The notes below the pieces were generated by a model. That model was not told the DNA's origin. It made no database searches and saw only the letters and a program-made list of their open reading frames with translations. From assembly GCA_018401275.1 (NCBI GenBank), contig JAGYKW010000002.1, positions 1 to 64,000 on the forward strand: a stretch of 64,000 nt of DNA, in the 5' to 3' direction. Below, piece by piece: positions 1 to 64,000 of this stretch. This DNA comes from Nitriliruptoraceae bacterium. GTDB taxonomy: Bacteria; Actinomycetota; Nitriliruptoria; Nitriliruptorales; Nitriliruptoraceae. Position numbers and translations under genes: made by a program. Numbering within the stretch: position 1 is the first letter of the stretch; every line of letters begins with the position of its first letter.

Positions 1-1565
1 GCACGGGCGATCGCGACGCGCTGGCGCTGGCCTCCTGAGAGCCGGACACCCCGTTCGCCGACGATCGTGTCCAGACCGTGCTCGAGCTGATCGATGACCG
101 ACTGGAGCTGTGCGCGCTCGACACAGCGCGCGACGCGGTCGGGGTCGATCCTGCCGCCGACCTGCTGGCCGAACGCGATGTTGTTGCGCAGCGTGTCGTC
201 TGTGAGGAACACGTTCTGCGAGACGACGCCGAGCTGGTCCCACCACCACAGCGGCCGTCGACCGAGCGGGATCCCGTCGACGCTGATCGAGCCAGCGGTC
301 GGTTGGATGAGTCCCACGAGCAGGTCGATCAACGTGCTCTTCCCTCCGCCGGTCGGACCGCAGATGCCGATGAACTCGCCGCGTCGGACCTCGAGGTCGA
401 TCCCGTCGAGCACCGTCTGGCCACCGTCGCTGTACGCGAACCGCACGTCCTCGAACCGGACGGCGTCCGTGAAACGAGGCGCCCCTGGTCCCGAAGGGAC
501 CTCGCGCGAAGGTTCAGCGGCCACCGCGGCGTTCCAGTCGCGGATCAGCTGCCGGTCCGTCATCAGGATCTCGACGACCGCTTGCGCCTTGTTCAGCGTG
601 TTGAGGAACCCGATCATCCGTTGCAGGATCGGCTGGAGCCGCAGGCCGACGTAGGCGAACACGGCAAGGGTCGCGAGGGTGCGCTCGACGCTCCCATCAC
701 CCGTCGTCGCGAGCACGAAGACCGCGACGATCGTCAGGATGAGGCTGGTCTCGATCGCTATCGGCGAGAGGTTCATCAGGACCGAAGACTTGTAGTCCGC
801 TTTCGCGATGGTCAGGCGTGCGTGAAGGTGGACGCGTCCGAACGCATCCTCGCGCTGAAGCAGCTTGATGTCACGGATCCCGCCCAGCGCCTGCTGGATC
901 GCGCCGATGCTCTCTGAAGATGCGGCCTCGGTCTGGCGACTGAGGACCATGAGCTTGGGCCGCACGAACCGCTGGATGACGAAGAGGGTCGCTCCGAGCC
1001 CCACGGTCGTCAGGAGCATCGCCTGGGGAGCAAGGAGGATCAGCGTCGCGAGCAGTGAGATTGCGAGGAGCAGCTCCGTCGCCATGGAGAGCACCGGTAG
1101 GACAACGCCCTGGACAAGTCTGGTCGTCCCCTGGTAGGTGTTGCGGATCAGATCTGCCGAACTGCGCTGCGTGTGGAAGAGGTAGGGGAGTGACAGGTAG
1201 CCGTCGAGGAACTCGCCGGCGACGAGCGCCTTCGCATTGTTGACCAGCCGCTGCGTCACATAGTTCTGGGCTAGCACGACTCCGGCACGGAGGACGAAGA
1301 AGACGCCGACAGCCAGAGCGAACGCGACCTTGATCTCGCGAGGCGTCCACTCCGGGAAGTAGGAAGCGATGTCGCCGACGACCGGCAGTGTGATGGAGGC
1401 GTCCGGCGTGGAGATAAGGGCGACGAGGAGATAGACGAGCGCTGCACCGAACGCCTCGAGCGCGGCATTGAACAACGAGACGGCCCCGAGGAACCACCAG
1501 CGCCAGCGGCGGTCCCCACCGATCAGCTCGAAGGCTTGGCGGATGAGCGCCCAGTAGGTCTGCAT
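1..1565 (-). CDS. ABC exporter, fused permease-ATPase (3' end outside window)
   Basis: Translated from the ATG at 1565, the first 330 or so residues form a multi-span transmembrane domain (type I exporter fold). An ATPase domain follows, with Walker A GPTGGGKST near residue 403 and signature LSGGQ near residue 510. The reading frame stays open to base 1, so the Walker B and H-loop region lies outside the window. Single-chain ABC exporters of this kind work as dimers and export lipids, drugs, peptides or glycans. The substrate cannot be told from this sequence. It diverges from guaA, with which it shares a promoter region of about 130 bases. Confidence 0.85.
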   Translation of the reverse strand, partial: MQTYWALIRQAFELIGGDRRWRWWFLGAVSLFNAALEAFGAALVYLLVALISTPDASITLPVVGDIASYFPEWTPREIKVAFALAVGVFFVLRAGVVLAQNYVTQRLVNNAKALVAGEFLDGYLSLPYLFHTQRSSADLIRNTYQGTTRLVQGVVLPVLSMATELLLAISLLATLILLAPQAMLLTTVGLGATLFVIQRFVRPKLMVLSRQTEAASSESIGAIQQALGGIRDIKLLQREDAFGRVHLHARLTIAKADYKSSVLMNLSPIAIETSLILTIVAVFVLATTGDGSVERTLATLAVFAYVGLRLQPILQRMIGFLNTLNKAQAVVEILMTDRQLIRDWNAAVAAEPSREVPSGPGAPRFTDAVRFEDVRFAYSDGGQTVLDGIDLEVRRGEFIGICGPTGGGKSTLIDLLVGLIQPTAGSISVDGIPLGRRPLWWWDQLGVVSQNVFLTDDTLRNNIAFGQQVGGRIDPDRVARCVERAQLQSVIDQLEHGLDTIVGERGVRLSGGQRQRVAIAR

Positions 1566-1657
1566 CGTGCCCTCGGTCCTGGTCCCGGACGGTGCGCGTG
1601 CCACCCGTGCTCGCGGGTCTGTGCTGCGTCGACGGCCGCTCGACGACGCGGAAAGGG

Positions 1658-1663
1658 AGCGTA
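1658..1663 (-). promoter_or_regulatory. -10 element TACGCT for the ABC exporter
   Basis: The TAnnnT hexamer on the minus strand lies about 93 bases upstream of the exporter ATG and 9 bases from the -10 candidate of guaA on the other strand. The two promoters therefore almost abut. No convincing -35 is visible. Confidence 0.35.
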
Positions 1664-1671
1664 GTGGCGGC

Positions 1672-1677
1672 TAGCGT
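1672..1677 (+). promoter_or_regulatory. -10 element TAGCGT for guaA
   Basis: This TAnnnT hexamer sits 34 bases upstream of the chosen guaA ATG and belongs to the recurrent TAGnnT/TACnnT set found ahead of many genes in this window. Confidence 0.35.
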
Positions 1678-1710
1678 CCGCTCAAGGACCGACGGACGGT
1701 GGGATCGACG

Positions 1711-3321
1711 ATGGCGGGGCCGGCCAGCGATGAGCAGCGTCGTGCGATGACGGCACGGCCCGTCCTCGTCGTCGACTATGGCGCGCAGTACGCGCAGCTC
1801 ATCACTCGGCGCGTCCGCGAGGCAGGGGTCTACGCCGAGCTGGTGTCGCACGACGAACCGCTCGAGCAGCTCCTCGCACGTGATCCCGCAGCCGTCGTGC
1901 TCTCGGGCGGGCCCGCGTCGGTCTACGTCGATGGCGCACCGACGCTTGATGCGGCGCTGCTCGAGAGCGGCGTCCCCGTGTTCGGCATCTGCTACGGCTT
2001 CCAGCTCATGGCCGACGCGCTCGGTGGGACCGTCGAGCGCACCGGCGCGGCCGAGTACGGCGCGACGCAGCTCGAGACGATCGACGGTGGAGACTCGGAC
2101 ACCGCCCTGTTCTCCGGACTGCCCGGGACGCTGTCGGTGTGGATGTCGCACGGCGACGCGGTCACCGCCGCACCGCCGGGCTTCCAGGTGACCGCCCGCA
2201 CGACCGTCACTCCCGTCGCCGCGTTCGAGGACCGTGACCGACGGCTCGCAGGCGTGCAGTTCCACCCCGAGGTCCGTCACTGCGAGCGCGGTCAGGACGT
2301 GCTCGAGCACTTCCTGTTCGACATCGCCGGCCTCACGCCCGGCTGGGACACCGCCGGCATCGTCGCCGAGCAGATCGCGGCCGTCCGCGACCAGGTCGGT
2401 ACCGGCCGTGCGATCTGCGGCCTGTCGGGCGGTGTCGACTCCGCCGTCGCCGCGGCGCTCGTCCAGCGCGCGATCGGCGAGCAGCTCACCTGCGTGTTCG
2501 TCGACCACGGCCTGCTGCGCGACGGCGAGGTCGAGCAGGTCGAGCAGGACTTCGTCGCCGCGACCGGCGTGCGCCTGGTCACCGTCGACGCGCGCGAACG
2601 CTTCCTCACCGCGCTCGCCGGTGTCACCGATCCGGAGGAGAAGCGGCGCATCATCGGCCGCGAGTTCATCCGGGTCTTCGAGGGTGCGGCCGCCGACGTC
2701 GCCGCCGAGGCCGGTGCGCTCGGTGAGGAGGTCGCGTTCCTCGTGCAGGGCACGCTCTACCCCGACGTCGTCGAGTCCGGCGGAGGGAGCGGCACCGCGA
2801 CGATCAAGAGCCACCACAACGTCGGCGGGCTGCCCGACGATCTGATGTTCACGCTCGTCGAGCCGCTGCGCGCGCTGTTCAAGGACGAGGTCCGTGCGGT
2901 CGGCCGCGAGCTCGGGCTGCCCGACGCGATCGTCGACCGCCAGCCGTTCCCCGGTCCCGGGCTCGCGATCCGCATCGTCGGCGCGGTCGATGCCGAGCGG
3001 CTCGCGCTGCTGCGTGCGGCCGACCGGATCGTGCGCGAGGAGCTGACCGCTGCCGGGCTCGACCGTGAGATCTGGCAGTGCCCGGTCGTGCTGCTCGCGG
3101 ACGTCCGCAGCGTCGGGGTGCAGGGCGACGGTCGCACCTACGGCCACCCGATCGTGCTGCGTCCGGTCTCGAGCGAGGACGCGATGACGGCCGACTGGTC
3201 GCGTCTGCCTCACGACGTGCTCGCGCGCGTCTCCAACCGGATCACCAACGAGGTGCCCGGCGTGAACCGGGTGGTGCTCGACGTCACCTCGAAGCCGCCC
3301 GGCACCATCGAGTGGGAGTAG
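1711..3321 (+). CDS. guaA: GMP synthase (glutamine-hydrolysing)
   Basis: The enzyme converts XMP to GMP using ATP and glutamine, the last step of guanine nucleotide synthesis. The N-terminal class I glutamine amidotransferase domain has the nucleophile in GICYGFQ (Cys about 94) and the HPE motif near residue 185. The ATP pyrophosphatase P-loop SGGVDS follows near 239. The C-terminal dimerisation domain ends in KPPGTIEWE, as is typical for GuaA. The length of about 536 residues fits the family. I chose the ATG at 1711 because a GGTGGGA lies 6 bases upstream. A GTG at 1699 and an ATG at 1747, just before the conserved [12 protein letters not shown], are alternatives. Confidence 0.96.
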
Positions 3322-3332
3322 CGGTCCGGCGC

Positions 3333-3338
3333 TACCTT
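3333..3338 (+). promoter_or_regulatory. -10 element TACCTT ahead of lemA
   Basis: The hexamer lies 24 bases upstream of the lemA ATG in the short gap after guaA. It could serve lemA and the M48 protease, although transcription reading through from guaA is equally possible. Confidence 0.3.
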
Positions 3339-3361
3339 CGAGCAGGACCGGAGGGGACCCC

Positions 3362-3916
3362 ATGGACCTGTCGTTGATCCTGCTGCTCGTCGTCGTCGCG
3401 CTCGTCGTGCTCGTCGTCGCCGCGTACAACCGCCTGGTGCGCTCCCGCGTCCGTGTCGACGAGGGCTGGGCCCAGATCGACACGCAGCTGCAGCGCCGAC
3501 ACGACCTGATCCCCAACCTGGTCGAGTCGGTCAAGGGCTACGCGGCGCACGAGCGTGAGACCTTCGCGGAGGTCACCGCCGCACGGGCGAAGGCGATCAG
3601 CGTCCAGGCCCCGGGTGAGCTCGCGGAGGCGGAGAACGGGCTGACGCAGGCGCTGGGCAAGCTGCTCGCGATCACCGAGAACTACCCGGACCTCAAGGCG
3701 GACGCGAACTTCCGTCAGCTCCAGGAGGAGCTCGCCCACACCGAGAACATGGTCGCCGGAGCACGCGGGAACTACAACGCGTCGGTCCGCGCCTACGACG
3801 AGCTGCGCCAGGTGTTCCCGAGCTCGCTCATCGCGTCCACGTTCGGGTTCACCGGCCGCGAGTACTTCGAGGTCGAGACCGTCGACGTCCGCCGCGCGCC
3901 GGACGTGAGCTTCTGA
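3362..3916 (+). CDS. lemA: LemA family membrane protein
   Basis: A 184-residue protein with one N-terminal membrane helix (about residues 3-22) followed by the helical LemA core, including WAQIDTQLQRRHDLIPNLVE. The C-terminal part has the family sequence FPSSLIASTFGF and ends in DVSF. LemA proteins have the N-terminus outside, are of unknown biochemical role, and very often sit beside membrane peptidases. Here the next gene, 28 bases on, is an M48 metalloprotease. Start: ATG preceded by GGAGGGGACCC. Confidence 0.9.
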   Translation: MDLSLILLLVVVALVVLVVAAYNRLVRSRVRVDEGWAQIDTQLQRRHDLIPNLVESVKGYAAHERETFAEVTAARAKAISVQAPGELAEAENGLTQALGKLLAITENYPDLKADANFRQLQEELAHTENMVAGARGNYNASVRAYDELRQVFPSSLIASTFGFTGREYFEVETVDVRRAPDVSF

Positions 3917-3944
3917 GCGGCCGCGTGAGCGTGAGCGCCGTCTG

Positions 3945-4931
3945 ATGTCGGTGGTCTACGACGACCTCATCCGGCAGAACCGCCGGGCCTCGCGTCTGCT
4001 GCTCGCCGGTGCGTTCGTCGTGCTGATGGTCATCGTGTGGGTGGTGCTCGGGCTGCTGCTCGGACCCGACGTGCTGCTCGATCCGGTGTCCGGCCTGTCC
4101 GTGACGGCGATCGGCGCGGCGATCGGCCTCGCGCTGACCTACGCATCGTTCCGCTCCGGCCCCTCGCTCGCCCTGCGTGCAGCGAAGGCGCGGCCCGTGG
4201 TCCGCGAGGAGGCGCCGGAGCTGCACCGACTGCTCGACGAGGTCTGCGTGTCCGCCGGGCTCACGACGCGGCCGAAGCTCTACCTCGTCGACGATCCGGC
4301 GCCGAACGCCTTCGCGACCGGCCTGTCGCTCGAGGACAGCCATGTGGCGGTGACCACGGGTCTGGTCGAGCGGCTCCCGCGCTACGAGCTGCGCGCCGTG
4401 CTGGCCCACGAGGTCGCCCACATCGTCAACGATGACATCCGCGCGGTGACCGTCGCGGTCGCGACCGCCGGGCTCGTGGCGCTGCTGGCCGACGTCGTGA
4501 TCCGCGCGACGATCTACGGAGGCCGACGCCGCTCGGGCGGTCGCAACGACGGTGGCGCGCAGGCCGTGCTGATGATCGTCGGCTTCGTCGCGGTCCTGCT
4601 CGCGCCGCTGGCGGCCCAGCTGATCCGCTTCGCCGTGTCGCGGCAGCGCGAGTACCTCGCCGACGCGACCGCCGCGCAGATGCTGCGCGACCCGCAGTCG
4701 ATGGTCGACGCGCTGCGCCGTCTCGATGAGGATCCGACACCGCTCACGCGCTTCGAGTCCGCGAACGCGCACCTGTGGTTCGAGGAGCCGAACGATCTGA
4801 AGGGACGCGGCCAGGCCGCGAGCCTCGCCCGGCGCTTCGCGACCCACCCGACGCTCGAGCAGCGCATCGTCCGTCTCGCGCAGCTCAACGCCGGCACGGT
4901 CGACCCGGATCGGCCGCTGCGCCCCCGGTGA
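3945..4931 (+). CDS. M48 (HtpX-like) zinc metalloprotease, membrane-bound
   Basis: A 328-residue protein with two N-terminal membrane helices (about residues 18-60), then a peptidase domain with the zinc site HEVAH at about 155-159. Two further helices follow, and the downstream QREYLADATAAQ segment carries the third zinc ligand Glu. M48 proteases of the HtpX type degrade damaged membrane proteins. The tight pairing with lemA suggests a membrane quality-control pair, which is an inference from neighbourhood. The C-terminus HPTLEQRIVRLAQL is characteristic of the family. The name htpX would be reasonable but orthology cannot be settled here. Confidence 0.9.
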   Translation: MSVVYDDLIRQNRRASRLLLAGAFVVLMVIVWVVLGLLLGPDVLLDPVSGLSVTAIGAAIGLALTYASFRSGPSLALRAAKARPVVREEAPELHRLLDEVCVSAGLTTRPKLYLVDDPAPNAFATGLSLEDSHVAVTTGLVERLPRYELRAVLAHEVAHIVNDDIRAVTVAVATAGLVALLADVVIRATIYGGRRRSGGRNDGGAQAVLMIVGFVAVLLAPLAAQLIRFAVSRQREYLADATAAQMLRDPQSMVDALRRLDEDPTPLTRFESANAHLWFEEPNDLKGRGQAASLARRFATHPTLEQRIVRLAQLNAGTVDPDRPLRPR

Positions 4932-4999
4932 GCAGCGCGTGCGGGCCGGACCCGGCAGCGGGCCGAGCGGCTCCCGTGCCGGAGCGCGGACGGACCCGT

Positions 5000-5005
5000 T
5001 AGGCT
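5000..5005 (+). promoter_or_regulatory. -10 element TAGGCT ahead of the liv operon
   Basis: The hexamer lies in the 136-base gap between the M48 protease and livF, 63 bases upstream of the livF GTG. It is the likely start of the livF-G-fadD-H-M transcript. No clear -35 is seen. Confidence 0.35.
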
Positions 5006-5067
5006 TCTCCGGCCCGAGCCCGGCCCGAGCACGGGAGGTGCCGGGCGGACGCGGACGAGGGGGGCGC

Positions 5068-5853
5068 GTGCTCGTCGTCGAGAACCTCGAGGTCGTCTAC
5101 GAGGACGTCATCCTCGTGCTCAAGGGCGTCTCCATCGAGGTCCCCGAGGGGTCGATCGTCGCGCTGCTCGGCGCGAACGGCGCGGGCAAGACGACGGTCC
5201 TGCGGGCCATCACCGGCCTGCTCGACATCCACCGCGGTGCGATCACCAAGGGCACCATCACGCTCGACGGTCAGCCGATCCACGGCCTCGACGCGACGAG
5301 CATCGTGCGCGCGGGCGTCGGGCAGGTCATGGAGGGCCGGCGCATCTTCACCGAGTTCTCCGTCGAGGAGAACCTGCGGGTCGGCGGGCATCTCGTGGCG
5401 CGCAACCTCGTCGCCGAGCGGCTCGAGGGCATCTTCGAGCTGTTCCCCGTGCTCGCCGAGCGCCGCAAGCAGGTCGCCGGCTACCTGTCCGGCGGCGAGC
5501 AGCAGATGCTCGCCATCGGTCGCGCGCTCATGGCCCAGCCGCGACTGCTGATCCTCGATGAGCCGTCGCTCGGACTCGCACCGCTCATCGTGCAGCGCAT
5601 CCGTGACCTCATCGTCCAGATCAACCAGCAGGGCACGTCGGTGCTGCTCGTGGAGCAGAACGCGAACATGGCGCTCTCGATCGCGGACCACGGCTACATC
5701 CTCGAGACCGGCAAGGTCGTCATGGACAAGCCGGCCGCGGTGCTGCGCGAGGACGAGGACGTGCGCGAGTTCTACCTCGGGCTGCGCGAGGAGGGTGCGG
5801 GTTCGATGCGCGACGTGAAGCACTACAAGCGCCGCAAGCGGTGGCTGTCATGA
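5068..5853 (+). CDS. livF: Liv-type ABC transporter ATPase, LivF
   Basis: A 261-residue ABC ATPase of the LivF class. Walker A GANGAGKTT is near residue 35, the signature LSGGEQQML near 140, and Walker B RLLILDEPSLGLAP follows. The GQVMEGRRIF segment is typical of LivF. It energises uptake of branched-chain amino acids or, in this family, organic acids and amides. I chose the GTG at 5068 because it has a GGACGAGGGGGG run just upstream and begins directly with the ABC fold; the open frame extends further upstream without support. The stop overlaps the livG start by four bases (ATGA), indicating translational coupling. Confidence 0.92.
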   Translation: MLVVENLEVVYEDVILVLKGVSIEVPEGSIVALLGANGAGKTTVLRAITGLLDIHRGAITKGTITLDGQPIHGLDATSIVRAGVGQVMEGRRIFTEFSVEENLRVGGHLVARNLVAERLEGIFELFPVLAERRKQVAGYLSGGEQQMLAIGRALMAQPRLLILDEPSLGLAPLIVQRIRDLIVQINQQGTSVLLVEQNANMALSIADHGYILETGKVVMDKPAAVLREDEDVREFYLGLREEGAGSMRDVKHYKRRKRWLS

Positions 5854-6683
5854 CGACGCGCATCCTCTCCGAGGCCCTCACCGGCACGGCCGTCGATCTG
5901 CCCGCGGGCGTCCCGCTGCTCGAGGTCGATGGGCTCGAGCTGCGCTTCGGCGGCACGCGCGCCATCGACGGCGTCAGCTTCGACGTCCAGCCTGGCGAGC
6001 TGTTCGCGATCATCGGCCCCAACGGCGCAGGCAAGACCTCGATCTTCAACTGCATCTCCGGCGTCTACCGCCCGCAGGCCGGGACCATCCGCTTCCTCGG
6101 CGACGACCTGATCGGGGAGCGTCCGGACCGGATCGCCAAGCAGGGGGTCGCCCGCACCTTCCAGAACATCGAGCTGTTCGACAACCTCACCGTCGTCGAG
6201 AACCTCATGCTCGGACGGCACCAGCACCTCGACTACGGCGTGCTCGAGGGGATGCTCTACCTCGGCCGCGCACGTCGCGCCGAGCTCGCGAACCGGCGCA
6301 TCGTCGAGGACATCGTCGACTTCCTCGAGATCGCCGCCCACCGCAAGTTCCCCGTCGGCATGCTGCCCTACGGGGTGAAGAAGCGGGTCGAGCTCGGCCG
6401 CGCGCTCGCGATGGAGCCGAAGCTGCTGCTGCTCGACGAGCCGGTCGCCGGCATGAACGCCGAGGAGACCGAGGACATGGCCCGCTTCATCCTCGACATC
6501 CGGTCGGAGCTCGACACCGCGATGATCCTCGTCGAGCACGACATGGGGCTCGTGATGGACCTCGCCGACCGCGTGATGGTCATGGACTTCGGCCAGCGCA
6601 TCGCGCTCGGGGGACCCAAGGAGGTCCAGGCGGACCCGGCCGTCATCAAGGCCTACCTGGGAGAGCCGGAGGTGGCACCGTGA
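5850..6683 (+). CDS. livG: Liv-type ABC transporter ATPase, LivG
   Basis: A 277-residue partner ATPase with Walker A GPNGAGKTS near residue 55. The family segment GVARTFQNIELFDNLTV, LDEPVAGMNAEETEDM and a LivG-type C-terminal extension follow. The ABC signature region reads LPYGVKKRVELGRALA rather than canonical LSGGQ, a variant that is usual in LivG proteins. The start ATG overlaps the livF stop, and the stop overlaps the GTG of the acyl-CoA ligase (GTGA), so all three genes are coupled. Confidence 0.92.
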   Translation: MTTRILSEALTGTAVDLPAGVPLLEVDGLELRFGGTRAIDGVSFDVQPGELFAIIGPNGAGKTSIFNCISGVYRPQAGTIRFLGDDLIGERPDRIAKQGVARTFQNIELFDNLTVVENLMLGRHQHLDYGVLEGMLYLGRARRAELANRRIVEDIVDFLEIAAHRKFPVGMLPYGVKKRVELGRALAMEPKLLLLDEPVAGMNAEETEDMARFILDIRSELDTAMILVEHDMGLVMDLADRVMVMDFGQRIALGGPKEVQADPAVIKAYLGEPEVAP

Positions 6684-8629
6684 GCCAGACGCTGACCGCA
6701 CCCCGTGAGACGTCGGGCGCCGGCGACGGCGTGCTCACGCTCGCGACCCGAGTGCGCCGCTTCGCCGAGCAGGACCCGTACCGGGTCTGCATGCGTGAGA
6801 AGCGCTTCGGGATCTGGCAGGACATCACCTGGGCCGACTACTGGGACAACGTCGAGCTGGTCGGCCACGCGCTGTACGCGCTCGGCATCCGCCCCGGCGA
6901 CCGTGTCGGCATCCACTCGGAGAACCGTCCGGAGTGGCTGTACGCCGACGTCGGCATCGTCGCGATCCGCGCGATCACGATGGGGCTCTACCCGACCAAC
7001 CCGGCGCCCGAGGTCGCGTACCTGCTGCAGGACTCGGGCACCCGCATCCTCATCGCCGAGGACCAGGAGCAGGTCGACAAGGCACTGGCCGTGGTCGACG
7101 ACTGCCCCGCGCTCGAGTGGATCGTCACGCTCGAGCCGCGTGGCGTGCGCGACTACGTCCACCCGAAGCTGATGTCGTTCGAGGACTTCCTCGCCCGCGG
7201 TCGCGCCCACCGTGAGACCGACCCGGACCTGCTCGCGCGCATGGCGAACGACGCCGAGGACGACGACGTCGTCACCCTGATCTACACCTCGGGCACGACC
7301 GGTCCGCCGAAGGGCGCGATGCTCACCAACCGCAACGTCAGCTTCGGCATCGACGTGCTCGTCTTCTCCGGCGGCCTGTTCGATCCGCCGGCCTCCCAGA
7401 GCGACGTGACGCTGTCGTACCTGCCGCTGTGCCACGTGGCCGAGCGTGCCGCGACCGTGTGGACCAACGCGGGTGCCGGCGTGACCGTCCACTTCGCCGA
7501 GTCGATCGAGACGGTCCAGGCGAACCTCAAGGAGGTCCAGCCGACGCTGTTCTTCGCGGTGCCACGCATCTGGGAGAAGATCGCGGCCGGCATCCAGATC
7601 AAGATGTTCTCGGCGTCGCGCCTGAAGAAGCTCAACTACGCGCTGTGGATGAAGGTCGCCTCGATCATCGGCGAGCGCCTCGTCGCGAACGACGGCAAGC
7701 ACACGCTGCTGACCCGGGTGCTCTACGCACTGGGCTACCCGTTCCTGTTCCGCGCGCTGCGCGACCGCATCGGGATGCGCAAGGTCCGTGCCGCTGGGTC
7801 CGGCGCCGCGCCGATCGCGCCCGAGGTGCTCCAGTTCTTCTTCGGCATCGGCGTCCCGATCTACGAGATCTACGGCATGACGGAGAACGCGGCCGTCGCC
7901 ACGGTGAACCGCCGTGGTCGTGTGAAGCTCGGCACCGTCGGTGAGCCACAGCCCGGCACCGAGCTGCGCATCGACGAGACGACCGGGGAGATCCTCACGC
8001 GCCACCCGGGCGTGTTCGCCGGCTACTGGAACAAGCCGGAGCAGACCGCGGAGACGCTCGACGCCGAGGGCTGGTTGCACACCGGCGACGTCGGCGAGTG
8101 GGTCGACGGCACGCACGTCCGCATCGTCGACCGCATCAAGGACATCATCATCACGGCCGGCGGGAAGAACATCTCGCCGTCGGAGATCGAGAACCACCTC
8201 AAGACCTCGCCGTTCGTCAAGGAGGCGATGGTCATCGGTGACCGGCGCGCCTACCTCAGCGTGCTGGTCGGCATCGAGCTCGACACGGTCGCCGACTGGG
8301 CCCAGCGCCGCCGCCTGCCCTACACGACCTACCGCGACCTCACGGAGAAGCCCGAGGTGCTCACGCTCGTGCAGGGCATCGTCGCGCAGACCAACGAGCG
8401 CTTCGCCCGTGTCGAGCAGATGCGCAAGTTCCGCATGATCCCCAAGGAGCTCGACCACGAGGACGGCGAGCTGACCGCCACCCAGAAGGTCAAGCGGAGC
8501 TCGCTCAACGACATGTTCGGTCACCTCATCGAGGACATGTACGCCAACCGCACCGAGCACGCGGGCGGCGACCTGGTCGACGTGCACACCAGCCGGGACT
8601 TCGTCCCCGTCGCCGACCAGGAGGCCTGA
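6680..8629 (+). CDS. Long-chain-type acyl-CoA synthetase (AMP-forming) inside the liv operon
   Basis: A 649-residue ANL-superfamily adenylating enzyme that joins a carboxylic acid to CoA through an acyl-AMP. It shows the P-loop-like motif YTSGTTGPPKGAM near residue 201, the YGMTENAA segment, the TGDVGEW motif and the C-terminal lid lysine region near IIITAGGKNISP. Its length and sequence match the large FadD15/bubblegum-like ligases rather than acetyl-CoA synthetase. It is sandwiched between livG and livH with overlapping or 2-base junctions, so it must be co-expressed with the transporter. The likely role is trapping the imported acid as a CoA ester. The exact acid (fatty, aromatic or other) is not visible. 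Confidence 0.9.
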   Translation: MSQTLTAPRETSGAGDGVLTLATRVRRFAEQDPYRVCMREKRFGIWQDITWADYWDNVELVGHALYALGIRPGDRVGIHSENRPEWLYADVGIVAIRAITMGLYPTNPAPEVAYLLQDSGTRILIAEDQEQVDKALAVVDDCPALEWIVTLEPRGVRDYVHPKLMSFEDFLARGRAHRETDPDLLARMANDAEDDDVVTLIYTSGTTGPPKGAMLTNRNVSFGIDVLVFSGGLFDPPASQSDVTLSYLPLCHVAERAATVWTNAGAGVTVHFAESIETVQANLKEVQPTLFFAVPRIWEKIAAGIQIKMFSASRLKKLNYALWMKVASIIGERLVANDGKHTLLTRVLYALGYPFLFRALRDRIGMRKVRAAGSGAAPIAPEVLQFFFGIGVPIYEIYGMTENAAVATVNRRGRVKLGTVGEPQPGTELRIDETTGEILTRHPGVFAGYWNKPEQTAETLDAEGWLHTGDVGEWVDGTHVRIVDRIKDIIITAGGKNISPSEIENHLKTSPFVKEAMVIGDRRAYLSVLVGIELDTVADWAQRRRLPYTTYRDLTEKPEVLTLVQGIVAQTNERFARVEQMRKFRMIPKELDHEDGELTATQKVKRSSLNDMFGHLIEDMYANRTEHAGGDLVDVHTSRDFVPVADQEA

Positions 8630-8631
8630 GC

Positions 8632-9528
8632 GTGGAGATCCTGCTGCCGTCGATCGTCCGGGGCCTGGGCATCGGGAGCACGTACGCGCTGCTCGCCGTC
8701 GGCTTCGTCGTCATCTACCGCGCCACCGAGGTCGTCAACTTCGCCCAGCCTGCGCTGATGATCCTCGGCGCGTACTTCACCTCGTGGTTCGTCATCGGCC
8801 TCGGCATGCCGTTCCCCGTCGGGGTCATCGCGGCGATGATCGTGATGGCCGGGATCGGTGCGGTCACCGAGCGCGTCGCCATGCGGCCGCTCGTCGGCCA
8901 GCCGGTGTTCTCGGCCGCCATGGTCACCGTCGGGGTGTTCATCGTGCTGACCATGGTCGCCAGCCGGCTCATCGGTCCCGACATCCTCACCGTCGGTGAC
9001 CCGTGGGGCCTTGAGCGTGTCGAGGTCGGCGGCTTCGCGGTCTTCCAGATCGACCTCGCGAAGATCGTCATCTCCCTCGGTGCGATCTCGGCCGTCGGCG
9101 TGCTGCTGAAGCGCTCGCGCATCGGCCTCGCGATGCGCGCGACCTCGCTCGACCAGGAGACCGCTCTCGCGCAGGGTGTCAACGTCGGCCGCATGTTCTC
9201 GCTCGCGTGGGCGATGTCGGCCGGACTCGCTGCGCTCGCCGGGATGCTCATCGGGACGGGCGCGGGCGGGATCGAGGCGACCACCGCACTCGTCGCGCTC
9301 AAGGCGCTGCCCGTGATCATCGTCGGCGGGATCGACTCCATCCAGGGCTCGGTGGTCGCGGGCCTGTTCATCGGTGTCGCGGAGTCGCTGACGCGGACCT
9401 ACCAGCCGGAGTACGCCCCGTGGCTCGGGGCGAACTTCGACGTCGTCGTCCCGTACCTGATCCTCATCGTCGGGCTGATGGTGCGGCCCTACGGTCTGTT
9501 CGGCACGCCGGAGGTCCAGCGCGTATGA
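8632..9528 (+). CDS. livH: Liv-type ABC transporter permease, LivH
   Basis: A 298-residue integral membrane protein with about eight hydrophobic spans. The LivH hallmark segment ATSLDQETALAQGVNVGRMF is followed by a Gly/Ala-rich region ending in PYGLFGTPEVQRV. It pairs with LivM as the membrane pore. It begins two bases after the ligase stop, with a GGAGGCCTGAGC ribosome site inside the ligase end. The stop overlaps the livM start (ATGA). Confidence 0.92.
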   Translation: MEILLPSIVRGLGIGSTYALLAVGFVVIYRATEVVNFAQPALMILGAYFTSWFVIGLGMPFPVGVIAAMIVMAGIGAVTERVAMRPLVGQPVFSAAMVTVGVFIVLTMVASRLIGPDILTVGDPWGLERVEVGGFAVFQIDLAKIVISLGAISAVGVLLKRSRIGLAMRATSLDQETALAQGVNVGRMFSLAWAMSAGLAALAGMLIGTGAGGIEATTALVALKALPVIIVGGIDSIQGSVVAGLFIGVAESLTRTYQPEYAPWLGANFDVVVPYLILIVGLMVRPYGLFGTPEVQRV

Positions 9529-10670
9529 GCAGCACCCCGCGCAGTCTCCGCCGCGGTCGGCCCGAGCTGTACTCGGACTACGCCGCGGACCAGGCGATCT
9601 GGAACACGGCGGCGAAACGCTGGTCGACCGGTCTCGTGCTCCTCCTCGCCCTCTCTCTGCCGTTCATGCTGAACCGCGACCTCATGGGGCTCATGGCGCT
9701 CGTCGTCGTCTACGCGATCAGCGGCATCGGGCTCAACCTCGTCTCGGGCTACGCGGGGCAGATCTCGCTCGGCCACGCCGTCTTCATGGGCCTGGGTGCC
9801 TACACCGCGGCGCTGCTCGGTGGGAGTCCCTCGAGCACGGTGCGCGGCCTCGAGCTCGACCTGCTCATCTGGCTGCCCATGGCGGGCATCGTCCCGGCGC
9901 TCATCGGATGGCTCTTCGCCCCGCTCGCCGCACGGGTCCGTGGGCTCTACCTGGCGATCCTCACGCTCGGCCTGCTGTTCGTCGGCGAGCACGTCTTCAA
10001 GGAGGCGACCTGGCTGACCGGCGGCTCCGGGGTCGGCCGAGCCCCCGCAGCTCCCAGCATCCTGGGTTTCGACCTCTACGCCCGGCGGACCGTGCTCGGG
10101 ACCGAGCTGTCCGCCATCGGCGTGTTCTACCTGTTCGCCCTGCTGCTGCTCGTCGTCATGGCCGTGCTCGCCCGCAACGTCGCGCGCACGCGTCAGGGTC
10201 GGGCCTTCTCCGCGGTGCGTGATCGCGACATCGCTGCCGAGGTCATGGGCGTCCCGCTGCTGCGCACCAAGCGGCTCGCGTTCACGCTGTCGTCGTTCTA
10301 CGCCGGCATCGGCGGGGCGCTGATGACCATCGTGATCGGCTTCACGACGCCGGAGAAGTGGAGCCTGCTGCTCTCGATCGACTTCCTCGCGGTCGTGCTC
10401 ATCGGCGGCGCGGCGACCATCACGGGGCCGATCATCGGGGCGGCGTTCGTGGTCCTCATGCCGCGCTTCATCGAGACGTTCGCCGGGTCGCTTCCCGAGT
10501 GGTTCGTGTCCACGACGGTCGGGGGCGGGGGGCTCCTCAACGTGTTCCAGCTGCAGGGCCTGCTGTTCGGCGTGATGATCGTCATCTTCCTCGTCGCGGA
10601 GCCACGAGGCCTGTTCGGGGTCTGGATCCGCATCAGGAACTACTTCAAGGCCTGGCCCTTCTCGTACTGA
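9525..10670 (+). CDS. livM: Liv-type ABC transporter permease, LivM
   Basis: A 381-residue membrane protein. The family motif LVSGYAGQISLGHAVFMGLG is followed by ten or so hydrophobic segments and RDRDIAAEVMGVPLLRTKRLAF, the cytoplasmic coupling region. It forms the permease with LivH. The ATG at 9525 overlaps the livH stop. The hydrophilic N-terminal extension of about 35 residues is longer than in E. coli LivM but common in actinobacteria. Confidence 0.92.
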   Translation: MSSTPRSLRRGRPELYSDYAADQAIWNTAAKRWSTGLVLLLALSLPFMLNRDLMGLMALVVVYAISGIGLNLVSGYAGQISLGHAVFMGLGAYTAALLGGSPSSTVRGLELDLLIWLPMAGIVPALIGWLFAPLAARVRGLYLAILTLGLLFVGEHVFKEATWLTGGSGVGRAPAAPSILGFDLYARRTVLGTELSAIGVFYLFALLLLVVMAVLARNVARTRQGRAFSAVRDRDIAAEVMGVPLLRTKRLAFTLSSFYAGIGGALMTIVIGFTTPEKWSLLLSIDFLAVVLIGGAATITGPIIGAAFVVLMPRFIETFAGSLPEWFVSTTVGGGGLLNVFQLQGLLFGVMIVIFLVAEPRGLFGVWIRIRNYFKAWPFSY

Positions 10671-10748
10671 TGCCTCCTGAGGCCGCGCTCAGCACCCTGT
10701 CCGGCAGGGTCCCCGTCAGGTTCCCGTGTCCCTCGCGGACCGACCAAC

Positions 10749-10754
10749 TACCAT
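10749..10754 (+). promoter_or_regulatory. -10 element TACCAT ahead of the binding-protein gene
   Basis: The hexamer lies 69 bases upstream of the TTG start of the binding lipoprotein, in the 152-base gap after livM. A separate promoter would let the binding protein be made in excess of the membrane parts, as is usual in Liv systems. A small 6-bp hairpin precedes it at 10694-10710. Confidence 0.35.
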
Positions 10755-10822
10755 GGTCGTGCAAGGACGTGGCCGTCCGGCGCACCGCCGCGCGGTCGGG
10801 AGATCAGATCCGGAGGATCATC

Positions 10823-12199
10823 TTGAAGCAGCACACCACCCGTTGGCGTCGCACCGCAGCCGTGCTCGGTGCCGTCGCCCTCCTCGCCGCCGCGTGCGGC
10901 TCCGACGACAGCAGCACCCCCGCCCCAGCGCCTGCGCCTGCGCCGGCCCCCGCGCCGGTGGACGACACGCCGATCTTCGACGTGGGCGTGACGGAGGAGG
11001 CCTGCGAGCAGCCTGCCGCGGGCGTATCCAACGCCGGGAACGGCTGCATCTACCTCGGCATCCTCTCGGACCTCACCGAGGGCCCGTTCGCACCGCTGGG
11101 CGTGCTCATCCAGCGTGGCCAGCAGGACTTCTGGGGCCGCGTGAACGCTGATGGTGGCATCGGCGGCTTCGACATCGACATCGACACCTACACGCGTGAC
11201 ACGAAGTACAACACGGCGGACCACGCGCAGGCGTACCGTCAGATCGAGCCGAACATCCTGATCCTCGCCCAGTCGCTCGGTACGCCGACGACCGCGGCGA
11301 TCCTCGCGGACATGGACGCGGATGATGTGCTCGCTGCGCCGGCCGGCTGGTGGTCCGGGTTCAACTTCGAGGACAGCACGAACGGCCTGATCCTCGCGTC
11401 GGGGTACTCGTACTGCCTCGAGTCGATGATCGGCCTCGACTGGTTCGACGAGAACGGCCCGCGTCCGATCGGCTCGATCGCTGCGGTCGGCTACCCGGGT
11501 GACTTCGGCGGCGACGTCGCCGAGGGTGCCCGCCTGTGGGCCGAGACGAACGACGTGCCGTTCACCGGGTTCATCCCGACCGGTCCGAACGCGGTCGTCG
11601 GGACCCAGGACGCCGCGGTCGGGGCGATCATCGCCTCGGGTGCGGACATCGTGGTGCTGGGCCTCGGCCCGGCGGAGACCGCAGAGATCGTCGGCAAGGT
11701 CGCAGCGAGCGGCCAGCCGCTCGGCTCGATCCTGTTCCTCGGTGCGGGTCCGACCTGGAACCCGGCGCTGCTGCAGACCGCTGCCGCGCCGGCCCTGATC
11801 GGCCTCTACACGAACGTCTCGCCGTGGGAGGACTTCACCGGCCCGGCGGCCGGTCACGCGGCGATGCGTGACGCATTCGGTGACAACGCCCCGATCAACC
11901 AGGGCTACGCGGCCGGCTGGGTCTGGCAGTACCCGATCAAGGCCCTGCTCGAGGCTGGTGCCGCGAGCGGTGACCTGACCCGCGCGAGTCTGCGTGGGCT
12001 CGTGGACGGCCTCGCGGTCGACTACGAGGGTGTCCTGCCCGCCACGCAGATGGGTGGCGACCCGAACGTCAACGTGAACCGCACCGCGGTCATCGGCAGC
12101 GTCAGTGCGGAGAGCCCCAACGGTCTCCAGACGATCGTCGACGGCTACCGCGGCACGACGGCCGACGCGTTCGCGTACTCGGCAGCCTGCTCGGGCTGA
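10823..12199 (+). CDS. Liv-type ABC transporter substrate-binding lipoprotein
   Basis: A 458-residue type I periplasmic-binding-fold protein. It has a lipoprotein signal with lipobox LAAAC (Cys near residue 24), then an unusual Ala-Pro repeat linker (PAPAPAPAPAPAP), then the ligand-binding domain starting about residue 60. The TTG at 10823 was chosen because GGAGGATCATC precedes it and the signal peptide begins there. Binding proteins next to livFGHM deliver the substrate. The neighbouring acyl-CoA ligase argues for a carboxylic acid or amide ligand rather than leucine, which is an inference. A strong terminator follows. Confidence 0.9.
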   Translation: MKQHTTRWRRTAAVLGAVALLAAACGSDDSSTPAPAPAPAPAPAPVDDTPIFDVGVTEEACEQPAAGVSNAGNGCIYLGILSDLTEGPFAPLGVLIQRGQQDFWGRVNADGGIGGFDIDIDTYTRDTKYNTADHAQAYRQIEPNILILAQSLGTPTTAAILADMDADDVLAAPAGWWSGFNFEDSTNGLILASGYSYCLESMIGLDWFDENGPRPIGSIAAVGYPGDFGGDVAEGARLWAETNDVPFTGFIPTGPNAVVGTQDAAVGAIIASGADIVVLGLGPAETAEIVGKVAASGQPLGSILFLGAGPTWNPALLQTAAAPALIGLYTNVSPWEDFTGPAAGHAAMRDAFGDNAPINQGYAAGWVWQYPIKALLEAGAASGDLTRASLRGLVDGLAVDYEGVLPATQMGGDPNVNVNRTAVIGSVSAESPNGLQTIVDGYRGTTADAFAYSAACSG

Positions 12200-12218
12200 T
12201 CCAGCACAGCAGCACCAC

Positions 12219-12248
12219 GGTGGGGGCGGCCTTCGGGTCGCCCCCACC
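12219..12248 (+). terminator. Terminator of the liv operon
   Basis: A perfect 13-bp stem (one G-T pair) closes a TTCG tetraloop, starting 20 bases after the binding-protein stop. There is no U-run, as is common for high-GC actinobacterial terminators. Confidence 0.8.
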
Positions 12249-12285
12249 GGCGTGAGGACGGCCTCGTGGGCCGGACGCGCTCGTC

Positions 12286-12291
12286 TACCTT
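12286..12291 (+). promoter_or_regulatory. -10 element TACCTT ahead of the helicase gene
   Basis: The hexamer lies 46 bases upstream of the helicase GTG, directly after the liv terminator. This makes the helicase the first gene of a new transcript. Confidence 0.4.
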
Positions 12292-12336
12292 CGCTCACGA
12301 ACCGCTCCGGCGGGCCGAGCGGCGAGGAGCGACCAC

Positions 12337-14580
12337 GTGCAGCAGACGATGGGGGAGTCGCCGCTGCTCGCCGGGCTCAACGAGGCCCAGCGACGCGCCG
12401 TCGAGACCGTCGACGGCCCGGTGCTCGTCGTCGCCGGGGCGGGCTCGGGCAAGACCCGCGTCCTGACCCACCGCCTCGCGCACCTCATCGGTCACTACGG
12501 GGTCCCGGCCGACCGGCTGATGGCGATCACGTTCACCAACAAGGCCGCCGGGGAGATGGCCGACCGGGTCCGCGTGCTCGTCGGCGCCCGGCATGCGGAA
12601 CGCACCTGGGTCACGACGTTCCACAAGACCGGGGTGCGCATCCTGCGGCGCGAGGCCGCCGCGCTCGACCTCAAGCCCGGCTTCACCATCTACGACGGGC
12701 AGGACGCGCTCCGGCTGGTCGCGAAGCTCGCGAAGGACGCGGGACTCGATGACAAGCGGCTGCCGCCCCGCGCCATCGCGAACGCCATCAGCCGCGCGAA
12801 GGACGAGCTCGTCACTGCAGCGATGTTCCGCGAGCGCGCGTCCGGCTGGCCCGACTCCGCCATCGCCGACGTCTACACCGCCTACGAGCTGGCCCTGCGG
12901 CGCGCCCATGCGCTCGACTTCGACGACCTGATCGTGCGCACCGTGGACCTGTTCCGCAAGCATCCCGACGTGCTCGAGCGCTACCGCCAGCGCTTCACCC
13001 ACGTCATGATCGACGAGTACCAGGACACCAACCGCGCGCAGTACCACCTCGTCGAGCTGCTCGCGTCGGGGCACCGCAACCTGATGGTCGTGGGGGACCC
13101 CGATCAGGGCGTCTACTCGTTCCGTGGCGCGACCATCCGCAACATCCTCGACTTCGAGCAGGACTACCCCGACGCCACGGTGATCCCGCTCACGCGCAAC
13201 TACCGCTCGACGCGCACGATCCTCGCCGCCGCGAACGCGGTCATCGCGAACAACCGCGGGCGCACGCCGAAGGACCTGTGGACCGAGGCGGAGGACGGTC
13301 CGCAGCTGACCCGCTACCACGCGACCGACGAGCAGGACGAGGCGCTCGCCGTCGTGCGCGAGGTCGAGGACCACGTCCGGCGCGGGGGGTCGCTCGACGA
13401 CGTCGCGATCTTCTACCGCACCAACGCGCAGTCGCGCGTGCTCGAGGACGCGCTGATGCGCCTGTCGGTGCCCTACCGCGTGGTCGGGGGCGTGCGCTTC
13501 TACGAGCGGCGCGAGGTGAAGGACGTGCTCGGCTACCTGCAGCTGATCGCGAACCCCGACGACGACGTCGCGCTGCGGCGCGTCATCAACACGCCGCGCC
13601 GTGGCATCGGTGACCGCAGCGTCGCGGCCCTCGAGGCGCACGCGCTGGCGGCCGGCACGAGCCTGATGGAGGCAGCGCGAGACGCCGACGCCGTGGCCGA
13701 CCTCGGTGTGAGGGCGGTCGGTGCGGTGCGCTCGTTCGTCGCGCTGCTCGATGCGCTGCGCACCGAGCTCGAGCACGGCATGGGCATCGCGGAGCTCGTC
13801 GAGCAGGTGTGGGAGCGCACCGGGTACCTGCGCGAGCTCCAGGCCGAGGGCACCATCGAGGCGCTGGGCCGCGAGGAGAACGTCCGGGAGCTGCGCTCCG
13901 TCGCCCAGGGCATCGTCGAGGATGCGACGGAGACGACCGACGGCGGGCAGGAGGCGCTGCGCGTGCTGCTCGATGCCGTCACGCTCGTCAACGACCAGGA
14001 CCAGATCACCGACGGCGAGGGCGCGGTCACGCTCATGACCCTGCACACCGCGAAGGGGCTCGAGTTCCCGCTCGTCATCCTGACCGGCATGGAGGACGGC
14101 GTGTTCCCGCACGTGCGCTCACTCAGCGACACCACCGAGCTGGAGGAGGAGCGGCGCCTCTGCTACGTCGGGATGACGCGGGCCGAGCAGCGGCTCGTGC
14201 TCACGCATGCGGATCGGCGCACGCTGTGGGGCGGGGTCGCCTACAACCCGCCGTCGCGCTTCCTCGAGGAGGTCCCCGAGGAGCTGGTCGTGCGACGCGG
14301 GTCCGTCACCGCGCCGACCACGACCCGTTCCAGCACCGCGCGGGCATCGGGGGGCGATGACCGTCGCGCAGGACGGCGCGGGTCCGCGGGCATCGACGTC
14401 GTCGACCTCGACGAGGGGTTCCGCCCGGGCGATACGGTCCTGCATCCGCGCTTCGGTCGCGGGCGCGTGCTGGAGGTCGCACCGGCCGGGGACGACCATG
14501 AGGTCAGCGTCGACTTCGAGGAGATCGGGATGAAGCATCTCATGCTCGCCTACGCCGCGCTCGTGAAGGTCGACCGATGA
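12337..14580 (+). CDS. pcrA: ATP-dependent DNA helicase, UvrD/PcrA family
   Basis: A 747-residue superfamily 1A 3'-5' helicase for DNA repair and fork restart. Walker A GAGSGKTR is near residue 34, motif II DEYQDTN near 226, followed by LTRNYRST, TLHTAKGLEFP and RLCYVGMTRAEQRL (motif VI region). After a variable Arg/Ser linker, the C-terminal 55 residues form the Tudor-like RNA-polymerase-binding domain (GDTVLHPRFGRGRVLEV). The length fits PcrA. The start GTG is preceded by CGAGGAGCGACC. The stop overlaps the next ATG. Confidence 0.93.
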   Translation: MQQTMGESPLLAGLNEAQRRAVETVDGPVLVVAGAGSGKTRVLTHRLAHLIGHYGVPADRLMAITFTNKAAGEMADRVRVLVGARHAERTWVTTFHKTGVRILRREAAALDLKPGFTIYDGQDALRLVAKLAKDAGLDDKRLPPRAIANAISRAKDELVTAAMFRERASGWPDSAIADVYTAYELALRRAHALDFDDLIVRTVDLFRKHPDVLERYRQRFTHVMIDEYQDTNRAQYHLVELLASGHRNLMVVGDPDQGVYSFRGATIRNILDFEQDYPDATVIPLTRNYRSTRTILAAANAVIANNRGRTPKDLWTEAEDGPQLTRYHATDEQDEALAVVREVEDHVRRGGSLDDVAIFYRTNAQSRVLEDALMRLSVPYRVVGGVRFYERREVKDVLGYLQLIANPDDDVALRRVINTPRRGIGDRSVAALEAHALAAGTSLMEAARDADAVADLGVRAVGAVRSFVALLDALRTELEHGMGIAELVEQVWERTGYLRELQAEGTIEALGREENVRELRSVAQGIVEDATETTDGGQEALRVLLDAVTLVNDQDQITDGEGAVTLMTLHTAKGLEFPLVILTGMEDGVFPHVRSLSDTTELEEERRLCYVGMTRAEQRLVLTHADRRTLWGGVAYNPPSRFLEEVPEELVVRRGSVTAPTTTRSSTARASGGDDRRAGRRGSAGIDVVDLDEGFRPGDTVLHPRFGRGRVLEVAPAGDDHEVSVDFEEIGMKHLMLAYAALVKVDR

Positions 14581-15038
14581 GCGCGGTCGGCGGCGCCGAC
14601 GCTCGTCATGCGGTCAGCGAGACGCGTGTGATCGCAGCGTCGCGCCAGGTGCTGTTCGACCTCGTCGCGGATCCGGCGATGCACCCACGGATCGACGGGT
14701 CCGGCACGGTGCGAGCGCAGGCTGCGGACGGTCCATCGCGGCTCGGGCCGGGCGTGCGCTTCGGGATGTCGATGCGCATGGGACTGCCGTACCGGATCTC
14801 GAACCGCGTGGTCGAGTTCGAGGAGGGCAGCCGGGTCGCATGGATGCACATGAGCCGGGCCGTGTGGCGCTGGGAGTTCCGCGACGTCGAGGGTGGGACC
14901 GAGGTGCGCGAGTCGTTCGACTGGTCCGCGGCCCGGTCGCGGACGATGATGCGCCGCTTCGTGCCCGGCAACATCGCGTCGATGCGTCGCAGCCTGGAGC
15001 GTCTCGAGGCGATCGCACTCGAGCGTGCTGCGGACTGA
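14577..15038 (+). CDS. SRPBCC (START-like) ligand-binding family protein
   Basis: A 153-residue protein with the pattern of polyketide-cyclase/dehydrase-type SRPBCC proteins. It starts with SETRVIAASRQVLFDLVADP, has the WMHMSRAVWRWEFRDVEGGTEVRE strand region, and ends with a C-terminal helix after FVPGNIASMRRSLERL. Such proteins bind hydrophobic ligands; no function can be assigned. The ATG overlaps the helicase stop, so it is co-translated with pcrA, although no functional link is known. Confidence 0.75.
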   Translation: MSAVGGADARHAVSETRVIAASRQVLFDLVADPAMHPRIDGSGTVRAQAADGPSRLGPGVRFGMSMRMGLPYRISNRVVEFEEGSRVAWMHMSRAVWRWEFRDVEGGTEVRESFDWSAARSRTMMRRFVPGNIASMRRSLERLEAIALERAAD

Positions 15039-15053
15039 CGGGGCTGGCGGCGT

Positions 15054-15572
15054 TCAGCAGCCGGGTTCGGACAGCTCGGCGAGCGGCTCGGGCGGCGCAC
15101 CGGTCACCGTCGCGTCGACGTAGGCGATGCCCGCGACCGTCAGCGTCGGGACGGGTGCGAGCGACGGCTGACCGCCCGTGCCGCGACCGGTCAGGGCCCA
15201 CACGCGGCCGTCGGGATGCTCGAGACGGTTCGAGGGCGCGCAGTAGGTGACGTCCTCGGGGGCGCGGAAGGCGCGCACGCGGCCTCCGACGTTCACGACG
15301 AGCAGGCCTGATGGACCATCGACCGAGCTCGCGGGGAGCGTCTCGACGGCTCCGAGCGGTGTCCATGGCGGCCCAGGTGGGGCGGCCCCGCGTCCGAGCA
15401 GCAGCACGCCGGCGACGAGCACCACGAGGCCGGCGACGAGCGAGGCGATGACCCACTGCAGTCCGAGCGGGGCGCGCAGCACGATCTTGCGGGCGCGGCG
15501 CGCAGCGCGGTCCGGGAGGTGACCGCTCGGACCGAAGCTCGGTGACGGGTCTGCAGCGGGGTTCGAGGTCAC
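15054..15572 (-). CDS. Membrane-anchored protein with a Rieske-like fold lacking Cys-His ligands (hypothetical)
   Basis: A 172-residue protein: a basic cytoplasmic N-terminus, one membrane helix (about residues 40-60), and an exported domain. The domain order resembles a Rieske domain: [13 protein letters not shown], then a region where Rieske proteins carry Cys-X-His and Cys-X2-His, then DGRVWALTG and a [13 protein letters not shown] strand. Only isolated Cys residues are present and no CxH or CxxH pair, so it should not bind an iron-sulfur cluster. The resemblance is my reading, not a proven homology. The GTG at 15572 was chosen because the sequence upstream runs into the divergent promoter. 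It converges on the SRPBCC gene. Confidence 0.6.
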
Positions 15573-15654
15573 GCGCGGGACGCTACCGGCCCGGGTCGAC
15601 CCCGTGGGTCGGCGTGTGCGCTGGTGGGTGATCCGAGCGGCTCCGGGGTCGGAG

Positions 15655-15660
15655 TAGGCT
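15655..15660 (+). promoter_or_regulatory. -10 element TAGGCT ahead of the B12-binding gene
   Basis: The hexamer lies in the 198-base divergent gap, 110 bases upstream of the GTG start of the B12-binding protein. No recognised cobalamin riboswitch motif was seen between it and the start. Confidence 0.35.
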
Positions 15661-15770
15661 TCTGCCTGGTCGGCAGGGCGGTCCGCGGTGACGCTCGAGA
15701 ACTTCGACCGCTGTTCCGTCGATCCCGTGGGTCGGTCCTGAAGTACCCGGCTTCCAGCCCGGAGGTGGTC

Positions 15771-16166
15771 GTGGCCATCCGAGTGGTCGTCGCGAAGGTC
15801 GGCCTCGACGGGCATGACCGAGGTGCGAAGGTCGTCGCCCGAGCCCTGCGCGATGCCGGCATGGAGGTCATCTACACCGGCCTGCATCAGACGCCCGAGC
15901 AGGTCGTCGCCGCGGTCGTCGAGGAGGACGCGCAGGCCGTCGGGTTGTCCGTGCACTCCGGGGCGCACCTCACGCTCTTCCCGCGCGTGGCCGAGCTGCT
16001 GCGGGAGGCCGGTGCTGAGGACGTGCTCGTCTTCGGCGGCGGCATCATCCCCCCCGAGGACGTCGAGACGCTGCGCTCCCAGGGTGTCGCGGCGGTGTTC
16101 ACCCCCGGCGCTCCGATGGTCGGGATCGTCGACTGGGTGCGCGCTCACGTTCCCGAGCGCACCTGA
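15771..16166 (+). CDS. Free-standing cobalamin-binding domain (methylmalonyl-CoA mutase small part)
   Basis: A 131-residue protein equal to the C-terminal B12 domain of methylmalonyl-CoA-type mutases. It has the base-off motif DGHDRG (Asp-x-His-x-x-Gly, His the cobalt ligand, about residues 14-19), SVHSG in the middle and the GGGIIP loop near residue 90. In actinobacteria and archaea such small subunits assemble with a separate catalytic subunit to isomerise acyl-CoAs, for example methylmalonyl-CoA to succinyl-CoA. No catalytic subunit is present in the window. The neighbour sucCD handles succinyl-CoA, which fits that pathway. The start has GGAGGT four bases upstream. Confidence 0.88.
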
Positions 16167-16256
16167 GCGTCTGGCCGTCCCTGCCCCTGCATCGTCGTCC
16201 TCCTCACCACTGTCTCCCGCACCACCCAACCCCAGAAGCAGCCTGAAGGAGTCCCG

Positions 16257-17438
16257 ATGGATCTGGTCGAGTTCCAGGGCAAGCAGCTCTTCGCCCGCAA
16301 CGGCGTGCCCGTCCCGCCGCCGGGCGACATCGCCCGCACCGTCGAGGAGGCCGTGACCTCCGCCGAGCGGATCCTGGGGGGCGGTACCTCCGCCGTCGTC
16401 GTCAAGGCCCAGGTGAAGGTCGGTGGTCGCGGGAAGGCCGGCGGCGTCCGGCTCGCCCGCAGCGTCGAGGAGGCCCGTGAGGCCGCCGAGGCGATCCTCG
16501 GCCTCGACATCAAGGGTCACGAGGTCCGCGTCCTGTACATGGAACCGGCCTCCGACATCGTCGAGGAGTACTACCTGTCCGTGATGCACGACCGGGTCAA
16601 CAAGGGTGACCTGATCATCTGCTCGCGTCAGGGCGGCGTCGACATCGAGGAGGTCAACCGCACCGATCCGGATGCCGTCGTCAAGCGTCAGGTCGTGCCC
16701 TCGGAGCGCGTCGACGGACTGTCGCGCACGGTCGCGCTCGAGATCGTCACGCAGGCCGACCTGCCCGTCGAGGTCCGCGAGTCCGCGGCGGACCTGCTCG
16801 TCGCGCTGTTCGGGGCCTACCTCGCCGAGGACGCCACGCTGGCCGAGATCAACCCGCTGATCCGCACGCCGGACGACCGTGTCGTCGCGCTCGACGCGAA
16901 GGTGTCACTCGACGAGAACGCAGCGTTCCGTCACGGCGAGCTCGCCGAGTGGCGTATCGACGGCATCGATGGGGATGATCCGCTCGAGACCCGCGCACGT
17001 GAGCAGGGGATGCAGTACGTGAAGCTCGACGGTGACGTCGGCGTGCTCGGCAACGGTGCCGGACTCGTGATGGCCACGCTCGATGTCGTCGCGCAGAACG
17101 GTGGCCGGGCCGCGAACTTCCTGGACGTCGGTGGTGGTGCGTCAGCTGAGTCGATGGCCGCCTCGCTGAAGCTGGTGCTGTCCGATCCGGCGGTCAAGAG
17201 CGTGTTCATCAACATCTTCGGCGGCATCACCCGCGGCGAGGACGTGGCGCGCGGCGTGCTCGGAGCGCTCGAGCAGCTCGGCGAGTTCCCGCAGCAGCTG
17301 ATCGTCCGGCTCGACGGGACGAACGCCGAGGAGGGGCGCCGCATCCTCGAGGAGGCCGCGCACCCGAGCATCATCCCCGCACCGACCATGCAGGAGGCGG
17401 CAGCGCTGGCCGTCGCATCCGCCAGGAGCGCAGCATGA
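16257..17438 (+). CDS. sucC: Succinyl-CoA ligase (ADP-forming), beta subunit
   Basis: A 393-residue ATP-grasp protein beginning MDLVEFQGKQLFARNGVPVP, the usual SucC start. VVVKAQVKVGGRGKAGGVRL forms the nucleotide site, and FINIFGGITRGEDVARG lies near the C-terminus. With SucD it interconverts succinyl-CoA and succinate with ATP formation in the TCA cycle. The ribosome site GAAGGAGTCCCG is strong. The stop overlaps the sucD ATG by four bases. Confidence 0.96.
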   Translation: MDLVEFQGKQLFARNGVPVPPPGDIARTVEEAVTSAERILGGGTSAVVVKAQVKVGGRGKAGGVRLARSVEEAREAAEAILGLDIKGHEVRVLYMEPASDIVEEYYLSVMHDRVNKGDLIICSRQGGVDIEEVNRTDPDAVVKRQVVPSERVDGLSRTVALEIVTQADLPVEVRESAADLLVALFGAYLAEDATLAEINPLIRTPDDRVVALDAKVSLDENAAFRHGELAEWRIDGIDGDDPLETRAREQGMQYVKLDGDVGVLGNGAGLVMATLDVVAQNGGRAANFLDVGGGASAESMAASLKLVLSDPAVKSVFINIFGGITRGEDVARGVLGALEQLGEFPQQLIVRLDGTNAEEGRRILEEAAHPSIIPAPTMQEAAALAVASARSAA

Positions 17439-18328
17439 GCATCTTCATCGACGAGAACACCCGCGTCGTCGTCCAAGGGATCGGTGCGCAGGGCACCTTC
17501 CATGCGGCGCGCAACAAGGCCTACGGCACACAGGTCGTCGCCGGCGTGCACCCCAAGCGCGGTGGTGGTCGCTGGGACGAGCTCGACGCGCCGATCTTCT
17601 CGAGTGTCGCCGAGGCCGTCGCGAAGACCGGTGCGAACACGTCCATGGTGATGGTCCCCGCCCCGTTCACGAAGGACGCGATCCTCGAGGCCCACGCTGC
17701 GGGCGTCGCGACCATCGTCGCGATCACCGAGGGCGTGCCCGTCCACGACATGACCGTCGTGTACGACACGGTCGTGCGCGATGGTGGTGCACGGCTCATC
17801 GGTCCGAACTGCCCGGGACTGATCAGCCCGGGCAAGGCCAACGTCGGCATCATCCCCGCGGACATCACGATGCCGGGTCGCGTCGGGCTCGTCAGCCGTT
17901 CGGGCACGCTGACCTACCAGATCATGCACGAGCTGGCGCAGGCCGGCATCGGCATCTCGACGTGCGTCGGGATCGGCGGCGACCCCGTCATCGGCACCCA
18001 GTTCCTCGACGTCATCCAGGCGTTCGCTGCCGACCCTGACACCGACGCGATCGCGTTCGTCGGGGAGATCGGCGGCGGCGAGGAGCAGCGTGCGGGCGAG
18101 TGGATCCGCGACAACATCCCCGACACGCCGGTCGTCGGCTACATCGCCGGCTTCGAGGCACCTGCCGGGAAGCAGATGGGTCACGCCGGTGCGATCGTGA
18201 AGGAGGACGGGCCCGGTGGCGAGTCCGCCGCGGAGAAGCAGGCGATCCTCGCTGGCTTCGGCATCCCGGTCGCGAACAACCCGTCGGCCGCCGCCGCCCT
18301 GATGATCGAACGGCTCGCGCGCGGCTGA
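17435..18328 (+). CDS. sucD: Succinyl-CoA ligase, alpha subunit
   Basis: A 297-residue protein. The CoA-binding Rossmann domain starts with VVVQGIGAQGTFHA. LIGPNCPGLISPG is in the middle. The phosphohistidine loop GHAGAIV has its His at about residue 250. Together with SucC it forms the heteromeric ligase. The overlap with sucC ensures balanced expression, and a 13-bp terminator stem follows. Confidence 0.96.
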   Translation: MSIFIDENTRVVVQGIGAQGTFHAARNKAYGTQVVAGVHPKRGGGRWDELDAPIFSSVAEAVAKTGANTSMVMVPAPFTKDAILEAHAAGVATIVAITEGVPVHDMTVVYDTVVRDGGARLIGPNCPGLISPGKANVGIIPADITMPGRVGLVSRSGTLTYQIMHELAQAGIGISTCVGIGGDPVIGTQFLDVIQAFAADPDTDAIAFVGEIGGGEEQRAGEWIRDNIPDTPVVGYIAGFEAPAGKQMGHAGAIVKEDGPGGESAAEKQAILAGFGIPVANNPSAAAALMIERLARG

Positions 18329-18365
18329 GCGCCACGGGCGACCCTGCACCAGGTCCTGGAACGCG

Positions 18366-18394
18366 AGCGACCCCGGCCGATGGCCGGGGTCGCT
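18366..18394 (+). terminator. Terminator after sucD
   Basis: A perfect 13-bp stem with a three-base GAT loop, starting 38 bases after the sucD stop and followed by TGCTT. Confidence 0.8.
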
Positions 18395-19246
<852 letters not shown>

Positions 19247-19304
19247 GCCGTCCACCCTGGGATCGTCCGCCCCGGCGCCGTCCGGCGCAGCGGGAGGACG
19301 GGAC

Positions 19305-21941
19305 ATGGGGGTGAACGACGACGCGCCCGGCGCGACCCGACGGCTGCGAGCCAACGCCTCCCGGCTCGCACTCGAAGGGCCCCGTCCGGGCGCGTCGTGG
19401 TGCGAGGCGTGGACGGCGGAGGTCGACGCGACCCTGCAGGGACTGCACGCCTCGCTCGATGAGGTGACGCGGCGCGGGGTCGCGCTCGTCGCCGTCGGGG
19501 GCTACGGCCGCCGTGAGCTGTGTCCGTCGTCGGATGTCGACCTGCTCGTGCTGCACGCCGGGCTCGAGCGCGACGCGCTCGAGCAGCTCGTGCGGACCGT
19601 CATCTACCCGCTGTGGGACGTCGGGCTCACCGTCGGCTACGCGGTCCGCACCCGGCGCGAGGCGATCGCGGCGACCGACGAGCTCGACGCGGCGACCGCG
19701 CTGCTCGACGCTCGACTGCTCGCTGGCGACGCGGGTCTCGCGTCGCAGGTGCGCAGCGAGGTCCTGCGCCGCATCGTGCGGCGACCGCAGCGCCTCCTCG
19801 AGCAGTTGCTCCAGGCGGACGACGAGCGACACGCGCGGACCCGGACGCCCACGGAGACCCTCGAGCCGGACCTCAAGCTCGGCGCCGGCGGCCTGCGCGA
19901 CATCCAGTCGCTGCGCTGGGCCGCCGCCGCGCTCGTCGGGAGGCCGGGCCTCGAGCCGCTCGTGTCGGCCGGCTTCCTCGGCGCACCGGACCTCCCGCGG
20001 CTGCGACGTGCCGAGCAGGGGCTGCTCGCTGCTCGGGTCGCGCTGCACCTGGTGCGCGCCGAGCGTGACGGCAGAGCGGAGGCACCGGCCCGCCAGCCCA
20101 CCAAGGACGAGACCGTCCGCTTCGAGCTGCACGAGGATGTCGCGCGGCGACTGGGCCATGTCGATGCTGGAGAGAACGACCTGGCGCCGCACCAGCTCCT
20201 GCGAGGCTTGGCCCTGGATGCGCGCACGATCGATCATGCGCACCGTCGGGCCTGGGCGCTGATCCGTGCCGACCTGACGCGTGGCCGGCGTCGCCGTGCA
20301 CGGCCGTCGGAGCAGCAGGTGGGCGCGTTCGAGCTCGTCGACGGGGTGCTGCGGGTGCCTGACGGCCACGACCTCTCGGCGCCCGATCTCCCCGTCCGGC
20401 TGCTCGAGGCGCTCGCGGACACCGGTGCGATCCTCGAGCGCCGCAGTGCCGGACGGGTGCGGGCAGCGGCGGCCACCGCCGTCGAGGACGACGCCTGGCG
20501 GTTCGGTCCGGCCGAGGGTCGCGCACTGCTGCGGGTCCTGTGGACAGGTCCGCTGGCGCTCCCCGCCATCGCCGAGCTCGACGACACGGGTGTGCTGACG
20601 GCCCTGATGCCCGAGTGGGAGCCGACGCGAGGCCGCACGCAGCGCAACCCGTACCACCGCTTCACGCTGGACCGCCACGGCTGGAACGCCGCGGCGGAGC
20701 TGGCGGAGCTCGTGCGTCGTGAGGCGTGGGCGGCCGAGACGCTCGAGCGCGTCACCGATCGGGCTGCCCTGATGCTCGCTGCGGTCCTGCACGACGTCGG
20801 GAAGGCGAGCGGGGAACCTCACGCGGAGACCGGGATCGTGCCCGCACGGCGCCTCGCAGCGCGCCTCGGAGCCTCCGAGGAGACCGTCGAGGAGGTCGGC
20901 CGGCTCGTGCGGCTGCACCTGCTGCTCCCCGACACGGCGCGACGCCGTGACCTGGCGGATGCGGCCCTGGCCGTCGAGGTCGCCGAGCAGGTCGGTGGCC
21001 CCTCTACGCTGGCGTCGCTCCACCTGCTCGCGGCCGCTGATGGCCGTGCCACCGGTCCGACGGCCTGGAACGACTGGGTCGCCTCGCTCGTCTCCACCCT
21101 GGTCCGGAAGGTCGCCACCGTGCTCGACGAACGCTCGCCCGACAGCCTGGCCGATGGTGCGGCAGCGACCGCGCGTGCTGCGCAGGAGCTCGCGGAGGAG
21201 CTCGGTGCGACCGGCGACGCCGTTCGTGAGCATCTCGCCCGGATGAGCTCTCGCTATGCGGCCGCCGTCACGCCGCGCGCCGTCGTGCGGCACACGCTGA
21301 TGGCGGCGACGCTGCCCGAGGTCGGTGAGCTGCGGACCCGTGTCACTCCTGGCGAGCAGGAGCCGGACGGCGTCGACGGCGTGGACGAGCTCGACGTGGT
21401 CGCGCTCGACGCACCGGGCTGGTTCGCGAAGGTCGCCGGCGTCCTCGCGCTGCACGGCGGTTCGATCCTCGCCGCCGACGCGTTCGCACGCACCGACGGC
21501 ATCGCCGTCGACACGTTCCGCGTGCAGCGACCGGCCGGCGTGACGGGCTCGTGGTGGGCGCGCGTCGAGGGCGACCTCGTCGACGCCGCGGTCGGACGGC
21601 TCGCTGTCCGAGCCCGTGTGGCGCGCAAGTCCCGCGACGAGGCGCCGCGGCCGGGTCGGGTACCCGACGTCCCGACGGCCGTCACCTACTCCGAGGACCC
21701 CTCGGGCCGCTCGACCGTCGTCGAGGTCCGCACCGGCGACCGGCTGGGTGTGCTCTACGCCATCACGAGCGCCATCGCCGAGCTCGAGCTCGACATCGTC
21801 GTCGCACGCGTGCAGACGATCGGGCATGAGGTGACCGACGTCTTCTACCTCAGGGACCGACGCGATGGACCGCTCGACGGCGACCAGCGCAGCGAGCTCG
21901 AGCTGGCAGTCGTCACGGCGCTGTCGGACCTGACGCGCTGA
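19305..21941 (+). CDS. glnD: PII nucleotidyltransferase / PII-removing enzyme GlnD
   Basis: An 878-residue protein with the GlnD domain order. The nucleotidyltransferase domain has GGYGRRELCPSSDVD (about residues 65-80). A helical middle region with ETLEPDLKLGAGGLRD follows. The HD phosphohydrolase domain has LHDVGK near 495. Two C-terminal ACT domains lie at about 700-760 and 800-870 and include HGGSILAADAFARTDG. It modifies and demodifies the PII protein encoded 58 bases upstream. The ATG at 19305 has GGGAGGACGGGAC in front. The stop lies inside a 12-base tandem repeat. Confidence 0.93.
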   Translation: MGVNDDAPGATRRLRANASRLALEGPRPGASWCEAWTAEVDATLQGLHASLDEVTRRGVALVAVGGYGRRELCPSSDVDLLVLHAGLERDALEQLVRTVIYPLWDVGLTVGYAVRTRREAIAATDELDAATALLDARLLAGDAGLASQVRSEVLRRIVRRPQRLLEQLLQADDERHARTRTPTETLEPDLKLGAGGLRDIQSLRWAAAALVGRPGLEPLVSAGFLGAPDLPRLRRAEQGLLAARVALHLVRAERDGRAEAPARQPTKDETVRFELHEDVARRLGHVDAGENDLAPHQLLRGLALDARTIDHAHRRAWALIRADLTRGRRRRARPSEQQVGAFELVDGVLRVPDGHDLSAPDLPVRLLEALADTGAILERRSAGRVRAAAATAVEDDAWRFGPAEGRALLRVLWTGPLALPAIAELDDTGVLTALMPEWEPTRGRTQRNPYHRFTLDRHGWNAAAELAELVRREAWAAETLERVTDRAALMLAAVLHDVGKASGEPHAETGIVPARRLAARLGASEETVEEVGRLVRLHLLLPDTARRRDLADAALAVEVAEQVGGPSTLASLHLLAAADGRATGPTAWNDWVASLVSTLVRKVATVLDERSPDSLADGAAATARAAQELAEELGATGDAVREHLARMSSRYAAAVTPRAVVRHTLMAATLPEVGELRTRVTPGEQEPDGVDGVDELDVVALDAPGWFAKVAGVLALHGGSILAADAFARTDGIAVDTFRVQRPAGVTGSWWARVEGDLVDAAVGRLAVRARVARKSRDEAPRPGRVPDVPTAVTYSEDPSGRSTVVEVRTGDRLGVLYAITSAIAELELDIVVARVQTIGHEVTDVFYLRDRRDGPLDGDQRSELELAVVTALSDLTR

Positions 21942-21970
21942 CCTCTGCGCTGACCTCTGCGCTGACTTCC
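21935..21970 (+). repeat. Three-copy 12-base tandem repeat over the glnD stop codon
   Basis: Units GCGCTGACCTCT at 21935 and 21947, and a diverged copy at 21959. The unit contains TGA, and 12 is a multiple of three, so the glnD stop codon is repeated in frame three times. Confidence 0.85.
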
Positions 21971-21991
21971 GGCGCGGCCACGGACCGGGCC

Positions 21992-21997
21992 TAGACT
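21992..21997 (+). promoter_or_regulatory. -10 element TAGACT ahead of inositol-phosphate synthase
   Basis: The hexamer lies 44 bases upstream of the ATG, after the 12-base repeat. A CTGACT lies upstream but at too long a spacing for a normal -35. Confidence 0.35.
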
Positions 21998-22041
21998 CGC
22001 GCCGAACGCCGTTCCTGGCGGACCCGCTCCCCGGAGGCCTC

Positions 22042-23400
22042 ATGCCGTCGCAATCGTCCTCGTTCCCCACGCCACCGTCCGTCCGGCCTGCTGATGGGCG
22101 CCTCGGCGTCCTGTGCGTCGGTCTCGGCGCGGTCTCGACGACGCTGATCGCCGGCGTCGAGCTGATCCGCCGGGGGATGGCCGAGCCGGTGGGGTCGCTC
22201 ACCCAGCTCGGGACGGTGCGGCTGGGGCGTCGCGACGAGGGCCGCACGCCGCTCATCAAGGACCTCGTCCCGCTCGCGGACCTCGACGACGTCGTCTTCG
22301 GTGCCTGGGACGTCTACCCCGACGACGCGTACGTCTCGGCGGTCAACGCCGGCGTGCTCGACGTGCAGCGCCACCTCGAGCCGATCGCCGACGCGCTGCG
22401 CGCGATCCGGCCGATGCGCGCGGCGTTCGATCCGACGTACGTGACACGGCTCGAGGGCACCCACACGAAGGGGCCGATCGGGCGGCGCGCGATGCTCGAC
22501 GCGCTGCGTGACGACATCCGAGCGTTCCGTGAGGAGCACGGCTGCGACCGGCTCGTGATGATCTGGTGCGGATCGACCGAGATCTTCATCGACCTCGGAC
22601 CGGCGCACTCGGACCTCGACGCCTTCGAGGCGGCGATCGACGCCGATGATGCGGCCATCTCGCCGTCGATGCTGTACGCGTACGCCGCACTGCTCGAGGG
22701 CGTGCCGTTCGCGAACGGCGCACCGAACCTGACCGTCGATGCGCCGGCGCTGCGCGAGCTCGCGAGCCGGACCGGTGTGCCCATCTGCGGCAAGGACTTC
22801 AAGACCGGACAGACGATGGTCAAGACCGTCCTCGCGCCGATGTTCAAGACCCGCATGCTCGGTATGGAGGGCTGGTACTCGACGAACATCCTCGGCAACC
22901 GCGACGGTGAGGTCCTCGACGACCCGGACAGCTTCAAGTCGAAGGAGCACTCGAAGCTCGGCGTGCTCGACACCATCCTCCAGCCCGACCTGTATCCGAG
23001 CCTGTACGGGGACCTCCATCACGTCGTGCGCATCAACTACTACCCGCCGCGCGGCGACAACAAGGAGGGCTGGGACAACATCGACTTCTTCGGGTGGCTC
23101 GGCTACCCGATGCAGCTCAAGGTCAACTTCCTGTGCCGCGACTCGATCCTCGCCGCACCGCTCGCGCTCGACCTCGTGCTGCTGCTCGACCTCGCGCAGC
23201 GCGCCGGCATGGGCGGCATCCAGGAGTGGCTGAGCTTCTACTTCAAGTCACCGCAGGCAGCGCCGGGCCTGTACCCGGAGCATGACCTCTTCATCCAGCA
23301 CACGAAGCTGAAGAACACGCTGCGCTGGCTGGCCGGCGAGGACCAGATCACCCACCTCGGCGTCGAGTACTACGCGGACGACTACCTGCCGGAGGGTTGA
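22042..23400 (+). CDS. ino1: Inositol-3-phosphate synthase
   Basis: A 452-residue enzyme that cyclises glucose 6-phosphate to inositol 3-phosphate with NAD. This is the source of inositol for phosphatidylinositol and mycothiol. The Rossmann motif is VGLGAVSTTLIAG. The catalytic-site segments are CGKDFKTGQTMVKTVLAP and MEGWYSTNILGNRDG (near residue 277). Conserved INYYPPRGDNKEGWDNIDF follows. It is about 90 residues longer than the compact mycobacterial-type Ino1 and closer in size and motif spacing to the longer class found in eukaryotes and some bacteria. The ATG has CCGGAGGCCTC before it. It converges with the next gene, overlapping it by 19 bases. Confidence 0.92.
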   Translation: MPSQSSSFPTPPSVRPADGRLGVLCVGLGAVSTTLIAGVELIRRGMAEPVGSLTQLGTVRLGRRDEGRTPLIKDLVPLADLDDVVFGAWDVYPDDAYVSAVNAGVLDVQRHLEPIADALRAIRPMRAAFDPTYVTRLEGTHTKGPIGRRAMLDALRDDIRAFREEHGCDRLVMIWCGSTEIFIDLGPAHSDLDAFEAAIDADDAAISPSMLYAYAALLEGVPFANGAPNLTVDAPALRELASRTGVPICGKDFKTGQTMVKTVLAPMFKTRMLGMEGWYSTNILGNRDGEVLDDPDSFKSKEHSKLGVLDTILQPDLYPSLYGDLHHVVRINYYPPRGDNKEGWDNIDFFGWLGYPMQLKVNFLCRDSILAAPLALDLVLLLDLAQRAGMGGIQEWLSFYFKSPQAAPGLYPEHDLFIQHTKLKNTLRWLAGEDQITHLGVEYYADDYLPEG

Positions 23401-23657
23401 CCGGCGGGCTGCGCGCGCTCCTGCGCGCGCGGCTGACGCTCCTCGATGCGCAGCCAGAGCCGCACGAGGCTCCAGGCCGTGCGTTGCGTCGCGACGGTGA
23501 GTCCTACCGCCACCAGGCCCGCGGCCGGGATGACGAGTGCGCGTCGCCGGACGATGCGACGGGCGACCAGCACGGGCACGCCGACGATCATGCCCACGGT
23601 CGTGAGGGCATGGACCGTCGCGAGCGCGACGCCGCGCGCGTCATCGAGATCAGGCAT
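23382..23657 (-). CDS. Small two-helix membrane protein (unknown)
   Basis: A 91-residue protein with two hydrophobic segments (about residues 12-32 and 38-58) separated by the basic ARRIVRRR, then a polar Arg/Gln-rich tail. The ATG at 23657 overlaps the stop of the upstream wecA-type gene by eight bases, so it is the last gene of that transcript. No family recognised. Confidence 0.65.
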   Translation of the reverse strand: MPDLDDARGVALATVHALTTVGMIVGVPVLVARRIVRRRALVIPAAGLVAVGLTVATQRTAWSLVRLWLRIEERQPRAQERAQPAGQPSGR

Positions 23658-24741
23658 CCGGGCTGCGTCCGCGTTCTCGTCCGCGCTCCCCGATGAACAG
23701 GTCCCGGCCGCGGCTGTTGTCATAGACCGGCACCTTCGCGAGCAGGGCGAAGAAGAACAGGTCGAACAGTGCGGTCAGTCCGAGCAGCAGCAGCGCGCTC
23801 AAGCGGTCGATGCGGAACACGAGCAGAGCGACCCAGCCGTGGGCGAGGCTCGCGAGCGCGATGATGCCGACCGCGACGGGGACGGGCAGTCCGATCCGGA
23901 CGAGCCGATGGCTCGTGTGGTCGCGTCCGCCCTGGAACGGGCTGATGCCGTGGCGGATCCGCGCGACGCTGACCAGCGCCGTGTCCAGCACCGGCACGGT
24001 CAGGATCAGCACGGGGACCGCGGCCGTGACCAGCATCCCGCGGTCGAGGGACAGGAGCATGCCGAGCGCGGCGAGCATCACGCCGAGGAACAGTGAGCCG
24101 GCGTCGCCCATGTAGATGCGGGCCGGTGGGCGGTTGTCGCGCAGGAAGCCGGCTGCCGCACCCGCGACGGCGAACGCCAGGGCCGCGACGAGGAACTGGC
24201 CGTTGATGAGCGCGATCGCACCGAACCACAGGCTCGCGATGGTCGCGGTCGACGCGGACAGCCCGTCCATGTTGTCGAGCAGGTTCATCGCGTTCGTGAT
24301 GCCCACGGTCCACACGACCGTGAGTGGGAGGTCGATGAGCGGCTCGCCGGTGAGGTCGACACGGACGTCGAGCCCCCACAGTCCGATCCCGGCGAGGAGC
24401 TGGACCCCGAAGCGCAGAACAACCGGGAGCCCTCGCAGGTCGTCGAGCAGGCCCATCGCCGCCATGCCCAGCGCGATGGCCAGGATCCCGAGCAGCTGGC
24501 TGAGCGTCGCCGACGCCTCGCCACGGACGACTGCTGCGAGCGCGATCGACAGGGTGACCGCGAGCACGATCGCGACGCCACCGAGGTACGGCGTCGGCGT
24601 CACATGGGACTTGTGTTCACCAGGACGGTCGAGCACCCCGAGCCGTAGGGCCGAGCGGATGGCGAGTGGGGTGAGGACGAGCGACACGAGTCCCGCGACG
24701 ACGAAGGCCGCGCCGGACTGGAGAAGGATCGTGCTCGTCAC
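23650..24741 (-). CDS. Undecaprenyl-phosphate GlcNAc-1-phosphate transferase-type enzyme (WecA/MraY family)
   Basis: A 363-residue integral membrane enzyme with about ten helices. It carries the family motifs LGGVAIVL, LLDDLRG, NAMNLLDNMDGLSA, IYMGDAGSLFLG and HTSHRL. It attaches a sugar-1-phosphate to undecaprenyl phosphate and so starts a lipid-linked glycan. The HTSHRLVR motif and the absence of murein neighbours favour the WecA/TagO group over MraY. It lies downstream of two glycosyltransferases, an epimerase and a flippase on the same strand, so a surface polysaccharide role is likely. The GTG at 24741 follows AAGGCGAGAAG. Confidence 0.88.
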   Translation of the reverse strand: MTSTILLQSGAAFVVAGLVSLVLTPLAIRSALRLGVLDRPGEHKSHVTPTPYLGGVAIVLAVTLSIALAAVVRGEASATLSQLLGILAIALGMAAMGLLDDLRGLPVVLRFGVQLLAGIGLWGLDVRVDLTGEPLIDLPLTVVWTVGITNAMNLLDNMDGLSASTATIASLWFGAIALINGQFLVAALAFAVAGAAAGFLRDNRPPARIYMGDAGSLFLGVMLAALGMLLSLDRGMLVTAAVPVLILTVPVLDTALVSVARIRHGISPFQGGRDHTSHRLVRIGLPVPVAVGIIALASLAHGWVALLVFRIDRLSALLLLGLTALFDLFFFALLAKVPVYDNSRGRDLFIGERGRERGRSPDA

Positions 24742-24822
24742 CTTCTCGCCTTCTGCTGGAGGCCTGACTGCGGGGGGCCTGCCTGCGGGATGTCAGGGCG
24801 CAGGCTCTCGATGCCGGCCAAC

Positions 24823-24828
24823 ATTATC
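24823..24828 (-). promoter_or_regulatory. -10 element GATAAT ahead of the wecA-type gene
   Basis: This is one of the most AT-rich hexamers in the window, on the minus strand. It lies 81 bases upstream of the GTG at 24741 and overlaps the TAA stop of the broken glycosyltransferase. Confidence 0.35.
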
Positions 24829-26032
24829 GTGACCGCCGCGCGTGCCGCGGGTGCCGCGGGCGCTGCGGTCCGCGGCGGTAGACGGCGCTCAGGCGTTCAT
24901 CGACCGCCGCGGTGCTGAAGGACTCGAGCGCACGGGTGCGTGCGGCGACGCCGAAGGCTTCTCTGCGCGCCGGGTCATCGAGGAGTGCGAGGATGGCGTC
25001 AGCGACGGCTGTCGCGTCGCACGGGACCACGAGACCGGTGGTGCCGTCGATCACGACCTCGCCAGCGCTCCCCACATCGGTCGTGATGCAGGCGCGTCCG
25101 GCCATGGCCGCCTCGATGAGGGTCACGGGCATGCCCTCGTTGTCGGAGGTGACGACGACGAGATCGGCTGCCGCATGGATGAGGTCGACGTCGCCGCGCC
25201 ACCCGAGGAACCGCACGTCGGCCCGACGAGGTCTCGACTCGAGTTCGCTGCGTTCCTCCCGTCGCCGACGACGAGGAAGATGGTGTCCGTCCTGCGACCC
25301 GCGACCGCCTCCGCGGCTGCGAGGAACCGGTCCGGACGCTTCACGCCGCTCAGTCGCCCGACGAAGGCCACGACGGCGGACTCGTCGCCGGGAGGTCGAG
25401 CTCGCCCCGTGCGTGCGCCCGATCTCCGATGCCATCGTCGGGGACCCCGGGAGGGATCACGGTGTACCGCTCGGGGCGACCGATGCCGGCCTCCCAGGAG
25501 CTCGTCGCGGACACGTTCACCGATCGCGATGAGGTCGTCGCTCCGGCGCGCGAGGTGCCGTTCGAGCGCGGTGAAGACGGCAGTCACCGGAGCCGGGAAG
25601 TAGCCGTGGAGCGTGTGCCCATGGAACGTGTGGATGATGGGGACCCCGGAGCGCAGCGCCGCGCGCCGGCAGCAGCCCGGCCTTCGCGGTGTGCGTCTGG
25701 ACGATGTCGGGCTCCAACGCGGCGATCGTGCGTCTCAGGTGTCGCAGGGTCCTCAGGTCGCGGAGCGGTGAGATGGAGCGCCCGAGGCCCTCGATGTGGA
25801 CGATCCGGGGATCGGCCGGGGACGCGGTGTCGCGCACGAGGAACCAGTCCTGCTCGCCCGGCCCGACGGCACCGGTGAGCAGCGTCTGTGAGAACCGCGC
25901 CGGGTCGAGGCTGGAGAGCAGGCCCGCGAGGATCCGCGCCGGTCCACCGACGTTCATCCGCGCGATGACATGGACGATGCGCAGGGTCCGGGTCGCGCGG
26001 TCGCTCGTGGAGCCTCGCAGCAGTCCCTGCAT
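24824..26032 (-). pseudogene. Glycosyltransferase family 4 (GT-B), broken by at least four frameshifts
   Basis: Read in pieces, this is a normal GT4 protein. It starts near MQGLLRG at 26032 with LRIVHVIARMNVGGPARI and continues to DIVQTHTAKAGLL. It then needs frame changes near 25668 (to HTFHGHTLHGYF), near 25494 (to EAGIGRPERYTVIPPG), near 25386 (to ESAVVAFVGRLSGVKRPDRF) and near 25260 (to RADVRFLGW). The end has the nucleotide-sugar site SDNEGMPVTLIEAAMAG and a TAA stop. All four changes can be undone by one base, three of them in C or G runs. Either the sequence has errors here or the gene is recently dead. Its upstream neighbour runs into it in one open frame. Confidence 0.8.
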
Positions 26033-27130
26033 CCCAGAGTGCGCGGTACTCGTCCCGGGCGACCTCATCACGAGTGCTCGCGCTCGCGCTCCGATGGAGC
26101 GTCGCTCGGCAGGGTTGTTCGCAAGGATCTTCACGAGTCCATCACGGAGCGCCACAGCGTCTTGAGGCGGGATGACGACTCCGGTGTCTCCGACGATCCG
26201 GGCGCTGTCGCCGACATCCGTCACGAGGCAGAGGACCTCCGAAGCCATCGCTTCGATCACGACGTTCGGTGTGCCCTCAGTGCGTGAGGGGAGGACGAGG
26301 ACGTCTGCTCCGCGCAGGAGCCGCGAGACATCTCGACGCTCGCCCAGGGCCAGGACACGAGTGACGCTTCCGTCAGCGACCCGGAGGTCCTGTGTTCCTG
26401 CGCCGACGAGGACGAGCGCGACGCGAGTCGTGCCGATGTCGTCGAACTGTCGCAGTCCATCGAGCAGGACGTCGAGGCCCTTCTCTGGATGGTTCCGTCC
26501 GACGAAGAGCACGAGGTCCTCGTCATCGCGGATCCCGAGCTCGGCCCTTACGGAGGATCGCATCAGCGGGTCGGGTGCGAAGACTCGGAAGTCGCAGCCG
26601 TTCGGAAGGTGGATCCATGCCTTCGGCCGATAGCCGGACTGCTCATGCTGCTGCTTCCCGGCGTGGCTGTTGATCGCGATCGCGTCCGGGCGACCGGAGA
26701 ACGCTGCGAGCACTCGGATCGCCATGCGGGTGTGCAATGGCAGGCCGGTCGTCGAGTTCAACGACCCTCGGAGGAACCACACCATCCGTGCTCGCCCTGC
26801 GCCAGCAGCGAACGGGCGGGCCAGCATGTCCAGCAACGACGCGTGATACATCCAGCTGATGACGAGGTCGGGTCGCAGCTCGCGGAGCATGCGCGCGAGG
26901 CGGAGTGTCCCACGGACGACATCGCGGCCCGGTCGCATCCCGAGGTCGCGGACCTCGACGCCAGCAGCGACCAGCTCGTCGCAGAACATCCCGCCGGCGA
27001 CCAGGGAGACGACGACATGCCGCTCACCTGGATGTTCGGCCGGTCGAGGGACGACCTGCGAGAGGACGCGTTCCGCGCCGCCCTGGCTGAGCGTCGTGAT
27101 GAGATGGACGACCGTGGTCGGACGGCTCAT
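26033..27130 (-). CDS. Glycosyltransferase family 4 (GT-B), first of two
   Basis: About 360 residues. The acceptor-side half starts VVHLITTLSQGGAERVL. FVGRNHPEKGLDVLLDGL marks the start of the donor domain. LPSRTEGTPNVVIEAMAS is the conserved EX7E-type donor site. It transfers a sugar in glycan assembly. No stop codon ends the gene: the same frame continues into the next glycosyltransferase and stops only at 25517. A one-base change near 26058 would instead give RDEYRALW, a credible C-terminus, so the end is uncertain. The ATG at 27130 was chosen. In-frame GTG codons upstream lie in a 15-base repeat. Confidence 0.8.
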
Positions 27131-27170
27131 GGCCTCGTGCTCGGCGCCGGGCACGTCAGCTCCGGCCACG

Positions 27171-28130
27171 TCAGCTCCGCTGGTCCTCGACCACCGAGTC
27201 GATGATGCCGTCGAGGTCGAGCGTCTGCTTGAAGCTGACCATCGCGGCCGCCCGGTCAGTGTTCGGGACCCGGCGCTCCATGTCCTCGAAGCCGGCCTCG
27301 TAGGCGTCGTCGTAGGAGATCGTCCGGATGGTGCTCTGCGATCCGGAGCGCGCGATGACCCGCTCGGCCAGCGCACGGATGCTGATCTCCTCGCTGCCAC
27401 CGAGGTTGAAGACCTGCCCGTAGGCGTCCTCCGTCTCGATCAGCCGCACGAGCGCCTCGACGATGTCCCCGACGTAGCAGAAGCAGCGCTGCTGGGTCCC
27501 GTCGCCGTAGACGGTCAGCGGCTCGTCGCGCAGCGCCTGGTTGACGAAGCGCGGGATGACCATGCCGTAGTGGCCGGTCTGCCGCGGACCGACCGTGTTG
27601 AACAGCCGCACGATGACGCTGCGCAGCCCCTTCTGACGCCAGTAGGTGTAGGCGAGGATCTCATCGATCGCCTTCGCCTCCGAGTACGACCAGCGGCTCT
27701 TCAGCGGCGAACCGAGGATCCGGTCATCGTCCTCACCGAGCCGGTCCGAGGTGTTCTTGCCGTAGATCTCGCTCGTCGAGGTCACGAGGATGCGCGTGTT
27801 GTACTTGTGCGCCTTCTCGAACACGACCTCCGAGCCGCGGATGTTCGTCGCCAGGCTCTCGAGCGGCTTCTCGACGATGAGCTGCACGCCGACGGCCGCT
27901 GCGAGGTGGAAGATCGTGTCGCAGCGCGCCGCGCAGTCGTCGACGAGGTCGGCGTTGAGGATCGAGCCGAGCACGAACTCGAAGTCGGGGCGCCCGAGCA
28001 GGTGCTGGATGTTCTCGTAGCGGCCCGTCGAGAGGTCGTCGAGGACGACGACCTGGTGACCTTCGGCCAGGAGACGGTCCGCGAGGTGCGAGCCGATGAA
28101 CCCGGCCCCGCCGGTGATGAGCGCCTTCAT
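27171..28130 (-). CDS. NAD-dependent nucleotide-sugar epimerase/dehydratase
   Basis: A 319-residue extended SDR protein. The Rossmann motif ITGGAGFIGSHL is at residues 4-15. The catalytic Ser region is TSTSEIYG, and SYSEAKAIDE carries the Tyr-x3-Lys pair. TVYGDGTQQRCFCYVGDIVEAL and VFNLGGSEEISI are typical of UDP-glucose 4-epimerase and UDP-glucuronate decarboxylase relatives. It supplies an activated sugar for the adjacent glycosyltransferases; the exact reaction is not clear. I chose the ATG at 28130, directly before the Rossmann fold. An ATG at 28163 is possible. Confidence 0.88.
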   Translation of the reverse strand: MKALITGGAGFIGSHLADRLLAEGHQVVVLDDLSTGRYENIQHLLGRPDFEFVLGSILNADLVDDCAARCDTIFHLAAAVGVQLIVEKPLESLATNIRGSEVVFEKAHKYNTRILVTSTSEIYGKNTSDRLGEDDDRILGSPLKSRWSYSEAKAIDEILAYTYWRQKGLRSVIVRLFNTVGPRQTGHYGMVIPRFVNQALRDEPLTVYGDGTQQRCFCYVGDIVEALVRLIETEDAYGQVFNLGGSEEISIRALAERVIARSGSQSTIRTISYDDAYEAGFEDMERRVPNTDRAAAMVSFKQTLDLDGIIDSVVEDQRS

Positions 28131-28191
28131 GTCGTGGACCCTCTGCTCGTCATGCTCCGTCACGCTGGGACGTGTGCACGGATGATGGATG

Positions 28192-28197
28192 AGCCTA
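28192..28197 (-). promoter_or_regulatory. -10 element TAGGCT ahead of the epimerase
   Basis: The minus-strand hexamer lies 61 bases upstream of the epimerase ATG, at the very end of the flippase gene. It may give the epimerase and glycosyltransferases their own promoter. Confidence 0.35.
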
Positions 28198-29433
28198 CTC
28201 CGCGCGTCCTGCCCGTTCTGAGCTCCCCGGCCGTCCGGAGGCCGGTCCCGGCGCCCGGCGCGCCATCGCGGCCGCTGCGGAGAGCTCGCCGGCGGCGAAG
28301 GCCGCAGCGACCGTCACGGCCGGTGAGAACGTGCCGATGATCGCACCCGTGATGAGCACGAGCGTGGCCACGCCAAGCCCGACGGCCCAACGGCGCGCCA
28401 GCACGCTCGTGCTGCCCGCGGCCACCAGGAGCTGCCCGAGGAGCTGCGAGACGGCAGCGCCGGCCACGCCGGTCGCGGCCAGGGCCGCGACGAGCGGCTC
28501 AGGCCGGAACGGTGCCCCATAGAGCAGGGTGACGACGGAGGGGCCGAGCAGCCAGCCGGTCAGCCCGGCGAACGCGACGGCTGCGAGTCCTCCGAGCAGG
28601 ATGCTGCGACGGATGCGACCGATGCGCGCCATCTCGCCGGCCAGCTCGATCCGGACCAGGAGGTTGAGCAGCCGGCCCTGCACGAGATAGACGATCGTGA
28701 CCGGCGCCCGGAACAGCGTGAACGTGACGAACACGATGCTGATCGTCGCGGGGCCTGCGCCGAGCGCGGCGACGGCGAGCGGTGCGCCGGCGATGAGCAG
28801 CTGCGACGCCGCGCTCGCGCCGATGTAGGGCGCGAGGAACGCGCCGGCGTGCTCCGACGCCGGTCGGGTCGCGCGCCGCTCGAAGCGGAAGGTGGGGACG
28901 AGCAGCCCCAGTGCCGGACCGAGCGCGACGCCCCAGGCGAGCCCGACAGGGCCGCCGACGACGAGCAGGCCGAGCCCGCCGACCACCAGCCGGCCCACGC
29001 CCTCGAGGCCGAGCATCAGCCCGTAGAGGTCGAAGCGTCGCTGACCGATCGCGAGTCCGCGTGCGAGGAACAGGGGAGCGGTCGCGGTGACGGTCAGCAC
29101 CGCGAGCACGACGAAGCCGGACTCGCCGCCGAACAGCGCATCGCGCGTCAGCAGGGCGAACGTGCCCGCAGCGCTCGCGGTCAGCCCGATCACGACGACG
29201 ATGGCCCGGCTGCGTCGTGTCAGGACGCGCCGCCCTGCCGTCGCCTCGCGCGCGACGAACTGCTCGACGGGCGTGAGCCCGACCGTGCCGGTGAGGAACA
29301 TCAGCGTCCACAGCACCGAGACCGGCGCGAACGCCTCAGGGCCGAGCAGCCGTCCTCCGACGAGCTGGAACACGTAGGCGAGCAGCGTGCCCGTGACGAT
29401 GCCGCCGGCGAGCCACCGGTCGCCCGCACGCAC
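28195..29433 (-). CDS. Polysaccharide flippase-like membrane protein (MOP superfamily)
   Basis: About 412 residues with some twelve hydrophobic segments and the layout of Wzx/RfbX-type lipid-linked oligosaccharide flippases. It begins near DRWLAGGIVTGTLLAYVFQL. Sequence motifs in this family are weak, so the call rests on topology and on the surrounding glycan genes. The start is unclear: the frame is open upstream into fumC without an ATG, and I used the GTG at 29433. Seven residues of Gly/Pro/Arg-rich tail follow the last helix, then GSSERAGRAE. Confidence 0.72.
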   Translation of the reverse strand: MRAGDRWLAGGIVTGTLLAYVFQLVGGRLLGPEAFAPVSVLWTLMFLTGTVGLTPVEQFVAREATAGRRVLTRRSRAIVVVIGLTASAAGTFALLTRDALFGGESGFVVLAVLTVTATAPLFLARGLAIGQRRFDLYGLMLGLEGVGRLVVGGLGLLVVGGPVGLAWGVALGPALGLLVPTFRFERRATRPASEHAGAFLAPYIGASAASQLLIAGAPLAVAALGAGPATISIVFVTFTLFRAPVTIVYLVQGRLLNLLVRIELAGEMARIGRIRRSILLGGLAAVAFAGLTGWLLGPSVVTLLYGAPFRPEPLVAALAATGVAGAAVSQLLGQLLVAAGSTSVLARRWAVGLGVATLVLITGAIIGTFSPAVTVAAAFAAGELSAAAAMARRAPGPASGRPGSSERAGRAE

Positions 29434-29489
29434 TGAGCGACCGCCGCCCGAGAGCGTCGGTCCGGGTGCGGCGGGATCGGCGGCCGTGC

Positions 29490-30881
29490 TCAGAGCATCC
29501 CGCCCTGCGTCATGCGCTTGTAGTCGAGGACGCGGTCGAGCAGCGCCTCGTCGACACCGTCCGCGAGCGCCGCCTCGCGCAGCGTGATGCCCTGCTTGTG
29601 CGCGGTCTTCGCGAGCGCCGCCGAACGCTCGTAGCCGATCTCCGGGACGAGCGCGGTGACCTGCATGAGCGAGCGCTCGACGAGCAGCGGACCCTGGTCG
29701 GTCGCGGTCGTCCCGATGAGGCACTTGTCGACGAACACGTCGCTCACGGCGGCGAGCAGCCGCTGCGACTCCAGCACGTTGCGGGCCATCAGCGGGATCA
29801 TGACGTTGAGCTCGAGCTCGCCGGACAGGCCGCCGATGGCGACCGCGGCATCGTTCCCGATGACCTGGGCCGCGACCTGCCGGACCGACTCGGGGATGAC
29901 CGGGTTGACCTTGCCCGGCATGATCGACGAGCCCGGCTGGATCTCCGGCAGCTGGAGCTCGTAGAGACCGGTGCGTGGTCCCGACGCCATCCAGCGGACG
30001 TCGTTCGCGATCTTGATCAGGCTCACGGCCACGGTGCGCAGCGCACCGGAGATGTCGACGAGCGCGTCACGCGAGCCCTGGGCCTCGAAGTGATCCTCGG
30101 CCTCGCGCAGCGGCAGACCGGTGCGCTCGCACAGCAGCGCGATGACACGGTCGACGAACCCCGGCGGGCAGTTCAGGCCCGTGCCGACGGCCGTGCCGCC
30201 GAGCGCGAGCTCGTGGATGGAGGTCATGGCCCGCTCGATCCGCTCGACGCCGAGCTCGATCTGGCGCGCATACCCGCCGAACTCCTGCCCGAGCGTCACC
30301 GGCGTCGCGTCCATGAGGTGCGTGCGGCCCGACTTCACGACGTCGGCGAACTCGTCGGACTTCGTGCGCAGCGTGGCGGCGAGTCGACGCAGCGCCGGGA
30401 GCAGCACGTCGGCCGAGGTCACGGCGACCGCGAGGTGGACGGACGTGGGGAACGTGTCGTTGGACGACTGCGACGCGTTCACGTGGTCGTTCGGGTGCAC
30501 GACGTCGGACGTGAGGTCCTCGCCCATGCGCAGCTTCGCGAGGTTCGCGATCACCTCGTTCAGGTTCATGTTGGTCGAGGTGCCCGAACCGGTCTGGAAG
30601 ACGTCGACGGGGAACTGCGTGTCGTGCTGGCGGGCGATGACCTCGTCGGACGCGTCGCGGATCGCGCGCGCGACCTCGGGGGCGACGGCCCCGGTCTCCT
30701 CGTTGGCGGTCGCCGCGGCCCACTTGAGCATCGCGTGTGCCGCGATGACCTCCATCGGGACGGGCTGACCTGAGACCGGGAAGTTCTCGACCGCGCGCTG
30801 CGTGCTCGCGCCCCACAGGGCGCCGGCGGGGATGGTCATCTCGCCCATCGTGTCGCGGGCGATGCGCTCAGGTGTCGACAT
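29490..30881 (-). CDS. fumC: Class II fumarate hydratase
   Basis: A 463-residue enzyme of the fumarase/aspartase superfamily. It shows [35 protein letters not shown], the site containing [11 protein letters not shown], and the superfamily signature [11 protein letters not shown]. It interconverts fumarate and malate without an iron-sulfur cluster. Class II fumarase is about 460 residues, in agreement. The ATG is preceded by GGAGGAACATCG. It heads the minus-strand run that continues into the flippase 56 bases later. Confidence 0.95.
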
Positions 30882-30920
30882 CGATGTTCCTCCGTGTGCG
30901 TCCCCGACCTCGCACGATCG

Positions 30921-30950
30921 CGGGCGATCTCGGGCTCGGGCGATCTCGGG
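30921..30950 (+). repeat. 14-base direct repeat in the fumC leader
   Basis: CGGGCGATCTCGGG occurs at 30921-30934 and again at 30937-30950, in the fumC leader region about 40-70 bases upstream of its ATG. A role in expression is possible but unproven. Confidence 0.6.
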
Positions 30951-31010
30951 ATGGGGCCGTCGGCCAGGGCAGGAGGCCCGGGCCTCCCACCGGGTGGGGG
31001 CCGTGGCGTA

Positions 31011-31016
31011 AGGCTA
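31011..31016 (-). promoter_or_regulatory. -10 element TAGCCT ahead of fumC
   Basis: The minus-strand hexamer lies 129 bases upstream of the fumC ATG, giving a leader of about 120 bases. It is the best TAnnnT match in this 252-base divergent gap. Confidence 0.35.
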
Positions 31017-31255
31017 GGTCGCGCTGGACGCGCGCCGCGCGGGCGAGCGACCCTTCCGCAGGGGGCGCGCGACGCGCTCGCTACCGTTGACGGGTGGCGA
31101 GAACCGGTCCGGTGTGCCGCGTGGAGGCGAGCCGTGGCACCCGATGAGCCCTGGCGAGGGGGGACGGACCCCGACCTGCCGCCGCCGACCCCGTTCGAGC
31201 GGCAGGTCATCGCGCCGCCGGTACCGCCACCGGGAGGCCGCCGGCGCAGCCGCCG

Positions 31256-31873
31256 GTGCGGCGGGATCGTCGGCGCCGCACGTTCCGGATCGCCCTGCTG
31301 ATGCTCGTGGCCGCCGGGGTCGGGTTCGTCGCCGGACTCGCGGCCCCGCTCACGCTCACGCTGCCCGGTGGGCTCGCGAGTGCGCCGTCGGTGGTCGGAG
31401 GTGGACGGGACGTCGGGCTCGTCGAGCTCCTCGAGACCGTGATCCGTACGGAGGGCGAGATGCTCACCTTCAACGACGCGGTCGCTGAGCTGCTCGGTGA
31501 CGCGCAGGACGAGGAGACGGCGTTCGCCGGGATCGCTGCGGCCGCTGCCAGCGCGTCGGACGAGCTCACCGAGCTCCGACCTGTCGTGGTGGAGCAGAGA
31601 GGACATCCAGCGGTCGACGACGTCCGCACCGCCTACCTGCCGCACCTCGATGCGTGGATCGACTACCTGAGCGCACTCGCCGAGCGGCCGGAGCTGCTGT
31701 TCGCCGACGAGGAGCAGCAGCCGTTCCTGCTGGACATCAACGCGACCGCAGCGGACTTCAGCGATGCCCTCGAGGCCCTGCTGGCGAGCGACCCGGTGGC
31801 CGAGGTCGCCCAGCTCGCCGAGCGGATCCTCGATGACGGGTTCCGCGGGATGGGTGCCGACGCCCAGGTGTAG
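31256..31873 (+). CDS. Membrane-anchored protein of unknown function, N-terminus probably in another frame
   Basis: 205 residues as read: a basic start RRDRRRRTFRIA, one membrane helix (about residues 10-30), then a helical, acidic exported domain. No family recognised. A GTG at 31134 with GGAGG six bases upstream opens a Pro-rich, soluble stretch (PPTPFERQVIAPPVPPP) that runs straight into this helix if one G is added in the run near 31255. The real gene is therefore likely 31134-31873 with a frameshift. The GTG at 31256 itself has no ribosome site. Confidence 0.55.
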   Translation: MRRDRRRRTFRIALLMLVAAGVGFVAGLAAPLTLTLPGGLASAPSVVGGGRDVGLVELLETVIRTEGEMLTFNDAVAELLGDAQDEETAFAGIAAAAASASDELTELRPVVVEQRGHPAVDDVRTAYLPHLDAWIDYLSALAERPELLFADEEQQPFLLDINATAADFSDALEALLASDPVAEVAQLAERILDDGFRGMGADAQV

Positions 31874-31926
31874 CGGAGTGCTGGAGCGGGAGCGCTGGAG
31901 GGCGTTCGTAGGGCCCGTGGGGGCCT

Positions 31927-31970
31927 GGGCCGGCCCGGACACTGGCCGAACGGCCGGTCCTTCCCGGCCC
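31927..31970 (+). terminator. Terminator-like double hairpin
   Basis: An outer GGGCCGG/CCGGCCC stem and an inner 7-bp stem with a GAAC loop (31941-31958), 54 bases after the upstream stop. No U-run. Confidence 0.5.
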
Positions 31971-32110
31971 GGGCTGGCGTGACCCCTGACGCATGGCCTA
32001 CCCTCCCTCCCAGCCCGGAAGGGCCCCTCGAGCATCGCACGGACCGCATCTCGCGTCCGGGTGACGGGTGAGAGGGGTTGTCCGGGCGTCCGTGTGACGG
32101 GGAGCAGTGT

Positions 32111-33166
32111 GTGACGTCGGTCGGCAGAGGACGTTCCACCCGGGGTCCGTCCCGGGTGGTCCTGCGGGTGACGCTCGCGGTCGCCCTCGCCGTCTCGGCC
32201 GTCGTGGCGCTGCCCGCCCCGCAGGCGAGCGCGCAGGTCCCCGGTCTCCAGGACGCCCGGGACCGCGCCTCGGGCCTCGCCGACGACCTGGACGTGGCAG
32301 CCGCCTACTACGAGGACATCTGGGCGGCGGTCGAGCAGGCCATCTTCGAGCTCGAGGAGCTCGAACGTCAGGCCGAGCAGCTCTCCGAGGACATCGTCGC
32401 CTTCGACGCGAAGCTCGCAGAACGCGCGCGCGACCTGTTCATGCGCGGCGCGACGACCTCCTTCGAGCTGCTCCTCGGTGAGGGTGGACCGGCCGACTCG
32501 ATCGAGCGAGCAGGGCTCGCCTCAGTGCTGCAGCAGCGCGACGCGGCGCTGCTCGAGGAGGCACGGGCGGCACGCACCGCGCTCACGCAGACCGTCGCAC
32601 TCGTCGAGGTCCGCCGCGCCGAGCTGGCGGTGCTCGAGGAGCAGGCGGAGGAGGCTCGCGCGGCGGTCGCGCGCGAACTCGATGCGGCGCAGCGGCGTGT
32701 GCGCAGCCTCGAGGCGCTCGCCGCACGTCAGCGTCTGATCCAGACCGCCCGCCAGTCCGGCATCTACTCGTGCATCATGGACCGGCGGGTCGTGTCCTTC
32801 CGCGACACCTGGGGCGCTCCGCGCTCGGGCGGCCGCCGCCACCAGGGCACCGACGTCATGGCTCCGTTCAACGTGCCCGTCTACGCGTTCACCAGCGGGG
32901 TGGTCCTCAAGCGCTCGTCCAGCCGGCTCGGGGGACTCGGGCTCTACCTGCGCGGCGACGACGGCGCCACCTACTACTACGCCCACCTCAACGGCTACAC
33001 GGCCGCGGGCAGTGCCGGCCGGCGGGTCGTCGCCGGCGAGCACATCGGCTACAACGGGTCCACGGGCAACGCGTCCCGCAGTGCCCCGCACGTCCACTTC
33101 GAACGGCGGCCGGCAGGCGGCGCGAAGCACAACCCCTATCCGTACCTGGTCGCGGCCTGTCGCTGA
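32111..33166 (+). CDS. Exported M23 peptidase with coiled coil (cell-wall hydrolase)
   Basis: A 351-residue protein: a signal peptide with a hydrophobic core ending near ALPAPQASAQ (about residue 38), a long Glu/Ala-rich coiled coil (about 45-210), then a LytM/M23 domain. The zinc ligands are visible: RRHQGTDV (His-x3-Asp) and HVHFE (His-x-His). The family YAHLNGYT segment and a GEHIGYNGSTGNA turn are present. Such proteins cleave or remodel peptidoglycan crosslinks, often at division. The GTG at 32111 has GGGGAGCAGTGT upstream. It ends with two Cys (one in IYSCIM, one in AACR) that could pair. Confidence 0.88.
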   Translation: MTSVGRGRSTRGPSRVVLRVTLAVALAVSAVVALPAPQASAQVPGLQDARDRASGLADDLDVAAAYYEDIWAAVEQAIFELEELERQAEQLSEDIVAFDAKLAERARDLFMRGATTSFELLLGEGGPADSIERAGLASVLQQRDAALLEEARAARTALTQTVALVEVRRAELAVLEEQAEEARAAVARELDAAQRRVRSLEALAARQRLIQTARQSGIYSCIMDRRVVSFRDTWGAPRSGGRRHQGTDVMAPFNVPVYAFTSGVVLKRSSSRLGGLGLYLRGDDGATYYYAHLNGYTAAGSAGRRVVAGEHIGYNGSTGNASRSAPHVHFERRPAGGAKHNPYPYLVAACR

Positions 33167-33204
33167 GGCTCCGGTCCGGGTCGTCCCCGACCAGGAGCAG
33201 GTCC

Positions 33205-33786
33205 ATGCGCGTCGCGGTCCTCGCCGGCATCGCCGCCGGCACCCTCATCGCCCTCCAGACCGCCATCATCAGTGCGTTCGGTGAGCGACTGCCCGCCTTC
33301 GTGCTCGCCACCTGGGTCCACGTCGGGGGGCTCGCGTTCGCCCTCGCGGCCGTCGCGCTGACGCGCACGAGCCTGCAGTTCTCCGTCGTGCGTGCCGCGC
33401 CGTGGGGTCTGCTGGCCGGCGTCGCCGGCGTGCTGCTCATCACGGGCATCGCCGTCGCGGTCAGCGGGCTCGGTCTGGCGTCGACGCTGGCGCTCGTGAC
33501 CGGCGTCCAGCTGCTCATCGCGTTCGCGCTGGAGTCGTCGGGTGTGACCGGACGCCTGATCGCGCTCGACCCGGTGCGCATCGGTGGCGCGGCGCTCATC
33601 GTCGCCGGCGTCTACGTCGTCGTCGGTCGGGGGCGACCGCCGTCTGACGCACGACCGGTGCGCAGCAGCCGACCTCAGGCCAGCAGGGCGTCGATCTCGG
33701 GGCCCCAGTCGTCGCTGTCGACGAGCGCTGCGAGCTCGCCGAGGAACCTCGCGGCGTCCGCACCGTCGATGAGCCGGTGGTCGTAG
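33205..33786 (+). CDS. YdcZ-type DMT family membrane transporter
   Basis: Residues 1-142 form five hydrophobic segments with the pattern of the short DMT_YdcZ (DUF606) transporters, from VAVLAGIAAGTLIALQTAI to ALIVAGVYVVV. The last 50 residues are Ser/Arg-rich and unlike the family. They overlap the 3' end of the convergent E2 gene by 112 bases. A one-base change in the G run near 33630 would end the protein at VTAV-like sequence with a TGA at about 33647, the normal family length. The substrate is unknown. Confidence 0.68.
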   Translation: MRVAVLAGIAAGTLIALQTAIISAFGERLPAFVLATWVHVGGLAFALAAVALTRTSLQFSVVRAAPWGLLAGVAGVLLITGIAVAVSGLGLASTLALVTGVQLLIAFALESSGVTGRLIALDPVRIGGAALIVAGVYVVVGRGRPPSDARPVRSSRPQASRASISGPQSSLSTSAASSPRNLAASAPSMSRWS

Positions 33787-34944
33787 GTCAGGCACAGGTA
33801 GGTCCGGTGACGGATCGCGACGCGGTCCGTGCCGTCCGGTCCGGTGATCACCACGGGCCGCTTCTCGATCGCAGGGGTCGCGAGGATGCCGACCTCCGGC
33901 GGGTTGAGGATCGGCGTGTCGAACAGCGAGCCGCGCGAGCCGGTGTTGGTGATCGTGAACGTCCCGCCCGCGAGGTCGTCGGGCGTGATGCGTCGGGTGC
34001 GCGCGCGCTCGGCGAGGTCCGCGATGGCCTGCTGCAGCGAGACCGGGCCGAGCAGCTGCGCGTCACGGATGACGGGGACCATGAGCCCGTTCGGCGCGTC
34101 GACCGCGATGCCGAGGTTCACGCCGGCGTGCAGCGTGAACGTCCCGGCCTCGACGTCGATCGAGGCGTTGAGCAGCGGGTGCAGCTGGAGGGCGCGGATC
34201 GTCGCGTGGGCGAGGAACGCCAGCGGGGAGATCGACACGCCGTGCCGTTCGCGTGCCGTGTCGCGCACGCGCGCGCGCAGGGCCATGATCCGGGTGACGT
34301 CCGCCTCGACCGCCGAGGTCAGCTGCGCCGTCGTGTGCAGGCTCTCGGTCATGCGCTGAGCGATGACGCGACGCATGCGTGAGAGCGCTTCGGTCCGTTC
34401 ACCCGGCGCTGCGGCCACCGCTGCGGGCCGGGCGAGCGCTGCACCGGCCCCGACCGCGGCGAGCACGTCGTCGCGGGTGAGCCGCCCACCCTGGCCCGTC
34501 GCGCGCAGTCCGGTCGGGTCCAGCCCGTGCTCGCGCACGAGGCGACGGACCGACGGCGAGAGCCGCATCCGGGACGCCTCCTCGGACAGCGCCGTCGCTG
34601 TCGGAGGTCGGAGCCGCGCCCGGCGCGGGAGCCGCGACGCGCCGCACCACCGGTGCCGGAGCGCTCGCGGCAGCGGTCTCGGCCGGAGCCATCGTCGGCA
34701 GTTCGCCTGACCCGTCCAGCTCGAGCAGCACCGCGCCGACGAGGACCTCCGCCTCGAGCTCAGCGACGAGCCGGAGCACGGTCCCGGCGACGGGGCTGGG
34801 GACCTCGGTGTCGACCTTGTCGGTCGACACCTCAGCGATCGCCTGCCCCACGCTGACCGCGTCCCCGACGGCGACGAGCCAGGTCACGAGCATCCCACCC
34901 TCGACGGACTCGCCGAGCTCGGGGAGTGTGACCTCGACCGCCAT
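33675..34944 (-). pseudogene. 2-oxoacid dehydrogenase E2 (dihydrolipoyl acyltransferase), one frameshift
   Basis: N-terminal half (34944 to about 34590): a single lipoyl domain with the lysine in STDKVDTEVPS, then an Ala/Pro linker. C-terminal half, in another frame from about 34600: a subunit-binding domain (LSPSVRRLVREHGLDPTGL) and the acyltransferase domain with FTITNTGSRGSLFDTPI and the active site DHRLIDGADAARF. Together this is an intact E2 for pyruvate, 2-oxoglutarate or branched-chain oxoacids. sucB is possible but the substrate is not proven. The frames meet in the linker near 34580-34610 and one indel explains the break. It may be a sequencing error. It begins eight bases after pckA. 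Confidence 0.8.
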
Positions 34945-34952
34945 GCTCGGGC

Positions 34953-36494
34953 TCAGCCCTCCGCGGCGCGCGCGACCCGCGGGTCGAGGTCGGAGAAGCC
35001 GGCCAGGTAGGCACGACGGGCCGTCTTCAGCTGCGACACGACGTCGGCGTACTCGGCCTCGCGGCCCTGCCGGGTGTAGAGGAGGCTCGGCTGGAGCAGC
35101 TCGACGTCGTCGATGCCGGGGCAGCTGGCCGCGACCTCGTAGCCGAAGTCCGGGTCGGTGACCCAGTCGATCGACCCGTCGATGATGCCGTCCTGGACGG
35201 CCGCCGACGTGGAGATGGACACCTTCTTCGAGCGCTCGTCGTCGTCCCCGCCACCGATGCGGCCGGTGTTGAGCAGGTAGACCTCGAGGTCGCAGGTCTC
35301 GAGCAGCTCGAGGAACCGGTTGCCCATCGAGGACTCCTCCTCGAACCAGAACGGGTTGGTGCCCGGGACGCGCAGCTTCTTGCCCGCCTCGTGCGCGCCA
35401 CCAGCGCTCGTGCCCTCCGTCTCACCGAGCATGAAGTACGTCGCAGCCTGTTCCTTCGAGAGCCGTGCCACCGCCGGGATGATGTCGGCGTTGCGGTTGA
35501 GGATGAACAGGTAGCTGGCCTTGGGGAGGTCGCGCGGGTCACGGTGCCGGATGTTGGCGAGCGGGAACGTGACGCGCCCGTTGGCCGTGTAGCTGTCGTC
35601 GAAGAAGTCGACCTTGCCGGTCGCCTCGTCGACCGCGACCGACTCGAGCCACGCGTCGGGGCGCGTCGCGCCGGCGTGGATGGTCGGCTCGTCGTCGGGG
35701 TCGAGGCCGTACGACTTCGCGAAGCAACCGTTCTCCGTCGTGTGGACCGTGCCGTCGGGCATCAGCGCGATGAAGTCGTCCTGCACGGGCAGCGAGCCGC
35801 GGACGTTGCGGAACGTGGTCGTGGTCTTGCCGGTGCCCGACAGGCCGATGATCAGGGCGAGCTTCTCCTCGCCGTCCGGGGTCGACTCGGCCGGGAAGGT
35901 CTTCGCGCCCGAGTGCATGGCGAGCCCGCCACGCTCGTGCACCAGACGGTTCCACATGCGCAGGCCGCCCATCTTCGACTCGCCGAAGTAGTCGGAGCCC
36001 ATGACGCGGGTCGTCCACGTGTCGAGGTCGACGAGGATGAGGCACTCCTCGTTGTGCTCAGGGATGCGCAGGCCCGGCGTGTAGATGACGGTGAACTCGG
36101 GGGCCCAGGCGTCGTCGCGCGGGAAGTAGAGCTGGTCCTGCATCGCGACCACGTTCGCGTTGCGCTGCTCCATGAACAGGCGCGCACCGGTCTGGAACGA
36201 CGGGTCGGGGCCGATGTAGCCCTGGAGCTCGATCATGTCCTGCTCGGCGATGTACGCGTCCTGCTTGGCCGCCCACTCGGCGGCCTCTGCGCGCGACATG
36301 CGCTGCTTGCCGTTGTCGACGTCGGAGACGAAGAAGGTCGAGGGGGTGAGGCGGGCGAGGATCCGTGCCGTGTAGTTGAGGTTGCCGAACTCGGTCTCGA
36401 CGATGCGAGGCATGTGCTCGAGGACCCAGGCGCGCAGCTGCTCCTGCGACGGGTTCACGGTGACGCTCTTGGCGGTGGGGAGCGGTGCGGGCAT
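34953..36494 (-). CDS. pckA: Phosphoenolpyruvate carboxykinase (ATP)
   Basis: A 513-residue enzyme making PEP from oxaloacetate with ATP. The kinase P-loop is GLSGTGKTTTTF, followed by the metal-binding segment GSLPVQDDFIAL, NGCFAKSYGL and FILNRNADIIPAVA. The N-terminal NLNYTARILARLTPSTFFV is also typical of the ATP family. The GTP-dependent enzyme common in mycobacteria and corynebacteria is unrelated in sequence. The ATG at 36494 has GGAGGTCGACCG before it. The E2 gene follows after eight bases. Together with pyk and glpX in the window it sets the direction of carbon flow. Confidence 0.94.
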   Translation of the reverse strand: MPAPLPTAKSVTVNPSQEQLRAWVLEHMPRIVETEFGNLNYTARILARLTPSTFFVSDVDNGKQRMSRAEAAEWAAKQDAYIAEQDMIELQGYIGPDPSFQTGARLFMEQRNANVVAMQDQLYFPRDDAWAPEFTVIYTPGLRIPEHNEECLILVDLDTWTTRVMGSDYFGESKMGGLRMWNRLVHERGGLAMHSGAKTFPAESTPDGEEKLALIIGLSGTGKTTTTFRNVRGSLPVQDDFIALMPDGTVHTTENGCFAKSYGLDPDDEPTIHAGATRPDAWLESVAVDEATGKVDFFDDSYTANGRVTFPLANIRHRDPRDLPKASYLFILNRNADIIPAVARLSKEQAATYFMLGETEGTSAGGAHEAGKKLRVPGTNPFWFEEESSMGNRFLELLETCDLEVYLLNTGRIGGGDDDERSKKVSISTSAAVQDGIIDGSIDWVTDPDFGYEVAASCPGIDDVELLQPSLLYTRQGREAEYADVVSQLKTARRAYLAGFSDLDPRVARAAEG

Positions 36495-36617
36495 CGGTCG
36501 ACCTCCGGGTCGGGAGTGCGCCGGCCCTCGTGGACCAGCTCGAACACGGCCGCGGAGCGTCCACGGTCGGTGCCGTCGGCGGGCCCGAGTGCCGTGCCCG
36601 ACGGGAGGAGGGGACCC

Positions 36618-36623
36618 TAGCAT
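36618..36623 (+). promoter_or_regulatory. -10 element TAGCAT ahead of the ABC ATPase
   Basis: The hexamer lies 43 bases upstream of the GTG at 36667, in the 172-base gap diverging from pckA. It sits within a GGACC...GGTCC inverted repeat. Confidence 0.3.
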
Positions 36624-36666
36624 CGGTCCGCAGGGGGCCTTCCAGCCCCAGCCAGCAGGGGACGAC

Positions 36667-37506
36667 GTGGTAGGACCGGGTGGTGCGGCTGCCGTGTTCA
36701 CGCTCGCGGACGTCAGCGTCCGCATCGGGGGCGCGACGCTGCTCGACGGGGTCTCGCTCGACGTCGTCCACGGCCGCCATCTCGCACTGCTCGGTCCGAA
36801 CGGGTCGGGGAAGACGACGATCCTGCGGGTGCTGGCCACACGGCTGTATCCGTCCGCAGGCGGCGTCGAGGTGCTCGGTGTGCGCTTCGGCCGCGATGAC
36901 CTGCGTGCCGCCCGCACACGGATCGGTCTCGTCTCGGTCGCCCTCGACGAGCTCGACCGCGCACGGGCACGTGTCGACCATCTCGTCGCTGCAGCCGCGA
37001 CCGGTTCCACGTGGCCCACGGGCGACCCGTTCGCTGCGGGTCCGGATGGCCTCGCCGGACGCGTCACCCGCGCCCTCGAGCGCGTCGGGATCGGCCACCT
37101 GGGGGAGCGACGCGTCGACACGCTCAGCCAGGGTGAACGGCAGCGGGTCCGCATCGCCCGTGCGCTCAGCCTCGAGCCCGAGCTGCTCCTCCTCGACGAG
37201 CCGTTCGGCGGCATGGACCTCGCCGGCCGCGAGCTGCTCGTCGCGGACCTCGATCGGCTGCTCGCCGAACCGGACGGGCCGACCGTGGTGCTGGTCACGC
37301 ACCACCTGGAGGAGCTGCCGGCACGGATCGCCGACGTCGCGCTGGTGCGCGCCGGACGTCTTGTCGCCCACGGACCGGTCGCCACGACCCTCACGGATGG
37401 GAACGTCTCCGACGCGTTCGGTCTGCCCATCCGTGTCCGCGAGGATGCGGGCCGCTGGTCCGCGGTCGCCGCGCCGGGTGCGGACACGCTCGGTCCGCCC
37501 CGTTAG
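36667..37506 (+). CDS. ABC transporter ATP-binding protein without a visible permease
   Basis: About 279 residues: Walker A GPNGSGKTT near residue 44, signature LSQGERQRVRIARAL, Walker B LLLLDEPFGGMDLAGRE and H-loop VTHHLEEL. The sequence is closest in look to the ModF/YfmF-like and iron-type single ATPases. No membrane partner is adjacent, so it may serve a distant permease or act in the cytoplasm. The GTG at 36667 has AGGGGACGAC in front. A GTG at 36691 is an alternative. Confidence 0.8.
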   Translation: MVGPGGAAAVFTLADVSVRIGGATLLDGVSLDVVHGRHLALLGPNGSGKTTILRVLATRLYPSAGGVEVLGVRFGRDDLRAARTRIGLVSVALDELDRARARVDHLVAAAATGSTWPTGDPFAAGPDGLAGRVTRALERVGIGHLGERRVDTLSQGERQRVRIARALSLEPELLLLDEPFGGMDLAGRELLVADLDRLLAEPDGPTVVLVTHHLEELPARIADVALVRAGRLVAHGPVATTLTDGNVSDAFGLPIRVREDAGRWSAVAAPGADTLGPPR

Positions 37507-37509
37507 CCT
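37504..37509 (+). promoter_or_regulatory. -10 element TAGCCT ahead of the thiolase
   Basis: The hexamer overlaps the ABC ATPase stop codon and lies 36 bases upstream of the thiolase ATG. Confidence 0.4.
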
Positions 37510-37545
37510 CTGAGGACTCAGAAGGGTCGACCCAGGAGGTCAGGG

Positions 37546-38754
37546 ATGCCAGAGGCCGTCATCGTCGCGACCGCACGTACGCCGATCGGTCGCGCCTTCA
37601 AGGGCGGGATGGTCGATCTGCGTCCGGACGACCTCGTCGCTGACGTCATCGCCGCGGCGCTCGCGAAGGTCCCCGGACTCACGCCGGACCGCATCGAGGA
37701 CCTGCATCTCGGCTGCGGTCTCCCGGGCGGCGAGCACGGGTTCAACATGGCGCGCGTCGTCACGACGCTGCTCGGCTGGGAGACGGTGCCGGGCACGACC
37801 ATCACCCGCTACTGCGCGTCGTCGCTGCAGACGACCCGCATGGCCATGCACGCGATCCGCGCCGGTGAGGGCCACGCGTTCATCTCCGCCGGCGTCGAGA
37901 TGGTGTCGCGCTACGGCAACGGGACGTCGGACGCACCGGAGTCGGCCCGCAACCCGCGCTTCGCCGATGCGATCGCGCGCACGATGACGACGGCGCAGGA
38001 GGGCGGGGACACGTACGTCGCGCCCGACGGGCTGCGCGACATCTACATCCCGATGGGGCTCACCGCGGAGAACGTCGCCCGTGTGACCGGCACGACGCGC
38101 GAGCAGATGGACGACTTCGCGTTCGCCTCGCAGCAGCGCTACGCCGCGGCCGCCGCGGACGGCTTCTGGTCGCGTGACGTGATGCCCATCACGCTGGCCG
38201 ACGGGACGGTGCTCGACCGTGACGAGTCGCCCAGGCTCGCCGACCGCGACAAGATGGCGACCCTGCAGCCGGTGTTCCGCCCCGACGGGCTCATCACGGC
38301 CGGCAACGCCTGCCCGCTCAACGACGGCGCGGCCGCGGTCGTCATCGTCAGCGACGTGCTCGCCGAGGAGCTCGGACTGACCCCGCTCGCACGCGTCGTG
38401 TCGACCGGCGTGTCGGCGCTGAACCCGGAGCTCATGGGGCTCGGCCCGGTCGAGGCCTCGAAGCGCGCGCTCGCGAGCGCCGGCCTGACGATCGACGACA
38501 TGGACATCGTCGAGATCAACGAGGCCTTCGCCGCGCAGGTGCTGCCCTCCGCGGCACAGCTGGGCATCGATCCTGAGCGGCTCAACCCGTTCGGTGGGGC
38601 GATCGCGGTCGGGCATCCGTTCGGGATGACCGGGGCGCGCATCACCTCCACGCTGATCAACGGGCTGGCGGAGCGCGACGGCCGCTACGGCCTCGAGACG
38701 ATGTGCGTCGGCGGCGGCCAGGGCATGGCGATGGTCCTCGAGCGCCTCACCTGA
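37546..38754 (+). CDS. Thiolase (acetyl-CoA C-acyltransferase)
   Basis: A 402-residue thiolase. The nucleophile lies in TRYCASSLQ (Cys about 90). GGAIAVGHPFGMTGAR provides the catalytic His, and ETMCVGGGQGMAMVLE the second Cys. It either cleaves 3-ketoacyl-CoA in fatty-acid oxidation or condenses acetyl-CoA; the two cannot be told apart here. CASS instead of the common CSSG is a mild variation. The start has CCAGGAGGTCAGGG upstream. Confidence 0.93.
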   Translation: MPEAVIVATARTPIGRAFKGGMVDLRPDDLVADVIAAALAKVPGLTPDRIEDLHLGCGLPGGEHGFNMARVVTTLLGWETVPGTTITRYCASSLQTTRMAMHAIRAGEGHAFISAGVEMVSRYGNGTSDAPESARNPRFADAIARTMTTAQEGGDTYVAPDGLRDIYIPMGLTAENVARVTGTTREQMDDFAFASQQRYAAAAADGFWSRDVMPITLADGTVLDRDESPRLADRDKMATLQPVFRPDGLITAGNACPLNDGAAAVVIVSDVLAEELGLTPLARVVSTGVSALNPELMGLGPVEASKRALASAGLTIDDMDIVEINEAFAAQVLPSAAQLGIDPERLNPFGGAIAVGHPFGMTGARITSTLINGLAERDGRYGLETMCVGGGQGMAMVLERLT

Positions 38755-38800
38755 GTCGCTGCGGCTCCCACCGTCGCGGGTCCGGGCCGCTGCTCGCCGG

Positions 38801-39265
38801 TCACAGCAGGCGGATGGCCTTGACCCGCACGTCGAGCGACACGCCCGACGGCGTCGCGAACGCTCGGGTCTCGCCCTCGGTGGCGCCGAGCACGGCCTGA
38901 CCCATCGGCGACTCGGCCGACAGGACGTCGAGCTCGGGGTGGCGGTCCTCGCGGCTGCCGACGAGGTAGGTCTCCTCGTCGCCGTCCACGTCGAGCACGA
39001 CGATGACCCCGGGAGCGACGGCCGCGGCCGATTCCTGCACGCCGATGACGGCCTGCTCGAGCAGCGCCTCGATCTGCCGGATGCGGGCCTCCATGCGCCC
39101 CTGCTCGTCCTTCGCCGCGTGGTACTCGGCGTTCTCACGCAGGTCGCCGTGGGCGCGCGCGACCTCGATCTCCGCAGAGATCTGGGGTCGGCCGTTGGTC
39201 TTCAGGTCCTCGAGCTCGGCGTTGAGCCGGTCGTAGGCCTGTTGGCTGAGGAAGGTCTCGGCCAT
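38801..39265 (-). CDS. greA: Transcription elongation factor GreA
   Basis: A 154-residue protein. The N-terminal coiled coil carries the acidic tip region RAHGDLRENAEYHAAKDEQG, which reaches into the RNA polymerase channel to stimulate transcript cleavage. The C-terminal FKBP-like domain includes SAESPMGQAVLGATEGE. This size and motif set are normal for GreA. I chose the ATG at 39265, nine bases after GAGGTG. A GTG four codons upstream is possible. Confidence 0.93.
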   Translation of the reverse strand: MAETFLSQQAYDRLNAELEDLKTNGRPQISAEIEVARAHGDLRENAEYHAAKDEQGRMEARIRQIEALLEQAVIGVQESAAAVAPGVIVVLDVDGDEETYLVGSREDRHPELDVLSAESPMGQAVLGATEGETRAFATPSGVSLDVRVKAIRLL

Positions 39266-39471
39266 GACGATGTTCACCTCGATGCTGTGGTCGGTCGCTT
39301 CGGCACCACGGTCGCAGGCCCGGTCCCCTTCCGGGTGGCTGCTGGCCGGGGCACTACGGGAGGAGCTCTTGGGTGCCGTTGCGATGGATGCGGAGCGGAC
39401 AGCGCTCCTGCGGGGTCCCTGCTGTGCTGAGGGTGCCGTGCGAGTGCACGGGGGACCGGCCGCTCAGGGAG

Positions 39472-39477
39472 AGCGTA
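39472..39477 (-). promoter_or_regulatory. -10 element TACGCT for greA
   Basis: The minus-strand hexamer lies 206 bases upstream of the greA ATG, so a leader of about 200 bases would result. The uppS-type gene has its own promoter 26 bases away on the plus strand. Confidence 0.3.
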
Positions 39478-39503
39478 CCAACGGCCGACCTCGCCGGCGC
39501 GAC

Positions 39504-39509
39504 TAGCCT
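39504..39509 (+). promoter_or_regulatory. -10 element TAGCCT for a leaderless mRNA (prenyltransferase)
   Basis: Only six bases separate the hexamer from the ATG at 39516. Transcription would start at or next to the start codon, and no ribosome site is present. This is the leaderless arrangement common in actinobacteria. Confidence 0.55.
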
Positions 39510-39515
39510 TGCGTC

Positions 39516-40322
39516 ATGTCGGTCATCTCCACGCTGAAGCGCTCCCTGAAGCCGCAGGAGCTCGTCTACCGCTTCTACGAGCGTGGGCTTGCACGCGAGG
39601 TCGAGGCCGGGGAGCTCCCGCAGCACGTCGGGGTCATCCTTGACGGGAACCGCCGCTACGCGGCCGCGCGCGGACTCGCGGACGCGAGGTCGGGCCACGA
39701 GGCTGGGGCGGCGAACATCGACCGGTTCCTCGACTGGTGCGTCGACCTCGAGATCCCCTACGTGACGCTGTGGCTGCTCTCGACCGACAACCTCGCACGC
39801 GATGACGCCGAGCTCGACGACCTGCTCCGCATCATCGGGGAGACGGTCGAGCGCATCGGGACACGCCGGGGTGCCCGCGACCGGGTCCGCATCACCACCG
39901 TCGGTGCGCTCGACCTGCTGCCCGAAGCGGTGCGCCTGCGGCTGAAGCGGGCTGAGGCGGCGACCGCGCACCACGACCGCATGCGCGTCCAGGTCGCCGT
40001 GGGGTACGGCGGACGCCAGGAGATCACCGATGCGCTGCGCAGCCTCCTGCGCGACCGTGCGGCCCACGGGCACACGCTCGAGGACGTCGCCGCGTCGCTC
40101 GCACCCGAGGACATCGGGAGCCACCTCTACACGACGGGCCTGCCCGACCCCGACCTCATCATCCGCACGTCGGGCGAGCTGCGCCTCTCCGGGTTCCTGA
40201 TGTGGCAGTCCGCCCACGCCGAGTACCACTTCTGCGACGCGTACTGGCCCGAGTTCAGGCGCATCGACTTCCTCCGCGCCCTGCGCGACTACCAGCGACG
40301 CACGCGACGCTTCGGTCGCTGA
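39516..40322 (+). CDS. uppS: Cis-prenyltransferase (short-chain Z-prenyl diphosphate synthase type)
   Basis: A 268-residue UppS-family enzyme. The active-site segment is GVILDGNRRYAAARG (Asp about 43), followed by TLWLLSTDNLARD, PDLIIRTSGELRLSGFLMWQ and AEYHFCDAYWPEFRRIDF. It adds isoprene units in cis. The N-terminal region (LVYRFYERGLAREVEAGELPQHV) resembles the actinobacterial Z-farnesyl diphosphate synthase branch (Rv1086-like), so the product may be short rather than C55; this is an inference. The transcript looks leaderless. Confidence 0.88.
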   Translation: MSVISTLKRSLKPQELVYRFYERGLAREVEAGELPQHVGVILDGNRRYAAARGLADARSGHEAGAANIDRFLDWCVDLEIPYVTLWLLSTDNLARDDAELDDLLRIIGETVERIGTRRGARDRVRITTVGALDLLPEAVRLRLKRAEAATAHHDRMRVQVAVGYGGRQEITDALRSLLRDRAAHGHTLEDVAASLAPEDIGSHLYTTGLPDPDLIIRTSGELRLSGFLMWQSAHAEYHFCDAYWPEFRRIDFLRALRDYQRRTRRFGR

Positions 40323-40365
40323 CGCCGGTCCACGACCTGACCCCTTCACCGACCCGGGCCTTCGC

Positions 40366-40371
40366 TAGCCT
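40366..40371 (+). promoter_or_regulatory. -10 element TAGCCT ahead of glpX
   Basis: The hexamer lies 78 bases upstream of the glpX ATG. A CTGACC upstream is too far for an ideal -35. Confidence 0.4.
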
Positions 40372-40449
40372 GAGCCCGCGATCCAGACGCGGTCGTACGC
40401 GGTCCGGACGACAGGGACCGGGTGAGCGTCCGAGCGGTGGGGGACCAGC

Positions 40450-41445
40450 ATGGCTGACAGGAGCGAACGCCCGGACCGCAACCTCGCGATCGAGATCGTG
40501 CGCGTCACCGAGGCCGCTGCGATGGCAGCGGCACGCTGGCAGGGCCGCGGCGAGAAGGAGTCCGGCGACCAGGCCGCTGTCGACGCGATGCGCCAGGTCC
40601 TCGACACCGTCGTGATGGACGGCACCATCATCATCGGCGAGGGCGAGAAGGACGAGGCCCCGATGCTGTTCAACGGCGAGCGGGTCGGCACCGGCGAGCC
40701 GCCGAAGGTCGACCTCGCGGTGGATCCGGTCGACGGGACACGGCTGCTCGCGGAAGGGCGTCCCGGCGCGATCGCCGTGCTCGCCGCCGCTCCTGCAGGC
40801 GCGCTGTTCGATCCCGGGCCCTGCGTCTACATGGAGAAGCTCGTTGTCGGCGCGGCGGCGGCTGACGTCGTCGATCTGGACCGCCCGATCGCCGAGAACC
40901 TCGCTGCGGTCGCACGTGCCCTCGGACGCGACGTGACCGACATCACCGTCATGATGCTCGACCGCGACCGGCACGAGGAGGCGAAGGCAGCGATCCGGCG
41001 CGTCGGTGCGCGGCTGCAGCTGATCCCCGACGGCGACGTTGCTGGAGCGATCCTCGCCGCCTGGGACGAGCGACCGCAGGTAGATGTCCTCTACGGCATC
41101 GGCGGCACGCCGGAGGGCGTCACCTCTGCGTGCGCGGTGAAGGCGCTCGACGGGCAGATCCTGGGACGTCTGTGGGCGCGCAGCGACGCCGAGGCCGCGC
41201 AGGCCCGTGAGGCCGGGTTCGACCTGGACAAGGTCCTCACCGTCGACGACCTCGTGACGTCCGAGGACTCCTTCTTCGCATGCACCGGCATCACGAACAG
41301 CCAGCTGCTCAAGGGCGTGATGTTCGACGGCATCGGTGCGGTCACCGAGTCGCTCGTCATGCGTTCGAAGTCCGGGACGGTGCGCACCATCGAGGCGCGC
41401 CATCGACTGAAGAAGCTGCGCGAGTACGCCGCCGTCGACTACTGA
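40450..41445 (+). CDS. glpX: Class II fructose-1,6-bisphosphatase
   Basis: A 331-residue GlpX-type phosphatase for gluconeogenesis. Metal-site motifs are [14 protein letters not shown] and [34 protein letters not shown] follows. The C-terminus [18 protein letters not shown] is typical. Its length fits the family. The ATG follows a GGGGGACCAGC. It shares the plus strand with nth, eight bases further on. Confidence 0.93.
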
Positions 41446-41452
41446 TCCGCGC

Positions 41453-42157
41453 ATGAGCGGGACGAACGAGCGCGACGCTCCCTCGGCGACGGTCGGGCGT
41501 GACACGCGTCGCGCGGTCCGTGCCCCGCTCATCCTCGAGCGCCTCGCTCGGGCGATCCCGGGCGCACGCATCGCGCTCGAGTACACGACGACCTGGCAGC
41601 TGCTGGCCGCGACGTTGCTCAGCGCCCAGTCGACCGACGAGCGCGTGAACATCGTGACGCGTGGACTCTTCGCGCGCTTCCCCGATCCGGTCTCGACGGC
41701 TGGTGCCACGCAGGAGGAGGTCGAGGGGCTGATCGGGGAGCTCGGACTGTTCCGCAACAAGGCCCGGAACCTGCGCGCGACCGCGGCCATCCTCGTCGAG
41801 CAGCACGGCGGCGAGGTGCCCGCGGACATGGCCGCGCTCATCGCCCTGCCGGGCGTCGCACGCAAGACCGCGAACGTCGTGCTCGCGAACGGTTTCGGGA
41901 TCCATGAGGGGATCGCCGTCGACACGCACGTCGGCCGCCTCGCGCGACGGCTCGCGCTCAGCCGGGCCCAGGATCCGGTCGGCGTCGAGCGCGATCTGAT
42001 GGCGCTCTACCCGCGTGAGCGGTGGCTCGCCGTGTCCGACCTGCTCATCCACCACGGCCGTGGCGCATGCGACGCGCGCGCGCGGCAGTGCGACGCCTGC
42101 CCCATCGAGGACCTGTGCCCCTCGTCGTGGGTCGCGGGGCGTGACGATCGCCGCTGA
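41453..42157 (+). CDS. nth: Endonuclease III (DNA glycosylase/AP lyase)
   Basis: A 234-residue base-excision repair enzyme for oxidised pyrimidines. The helix-hairpin-helix is LPGVARKTANVV, with the catalytic Lys. VDTHVGRLA carries the catalytic Asp. The 4Fe-4S cluster pattern Cys-x6-Cys-x2-Cys-x5-Cys is complete near the C-terminus (from CDARARQC to CPIEDLC). The early part LLSAQSTDERVN is also standard. An N-terminal extension of about 20 residues precedes the core. Confidence 0.94.
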   Translation: MSGTNERDAPSATVGRDTRRAVRAPLILERLARAIPGARIALEYTTTWQLLAATLLSAQSTDERVNIVTRGLFARFPDPVSTAGATQEEVEGLIGELGLFRNKARNLRATAAILVEQHGGEVPADMAALIALPGVARKTANVVLANGFGIHEGIAVDTHVGRLARRLALSRAQDPVGVERDLMALYPRERWLAVSDLLIHHGRGACDARARQCDACPIEDLCPSSWVAGRDDRR

Positions 42158-42181
42158 GCGAGCGTCCGGGGTGAGGGACGC

Positions 42182-43015
42182 TCAGAGCGCCCGACGCCGG
42201 GCGCGCAGGCGCGCCCAGCCCCACGACAGGAACGCGAGCAGTCCGGCGGCGAGCGCAGCGACGACGAGCGGCACGTTCAGCGGCTCGTCGACGGCGGTCG
42301 ACGGCGCGAGGACCTCGAGCGCACGCGCACGCACGGTGATCCCGCCGCCGTCGGCCGGGTCGGTGCGCAGCAGCAGGCCCTCGATGCGCACGACGTCCCC
42401 GCGGCGCCCGTGCCGGCCCGGAGCGCCGAGCCCCTCGTGCAGGCCGTCGGGCAGCCAGACGGTGAGGCCCGAGCTGAACCCGAGCGGCTCGCGGTGGGCG
42501 CCGAACGGTCCGAGCTCGAGCGCGTACGCATCATCGTTCACCTGGACCCATGCGCCGCCGTCACGCCGCAGCACGTCGCCGACGACCTCGCCGACGTACA
42601 CGACGTCGCGACCGGCGAGCAGACGCGGGCAGGCGGACACGATCGCGGACGTGATGCGACCCTCCGGGCGCAGCACGCGGCGGACGTCATCGACGCTGGC
42701 ACGCTCGTCCGACCGCGTGCACCGGACCGGTTCGTCGAGCAGCGGCTGCGGCAGGTCCGCGACGGCCTCGGTCGACGAGGGCAGGCTCGGTGCCGAGCGA
42801 TCGAGCACGCTCGTGAGTGCGAGCAGGATCCCGAGCAGGCCGGCGACGCCGAGCAGCGGCCAGCGGACCCTGCGCCGGTCCTGCACGCGCGTGCGCTCGG
42901 TCCCCGAGGTGCCGGTGCGTCCAGCGGCCCGGTCGCTGCGCCGATGGCTGGTCTGCACGCCGTCCTGCGCGCCGTCCGGCACGCCGTCTCGCTCGTCGCT
43001 GTGCTCGACGCTCAT
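42182..43015 (-). CDS. Membrane protein with OB-fold-like exported domain (unknown), trk operon
   Basis: A 277-residue protein: a charged, Gly/Asp/Arg-rich cytoplasmic N-terminus (about 50 residues), a membrane helix (about 53-71), a large exported domain, then a second helix near 247-268 and a basic tail. The exported domain has the strand pattern VVYVGEVVGDVLRRDGGAW and GDVVRIEGLLLR, which resembles an OB fold of the nucleic-acid/cofactor-binding type; this is a visual impression. The ATG overlaps the trkH stop (ATGA), so it is translated with the potassium channel. No function known. Confidence 0.68.
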   Translation of the reverse strand: MSVEHSDERDGVPDGAQDGVQTSHRRSDRAAGRTGTSGTERTRVQDRRRVRWPLLGVAGLLGILLALTSVLDRSAPSLPSSTEAVADLPQPLLDEPVRCTRSDERASVDDVRRVLRPEGRITSAIVSACPRLLAGRDVVYVGEVVGDVLRRDGGAWVQVNDDAYALELGPFGAHREPLGFSSGLTVWLPDGLHEGLGAPGRHGRRGDVVRIEGLLLRTDPADGGGITVRARALEVLAPSTAVDEPLNVPLVVAALAAGLLAFLSWGWARLRARRRAL

Positions 43016-44547
43016 CGTGACACCCGACCGAGCACGCGGCTGCCACGCCGGAACGAGAGCAGGTAGCCGAACAGCACGAGCACGGCGACGAACTCGAGAC
43101 GGCCGAGGATCATCTGCACGATGTAGACGGCCTGCAGGGTCGGGGACATCGCGGGCTCGACGACGCCGATGGAGATACCGATGTTCGCGCCGATCGACAC
43201 GCCCTCGAACAGGGCCTCGGTGAGGTCGACGTCGCTCGTGATCAGCGCCGTCATCGTGCCGAGCAGGAACGAGAGCACGAACAGCAGCAGCACGGTCGTC
43301 GCGGCACGTGCCGTCTCGGGCCGGAGGATGCGCCGCCGCCCGACGTGGTAGGAGGTCACGACGACCGCGGACTCCGGCAGCAGGAAGCGGCGGATGTCGT
43401 GGACGACGCCCTTGAACGCGAGGGCGACGCGCAGCGCCTTGACCCCGCCGGCGGTCGACGACGCCATGCCTCCGATCGCCATCGCGCCGACGATGGCGGC
43501 GGGCGCGAGCACGCCCCAGTCCGTGAGGTAGGTCTCGCCACTGTTGACCTGGTGTCCGGTCGAGCTGACGGCGGACAGGAGCGTGAACAGTCCCTTGCGC
43601 ACGAGCGCGGCGAGATCGCCGTAGGTGCCCTCGCGGACGAGTCCGAGGCTGAGGAGCACGAGCAGTCCGGTGCCGGTGAGCGCGAGCGTGCGCGTCTCGA
43701 GATGGTCGACGAACTCGCGCAGGTCCCGTGACCACAGCGCGTGGTGCAGCGCGAAGGAGAGCATGCCGGCGAACATCAGGAGCATCACGAACAGCTCGAC
43801 CCAGGCCGAGTGGTAGTAGGCCATCGAGGCCTGCATCAGCGAGAAGCCACCCGTCGAGAACGAGGAGGCGAACAGCGCGACCGCGTGCTCGAGCGCACGG
43901 AGCGGCGCGAACCCTGCGTTGAGCAGCGCCGGCACGAGCGCGACGAGGCTCGCGACCAGGAAGGCCGCGGTGACGCGTGCGATGAAGCGCGACGTGCGGA
44001 GCACGTTGGGGAGGATGCGTTCGTCTCGGGCCTCGGACACGTACAGCGTCCCGACCCGTGACCCTCCGGCGCTGAACAGCGCGAGGATCACGATGATGAT
44101 CCCGAGCCCACCGGCGAGCTGCAGCAGGTGGCGGTACAGGCCCATCGACGTCTCGAGATGGTCGAGATCATGGATGACGGACATGCCGGTCGTCGTGAGT
44201 GCGCTCGTCGCCTCGAAGTACGCGCCGAGCGCGCTGGTGAAGCGGCCGGAGACGTGCATCGGGATCGCCGCGAACGCCGAACCGACGATCCACGCGAGCG
44301 CCACGATGACCATGCCGTGCGCCCAGCTGAGTGTGCGACGGGTCTCGAGGTGCGCGTCGGCGAGCCAGCGCACGCTCAGGCTGATCCCTGCCCCGAGGCC
44401 CAGTGCCGCCGCCGCATTCCACTCGCCGAGCGCGAGCGCGACCGGCACCGGCGCCAGCATGACGACACCCAGGCCACCGAGCACCTTCCCGAGGTAGAAC
44501 CCGATGATGCGCAGGTCATCGACGTCGGGCCGCAGCACGGAGCTCAT
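43012..44547 (-). CDS. trkH: Potassium uptake protein TrkH (channel subunit)
   Basis: A 511-residue membrane protein with the four pore repeats of the SKT family. The selectivity-filter segments are visible in order: LTTTGMS, SFSTGGFS, SSTGHQVNSG and SIGANIGISIG. Each carries the central Gly that coordinates K+. It forms a K+ channel gated by the TrkA ring encoded just upstream. The ATG overlaps the stop of the 50-codon ORF, and its own stop overlaps the OB-like gene. Confidence 0.92.
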   Translation of the reverse strand: MSSVLRPDVDDLRIIGFYLGKVLGGLGVVMLAPVPVALALGEWNAAAALGLGAGISLSVRWLADAHLETRRTLSWAHGMVIVALAWIVGSAFAAIPMHVSGRFTSALGAYFEATSALTTTGMSVIHDLDHLETSMGLYRHLLQLAGGLGIIIVILALFSAGGSRVGTLYVSEARDERILPNVLRTSRFIARVTAAFLVASLVALVPALLNAGFAPLRALEHAVALFASSFSTGGFSLMQASMAYYHSAWVELFVMLLMFAGMLSFALHHALWSRDLREFVDHLETRTLALTGTGLLVLLSLGLVREGTYGDLAALVRKGLFTLLSAVSSTGHQVNSGETYLTDWGVLAPAAIVGAMAIGGMASSTAGGVKALRVALAFKGVVHDIRRFLLPESAVVVTSYHVGRRRILRPETARAATTVLLLFVLSFLLGTMTALITSDVDLTEALFEGVSIGANIGISIGVVEPAMSPTLQAVYIVQMILGRLEFVAVLVLFGYLLSFRRGSRVLGRVSR

Positions 44548-44696
44548 CGCGCACCACCGATCACGTCACCGGCGAGCAGCAGGACCAGGCCCATCACGAG
44601 GACCGAGCCGGCCAGCGTGATGAGGCCCAGGCCGACGACGGTCGCGACACCCCGGACGTCGGCGCGCCACGAGAACCGGCGCCGACCGAGCACCAT
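44544..44696 (-). CDS. 50-residue single-helix membrane protein between trkA and trkH (candidate small gene)
   Basis: The ATG at 44696 shares a base with the trkA stop (TGATG) and its TGA shares four bases with the trkH start (ATGA), so the ORF fills the gap exactly. It encodes a short basic N-terminus (VLGRRRFSWRADVRG), one long hydrophobic segment (about residues 18-43) and the tail DVIGGAR. By the positive-inside rule the N-terminus is cytoplasmic. Too short for most gene finders. The perfect coupling on both sides argues for a translated gene, perhaps a small Trk subunit comparable in position to KdpF; that role is inference. Confidence 0.72.
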   Translation of the reverse strand: MVLGRRRFSWRADVRGVATVVGLGLITLAGSVLVMGLVLLLAGDVIGGAR

Positions 44697-45358
44697 CAGC
44701 GCACCCCGAGCAGGGCTGCGGTGAGCGCATCGCCGGAGTCCGATCCGGTCAGCGCGATGATCTCGTCCCCTGGCACGATCTGCGTCCCACCGCGCGGGAT
44801 GATCGTCTCATCACCGCGGAACACGGCGACGATGACGACGTCGTCAGGCAGGGGGATCGTGTCGAGGCGGCGCGCGGGTGGTGCCTGTGGACCGTCGGGG
44901 ATGCGGATCTCGACGATGCTCGCGCGACCGCCTCGCAGCGACGTGAGATGGATGAGTTCGCCGACGGAGAACTCGTTCTCGATCAGCTCGGAGATCAGGC
45001 GGGTCGAGGACACGGCCTCGATGCCGAGGACCTGGAAGATCTCCACGTTCTTCGGATCGTTCACCCGGCTGATGACACGCTTCGTCTCGAACTCGATGCG
45101 TGCGAGCTGGCAGGCCACGAGGTTGAGGTCGTCCTCGTGGGTCGTCGCGACGAACACGTCAGCACGCTCGGTGTGGGCCTGCTCGAGGTAGCGCAGGTCC
45201 GCCGCATCGCCCTCGATGACGAGCACCCCGGTCTCGGCGACGAGCGACTCGACGCGGCCGCCCTGGAGCTCGATGACGGTCACCTCGTGCCCCTTGTTCA
45301 CGAGGTCGCGCGCGACGTAGCGACCGATCCGTCCCCCACCGACGATCACGACGTACAT
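44696..45358 (-). CDS. trkA: TrkA family potassium-channel regulator (second copy)
   Basis: A 220-residue RCK protein. The Rossmann NAD-binding motif is YVVIVGGGRIGRYVARDL, then VIEGDAADLRYLEQA and ATTHEDDLNLVACQLA. A C-terminal RCK_C domain (about residues 140-218) follows. Such rings gate TrkH in response to ATP/ADP, NAD or c-di-AMP. The ATG at 45358 starts one base after the stop of the first TrkA. Confidence 0.9.
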   Translation of the reverse strand: MYVVIVGGGRIGRYVARDLVNKGHEVTVIELQGGRVESLVAETGVLVIEGDAADLRYLEQAHTERADVFVATTHEDDLNLVACQLARIEFETKRVISRVNDPKNVEIFQVLGIEAVSSTRLISELIENEFSVGELIHLTSLRGGRASIVEIRIPDGPQAPPARRLDTIPLPDDVVIVAVFRGDETIIPRGGTQIVPGDEIIALTGSDSGDALTAALLGVR

Positions 45359-45359
45359 G

Positions 45360-46100
45360 TCATGCCTTCCCATACTCAGAGTCGCGCTCCGAGCCGTGCT
45401 CGGGGCCGGCATCCGGCGTACCGTCATCGTCGCCGAGGACGTCCTCACGTTCGAGGTCGTGGACGAGGTGCGCGAGTCCGCGCGCGCTCGCTGGTCCGAC
45501 GGCGGCGGTCACGATGTCGCCGCGCTGCAGCACCTCGCGCTCGTCGGGGATGCGGACCCGTCCGCTGCGCTGGAGGGCGGTGATGCGGACCGGGCCGTAC
45601 GACTCGAACTCGGCGACGCTCAGGCCGTGCCCACCGCTGTCGACCTCGAGGTCGACGACGGACACGTCCTCATCGGGGAACATCACGTGCAGCGGCAGTG
45701 CGCCGCGGAACTCGTTGAGGAACAGCTTCGCGATCGCGCCGGTCGATGACACGTACTGCACGCCGAGTCGGCGGTAGACGTCGGCGTTGTCGGGGTTGAA
45801 GAGCCGAGCGACGCTGCGACGCACGCCGTAGAGGTGGGTCGCGATCTCGACGGCCATCAGGTTGGTGTTGTCGGAGCGGGTGACGGCGATGAAGCCGTCA
45901 GCGTCGGCGATCCCGGCCTGCTCGAGGACGTCACGGTCGGTGACGCTCCCGACGACCGTCTCGCCGTTGAACGTGGTCCCGAGCCGGTCGAAGGCGCGCG
46001 GGTCGTTGTCGACGACGACCACGTCATCATCACGGTCGGCCGACAACTGCTCGGCGATCGCGGAGCCGACGAATCCGCAGCCCCCGACGATGATCAGCAT
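45360..46100 (-). CDS. trkA: TrkA family potassium-channel regulator (first copy)
   Basis: A 246-residue paralogue of the next gene. The Rossmann motif is LIIVGGCGFVGSAIAEQL, then SDNTNLMAVEIATHL and an RCK_C domain. An extra acidic tail of about 30 residues ends in SERDSEYGKA. Tandem trkA genes are frequent in actinobacteria (ceoB/ceoC type), where two RCK proteins form one gating ring. It heads the trk operon and diverges from ispH. Confidence 0.9.
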   Translation of the reverse strand: MLIIVGGCGFVGSAIAEQLSADRDDDVVVVDNDPRAFDRLGTTFNGETVVGSVTDRDVLEQAGIADADGFIAVTRSDNTNLMAVEIATHLYGVRRSVARLFNPDNADVYRRLGVQYVSSTGAIAKLFLNEFRGALPLHVMFPDEDVSVVDLEVDSGGHGLSVAEFESYGPVRITALQRSGRVRIPDEREVLQRGDIVTAAVGPASARGLAHLVHDLEREDVLGDDDGTPDAGPEHGSERDSEYGKA

Positions 46101-46195
46101 GCTGTCCCTCCGTAGGGCAGGGCGATGTGGGTAGGGACGCCTGCGGGACCTCGACAGTCTGCCACAGTGCGGGTCGGATGCGCGGAGGTCATCGG

Positions 46196-46201
46196 TACCC
46201 T
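46196..46201 (+). promoter_or_regulatory. -10 element TACCCT for a leaderless mRNA (ispH)
   Basis: Six bases separate the hexamer from the ispH ATG at 46208. There is no Shine-Dalgarno sequence, consistent with leaderless translation. Confidence 0.55.
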
Positions 46202-46207
46202 CGTCGC

Positions 46208-47254
46208 ATGGCCCCTGACACGCTGCTGCTCGCTGCTCCGCGCGGATTCTGCGCCGGGGTCGACCGCGCGGTGCTGATCGTGGAGAAGGCGCTCGAGGCC
46301 TACGGCGCGCCCGTCTACGTCCGTCACGAGATCGTGCACAACACCCACGTCGTCGAGTCGTTGCGTCGTCGCGGAGCCGTGTTCGTCGAGGACGAGACGA
46401 CGGTCCCCGAGGGCAGCATCATGGTCTTCAGTGCCCACGGCTCGCCCCCCGAGGCGTTCGAGAACTCGCGGCGACTCGATCATGTGCTCATCGACGCGAC
46501 GTGTCCGCTGGTCACCAAGGTGCACCACGAGGCCCGCCGCTACGCGCGCGACGGCAAGCACATCGTGCTCGTCGGGCACGAGGGCCATCAGGAGGTCGTC
46601 GGCACGATGGGTCAGGCGCGTGACGCGATCACGCTCGTGGAGACCCCGGAGGACGTCGACGGACTCGCGCTCGATCCGGACGTCGAGATCGCCTACATCA
46701 CGCAGACGACGCTGTCGATGGACGAGACGGCGTCGGTCGTCGACCGCCTGCGACAGCGTTTCCCGATGCTCGAGCAGCCCAAGAGCGACGACATCTGTTA
46801 CGCGACGCAGAACCGTCAGGACGCGGTCAAGGTGCTCGCGCAGCGCTGCGACCTGATCCTCGTCGTCGGATCGTCGACGTCGTCGAACTCGAAGCGGCTC
46901 GTCGAGGTGTCGCGCGACCGGGGCGTGCCCTCGTACCTGATCGACGACGCGACCGGCATCGACGCGGCGTGGCTCGAGGGCGTCGGCACCGTCGGGCTCA
47001 CGTCGGGCGCGTCAGCGCCGGAGGAGGTCGTCGAGGGTGTCATCGCCTGGTTCAGGGCGCGCAGCGAGATCGTCGTGGACACCGTGATGGTGGTCGACGA
47101 GGACGTCGAGTTCGCGATGCCATCGGTGCTCGCTCGACGGCTGCGTGAGCTGTCCGGTCAGGACGCTGACTCGGACGCTGGCTCCGACGCTGACGATGAC
47201 TCGGGCTCCGACGAGGATGCGTCCGACGGCGTCCCGGTCGACCTGCCGCGGTAG
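46208..47254 (+). CDS. ispH: 4-hydroxy-3-methylbut-2-enyl diphosphate reductase
   Basis: A 348-residue terminal enzyme of the non-mevalonate isoprenoid pathway, forming IPP and DMAPP. The three cluster cysteines are in APRGFCAGVDRA (Cys15), DATCPLVTKVH (about 99) and SDDICYATQNRQ (about 196). TSGASAPEE is the substrate loop. The last 35 residues are an acidic Asp/Ser tail absent from most homologues. It overlaps the antisense 3' end of the RNase D gene. The start at 46208 is set by the -10 just upstream. Confidence 0.94.
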   Translation: MAPDTLLLAAPRGFCAGVDRAVLIVEKALEAYGAPVYVRHEIVHNTHVVESLRRRGAVFVEDETTVPEGSIMVFSAHGSPPEAFENSRRLDHVLIDATCPLVTKVHHEARRYARDGKHIVLVGHEGHQEVVGTMGQARDAITLVETPEDVDGLALDPDVEIAYITQTTLSMDETASVVDRLRQRFPMLEQPKSDDICYATQNRQDAVKVLAQRCDLILVVGSSTSSNSKRLVEVSRDRGVPSYLIDDATGIDAAWLEGVGTVGLTSGASAPEEVVEGVIAWFRARSEIVVDTVMVVDEDVEFAMPSVLARRLRELSGQDADSDAGSDADDDSGSDEDASDGVPVDLPR

Positions 47255-48429
47255 GCGCGCCACAGCACGTCGCCGAGCAGTCCGCGCTGCCACGGTCGCA
47301 GTCCGGCTGCGTCGCACAGGGCGTCCGCGTCACGCGGGTCCGCCCGGACGGCGTCCTTCAGCGTCTTCGAGGCGCACAGCACGCCCGCGTCGACACCCAG
47401 CGAGTCCGCCACCTGCGAACGCGCCTCTCGCAATCGGTCGAACGCGCGTGAGTCACGGTCGGTCCAGCGCCGACGGTCAGGGTCGGGCGGCGGCGGGTCG
47501 TGCTCCTCAGCCTCGACCACGACGGCGAGGAAGCGCTCGGCGTGCTCGAGCTCCATGCGACGCCGTCGGCGGGCCCGCCGCGCCAGCTGTGCCGCCGTGC
47601 GCGGTGGCTCGATGGCGAGCGCCACGATGACCTCATCGTGCAGCAGCAGGTTCGGTGCGATGTCCTCGCTCCGAGCGAGCGCCTCGCGCGCCTCCCACAG
47701 CATGCGCGCGATCGTCTGCTGGCGTGCGCTCAGACGGCCGACCCCGCGCACGCGCCGCCAGTCGCGCGTGTCCGTGACGGCGTTCGTCAGGCTCGCCGTG
47801 AGCTCCTGCTCGAACCACGGGGTCCGATCGGCCGCGTCCAGCCGCTCGGCCAGCGCGGCCCACAGGGCGGGCAGGTGCACGACGTCACCGGCGGCGTAGG
47901 CCTGCATCGGGCCGGGGATCGGACGCTTCGCCCAGTCCGCACGCTGGAACGATTCCTTGTCGTCGGTGATGTGCAGCCCGAGCACGTCCTCGAGCAGCGC
48001 ACCGAGACCGACGGGCAGCCCGAGCACCGCGGCCGCGACGGCCGTGTCGACCAGCCGCGCAGGCTCCACGCCCTTCGCCGCGAGCGGGACGACGTCGTTG
48101 TTCGCCGCGTGCAGGACCGTGAGCCGGGTCGCGAGGTGGTCCTGCAGCTGCGAGAGGTCGTCGAGCACCATGCCGTCGAGCAGGATGCACGCACCGGGGC
48201 CACCGACCTGGACGAGCGCCGCATGACGGAAGTAGCGGTCGGCGTCGGCGCGCTCCACGTCGACGCCGACGACGGGCAGGTCGAGGGCGGCCAGGGCAGC
48301 GCCGACGCGTCCGGGATCGTCGACCAGCGTGATGAGCGGCTGGTCGCCCACTGAGGGCGCTGCTGCGCGGCCACCGGCTGCGGGTTCCGTAGCGGTGTCT
48401 GCGCGCGTATCGTCGGGGTCACTGGGCAC
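47158..48429 (-). CDS. rnd: Ribonuclease D-like 3'-5' exonuclease with HRDC domain
   Basis: A 423-residue protein. The DEDD exonuclease is at about residues 30-200: VGVDVE (Asp/Glu pair), HAANNDVVPL and VDTAVAA, and YAAGD for the last motif. An HRDC domain follows (WRRVRGVGRLSARQQTIARML), then a second helical part and a Ser/Glu/Pro tail (SSSEPESSS). It trims tRNA or other RNA 3' ends. The tail coding region is antisense to the ispH tail over 97 bases. The GTG start is six bases from a -10, so the mRNA is probably leaderless. Confidence 0.88.
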   Translation of the reverse strand: MPSDPDDTRADTATEPAAGGRAAAPSVGDQPLITLVDDPGRVGAALAALDLPVVGVDVERADADRYFRHAALVQVGGPGACILLDGMVLDDLSQLQDHLATRLTVLHAANNDVVPLAAKGVEPARLVDTAVAAAVLGLPVGLGALLEDVLGLHITDDKESFQRADWAKRPIPGPMQAYAAGDVVHLPALWAALAERLDAADRTPWFEQELTASLTNAVTDTRDWRRVRGVGRLSARQQTIARMLWEAREALARSEDIAPNLLLHDEVIVALAIEPPRTAAQLARRARRRRRMELEHAERFLAVVVEAEEHDPPPPDPDRRRWTDRDSRAFDRLREARSQVADSLGVDAGVLCASKTLKDAVRADPRDADALCDAAGLRPWQRGLLGDVLWRAYRGRSTGTPSDASSSEPESSSASEPASESAS

Positions 48430-48435
48430 GCGGTG

Positions 48436-48441
48436 AGGCTA
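48436..48441 (-). promoter_or_regulatory. -10 element TAGCCT for a leaderless mRNA (RNase D)
   Basis: The minus-strand hexamer is six bases upstream of the GTG at 48429, with no ribosome site between. It is the same geometry as at ispH and the prenyltransferase. Confidence 0.5.
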
Positions 48442-48505
48442 GTCCCGGCCTGGCGTGGCGCTCCGGAGGTCTCCGGAGCGCGGCAACCCCCGAGGAGGAC
48501 CGACG

Positions 48506-49330
48506 ATGTCCGTGCTGCTCTGCATCCATCCCCATCCCGACGACGAGTCCATCGCCTGCGGCGGAGTGCTCGCGCGCGCCGCCGCCGAGGGGGTGCGCAC
48601 GGTCGTGGTCACCTGCACCGGTGGGGAGGCGGGGGAGAACCTCGCCGGCATCGACCTCGGGGACGTCCCGCTCGTCGAGCATCGTCGCCGCGAGCTGGCG
48701 GAGGCGATCGCGATCCTCGGGGTCGATGAGCACCACCTGCTCGGCTACCGCGACTCCGGGATGGTCGGCACCGTCGACAACGAGCACCCCGACTGCTTCC
48801 ACCGCGCCGAGCTCGAGGCGGCCGCGCTCCGGCTCGCCGCGATCGTGCGCAGCGTGCGCCCCGACGCGGTCGTGTCCGACGATGAGCACGGGACCTACGG
48901 GCATCCCGATCACATCAAGGCCCACCAGGCCACCGTCCGCGCCGTCGCGCTCGCGGCCGATCCCGATGCGGACGTGACGGGGGAGCCGTGGCGCGTACCG
49001 CGTCGCTACGTGCACACGTTCTCGCGCAGCCGCCTGGTCGCGGCGCACGCGGCGCTGATCGAGGCCGGCCTGCCCTCACCCTTCGGCGACGACGTCGAGC
49101 CGGAACCGTTCGGCTCGGACGACGCGCTCGTCACGACCCGCGTCGACGTCTCACCGCATGTCGGGACGAAGATGGCCGCCATGCGGGCGCACGCCAGCCA
49201 GATCGGTGCCGACTCGTTCTTCATGAACGTGCCCGACGACCTCATCGACGCGTTCCTCGGGGTGGAGGAGTTCATCCTCGAGGAGGGCGACGAGCTGCCC
49301 GGCGCCCCCGACGCGCTCGTGCTGCCCTGA
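48506..49330 (+). CDS. PIG-L family zinc deacetylase (MshB/Mca type)
   Basis: A 274-residue LmbE-like deacetylase. The zinc-binding segment HPHPDDES is at residues 7-14, and GTYGHPDHIKAHQATV provides the third ligand. In actinobacteria this family includes MshB (deacetylation of GlcNAc-inositol in mycothiol synthesis) and Mca (mycothiol S-conjugate amidase). The length and the extended C-terminal half fit either. The presence of an inositol-phosphate synthase in the window fits mycothiol metabolism. The ATG has CGAGGAGGACCGACG before it. Confidence 0.85.
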   Translation: MSVLLCIHPHPDDESIACGGVLARAAAEGVRTVVVTCTGGEAGENLAGIDLGDVPLVEHRRRELAEAIAILGVDEHHLLGYRDSGMVGTVDNEHPDCFHRAELEAAALRLAAIVRSVRPDAVVSDDEHGTYGHPDHIKAHQATVRAVALAADPDADVTGEPWRVPRRYVHTFSRSRLVAAHAALIEAGLPSPFGDDVEPEPFGSDDALVTTRVDVSPHVGTKMAAMRAHASQIGADSFFMNVPDDLIDAFLGVEEFILEEGDELPGAPDALVLP

Positions 49331-49345
49331 GTCGGACGGCGCAGC

Positions 49346-49369
49346 GCGCAGTCGAGCGCGCAGTCGAGC
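49346..49369 (+). repeat. Two-copy 12-base tandem repeat
   Basis: GCGCAGTCGAGC occurs twice in tandem in the 45-base gap between the convergent deacetylase and upp genes. Confidence 0.7.
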
Positions 49370-49375
49370 GCATGG

Positions 49376-50011
49376 TCAGTGGGGCGTGCCGAAGAGTCGG
49401 TCGCCGAAGTCACCGAGCCCGGGGACGATGTAGCCGCGCTCATCGAGCGCCGGGTCCACGGCGGCCGTGACGATGTGCGTGCGCGGGTCGTCATCGAGCA
49501 CGCGCCGCACCCCCTGCTCGGTGGCGACGACGGACAGCACGACGATCCGCGCAGCGCCGGAGAGGTCGAGCGCGCGGACCGCGTCGCTCGCGGAGCCGCC
49601 GGTGGCCAGCATGGGCTCGAGCACGAGCACCCAGGCCCCTTCGAGCGGTGGGACCTTGAAGTAGTAGCGGCGGGCCTCCAGCGTCTCGGCATCGCGCTCG
49701 AGACCGATCATCCCGACCTGAGCATCGGGCAGCGCCTCATGCACGCCCGGGAGGAGTCCGAGTCCTGCCCGCAGGACCGGCACGGCGACGACCGGGACGG
49801 CCCGGGTCACCGTCGGCGCGTCGGCGAGCGGCGTGCGGATCAGGCCCGCCCGTGTCGGGATGTCCGCGGTCGCATGCGCGGCGAGCAGCGCTCCGACGCG
49901 CTGCGCATGGCGACGGAAGTCGGCCGGAGTGGTCCGCTCATCGCGCAGTGCCGCCAGCGAGGTCCCGACGAGCGGGTCGTGGTCGAGCACCTGCAGCCGG
50001 TCCGATGCCAT
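49376..50011 (-). CDS. upp: Uracil phosphoribosyltransferase
   Basis: A 211-residue salvage enzyme that forms UMP from uracil and PRPP. The PRPP loop is LVLEPMLATGGSA and the uracil-binding C-terminus is DERGYIVPGLGDFGDRLFGT. VPVLRAGLGLLPG is also a family hallmark. The size matches UPRTase. It diverges from the lipoprotein gene at 50065. Confidence 0.94.
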   Translation of the reverse strand: MASDRLQVLDHDPLVGTSLAALRDERTTPADFRRHAQRVGALLAAHATADIPTRAGLIRTPLADAPTVTRAVPVVAVPVLRAGLGLLPGVHEALPDAQVGMIGLERDAETLEARRYYFKVPPLEGAWVLVLEPMLATGGSASDAVRALDLSGAARIVVLSVVATEQGVRRVLDDDPRTHIVTAAVDPALDERGYIVPGLGDFGDRLFGTPH

Positions 50012-50052
50012 ATCGCCCCCTGGGGTAGGCCCTGCTGCTGCCGGGTCGCCGT

Positions 50053-50058
50053 TAGCCT
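50053..50058 (+). promoter_or_regulatory. -10 element TAGCCT for a leaderless mRNA (lipoprotein)
   Basis: Six bases lie between the hexamer and the GTG at 50065, with no ribosome site. A third plus-strand case of the same layout. Confidence 0.5.
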
Positions 50059-50064
50059 AGACCC

Positions 50065-51132
50065 GTGCCCCTCCGTCCTGACCGTCATCCTGTCGTCCCG
50101 TCCGTCGTGCGTGCTGCGCTGCTGAGCGTGCTCGCGACGGTCCTGGTGGCCTGCGGCGCCGCTGGCGGTCCCTCGGAGGGACCCGTGGTGGCTCCGGTCG
50201 CAGCGGAGCCCGGGGCCGGTGGCACCAGTCCCGCCACGCCGGCCGAGGTCGTGATCGTCCTGCCGCCGGCGGACGGTCACGCCGAGGAGGAACGTGCCCG
50301 CGTCCGGATGCTCGTCGAGCGCGCCGCAGCCGAGGCGCTGCCGAGCGGTCCTGCACCCGTACTGCTCGAACCTGCCAGCAGTGATGCGCTCGATGCGACG
50401 GTGGAGGCCGCCGTGCGCAGCGTGGGTGCGTCGGGGACGGTGTGCCTGATCGGTGCCGACGGCGCGAACGTGGTCGCACCGGTGCTCGCGCTCTACCCGG
50501 CCGCTCGGGTCTGTCTGCTGCCGGCCGGTCGGGACGTCGTGACGATCGGAACGGTCCCGCCGCTGAGCGCCGACGTCGACCTCGACCGGCTCGGGCGCGA
50601 GCTCGGTGCGGCGGCCCGTGCAGCGGCCGGCCAGGGCACCGTCATGGTCCTCGCGGGCAGGGACGGGATGCTCGACCGTCGCTGGCTCGTCGGGGTCGTC
50701 GCCGGAGCGCCCGGACCGCTGCACACGGTCACGAGCGTCGAAGCAGCGCTCGCGTTCCTGGACGCCCAGGCAGCGGATCCCCTCGGGGGGGTCGTGCCGG
50801 ACGACGACGATCTCCCGTTCGCGCCCGCACTGCCGCCCGTCATCGTCGTGGTGCTCGACGCGAGCTCCGCGTCCGCCGAGCTCGTCGGTCCGCTGATCGA
50901 CCGAGGCCTCCTGGTGGTCGGTCCGCGCAGCCTGCTCGTCGGAGTCCCTGATGAAGCGGTCGTCCTGCGCTGGCGGGTGCGCTGGGACGTCCCCCTCACC
51001 GCGCTGCTCCGCCGCGTCGGGGCGGGGTCGGGTTCGTCGGAGGATCCGGCCGGCACCGGGCCGCTCGGGACCGAGCCGACCTGGGAGGACATGGTCGTGC
51101 TCGAGCCGGGCCGCGCGTCCGTCGCACCCTGA
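50065..51132 (+). CDS. Lipoprotein, periplasmic-binding-fold-like (unknown ligand)
   Basis: A 355-residue protein with a lipoprotein signal (core AALLSVLATVL, lipobox LVAC, Cys about 30), then a Gly/Pro/Ala-rich linker. The domain alternates beta strands and helices (AEVVIVLPPADG, GTVCLIGADGANVVAPV, TVMVLAGRDGMLDRRW, PPVIVVVLDASSASAELV) in the manner of BMP-type and LacI-type binding proteins. No conserved ligand residues identified. The neighbouring gene is pyruvate kinase, which gives no clue to the ligand. Confidence 0.65.
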   Translation: MPLRPDRHPVVPSVVRAALLSVLATVLVACGAAGGPSEGPVVAPVAAEPGAGGTSPATPAEVVIVLPPADGHAEEERARVRMLVERAAAEALPSGPAPVLLEPASSDALDATVEAAVRSVGASGTVCLIGADGANVVAPVLALYPAARVCLLPAGRDVVTIGTVPPLSADVDLDRLGRELGAAARAAAGQGTVMVLAGRDGMLDRRWLVGVVAGAPGPLHTVTSVEAALAFLDAQAADPLGGVVPDDDDLPFAPALPPVIVVVLDASSASAELVGPLIDRGLLVVGPRSLLVGVPDEAVVLRWRVRWDVPLTALLRRVGAGSGSSEDPAGTGPLGTEPTWEDMVVLEPGRASVAP

Positions 51133-51154
51133 CCGCAGTCGCACGCGCACCACC

Positions 51155-51160
51155 TACGCT
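51155..51160 (+). promoter_or_regulatory. -10 element TACGCT ahead of pyk
   Basis: The hexamer lies 26 bases upstream of the pyk GTG. CTGACC, a possible -35, is 20 bases further upstream, which is longer than ideal. Confidence 0.45.
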
Positions 51161-51186
51161 GCGCGCACGACAGGAGGACCCGCATC

Positions 51187-52647
51187 GTGCGCAGGGCCAA
51201 GATCATCGCGACGCTCGGACCGGCGCTCGATGACCCGGTCCGTCTGCGGGCCGCCATCGAGGCGGGTGCCGACGTCTTCCGTTTCAACTTCTCCCACGGC
51301 ACCGTCGAGGACCACCGGGAGCGCATCCGTCTCGTCCGCGAGCTCGGTCAGCGCGTCGGTCGCGTCGTCGGGACGCTCGGTGACCTGCAGGGCCCCAAGA
51401 TCCGGCTCGGCGCGGTCGCGGAGGGTGGCGTCGTCCTCGAGACCGACCACAGGGTCGTGCTCGTCGCCGGGGAGTCGGCGCTCACGATGACCCATGACGA
51501 GGATGGCGTGCCCGTCCTCCCCGTCGTCTACCCCGCGCTCGCCGATGACGTCTCGACCGGCTCGCTGGTGCTGATCGATGACGGGTCGATCCGGCTCGTC
51601 GTCGAGTCGTCCGACCCGGTCTCGCGCCGGGTGCATGCGAAGGTCGTGGTCGGGGGGACGGCGACGTCACGCAAGGGTGTCAACCTGCCGGGTGTCCAGG
51701 TGTCCGCACCGTCGCTCACCGAGAAGGACCGCGAGGACCTCGCGAACATGGTGGAGCTCGGCATCGACTGGATCGCCCTGTCGTTCGTGCGTCGTGTCGA
51801 GGACGTGCTCGAGGTCCGCGCGCTCATCGAGCAGCTCGGTGGGCAGCAGCCGGTCATCGCGAAGCTCGAACGTCCCGAGGTGCTCGACGACCTCGAGGCG
51901 ATCGTCGCCGCCTCGGACGCGATCATGGTCGCGCGCGGTGACCTCGGCGTCGAGATCGGTCCGGAGCGTGTGCCTGCCATCCAGAAGGAGATCATCGACC
52001 TCTCGAACCGCCTGGGTCGTCCGGTGATCACCGCGACGGAGATGCTCGAGTCGATGATCCGCAGTCCGCGGCCGACCCGTGCGGAGGCGTCCGACGTCGC
52101 CAACGCGATCTTCGACGGTTCGGACGCGGTCATGCTCTCGGGCGAGACGGCGGCCGGGAAGTATCCGGTGGAGGCCGTGCGCACGATGGCCCGCATCATC
52201 GAGGTCGCCGAGTCGAGCCGTGAACGGGTGCGCTCGACGCCCCCGGAGACCGCCCACGTGCTCGGCCGGTCGGTCGCGAAGGCTGCGACGCAGATCGCCG
52301 ACGAGGTCGACGCGGTCGCGATCCTGGTGTTCAGCCTCTCCGGCGCATCCGTGCAGCTGGTGTCGAAGTACCGGCCGCAGCAGCGCATCGTCGGGCTCAC
52401 ACCGGACGAGCGGGCGCTGCGTCGCTTCGCACTGATGTGGGGGACCGACGGAGCGATCGTCCCGACGGAGGACCGCTCGCTCGACCTGATGCGCTCCGCT
52501 GATGAGGTGTGTCGCGCGGGCAGCATCGGGCGCGTCGGCGACCGTGTCGTGATCGTCGCGGGTGTGCCGGGCGGTCACGGCGGCACCAACCGGGTCATCG
52601 TGCACGAGCTCGGCGACGAGACGAACCTCACCGTCGGTGGACGCTGA
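51187..52647 (+). CDS. pyk: Pyruvate kinase
   Basis: A 486-residue glycolytic enzyme. The N-terminus is KIIATLGPALDDPV. FRFNFSHGT, GDLQGPKIRLG, IAKLERPEVLDDLE, MVARGDLGVEIG and TATEMLESMI (substrate and metal site) follow in order. The C-terminal allosteric domain ends in HELGDETNLTVGGR. Usual size. The start GTG has GACAGGAGGACCCGCATC upstream. Confidence 0.95.
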   Translation: MRRAKIIATLGPALDDPVRLRAAIEAGADVFRFNFSHGTVEDHRERIRLVRELGQRVGRVVGTLGDLQGPKIRLGAVAEGGVVLETDHRVVLVAGESALTMTHDEDGVPVLPVVYPALADDVSTGSLVLIDDGSIRLVVESSDPVSRRVHAKVVVGGTATSRKGVNLPGVQVSAPSLTEKDREDLANMVELGIDWIALSFVRRVEDVLEVRALIEQLGGQQPVIAKLERPEVLDDLEAIVAASDAIMVARGDLGVEIGPERVPAIQKEIIDLSNRLGRPVITATEMLESMIRSPRPTRAEASDVANAIFDGSDAVMLSGETAAGKYPVEAVRTMARIIEVAESSRERVRSTPPETAHVLGRSVAKAATQIADEVDAVAILVFSLSGASVQLVSKYRPQQRIVGLTPDERALRRFALMWGTDGAIVPTEDRSLDLMRSADEVCRAGSIGRVGDRVVIVAGVPGGHGGTNRVIVHELGDETNLTVGGR

Positions 52648-52697
52648 CGATCGATCACGCAGCCGCGTCCCACGCGGCCGGACGAGGAGGGGCCGCG

Positions 52698-53066
52698 GTG
52701 GAGCTGCCGGACACGGCGCTCAGTCATCGCTACTGCCTGCTGACGACGCGGACCCGCATCAGTGACCGCTCGCACACGGCCGAGCTGTGGTTCGTCCCGG
52801 CGCCCGGTGGCGCCTACCTGATGTCCGGTTCGGGCGGGCTGACGAGCTGGTTCCTCAACCTCCAGACCGAGGAGGAGGGGGTGCTGCGCATCGGGGACGA
52901 CGGCTGGCGCGTGCGGGCGTCCTTCCCCGGTCGCGACGACCCGGAGCGCGAGGCGGCGCTGCGCGCCTTCCACGAGCGCTACGACCGTGACGGGAAGGAC
53001 CGCCTCGACCCGTGGCTGCGTGACGCCGTGGTGGCACATCTGGTCCTGGTGCGCGACCTGCGCTGA
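52698..53066 (+). CDS. Split-barrel (DUF385/deazaflavin-type or PNPOx-like) small protein
   Basis: A 122-residue protein with the strand layout of F420-dependent nitroreductase-like split-barrel proteins: LLTTRTRISDRSHTAELWFV, a YLMSGSGG turn, then SWFLNLQTEEEGVLRIGD and a polar C-terminal helix. Such proteins use coenzyme F420 or flavin. I see no decisive cofactor residue, so the family call is moderate. The GTG start follows GAGGAGGGGCC and the protein is compact. Confidence 0.6.
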   Translation: MELPDTALSHRYCLLTTRTRISDRSHTAELWFVPAPGGAYLMSGSGGLTSWFLNLQTEEEGVLRIGDDGWRVRASFPGRDDPEREAALRAFHERYDRDGKDRLDPWLRDAVVAHLVLVRDLR

Positions 53067-53114
53067 GCGTCTTGCGCCGAGCTGAGGGGCTCGCGTCGCA
53101 GACCGGGCGTGGGT

Positions 53115-53888
53115 TCAGGCGCCGACGTCGATGGGCGTGGACGGAGCTCCGTCGCGCAGCAGATCGCCCAGGTGCTTCGGGAGCGCGCGCGGCGCGAGCA
53201 CGCCCGCGCTGTCCGGTCCCGCGACGAGCGCGGAGAGCTCCGCGAGCTCCCACCAGCGTGCACCGCTGGTCGCGAGGTCGTCGAGCGGCACCGCGTCCGC
53301 ATCGAGCCCCTCGGTCCGGGTGAGGAACCAGCGCTCCGTCTGGCACAGCCAGATGCCGCGGAACGTGAACGTCGCACTGCGCGACCAGATCCACGGGCCG
53401 AGCGGCGCGTCCAGGCCGACCTCCTCGCGCAGCTCGCGCGCCGCCGCCTGCTCGTGCGTCTCTCCCGGATCGAGTCCTCCGCCCGGTGCGGTCCACACGG
53501 TGCGCCCGTCGCCCGGCAGGTGCGCGATGAGCAGCAGGCGGTCAGCAGCGTCGAGCAGCAGCACGCGTGCCGCGTCGCGCTCGATCGGTTCGTCGGCGCT
53601 GCGCCCGGTCGGCTCCGCGGCCGAGCGCGGGTGGGCGGGCACGAGCCGTGAGGCGATGATGGTCGTCGGGTCGACGACGTGGAGGATCCCCCCGCGGTCG
53701 ACGACGATCCAGCCGTCGTCCTCGCACGACAGCAGGCGTCCGACACGGTCCGTGGGGCGTGGGCCCTCGTCGCCGTCGATGAGCGAGCGCACCGATACGC
53801 GCTGCCCGACGTGCGCAGCGGTCACCTCGCGCCGGTAGGTCGCGCGCGACGCATCGACGGTCGGCCGACCGTGGTCACGTCCGCTCAT
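53115..53888 (-). CDS. NUDIX hydrolase with N-terminal SH3-like domain
   Basis: A 257-residue protein. Residues 24-84 (VGQRVSVRSLIDGDEG to IIASRLVP) resemble the small SH3-like domain that precedes some actinobacterial GNAT proteins of the Rv0428c type. Residues about 100-230 are a NUDIX domain with the complete box Gly-x5-Glu-x7-Arg-Glu-x3-Glu-Glu-x-Gly (GGLDPGETHEQAAARELREE). It hydrolyses nucleoside-diphosphate-linked substrates. It is the last gene of the ppk operon: the ATG overlaps the ppx stop (ATGA). Confidence 0.8.
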   Translation of the reverse strand: MSGRDHGRPTVDASRATYRREVTAAHVGQRVSVRSLIDGDEGPRPTDRVGRLLSCEDDGWIVVDRGGILHVVDPTTIIASRLVPAHPRSAAEPTGRSADEPIERDAARVLLLDAADRLLLIAHLPGDGRTVWTAPGGGLDPGETHEQAAARELREEVGLDAPLGPWIWSRSATFTFRGIWLCQTERWFLTRTEGLDADAVPLDDLATSGARWWELAELSALVAGPDSAGVLAPRALPKHLGDLLRDGAPSTPIDVGA

Positions 53889-55420
53889 GCAGCGGTCCGT
53901 GCGCTCAGGACGACGGGGAGGGCGAAGCGTTCGCTGAACAGTGTGGACCGGTCCCGCACAGCTCGCACGGTCAACGGGTTCGCGGCGGCAGCGAGCTCGA
54001 TCTCGAACGCGCCACGGCTGCGACGCAGCGCGGTGATCGCGGTGTGCTGGTCGTGGCTCGCATCGAGGGCGTCCGCGAGCTGCAGCAGCGCCAGCAGGTC
54101 CGAGGTCATGTCGCGGGTCTGCGCAGGGAGCGATGCGAACGCCGGGGAGCGCTGCGAGATCCCGCGTGACGGGTGGAACCGCACGAGGGTGTGCAGGACC
54201 GCCAGCTCCTCAGGGTCGAAGCCGCGCAGCTCCGCGTGCTCGATCAGGTAGGCACCGTGCTCCTGCTGGCGGCGCAGTGCGAGGGCGGAGCCGATGGCAT
54301 GCAGGTGCGCGGCGTGACTGAGGAGCTCACGTGCGTGCGTCCCGTGCCCATGCAGCTCGGCGCTCGCGTCGAACAGTCGGACGGCGCTGGCCGCTACGTG
54401 GTCGGGGTGTGCATCGTTCGGAGTGAACGTCCGCTGGAGCCAGCTGACCTGCTGCTCGCGCAGCGTCGTCCCCTGCGGGACGCGGATCTTCCCGTACCGG
54501 TGGAGCAGCACGCCCTCGCGCAGCCCCCAGTCGCTGACCCGGGCCGACGCGCTGCCGACGCGACGCAGCGTCGCCTCGAGGACCACCGCGGCCACGTGCA
54601 GATGGTCCGCCCGTCGCGACTTCACGCCGGGCATCCGCGCGCGCTCCGCCGTCCCGACCTCCGTCAGATCGGCGACCGCGTCCGCGAGCTCGTCCAGCGT
54701 GAGCGGGGCCTGGTTCACGGTCGAGGGCAGCCAGCGGTCCGCGCGCGCGGCGAGCAGGCGGGCGAGCGCCCGGACCGTCCCGCCGACGGCGAGCACCGTC
54801 GCTGGTGCGTGCTCGCTGACGGTGGTGACCGCAGGATCGAGCTGCCGATCGATGTGGGCACGCAGCTCGTCGAGCTGGCGCTCCGAGACCGGCTCGTCCA
54901 TGTCGTCGGGATCGAGCGGATCGAGCATCGCCGTGAGACGGCTCGCACCGAGTGGGAGCGAGCACGCCCACAGGATGCGCTCGCCGGTGCCGATCGCGAG
55001 CTCGAGCGAGCCGCCACCGAGGTCGATGACGAGCGCGGGCTCCTGCTCGACGTCGACGCTGGCCCGTGCTCCGAGGTAGGCCAGCCGCGCCTCCTCCGCG
55101 CCGTCGAGGATCTCGATCGGCGTGCCCGCCACCTCGGACAGGCGAGCGACCAGTGCTGCGCGCTCAGGGCCGCGCAGCGCCTCGGTCCCGACTGCGACCA
55201 GTTCCTGCGCGCCCGAGCGGCGTGCGAGGTCGGCGAGGCGGTCGACCGTCGCCACGGCGCGCACCTCGAGGTCGACGGGGATCCGGCCGTGCCGCGCCAC
55301 GGCGCGCCCGAGGTGGAGCATCTCGCGCTCACGGCGGACCGGCGCGACCGCGCTGCCCTCGACGTCGGCGACGAGGAGGTGGAAGGAGTTGCTCCCGAGG
55401 TCGAGGACCGCGCAGCGCAT
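53885..55420 (-). CDS. ppx: Exopolyphosphatase / pppGpp phosphohydrolase (Ppx/GppA)
   Basis: A 511-residue ASKHA-fold phosphatase. The phosphate-1 loop is AVLDLGSNSFHLLVADV, phosphate-2 LVIDLGGGSLELAIG, and the adenosine-like motif is VLAVGGTVRALAR. A C-terminal HD-like domain from about residue 320 follows. It cuts terminal phosphate from polyphosphate or pppGpp. At 511 residues it is the longer, E. coli-like form rather than the 310-residue short form. The ATG shares a base with the upstream NUDIX stop (TGATG), so it is translationally coupled. Confidence 0.92.
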   Translation of the reverse strand: MRCAVLDLGSNSFHLLVADVEGSAVAPVRREREMLHLGRAVARHGRIPVDLEVRAVATVDRLADLARRSGAQELVAVGTEALRGPERAALVARLSEVAGTPIEILDGAEEARLAYLGARASVDVEQEPALVIDLGGGSLELAIGTGERILWACSLPLGASRLTAMLDPLDPDDMDEPVSERQLDELRAHIDRQLDPAVTTVSEHAPATVLAVGGTVRALARLLAARADRWLPSTVNQAPLTLDELADAVADLTEVGTAERARMPGVKSRRADHLHVAAVVLEATLRRVGSASARVSDWGLREGVLLHRYGKIRVPQGTTLREQQVSWLQRTFTPNDAHPDHVAASAVRLFDASAELHGHGTHARELLSHAAHLHAIGSALALRRQQEHGAYLIEHAELRGFDPEELAVLHTLVRFHPSRGISQRSPAFASLPAQTRDMTSDLLALLQLADALDASHDQHTAITALRRSRGAFEIELAAAANPLTVRAVRDRSTLFSERFALPVVLSARTAA

Positions 55421-55902
55421 CAGCGGCCCGCGTCGTCGGACGCTGCGTCCGTCGCGAGGCGCAGCAGCGCCCGCTCGCCCGCATGCGTCAGGTCGGTGAG
55501 CGCACGGACGACCGGCCACCAGGCGGCGACGTCGACCTCCTCGTCGGCCGGTCGCGCCGACGGATCGGTCGTGTCGGACGGATGCATCACGAACCAGTGG
55601 ACGCGCTTGGTCGCGCTGCCCTCGGCGAGCGTGACCGGATGCTCCGTGGTCCCCGCTGGCGCGACGATCCGGGCGCGGACCCCGGTCTCCTCCTCGACCT
55701 CCCGGACGGCGGCCTCCTGCGGACCCTCGCCAGCGTCGAGATGCCCCTTCGGGAGCGACCAGTCGTCGTACCGGGGGCGGTGCACGACGAGCACGTGCGG
55801 CGCATCATCGAGCGTGCGGAGCACGACACCGCCGGCGGCCACGACCACGCGGTCCGCGGTCGCTGCGTGTCGGTCGCTCGGAGCGGTCGCGTCGGAGGTC
55901 AT
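55420..55902 (-). CDS. NUDIX hydrolase next to ppk (MutT1/DIPP-like)
   Basis: A 160-residue single-domain NUDIX protein: AAGGVVLRTLDDAPHVLVVHRPRYDDWSLPKG leads to the box GHLDAGEGPQEAAVREVEEETG. The WSLPKGHLDAGE form is typical of diadenosine-polyphosphate and diphosphoinositol hydrolases and of mycobacterial MutT1, which is also a ppk neighbour. The histidine-phosphatase domain of MutT1 is absent. Start and stop overlap ppk and ppx respectively. It may clip polyphosphate or dinucleoside polyphosphates, which is inference. Confidence 0.88.
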   Translation of the reverse strand: MTSDATAPSDRHAATADRVVVAAGGVVLRTLDDAPHVLVVHRPRYDDWSLPKGHLDAGEGPQEAAVREVEEETGVRARIVAPAGTTEHPVTLAEGSATKRVHWFVMHPSDTTDPSARPADEEVDVAAWWPVVRALTDLTHAGERALLRLATDAASDDAGR

Positions 55903-58181
55903 CCCCGCAGGGTAGGACGCTCGCTCCGCTGTCTCGCGCGCTCCTGCAGCGTCGCATGCGTGTCCACGCCGACCGTCGGCGCGACACGCCGCCAGACGCT
56001 GTCGCCGCCGAGCTCCCAGGCGAGCAGGTCGTCCTGCCGGGCGACGTCGAGGATCTCCTCCAGGCGCGCGGCGAGGCGCGGATCACGCACCGGGGTCAGT
56101 GCCTCCACGCGGCGGTCGAGGTTGCGCGGCATCAGGTCACCGGAGCCGATCAGGTGATCGATCCCGCGCTCGGAGCTGCCGAAGCGATAGACACGGGAAT
56201 GCTCGAGGTAGCGGCCGACGACGGAGCGCACCGTGATCGTCTCGGAGAGGCCGGGGACCCCGGGTCGCAGGGCGCAGATCCCACGGACGAACAGCTCGAC
56301 TCGGGTCCCGTGCTGCGACGCGGCGTACAACGCTTCGATGATGTCGGGGTCGACGAGCGCGTTGAGCTTCATGACGATGTGCCCGTCGTCCGCGTCCGTC
56401 TCGCGCGCGATGAGTTCCGAGATGCGGCTGCGGAACCCTTCGGGTGCGACGACGAGCCGGCGGTAGCGCGGCTGGCGGGCGTAGCCGGTGAGCACGTTGA
56501 ACAGGTCGGAGAGGTCGGCCCCGAGCTCCGGGTCGCAGGTGAGCAGGCCGAGGTCCTCGTACGCGCGTGCGGTGAGGTCGTTGTAGTTGCCCGTCCCCAC
56601 GTGCACGTAGCGCCGTACGGCCGTGCCCTCGCGACGCACGACGAGCGCGATCTTCGTGTGGGTCTTCAACCCGACGACGCCGTAGGCGACGTGGACCCCG
56701 GCCTCCTCGAGTGCTCTCGCCCAGACGATGTTCGCCTCCTCGTCGAAGCGGGCCTTGAGCTCGACCAGCGCGACGACCTGCTTGCCGGCCTCGGCGGCGT
56801 CGAGCAGCGCGCGGATGATCGGGCTGCCCGGACCCGAGGTCCGGTAGAGCGTGATCTTGATGGCGAGGACGTCCGGGTCCTCCGCCGCCTGCTCGATGAA
56901 CGCCTGGACGGAGGTCGCGAAGGCGTCGTAGGGGTGATGGACGAGGACGTCGCGCTCCCTGAGCACGCTGAAGACGTCGATCTCCTCACCGGGAGGGGCT
57001 GCGAGCTCCGGACTCGTGAGCGGCGTGAACGTCGGCTGTCGGAGCGTCGGCCGGTCGAGATCGGTCAGCCCCATGAGGCCGCTGAGCCCCAACGGCGCCG
57101 GCAGGATGTGGACGTCCTCCTCGCGGATGCTGAGCTCGCGCACGAGGAGGTCACGCACCTCCGCCGACATCGCCGGCTCCACCTCGAGGCGCACGGCGCG
57201 GCCGAAGCGACGTCGGTTCAGCTCGGACTCGATCGCGAGGAGCAGGTCGTCGGCCTCCTCCTCCTCGATCTCGAAGTCGGCGTTGCGCGTCACACGGAAC
57301 GCGTGGTGGTCGAGGACCTCGACGCCGGGGAACAGCCGCCCGAGCCGTGACGCGACGAGCGTCTCGAGCGGCACGAGGCGATCGCGACCCGGCCGTCCCG
57401 GGAGGGCGATGAGCCGCGGCAGGATCGGGGGGATCTTCACGCGTGCGAAGCGCTCGTCACCGTCGGGGTCACGCAGACGCACCGCGAGGTTGAGCGACAG
57501 GTTCGAGATGTAGGGGAACGGGTGCGCCGGGTCGACGGCGAGCGGGGTCAGGACGGGGAAGACGAGGTCCTCGAACACCTGGTCGAGATGCTGGCGCTCC
57601 TCGGCGGAGAGCGCATCGTCGAGGACGAGCTCGATGCCCTCGCGTCGGAGCAGCGGGAGCAGCTCGTCCTGCACCAGCCGGCTCTGCCGGTCCGCGAGCT
57701 CCCGCACCACGACGTCGATCGCGACCAGCTGGGCGGTCGGGCTCATCCCGTCCGCGTTCGTCCCTGTGGCGTCGGCCGCGACCTGCTCGTGGAGTCCTGC
57801 GATCCGGACCTGGAAGAACTCATCGAGGTTCGAGGTGAAGATCGCGATGAACTTGACCCGTTCGAGCAACGGGACACCGGGGTCCTCGGCGATCGCGAGC
57901 ACGCGCTCGTTGAACTGCAGCCACGAGAGCTCGCGGTTGAGGTGGCGTACGCCTGCGGTTCCAGGGTCGTGCCACGCGAGGATGTCGACGGTCCGTTGAC
58001 GTCGGGCGAGGACGCTGTCGGGGACCACGCCCGGGAGGTGCACCGGCCGGACCGGAGGCTCGCCCTGGCCGCCGGCGATCAGGTGCGCGTCGCGCGTCGA
58101 GCTCCCACCGGATCGCGGTCCGAGCCAGGGCCAGCGGACGCGAGGCCGCGCCGCCCGACGCTCGCGCACTCGCTCGTCCAT
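55899..58181 (-). CDS. ppk1: Polyphosphate kinase 1
   Basis: A 760-residue enzyme making inorganic polyphosphate from ATP. The N-terminal segment LNRELSWLQFNERVLA is diagnostic. The two catalytic histidine regions are RRYVHVGTGNYN and EHSRVYRF. DVLAIKITLYRTSG and HTKIALVVRREG are also standard. The N-terminal 70 residues are a non-conserved extension. The ATG at 58181 is the only one near the conserved start. Its promoter carries a two-unit PHO box, so phosphate starvation probably induces this gene and the three that overlap it. Confidence 0.95.
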   Translation of the reverse strand: MDERVRERRAARPRVRWPWLGPRSGGSSTRDAHLIAGGQGEPPVRPVHLPGVVPDSVLARRQRTVDILAWHDPGTAGVRHLNRELSWLQFNERVLAIAEDPGVPLLERVKFIAIFTSNLDEFFQVRIAGLHEQVAADATGTNADGMSPTAQLVAIDVVVRELADRQSRLVQDELLPLLRREGIELVLDDALSAEERQHLDQVFEDLVFPVLTPLAVDPAHPFPYISNLSLNLAVRLRDPDGDERFARVKIPPILPRLIALPGRPGRDRLVPLETLVASRLGRLFPGVEVLDHHAFRVTRNADFEIEEEEADDLLLAIESELNRRRFGRAVRLEVEPAMSAEVRDLLVRELSIREEDVHILPAPLGLSGLMGLTDLDRPTLRQPTFTPLTSPELAAPPGEEIDVFSVLRERDVLVHHPYDAFATSVQAFIEQAAEDPDVLAIKITLYRTSGPGSPIIRALLDAAEAGKQVVALVELKARFDEEANIVWARALEEAGVHVAYGVVGLKTHTKIALVVRREGTAVRRYVHVGTGNYNDLTARAYEDLGLLTCDPELGADLSDLFNVLTGYARQPRYRRLVVAPEGFRSRISELIARETDADDGHIVMKLNALVDPDIIEALYAASQHGTRVELFVRGICALRPGVPGLSETITVRSVVGRYLEHSRVYRFGSSERGIDHLIGSGDLMPRNLDRRVEALTPVRDPRLAARLEEILDVARQDDLLAWELGGDSVWRRVAPTVGVDTHATLQERARQRSERPTLRG

Positions 58182-58234
58182 GTCGGTCCTCGTCCGGTCC
58201 TGAGGTCGCGAGGCGATGACCCCGCGACGTTCCC

Positions 58235-58240
58235 ACGCTA
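58235..58240 (-). promoter_or_regulatory. -10 element TAGCGT of the ppk operon
   Basis: The minus-strand hexamer begins five bases after the PHO box and 54 bases upstream of the ppk ATG. The operator therefore covers the -35 region, the usual place for activation by PhoP. Confidence 0.5.
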
Positions 58241-58245
58241 CGGCC

Positions 58246-58267
58246 GGCTGTTGAACGGAGCATGAAC
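58246..58267 (-). promoter_or_regulatory. PHO box (two 11-base GTTCA repeats)
   Basis: Read on the minus strand, GTTCATGCTCC (58267-58257) is followed directly by GTTCAACAGCC (58256-58246). These are two 11-base direct repeats starting GTTCA, as in the Streptomyces PhoP operator. The site sits just upstream of the ppk -10. It also lies near fdxA on the other strand, but the direction of the repeats favours ppk. Confidence 0.72.
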
Positions 58268-58306
58268 GATCGGGGAAGGGACGCCTGAGGGCTTCTGAGC
58301 CGGCGC

Positions 58307-58312
58307 TATCCT
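58307..58312 (+). promoter_or_regulatory. -10 element TATCCT for fdxA
   Basis: The hexamer lies 63 bases upstream of the fdxA ATG, in the divergent gap with ppk. Confidence 0.4.
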
Positions 58313-58375
58313 TGCGCGACAGTCGTCGGGCATCCCGTGCTCGACGGTCATGGGACGACGGACCAGGAGAAGGGC

Positions 58376-58699
58376 ATGACCTACACCATCGCTGAGCCCT
58401 GCATCGACGTGAAGGACAAGGCGTGCGTCGAGGAGTGCCCGGTCGACTGCATCTACGAGGGTGACCGGATGCTCTACATCCACCCCACCGAGTGCATCGA
58501 CTGTGGCGCCTGCGAGCCGGTCTGCCCCGTCGAGGCCATCTTCTACGAGGACGACGTCCCGGCGGAGTGGGCCGAGTTCAAGCCGATCAACGTCGACTAC
58601 TTCAGCGCCGAGCACACCCACGCCGGTTCGCCGGGTGGTGCGGCCGCCGTCGGCGCCTCAGGGGTCGACCACCCCAAGGTCGCTGCCTGGGAGGCCTGA
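58376..58699 (+). CDS. fdxA: Seven-iron ferredoxin (3Fe-4S/4Fe-4S)
   Basis: A 107-residue FdxA. MTYTIAEPCIDVKDKACVEE is the classic start. Cysteines in CVEECPVDC give the first cluster, and the second site follows in HPTECIDCGACEPVCP. The C-terminal tail (from about residue 75) is Gly/Ala-rich. It shuttles low-potential electrons to oxidoreductases. The ATG at 58376 has GGAGAAGGGC directly upstream. A strong terminator follows. Confidence 0.95.
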   Translation: MTYTIAEPCIDVKDKACVEECPVDCIYEGDRMLYIHPTECIDCGACEPVCPVEAIFYEDDVPAEWAEFKPINVDYFSAEHTHAGSPGGAAAVGASGVDHPKVAAWEA

Positions 58700-58725
58700 G
58701 CCTCGCGGCACGCGCAGCCGATGTC

Positions 58726-58759
58726 CTGAAGAGCCTCGCCCTCGGGCGGGGCTCTTCAG
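58726..58759. terminator. Bidirectional terminator between fdxA and the convergent gene
   Basis: A 16-bp stem (one G-T pair) with a TC loop. It includes the stop codon of the convergent minus-strand gene and lies 27 bases after fdxA. Confidence 0.8.
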
Positions 58760-59082
58760 CGTCCGGCGTCGTCGCGCGGCAGCCCGGACCAGCGTGCGAC
58801 CCGCATCGCCGCACCGAGCAGGAACGCGTGGACGACACGGTCGCGCACCTCGCGTGCCTCCGCGGCGCTCCCCGTCACCGGCGCGTCGGTGTCCGGCCCT
58901 GGGCTCGGTGCAGGGCTCAGTGCGGGACTCGGTGCGGGGCTCGGTGCGGGGCGACCGGTGGAGCGGCGCCACAACGCGTCGACGAGACGCACCGATGCGA
59001 CGAGCACGATGCCACCGACGAGGGGCTGCAGCGGCCCGGGGATGCCGGTGAGGCGAGTGCGGCGCGGGTCACGGCGCGCCAT
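58756..59082 (-). CDS. Small membrane protein, DUF4235-like, with a Pro-Ser-Ala repeat
   Basis: 108 residues: an N-terminal hydrophobic segment (about 15-35), then a linker of repeated Pro-Ser-Pro-Ala units (APSPAPSPALSPAPSPG), then a second helix (VRDRVVHAFLLGAAMRVARW). The layout resembles DUF4235 proteins, which are small actinobacterial membrane proteins of unknown function. The linker comes from a four-copy 12-base DNA repeat. It overlaps the crotonase stop by one base (TGATG). Confidence 0.6.
   Translation of the reverse strand: MARRDPRRTRLTGIPGPLQPLVGGIVLVASVRLVDALWRRSTGRPAPSPAPSPALSPAPSPGPDTDAPVTGSAAEAREVRDRVVHAFLLGAAMRVARWSGLPRDDAGR
58904..58951 (+). repeat. Four-copy 12-base tandem repeat inside the DUF4235-like gene
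   Basis: Consensus CTCGGTGCGGGG in four consecutive copies (58904, 58916, 58928, 58940). It codes for Pro-Ser-Pro-Ala-type units on the minus strand, so copy-number change would keep the frame. Confidence 0.85.
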
Positions 59083-59801
59083 CAGCCGGCCGCTCGGATC
59101 ATCCCGGCGACGAGCTCGTCCACGTCGGCATCGAGCTCATCCAGCACGCGCGCCGTCGAGCTCGCGCGCAGGCGGTGCTTGTTCCCGGCGTAGGCAGCGG
59201 AGGGCAGCGCAGCGAGCTGTGCGAGCCGCGCCTCGGCCTGCGTGACGACGTCGGAGGGGGCTGCGAGCGCGTCGGCCATGCCGACGGCGACGGCACGGGC
59301 CGCGTCGATCCGCTCGCCGGGCACGAGCAGCCCGTCGAGGTCGCGCGGTGCGAGCCGGGCCGCGGCGAGGTCGATGCCGAAGCGGGGGATCTCCATCCCG
59401 TTCGTCGTCTCGTTGAGCCCCCATGCGCCGCCCTGTGCGGCCACGACATGGTCGCCGCACATCGCGAGCATCGTGCCGGCCGCGATCGCGTGCCCGGTCG
59501 CCGCGACGACGACGGGTCGCGGGTGCGTCCGTACGCGCATCAGCATGCGGCCGCAGGCGCGGAGCAGTTCGCCGATCTCCGCGGGCGGATGCGCCACCAT
59601 CCAGCGCAGGTCGAGGCCCGCGCTGAACATCCCGTCGCGACCGCGCAGCAGCACGGGGGAGTCCGGATGTGCGACGAGGACGTCCTCGAGCAGGACGCAC
59701 ACGTCGGGCCGCAGCACGTTGGGACCACCGTCGTCGAGCAGGACGTCGAGCACGCCGTCGTCGCGCAGCTGCGCGTGCACGGTGCCGTCGGGATCAGCCA
59801 T
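59082..59801 (-). CDS. Enoyl-CoA hydratase/isomerase family protein
   Basis: A 239-residue crotonase-fold protein. The first oxyanion-hole segment is GRDGMFSAGLDL, the second GHAIAAGTMLAMCGDHV. The usual second catalytic Glu region reads GLNETTNGMEIPRFG. It acts on an acyl-CoA thioester; the exact reaction (hydratase, isomerase or other) is not clear. Together with thiolase and acyl-CoA ligase genes elsewhere in the window it fits fatty-acid or related catabolism. Confidence 0.86.
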   Translation of the reverse strand: MADPDGTVHAQLRDDGVLDVLLDDGGPNVLRPDVCVLLEDVLVAHPDSPVLLRGRDGMFSAGLDLRWMVAHPPAEIGELLRACGRMLMRVRTHPRPVVVAATGHAIAAGTMLAMCGDHVVAAQGGAWGLNETTNGMEIPRFGIDLAAARLAPRDLDGLLVPGERIDAARAVAVGMADALAAPSDVVTQAEARLAQLAALPSAAYAGNKHRLRASSTARVLDELDADVDELVAGMIRAAG

Positions 59802-59827
59802 GACGCCCTCCTCCGCCGTTCGCAGCG

Positions 59828-59833
59828 AGCGTA
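59828..59833 (-). promoter_or_regulatory. -10 element TACGCT ahead of the crotonase
   Basis: The minus-strand hexamer lies 26 bases upstream of the crotonase ATG, just before the end of the MocR gene. Confidence 0.4.
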
Positions 59834-59837
59834 GGCG

Positions 59838-61340
59838 TCAGATGAGCAGGCGGGCGCTGGGGCGTGGTGAGGACGGTTCGTAGTGGGCCCATGCGGCCGC
59901 GAGCCGATCCACGGCCGTGACGAGCCGATCCTCCGGCTCGACGTACGCCATGCGCAGCGCCCGGCGGTTCCCGTCGTCGACCGACAGTGCGGGACCGGGG
60001 ATCACCGCCACGCGATGCTCGAGCGCGAGCTCGGCGAACTCCTCGGCGTTGCCGGACGGGAGGTGGGACCACAGCGACAGCCCGCCGGCCGGGACCTCGA
60101 ACGTCCAGTCCGGCAGACGCGTGCGCAGCGCGTCGACGAGCGCATCGCGTCGCGGCCTCAACTGCCCGATGCGTTCGGTCCGGATGGCGTCGACCTGCTC
60201 GAGCAGTCGGACCGACAGCAGCTGGTCGAGCAGGGCCGAGCCGAGGTCGGCGACCGTCTTCGTCGCGAGCATGCGGACGATCCAGTCGGCGGGCACGTGC
60301 ACCCAGCCGGTGCGCAGGCCCGCCCACATCAGCTTCGCCGTCGAGCCGACCGTCATCACGGTGGCGTCGGGCGCGAGCGATCCGATGGACGGCGGGAGGC
60401 CGCCGCCGTCGAGATCGAGCTCCGCCATCGTCTGGTCCTCGATGACGATGATCCCCGTGCGCTGCGCGATGCGGGCGACCTGCTGGCGGCGCTCCAGCGG
60501 CAGCACGGTGCCGGTCGGGTTGTGGAAGTCAGGTGAGAGGTAGATGAGGCGTGCACCGCTGCGCAGGACGAGGTCCTCGAGGAGGTCGGTCCGTGCGCCG
60601 TGCTCGTCGAGCGGGAGCGGGATCGCGCGCGCGCCGAAGCGGCGGAAGATGTCGAGCGCGCCGGGGAACGTGGGCGACTCGATGACGACGCTGTCCCCGG
60701 CCTGCACCGTCTGACGCGCGATGAGCGAGATCGCCTGATGGGAGCCGGTCGTGATCACGACGTGGTCGGGGTCGGTGGCCAGGCCACGGGTCGCGAGCCG
60801 CTCGGAGACGATCCTGCGCAGCGCGGAGAGGCCGTGCGGGAGGTAGCCGTGCTGCGCGAGGACCTCGTCGAGGCCAGGTCCGTGCGGCTGTTCGATGAGG
60901 CGGCGGAGGGCGCTCGTCGCCGGGAGCGCGGCGACCGACAGATCGATCGTGTCGGGGGGCAGGTTCGGCCGCCCGATCTCCGGCCGTCCGACCTGGCCGT
61001 CCGCGGACAGGAACAGGCGGCCGGTGGAGACGGCGTCGACGCGTTCCGGGCTCGGGTCGGGACGGCGGACCCAGGTCCCCGATCCTCGGCGGCTGTCGAG
61101 CCAGCCCTCGCGCTTGAGCCGCTCGTAGGCGGCGACGACGGTCGAGCGACTGACGGCGAGTGACCGAGCGAGCGACCGCTCGGCGGGCAGGACGGTGCCG
61201 AGCGCCACGTCGCCGCGGTCGACGAGGCGCTTCAACCCGTCCGAGATCCGCAGGTAGAGGGGCCCGTCGCCGCTCAGGTGCAGTTCAGTCGCGAGCAGAC
61301 CGGCCAGGTGCGGTCCACTCTCGCGGATTGGCTGGTCCAA
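59838..61340 (-). CDS. MocR-type transcription factor (GntR winged helix plus aminotransferase-like domain)
   Basis: A 500-residue regulator. The GntR winged helix is at about residues 25-95 (LYLRISDGLKRLVDRGDV to LPAERSLARSLAVSRSTV), followed by a fold-type I aminotransferase-like domain. PLP lysine: STAKLMWAG. PLP-site motifs include DFHNPTGTV and VIEDQTMAELDL. MocR proteins sense PLP, amino acids or amines and often control divergent genes. The start is a TTG at 61340 and is uncertain. An operator-like TGGTCCAAT overlaps it, which suggests autoregulation. Confidence 0.88.
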   Translation of the reverse strand: MDQPIRESGPHLAGLLATELHLSGDGPLYLRISDGLKRLVDRGDVALGTVLPAERSLARSLAVSRSTVVAAYERLKREGWLDSRRGSGTWVRRPDPSPERVDAVSTGRLFLSADGQVGRPEIGRPNLPPDTIDLSVAALPATSALRRLIEQPHGPGLDEVLAQHGYLPHGLSALRRIVSERLATRGLATDPDHVVITTGSHQAISLIARQTVQAGDSVVIESPTFPGALDIFRRFGARAIPLPLDEHGARTDLLEDLVLRSGARLIYLSPDFHNPTGTVLPLERRQQVARIAQRTGIIVIEDQTMAELDLDGGGLPPSIGSLAPDATVMTVGSTAKLMWAGLRTGWVHVPADWIVRMLATKTVADLGSALLDQLLSVRLLEQVDAIRTERIGQLRPRRDALVDALRTRLPDWTFEVPAGGLSLWSHLPSGNAEEFAELALEHRVAVIPGPALSVDDGNRRALRMAYVEPEDRLVTAVDRLAAAWAHYEPSSPRPSARLLI

Positions 61341-61341
61341 T
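61333..61341 (-). promoter_or_regulatory. Operator-like repeat TGGTCCAAT at the MocR start
   Basis: The minus-strand ATTGGACCA overlaps the MocR start codon. A second GGTCCAAT lies 96 bases away at 61430. Shared spaced copies suggest MocR operators, but the direct-repeat geometry is not that of a known family site. Confidence 0.35.
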
Positions 61342-61368
61342 GTCTATCCAGTCTGGGGGCCCAGGGGC

Positions 61369-61396
61369 TTGCGGTTGCCGTTCTGGACGGTACGAT
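61369..61396 (+). promoter_or_regulatory. Promoter of the candidate 6C-like RNA
   Basis: -35 TTGCGG (61369-61374), 16 bases, -10 TACGAT (61391-61396). It fires into a region with no recognised protein gene, away from the MocR gene, so the likely product is a non-coding RNA. Confidence 0.45.
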
Positions 61397-61428
61397 AGCA
61401 GCGTTGTGCAGGTGGACTTCTGTCGGAC

Positions 61429-61437
61429 CGGTCCAAT
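61429..61437 (+). promoter_or_regulatory. Second operator-like CGGTCCAAT
   Basis: Shares GGTCCAAT with the site at 61334-61341. It lies just downstream of the candidate ncRNA promoter, so MocR could control both the RNA and its own gene. Confidence 0.3.
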
Positions 61438-61650
61438 AGGGCCAGATGACGGAGACCTGACAGCCACCGCGGTGTGTGCTCCCCCCCGAGCCGATCCGCG
61501 ATGACAACTGAACCGCAGGCGCTCAATGACCATCTCCCAGGTCGGGCGCCGCGGAGCTCGGGAAGGACCAGCCTTCTCCCCCTGACGGCACTCCCACCGT
61601 CTTCGTCGCGACCCCCCCGTCGCGTATCCGGCTGAAGCCCCCGAGCACAG

Positions 61651-61690
61651 ACGACGTCCCTCCGGTGCTCGCACCGGGGGGACGCGTCGT
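61651..61690 (+). terminator. Terminator of the candidate RNA
   Basis: A long GC-rich hairpin: inner stem CCGGTGC/GCACCGG with a TC loop, extended by CCC/GGG pairs and an outer ACGACG/CGTCGT. It lies directly after hairpin two of the candidate 6C-like RNA. Confidence 0.7.
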
Positions 61691-61691
61691 T

Positions 61692-61733
61692 GGACGGGAC
61701 TTGTCGGACGGGATTCGTTGGACGGGACTCGTG
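61692..61733 (+). repeat. Three-copy 14-base repeat
   Basis: GGACGGGA starts at 61692, 61706 and 61720, each within a 14-base unit whose last six bases vary. It lies between the RNA terminator and the convergent gene at 61750. Confidence 0.65.
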
Positions 61734-61749
61734 CGCCTCGGGGCCGCGG

Positions 61750-62109
61750 TCAGGCCGCGCGGCGACGCCCGACGAGCACCTCACGGAGCGCGTGCGTCCG
61801 CCATGCCGCGATCGAGACGTACACGAGGAGCGCGCCGCTCCCGGTGACCGCGGTCAGGACGAGCCAGACGAGCGCGCGGGCGACGCTGCGTTCGCGCCAG
61901 GCGATCCACAGCCAGCCGAGCACGAGTGCGAGTCCGAGGTCGACGAACGTCACGCGACCCCACACGAACGCAGCGATCTCCGCGCCCTCCGCGCCGAGCG
62001 GCGCGCCGGACGCCAGCGCGAGCACGATCGTGACCGCCATGACCAGCGCACCCAACGGTGCGAGCACGCGCAGGACGCGCACGGCCGGCTCGGGTCGGAC
62101 GGCGCTCAC
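61750..62109 (-). CDS. Small membrane protein (DUF1475-like?)
   Basis: A 119-residue protein with three hydrophobic segments (about 14-33, 50-68 and 75-95). WGRVTFVDLGLALVLGWLWI resembles small membrane proteins of the DUF1475/DUF2834 type, a weak match. It ends with an Arg-rich tail. The ATG overlaps the upstream ferredoxin stop (ATGA), so it is coupled to it. Confidence 0.6.
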   Translation of the reverse strand: MSAVRPEPAVRVLRVLAPLGALVMAVTIVLALASGAPLGAEGAEIAAFVWGRVTFVDLGLALVLGWLWIAWRERSVARALVWLVLTAVTGSGALLVYVSIAAWRTHALREVLVGRRRAA

Positions 62110-62498
62110 GGCTGCACCGGCGGGATGACGCCGAGCGGCAGCTGGTCGCGACCGGCGAGCGGCGACAGCTCGAACTCCTCACGACCGATGCGCAGCGGTT
62201 CGACAGGTGTGCCCCCGTCGAGATGCTCGCGCACGAGGCCCTCGACGTCCTCGAGCGTCACGCCGCCGTACCAGACGTCATCGGGCGCGACGTAGACGAC
62301 CGGTCCGACCATGCAGGCCTCGAGGCAGCCGGCCGCGACGACCTTCACGTCGGTCAGCCCCTGCCGGCCCGTCTCCTCACGCAGCGCCTCGAACACGCCG
62401 GCCGCGCCGCGTCCTGCGCACGACCCGCGCGGATGCGACGCGTCACGCTCGTTGAGGCACACGAACGCCCAGCGTCGTGGCATCCCGCTCCTGGCCAT
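62106..62498 (-). CDS. (2Fe-2S) ferredoxin, thioredoxin-like fold
   Basis: A 130-residue protein with the pattern of Hyd/NuoE-like thioredoxin-fold ferredoxins. The first two cysteines are in CLNERDASHPRGSC, with Cys-x12-Cys. The second pair is in VVAAGCLEACMVGP (Cys-x3-Cys). YVAPDDVWYGGVTLED follows, a typical end of such domains. It carries electrons; the partner is unknown. It is followed by a coupled membrane protein. Confidence 0.8.
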   Translation of the reverse strand: MARSGMPRRWAFVCLNERDASHPRGSCAGRGAAGVFEALREETGRQGLTDVKVVAAGCLEACMVGPVVYVAPDDVWYGGVTLEDVEGLVREHLDGGTPVEPLRIGREEFELSPLAGRDQLPLGVIPPVQP

Positions 62499-62539
62499 CT
62501 CTGCACCCCCTCGACGTCGCTCGTCGTCGCTCGACCGCC

Positions 62540-63325
62540 TCAGGCGGACGCTCCGGACCGTAGCCGTGCATGCAGTGCGGCGAGGTCCGCGCGCGTGAGC
62601 CCGATCAGGTCGTCACGCACGGCCCGGCCGGGTGCGGGATCGATCGGGCCGGCACGGGGGATCGCCAGCACGACCATCCCCGCCGCCTCCGCCGCGGCGA
62701 CGCCCGTCGCGGAGTCCTCGATGACCAGGCAGTGGCCCGGGTCGACCCCCAGCAGCTCGGCTGCGCGCAGGTAGCTGTCCGGCGCGGGCTTGCCCTGCGC
62801 CACGTCCTCGTCGCACACGGTCACGTCGAACGCGCGCTCGGGCCAGCCGTCGCCTGCCGACGCCGACGCGAGCAGCGCGACGGCGAACCGACGCCCCGAG
62901 GAGGTGACGAGCGCGGTCGCCGGCCCGTCGCCATCGGCTTCGCGTCCGTCTCGCAGCCTCAGCAGGAGCTCACGCGCGCCCGGGAGCCAGTGCCATGCGC
63001 CGGGCGAGCCGGCCGTCGCTGCGGTGACACCGTCGACGGCGAGGTCGACCAGTCGCGCGAGCAGCGCGTCGCGGGTCGCGTCCCGGCCATCGCCCCGGTC
63101 GGCGCCCCGGTCGTCGTCCGTCGCCACGTCACCGAACACGTGCAGGCTCGCGTGCAGGCTGCGCCCGACGATCTGTGCCCAGAAGCCGTGGGGGAGCGTG
63201 ATGCCCAGCTCGTCGGCGAGGCGCACGTAGGCGTCGCGCCACACGTCGACCGTGTCGGCGAGCGTCCCATCGAGGTCGATGAGCACCGCCGGGGGGCCGG
63301 TCACCGGTCCGTCGTCACGGCTCAT
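62540..63325 (-). CDS. HAD-superfamily hydrolase (phosphatase, beta-phosphoglucomutase-like)
   Basis: A 261-residue protein. Motif I is VLIDLDGTLADT (Asp nucleophile about residue 17). Motif II is LVTSSGRRFAV and motif IV is VIEDSATGVAAAEAAGM. A helical cap lies between. The substrate is not predictable, but the Asp-x-Asp nucleophile and cap type I suggest a sugar phosphatase or phosphoglycolate-phosphatase-like enzyme. The ATG overlaps the upstream stop (ATGA). An upstream open frame has no ribosome site. Confidence 0.85.
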   Translation of the reverse strand: MSRDDGPVTGPPAVLIDLDGTLADTVDVWRDAYVRLADELGITLPHGFWAQIVGRSLHASLHVFGDVATDDDRGADRGDGRDATRDALLARLVDLAVDGVTAATAGSPGAWHWLPGARELLLRLRDGREADGDGPATALVTSSGRRFAVALLASASAGDGWPERAFDVTVCDEDVAQGKPAPDSYLRAAELLGVDPGHCLVIEDSATGVAAAEAAGMVVLAIPRAGPIDPAPGRAVRDDLIGLTRADLAALHARLRSGASA

Positions 63326-64000
63326 GCGGCGGTGAGCACCGCGAACGCGGTCAGCGAGTGACCGAGGCCGAGTCCCGCCCCCTCGAACTCGGACTCGACG
63401 CTGCGCAACCGCTCGGCCAGCGCGGCCGGTGCGAGCGGCTCGGTGAGCGCTGCGTTCCATGCGGACGCGAACGCCGCATGCTGGGCGAGGACCTCGTCGG
63501 GTGCTTCGGGCAGTGTCAGGTCGATGCGCAGCAGCGCCGGATCGACATCGACGCTGAGCTCAGAGACGCTGCCGGGCTCGGCGAGCGCGTCGACGAGGTC
63601 GCGCAGGCGTGGCAGGCCCGGCGTGTACTCCCCGGTCATGGTGTGGCGTCCGACCGCCAGCGAGCGATCGACCATCATCAGGTCGGCGACCTCGGCGCCT
63701 GCGGTCGCTGCCGCACGGCCGATCGTCGCTGCGAGCTCGGCACCGTCCCACGTCGTCATCGGTGTCGCCGGGATCACACCGTCGGTCGCGAAGAAGCTCA
63801 TGCGATAGTCCCAGCGGACACGGTCCCAGCGCGACGTCCACTCGAGCGAGTAACGGCCGAGCACGTCGACGATCAGCAGTGCGACGCCCGGGTCCTGCGC
63901 GCCCGTGAGCGCGACCTGCGCGATGCGCGCGAGCGCGGGCTCGAGCCGGTCGGGCGTCAGGTGGGAGAACGGCACACCGGAGGACAGCACGAGATCGTGC
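63322..64000 (-). CDS. Protein of unknown function (5' end outside window)
   Basis: The frame is open to the end of the window. A GTG at 63990 would give 222 residues, but the coding sequence seems to start before it (LVLSSGVPFSHL). The C-terminal part reads HAAFASAWNAALTEPLAPAAL, then VESEFEGAGLGLGHSLTAFAVLTAA. The protein is rich in alternating strands and helices with no metal or nucleotide motif I recognise. It is coupled to the HAD gene by a four-base overlap. No function assigned. Confidence 0.55.
   Translation of the reverse strand, partial: HDLVLSSGVPFSHLTPDRLEPALARIAQVALTGAQDPGVALLIVDVLGRYSLEWTSRWDRVRWDYRMSFFATDGVIPATPMTTWDGAELAATIGRAAATAGAEVADLMMVDRSLAVGRHTMTGEYTPGLPRLRDLVDALAEPGSVSELSVDVDPALLRIDLTLPEAPDEVLAQHAAFASAWNAALTEPLAPAALAERLRSVESEFEGAGLGLGHSLTAFAVLTAA

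Follow-up and report, generated by a model that had tools for sequence, protein, structure and literature searches.

A conserved small membrane protein encoded between trkA and trkH is a probable third component of Trk potassium uptake

Trk potassium uptake is, in textbook terms, the work of two proteins, TrkH and TrkA. In the portions of the literature drawn on here, TrkH is described as a channel that is closed by ADP-bound TrkA and opened by ATP-bound TrkA, whereby gating shifts both a loop inside the membrane and the interface of the TrkH dimer (PMC6987127). The Thermotoga maritima system (TM1088A/TM1088B/TM1089) combines TrkH with two short TrkA polypeptides encoded by overlapping trkA genes, and both TM1088 and TM1089 are reported to be needed for survival in low K+ (PMC4380455). 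In KtrAB, disordered N-terminal tails of KtrB lie at the ring/channel interface, are needed for ATP-mediated opening and have been suggested to make membrane contact during that opening (PMC12059179). KdpF is a 30-aa membrane peptide that is transcribed together with kdpABC and presumed to stabilise that K+ uptake complex (PMC3618439), while in animals a K+ channel is regulated by the small accessory KCNE (minK) beta-subunit via contacts between membrane-spanning segments (PMC2659744, PMC1978535). Searches of the open-access literature turned up no title or abstract opening on a small subunit linked to TrkH or TrkA, and the words "Trk" and "potassium" are absent from the main text of a survey of small membrane proteins (PMC10903887).

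The locus described here resembles the T. maritima system in having two short TrkA chains and TrkH. It also encodes a small membrane protein, a kind of subunit that goes unmentioned in the portion of the T. maritima account drawn on here (PMC4380455).

The trk locus of the window

The window is the whole 64,000-nucleotide stretch of DNA that was analysed. It derives from a 1.73-Mb assembly of 39 contigs, and its trkH is the sole TrkH match in that assembly. In minus-strand order the locus comprises five genes, all abutting or almost so:

45360..46100, minus strand: first trkA (trkA1), with TrkA_N and with TrkA_C slightly below the cut-off
44696..45358, minus strand: second trkA (trkA2), with TrkA_N and TrkA_C
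44544..44696, minus strand: small ORF, 50 aa, with one transmembrane (TM) segment, a basic N-terminus and R-G-V-A where the helix begins
43012..44547, minus strand: trkH, 511 aa, K+ channel/transporter subunit (Pfam PF02386, E 1.4e-37)
42182..43015, minus strand: 277-aa protein with two hydrophobic segments, right after trkH (ATGA overlap)

Pfam matched PF02254 in both trkA genes, and the weak TrkA_C match in trkA1 scored 26.7 bits against a cut-off of 27. In Trk systems of the TM1088 type, one of the two short TrkA chains has a C-terminal domain and the other lacks it. The start of trkA2 was placed at MYVV from its likeness to relatives. The small ORF runs from an ATG at 44696-44694 to a TGA at 44546-44544 and encodes MVLGRRRFSWRADVRGVATVVGLGLITLAGSVLVMGLVLLLAGDVIGGAR. 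It is joined to both neighbours: the final A of the trkA2 stop (TGA, 44698-44696) is the first base of its ATG, giving TGATG, and its own stop overlaps the trkH start in an ATGA at 44547-44544. These overlaps, together with one strong hydrophobic stretch preceded by a basic N-terminus, had been pointed out in a preliminary description of this DNA and are seen directly in the sequence. The 277-aa protein matched no family in a Pfam scan and is probably part of the same operon as trkH. Proteins resembling it, as judged by eye, follow trkH or lie between tandem trkH copies at loci L030, L031, L067 and L069.

Family searches placed the small protein in no known group. The window protein had no match in Pfam, its sole match in NCBIfam (CbtA, E 0.047) was without meaning, and among 39 members no convincing match to either library was found. 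DUF2273 (0.0055), ADOP (0.0034) and others each matched one of the 39 and were rejected, as they look like chance matches to a TM segment. A profile of the small protein found no PDB chain at E <= 1.

KdpF is similar in kind, as it too is a short one-TM protein of a K+ uptake operon. The preliminary description had called it an analogue in position and not a homologue, and the scans agree. Both Pfam and NCBIfam presumably include a KdpF model, and this model was matched neither by the window protein nor by 7 distant relatives or the 39 members, so that homology to KdpF was rejected. The neighbours of the small ORF are trkA and trkH rather than kdpA or kdpB, and the window protein differs from KdpF in having TrkH instead of KdpA as its likely partner, in being longer, and in its basic tail and G-x-x-x-[EV] pattern. 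We class the locus as a Trk operon that includes an extra small subunit, and not as a case of KdpF.

Conservation of the small gene and selection on it

Searches with TrkH covered the order (36 genomes), the class (66) and the phylum (246), as well as named genomes, from which 80 loci were kept out of 496 encoding a relative. At loci L002-L029 an ORF of 43-51 aa and the same build lies directly upstream of trkH in 28/28 cases; trkA is in view at 27 of these, the contig of L015 stopping before it. L030 and L031, two trkH copies beside which no trkA was found, lack the small ORF. It recurs elsewhere in the class, in other Actinomycetota, in Acidimicrobiia and in Omnitrophota.

After deduplication, the set held 194 distinct trkH starts, of which 146 have trkA within 450 nt, 46 do not, and 2 lie on contigs too short to tell. 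A short single-TM ORF is found in the trkA-trkH gap at 143 of the 146 distinct junctions, which represent Actinomycetota, Omnitrophota and one Margulisiibacteriota genome and some of which were checked by hand. As its check, the preliminary description had proposed to look in related trk operons for a conserved ORF of 45-60 codons in the same position; the conservation proved to extend far past the family. At 118/146 junctions the ORF start and the trkA stop lie no more than 10 nt apart, with an exact ATGA/GTGA or TGATG junction at 73/146.

Three junctions (L080, L129 and L219) were counted as lacking the ORF. At L129 and at L219, the Margulisiibacteriota locus, trkA touches trkH with no ORF between them. 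In the set of 79 loci that included those of Acidimicrobiia and Omnitrophota, 72 were flagged automatically and 6 more by eye, which left L219 without an ORF. Automatic picks were shortened at L029, L087 and L194 and fell on a trkH fragment at L113 and L115, in both of which a true small ORF exists. At the latter two loci the small ORF is separated from trkH by a partial extra trkH start, either a broken duplicate or a sequence error. L088 keeps the reading frame, and none of the usual start codons occurs where trkA stops.

The window is rich in chance ORFs, and the small ORF might in principle be one more such product of a high-G+C genome. However, under a strict rule (an ORF of 30-70 aa that begins close to where trkA stops and ends close to where trkH starts, applied to gaps of useful length only), an ORF was found in 131 of 136 gaps, compared with 3.6 expected from dinucleotide shuffles of the same 136 gaps and 0/136 when the gaps were reverse-complemented. 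The ORF is also present at Omnitrophota loci, where Lys, Ile and Phe are abundant in the encoded proteins, and it is under purifying selection.

Between the window gene and that of L003, the nearest usable relative (TrkH 85% identical), dN is 0.182 and dS 0.727, a dN/dS of 0.25; a ratio near one had been named beforehand as the result that would speak against the gene. For a broader estimate, 45 disjoint pairs were picked by TrkH identity (0.75-0.97) and not by likeness of the ORF, since pairs chosen in the latter way lean towards low dN. The 43 that yield a ratio have a median dN/dS of 0.33 (range 0.08-1.14), and pooled substitutions at codon positions 3/1/2 over the disjoint pairs number 842/529/405, a pattern that looks clearly coding. 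A few pairs have a dN/dS near or above one, values that mark the small protein as fast-evolving. These comparisons of related sequences show the small ORF to be a real gene, that is, coding DNA under purifying selection, and a chance origin, to which we attach next to no probability, was rejected on the shuffle test and on selection.

The probable partner of the small protein

A profile built from 39 members was scanned against the 66 class genomes and gave a match at E <= 0.01 in 51 of them. At E <= 1e-4, 38/38 matches adjoin a trkH, 10 of the 38 genomes concerned having also supplied rows of the profile. Some weaker matches lie distant from trkH, as is expected of a short hydrophobic model. 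TrkH found no match in 10 of the class genomes; 9 of these had no profile match either, and the tenth had a weak one (E 0.006).

The small ORF also precedes trkH copies for which no trkA was seen directly upstream. A TM ORF precedes 35 of the 46 trkH starts without trkA. Inspection by eye removed 10 of these ORFs as tails belonging to the downstream protein of the 277-aa type, to trkH or to some other ORF, so that 25 remained; five further loci that do have trkA upstream (L069, L091, L098, L122 and L217) were taken off, leaving 20 copies. At 14 of the 20, the upstream gene was named, by eye, as something other than trkA:

L062, L064, L065: uracil phosphoribosyltransferase-like
L063, L068, L225: response regulator
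L066: HesB-like
L110, L137: HypB- or HypE-like
L111, L117, L120: phosphatase-like
L149: deaminase-like
L170: permease-like

The response regulators at L063 (oriented 1368-2282), L068 and L225:2589-3290 have a KdpE-like look, a hint of K+-responsive control.

A tree of TrkH comprised 193 tips, 166 with the small ORF, 22 without it and 5 of a classical TrkH outgroup. The ORF accompanies 166/188 of the non-classical tips, across Actinomycetota and Omnitrophota, and no TM ORF was found upstream of the five outgroup genes, L109 having too little upstream sequence to judge. The 22 tips without it are mostly second tandem copies or stand-alone trkH genes; a tandem second trkH with neither trkA nor small ORF is found at L067, L085, L093, L099, L100 and L101. 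The small ORF thus follows TrkH through evolution and is old in this branch, with several losses, mainly in second tandem copies and stand-alone trkH genes, being probable. TrkH can thus exist without the small protein, unless a copy encoded elsewhere serves it in trans.

The small protein could instead be a membrane anchor for the TrkA ring and no partner of TrkH at all. It adjoins trkA at 143 junctions, as follows from the definition of a junction, and it is mostly absent from second trkH copies that have no trkA. Against this stand the 20 pairs of small ORF and trkH with no trkA seen directly upstream, in whose genomes trkA may sit elsewhere, and we consider such an anchor quite improbable. 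Because the small ORF also precedes trkH copies without adjacent trkA, TrkH is most likely its partner.

Build and putative role of the small protein

AlphaFold predicts a single helix spanning residues 10-47 (mean pLDDT 84.7), with pLDDT of 97-98 in the helix core and 64 over the first ten residues. The sequence is loosely kept (column identity averages 25% in an alignment of 39 diverse members), yet the TM region is almost gap-free across 170 aligned small-protein sequences. Most of the loci L002-L029 share the motif R-G-[VIT]-[AG] at the start of the helix, one Gly being invariant in 28/28. In the larger alignment a near-invariant Gly is present in 153/170 and is followed four residues on (+4) by Glu in 102 or Val in 51, the Glu count being two too low, as the true ORFs of L113 and L115 also have Glu. 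A small residue occupies a half-way position (Ala in 105 and Gly in 37 of the 170).

The +4 residue is Val or another apolar residue in Nitriliruptoria, including the window, and Glu in most other lineages, and the tree of TrkH requires at least six changes between the two states. Residue 164 of TrkH (numbered on the window trkH, 43012-44547, minus strand) is Gly in the Glu lineages and mostly Arg otherwise. Columns such as this one were considered as contact partners of the Glu and set aside: one large clade drives most of the signal and no contact is claimed.

K/R-rich flanks of membrane helices mark the cytoplasmic side, as stated by the positive-inside rule. Because K/R residues are commoner before the helix than after it (154/170), the small protein presumably lies N-in/C-out.

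The overlaps at both its start and its stop would suit a leader whose translation delivers ribosomes to trkH by coupling, the peptide itself doing little. A mere leader would, however, be hard to reconcile with a median dN/dS of 0.33, a gap-free TM core, the conserved Gly and Glu/Val positions and the N-in charge bias; moreover, the ORF persists at L156 and L223 even though about 100 nt lie between its end and trkH. We regard a leader without further function as very improbable; coupling may be an added role of the small ORF. A membrane chaperone or assembly factor, which would act in insertion or folding of TrkH and take no part in the finished channel, would fit a gene that lies just upstream of trkH and overlaps it, as well as a single TM helix of loose sequence, features that suit a lasting subunit equally, and we judge it unlikely.

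The reading that we favour, and hold to be likely, is that the small ORF encodes an accessory subunit of one branch of TrkH. This unnamed membrane protein is then probably a third component of Trk K+ uptake that has been overlooked, and it may stabilise or tune the TrkH channel. The preliminary description had proposed a small Trk subunit or modulator; that remains the best reading and gains from the linkage to TrkH over TrkA, and binding to TrkH and an effect on K+ transport are the parts we infer.

In the mechanism that we propose, the small protein would be made and assembled together with TrkH. Its helix would insert N-in/C-out and pack on TrkH via a face of small residues formed by the conserved Gly and the Ala/Gly column, and at the rim of TrkH it could help to keep the dimer interface or the pore helices in place. 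Less surely, the basic, partly disordered tail would lie at the cytoplasmic face by the TrkA ring, where it could touch the ring or lipid and might stabilise the complex or bias gating, much as KtrB does in cis with its own N-terminal tails. In KtrAB the tail is part of the channel chain itself; the small protein, whose tail shows basic charge and lower pLDDT, could give such a tail in trans.

A wider proposal, which is possible and which we advance tentatively, is that Trk has three parts throughout this branch in Actinomycetota and Omnitrophota: the TrkA ring, the TrkH pore and an obligatory single-TM beta-subunit acting like KCNE. The opening of TrkH by the TrkA ring would then be tuned by the basic tail and by the residue at +4 after the conserved Gly near the helix start, which is Glu for most lineages and Val for Nitriliruptoria. 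KCNE is eukaryotic and unrelated by any evidence here, the analogy being one of mode of action only.

The small protein forms a family, defined by its motif and its place, that is absent from the curated libraries searched here (Pfam, NCBIfam and PDB). The locus offers a simple genetic system for the question of how single-helix peptides tune ion channels. A small gene conserved in two phyla would mean that work on TrkH and TrkA alone has left out a component of this branch.

Follow-up and report, generated by a model that had tools for sequence, protein, structure and literature searches.

A conserved structured RNA with repeated C-rich loops next to a MocR-type regulator gene in Nitriliruptoraceae: a candidate trans-acting small RNA

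The Locus and Its Boundaries

The window analysed in this study is a 64,000-nucleotide stretch of DNA from a Nitriliruptoraceae bacterium. Near its end, an intergenic stretch (61341-61749) separates a minus-strand gene (59838-61340) from an operon on the same strand, whose end lies at 61750. The gene encodes a YczR-like regulator of the MocR type, with a GntR helix-turn-helix and an aminotransferase domain, as judged from Pfam (GntR, 4.9e-15; Aminotran_1_2, 2.9e-25), NCBIfam (MocR_like_YczR, 450 bits, below the cut-off of 487), and synteny. The predicted small RNA occupies 61403-61690 on the plus strand (about 288 nt, hereafter about 290 nt) and is supported by covariance and DNA identity. Compared with two sister species, the intergenic DNA showed 83% and 72% identity; the 3' end recurred throughout the family. 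The region folded much more stably than shuffled sequences (z-score -5.9).

A putative promoter for the RNA was located on the plus strand at 61369-61396 (-35 TTGCGG, 16-nt spacer, -10 TACGAT), placing the expected start near 61403. At the other end, a terminator-type hairpin of about 40 nt (61650-61691) was very strong (z -4.2 for 61650-61689). A preliminary description of this DNA had reported both a promoter and a strong terminator. A generic scan of the region for sigma-70 promoters and terminators detected neither, but the promoter is credible, since similar boxes (TTGGAC-N17-TAnCGT-like) were present at the corresponding position in 24 of 28 homologues. As for the terminator, the strength of the hairpin was borne out, but it is followed by the tail CGUCGUUGG and not by a U-run. 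At the sequence level, the RNA thus appears to have its own promoter and terminator, the latter being a hairpin that lacks a U-run. The hairpin is nearly symmetrical, and it probably also serves the convergent minus-strand operon.

Secondary Structure and Covariation

An alignment of 20 loci revealed the same element throughout, consisting of hairpin A, a stem P1 enclosing P2, P3, and P4, and the terminator hairpin. A covariance model (R1) built from 13 relatives, with the genus of the window left out, matched the window at 61503-61691 with 81.9 bits (E 7.3e-19). When 28 sequences were counted in an alignment that had been fitted to the structure and therefore somewhat favours it, compensatory changes occurred in 22 of 35 base pairs, compared with 5.7 in shuffles, and the proportion of paired cells was 97.5%, falling to 42-51% when one arm was slid along the other. 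The match in the window, which is independent, and the evidence for P2 are free of that bias. P2 (5' arm CAGCC, 61569-61573; 3' arm GGCUG, 61630-61634) was not part of the covariance model; its arms scored 18.4 in their own pairing and 12.9 when swapped between species (sd 0.56; 0 of 5000 permutations).

All elements lie on the plus strand. The first is a 5' hairpin (61468-61500) in which a run of seven C (61481-61487) is closed by an inner stem of 4 bp (GCUC/GAGC); this upstream part is less conserved in the relatives. A single-stranded motif, GACAACUGAA (61503-61512), directly precedes hairpin A and is highly conserved among the 28 homologues. Hairpin A (61513-61554) carries the loop AUCUCCCA; seven of its eight pairs showed compensatory changes, and its loop contained CUCCC in 27 of 28 sequences. 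The multibranched domain is closed by the P1 arms GCUCGGG (61556-61562) and CCCGAGC (61640-61646), with compensatory changes in five of seven pairs. Between P2 and P3 lies a C-rich junction, UUCUCCCCCU (61574-61583), with CUCCC in all 28 homologues. P3 (GACGG-CACUCCCA-CCGUC, 61584-61601) had three of four pairs with compensatory changes and CUCCC in its loop in 26 of 28. P4 (CGCGAC-CCCCCC-GUCGCG, 61607-61624) had four of five such pairs; its C-run (61612-61618) is closed by the 6-bp stem CGCGAC/GUCGCG. In the relatives this position is taken by a GGAUG..CAUCC hairpin with a CUCCC loop (26 of 28), and a pure run of C was seen in the species of the window and in one of its sisters. The terminator loop contained CUCCC in 24 of 28 homologues and reads GUGCUCGCAC in the window.

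The runs in the 5' hairpin and P4 are the two six-cytosine loops on which the preliminary description was based. No other hairpin loop on the plus strand of the 64-kb window has six or more C, and dinucleotide shuffles gave an expectation of 0.03 per strand for such a pair within 200 nt; the original observation is therefore sound. These two are among a total of five to six C-rich loops and junctions. Across the 28 homologues, CUCCC occurred 7.1 times per RNA (2.2 in shuffles). Five elements carried it in 24-28 of the 28 sequences each: loop A, the junction of P2 and P3, loops B and C, and the terminator loop. In most relatives, the counterpart of the six-cytosine loops reads CUCUCCCA (CUCUCCC). 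The loops of the window itself have drifted, P4 having become pure C6 and the terminator loop having lost the CUCCC motif; the two C6 loops thus derive from those of an RNA with multiple seeds.

Judged by structure, covariation, and synteny, the segment 61403-61690 almost certainly represents a conserved structured non-coding RNA. Rfam searches of the window and its relatives at gathering and permissive thresholds returned nothing real, no Rfam 15 model recognises the family, and the literature searched contained no small-RNA studies on Nitriliruptoraceae. The idea raised in the preliminary description, that the same C-rich seed is used here by a new class, is well supported. The case for a new RNA family is strong with respect to structure; its assignment to a functional kind with C-rich anti-Shine-Dalgarno loops is suggestive.

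Distribution and Linkage to the MocR Gene

R1 matched 28 of 35 Nitriliruptoraceae genomes, each with an E-value of 2e-10 or better; in a search of 396 genomes of the phylum, only noise was obtained outside this family (best E 4e-5). Seven family genomes gave no full-length match, one of which (G020) had a weak 30-bit match. Because some of the genomes are incomplete, single absences carry little weight. Of the seven genomes without a full-length match, six also had no close orthologue of the MocR gene; in the remaining one (G004), the only homologue was about 40% identical. No such RNA adjoined the MocR homologues of about 40% identity in G004 and in other families.

In all 28 genomes, the MocR/YczR-type gene was the divergent, head-to-head neighbour of the RNA. 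GTCCAAT/ATTGG repeats (GGATTGGCTGGTCCAATGTCTATCCA) were found at the start of the MocR gene (61325-61350, minus strand) and are kept in homologues as GGATTGGNTCGTCCAATAGCAGTCCAA; they probably constitute an autoregulatory operator. These repeats, together with the TTGGAC -35 box of the RNA in 24 of 28 homologues, make it likely that MocR also controls the RNA.

Proposed Function and Candidate Targets

Our preferred reading is that the locus specifies a free-standing, trans-acting small RNA linked to MocR, with multiple seeds of anti-Shine-Dalgarno type and with ABC transporters as the likeliest targets. We consider this joint statement somewhat better than an even bet, at a rough probability of 0.55 for the whole; conserved structure, covariation, synteny, non-coding nature, and seed repetition can be read directly from the sequences, and from these we infer transcription, MocR control, anti-Shine-Dalgarno action, and targets. 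In this model, the RNA of about 290 nt would be driven by its own promoter, divergent from the gene of a PLP-dependent (vitamin-B6-dependent) regulator that probably controls it. The multibranched fold would present the seed CUCUCCC(A) at five or six sites, in loops and at junctions, and each seed could pair with a G-rich, UGGGAGA-like Shine-Dalgarno stretch and block translation. The best candidate targets are the solute-binding proteins of ABC transporters, so that nutrient uptake would perhaps be turned off.

Seed complements were analysed in the relatives, using an 11-mer complementary to the most conserved loop. It occupied the Shine-Dalgarno position at 10 of 18 sites outside the RNA, compared with 4 of 30 for the mirror motif (p 0.003). 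Lipoprotein genes accounted for 7 of the 22 genes behind seed-complement sites in the relatives and for 1 of 42 (about 2%) with permuted motifs (p 0.002), a post hoc observation whose permuted-motif control came from a single genome. Six of the seven lipoproteins had a Pfam solute-binding match (one below the curated cut-off) or were orthologues of such a protein. The 8-mer UGGGAGAG was not enriched at translation starts in 2.4 Mb (60%) of the complete genome G025. Its ATG-placed count was only 127, compared with 86 for the mirror motif, and the rate was similar in genomes lacking the RNA. We put forward ABC solute-binding protein genes as targets as a hypothesis.

The same loops might instead bind a protein, with the structured RNA acting as a sponge or scaffold for a recogniser of C-rich single strands and not pairing with mRNAs. 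RNAs that sequester proteins typically carry repeated identical loops, and the lack of enrichment of the 8-mer complement at translation starts in G025 fits this idea. However, the seed complements at start sites fall on a non-random class of genes, and known RNAs with C-rich loops target ribosome-binding sites. Protein binding is a serious though unlikely alternative to the trans-acting, mRNA-pairing small RNA.

By analogy, the closest functional counterparts of such an mRNA-pairing RNA appear to be alphaproteobacterial alpha-r14/NfeR1 and mycobacterial 6C/B11. The C-rich loops of 6C/B11 pair with ribosome-binding sites (PMC10470900, PMC8628891), and the likeness lies in the use of such loops as seeds. 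NfeR1 of the alpha-r14 family has three hairpins, each with the anti-Shine-Dalgarno motif CCUCCUCCC, and its target candidates are mostly ABC transport systems (PMC10746234). Alpha-r14/cuckoo RNAs and the RNA described here share the presentation of one identical C-rich motif by several hairpins, the motif of the present RNA being of putative anti-Shine-Dalgarno type. Where the alphaproteobacterial RNAs have three CCUCCUCCC hairpins, however, the present one repeats CUCUCCCA in five to six elements, contains a multibranched domain that is closed, and lies beside a MocR gene. It was not assigned to the alpha-r14/cuckoo group, because the identical CCUCCUCCC motif is absent, the motif here is CUCUCCC(A), the fold is different, and there is no Rfam match. 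The new RNA suggests that C-rich anti-Shine-Dalgarno loops in many copies originated more than once.

The arrangement also resembles a known circuit. GcvB of enterobacteria is a small RNA encoded beside an amino-acid-linked regulator gene, and it silences many ABC transporter mRNAs. Its seed is G/U-rich and its regulator, GcvA, is of the LysR type; the likeness would be one of circuit, with no relation in sequence or structure seen. As a more speculative and rather doubtful extension, a MocR/YczR protein that senses pyridoxal phosphate together with an amine or amino-acid ligand might control a multi-seed small RNA that stops nutrient uptake; this would be a GcvB-like circuit that arose independently in this class of actinobacteria, and it might be the first case of a MocR protein paired with an sRNA. 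MocR regulators are usually known for single operons; through such a pairing they might gain broad control at the post-transcriptional level. Together, the RNA and its regulator make up a compact unit amenable to testing in relatives that can be cultured.

Alternative Classifications of the Locus

An improbable alternative is that the element acts in cis, as a leader, attenuator, or antisense RNA of a neighbouring gene. It does adjoin a regulator gene and shares its 3' hairpin with the convergent operon. However, the preceding gene is divergent in every one of the 28 genomes, and the next gene was convergent wherever it was identified; from this arrangement we conclude that the RNA is free-standing. 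The convergent neighbour was a ComEB-like deaminase gene (22 genomes) or the hyp119 gene (16), and the loops were kept while the downstream gene varied. The ComEB-like deaminase gene (L032, 926-1474, and 21 other loci) was not found behind the RNA in the genus of the window.

Still less probable is membership of the 6C RNA family (RF01066) with diverged spacing, which the preliminary description had offered as one explanation. Two stem-loops with at least six C are present in the window, 6C RNAs are known from the same phylum, and a similar function of the C loops is plausible. However, the covariance search suggested at that time gave no RF01066 match in the window at E<=10, and none was obtained in 19 relatives at E<=1; the score in a canonical relative (L027) was 18.6 bits (E 3.4), against an Rfam cut-off of 47, and membership was therefore rejected. 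Most of the 28 homologues carry five to six CUCUCCC elements in place of two C6 loops. The 6C model spans 75 positions, whereas the present RNA is about 290 nt long, lies in a different context, and comprises a 5' hairpin, hairpin A, the multibranched P1-P4 domain, and the terminator hairpin. Across the class, RF01066 matches were few and located elsewhere, with one match below the cut-off in 1 of the 35 family genomes. A locus in another family of the class (L021, G047:C1:905881-905956) scored 48.3 bits, just above the cut-off.

A small protein encoded at 61501-61635 (61474-61635) can practically be discounted: an open reading frame of 44-53 codons is present in the window, but none of at least 25 codons occurs at the corresponding place in the two sister species, the other homologues have no counterpart, there is no Pfam match, and the base pairs covary as in an RNA.

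In a genome of another family (G048), two hairpins that resemble the terminator and have similar C-rich loops occur in isolation (L054, G048:C40:7522-7552, and G048:C10:26071-26103); the model did not find the rest of the RNA. In a pattern scan of named genomes, 16 of 17 carriers belonged to Nitriliruptoraceae and one was placed only as Actinomycetota. All of these carriers were metagenome-assembled, and their isolate names suggest an origin in sediments.
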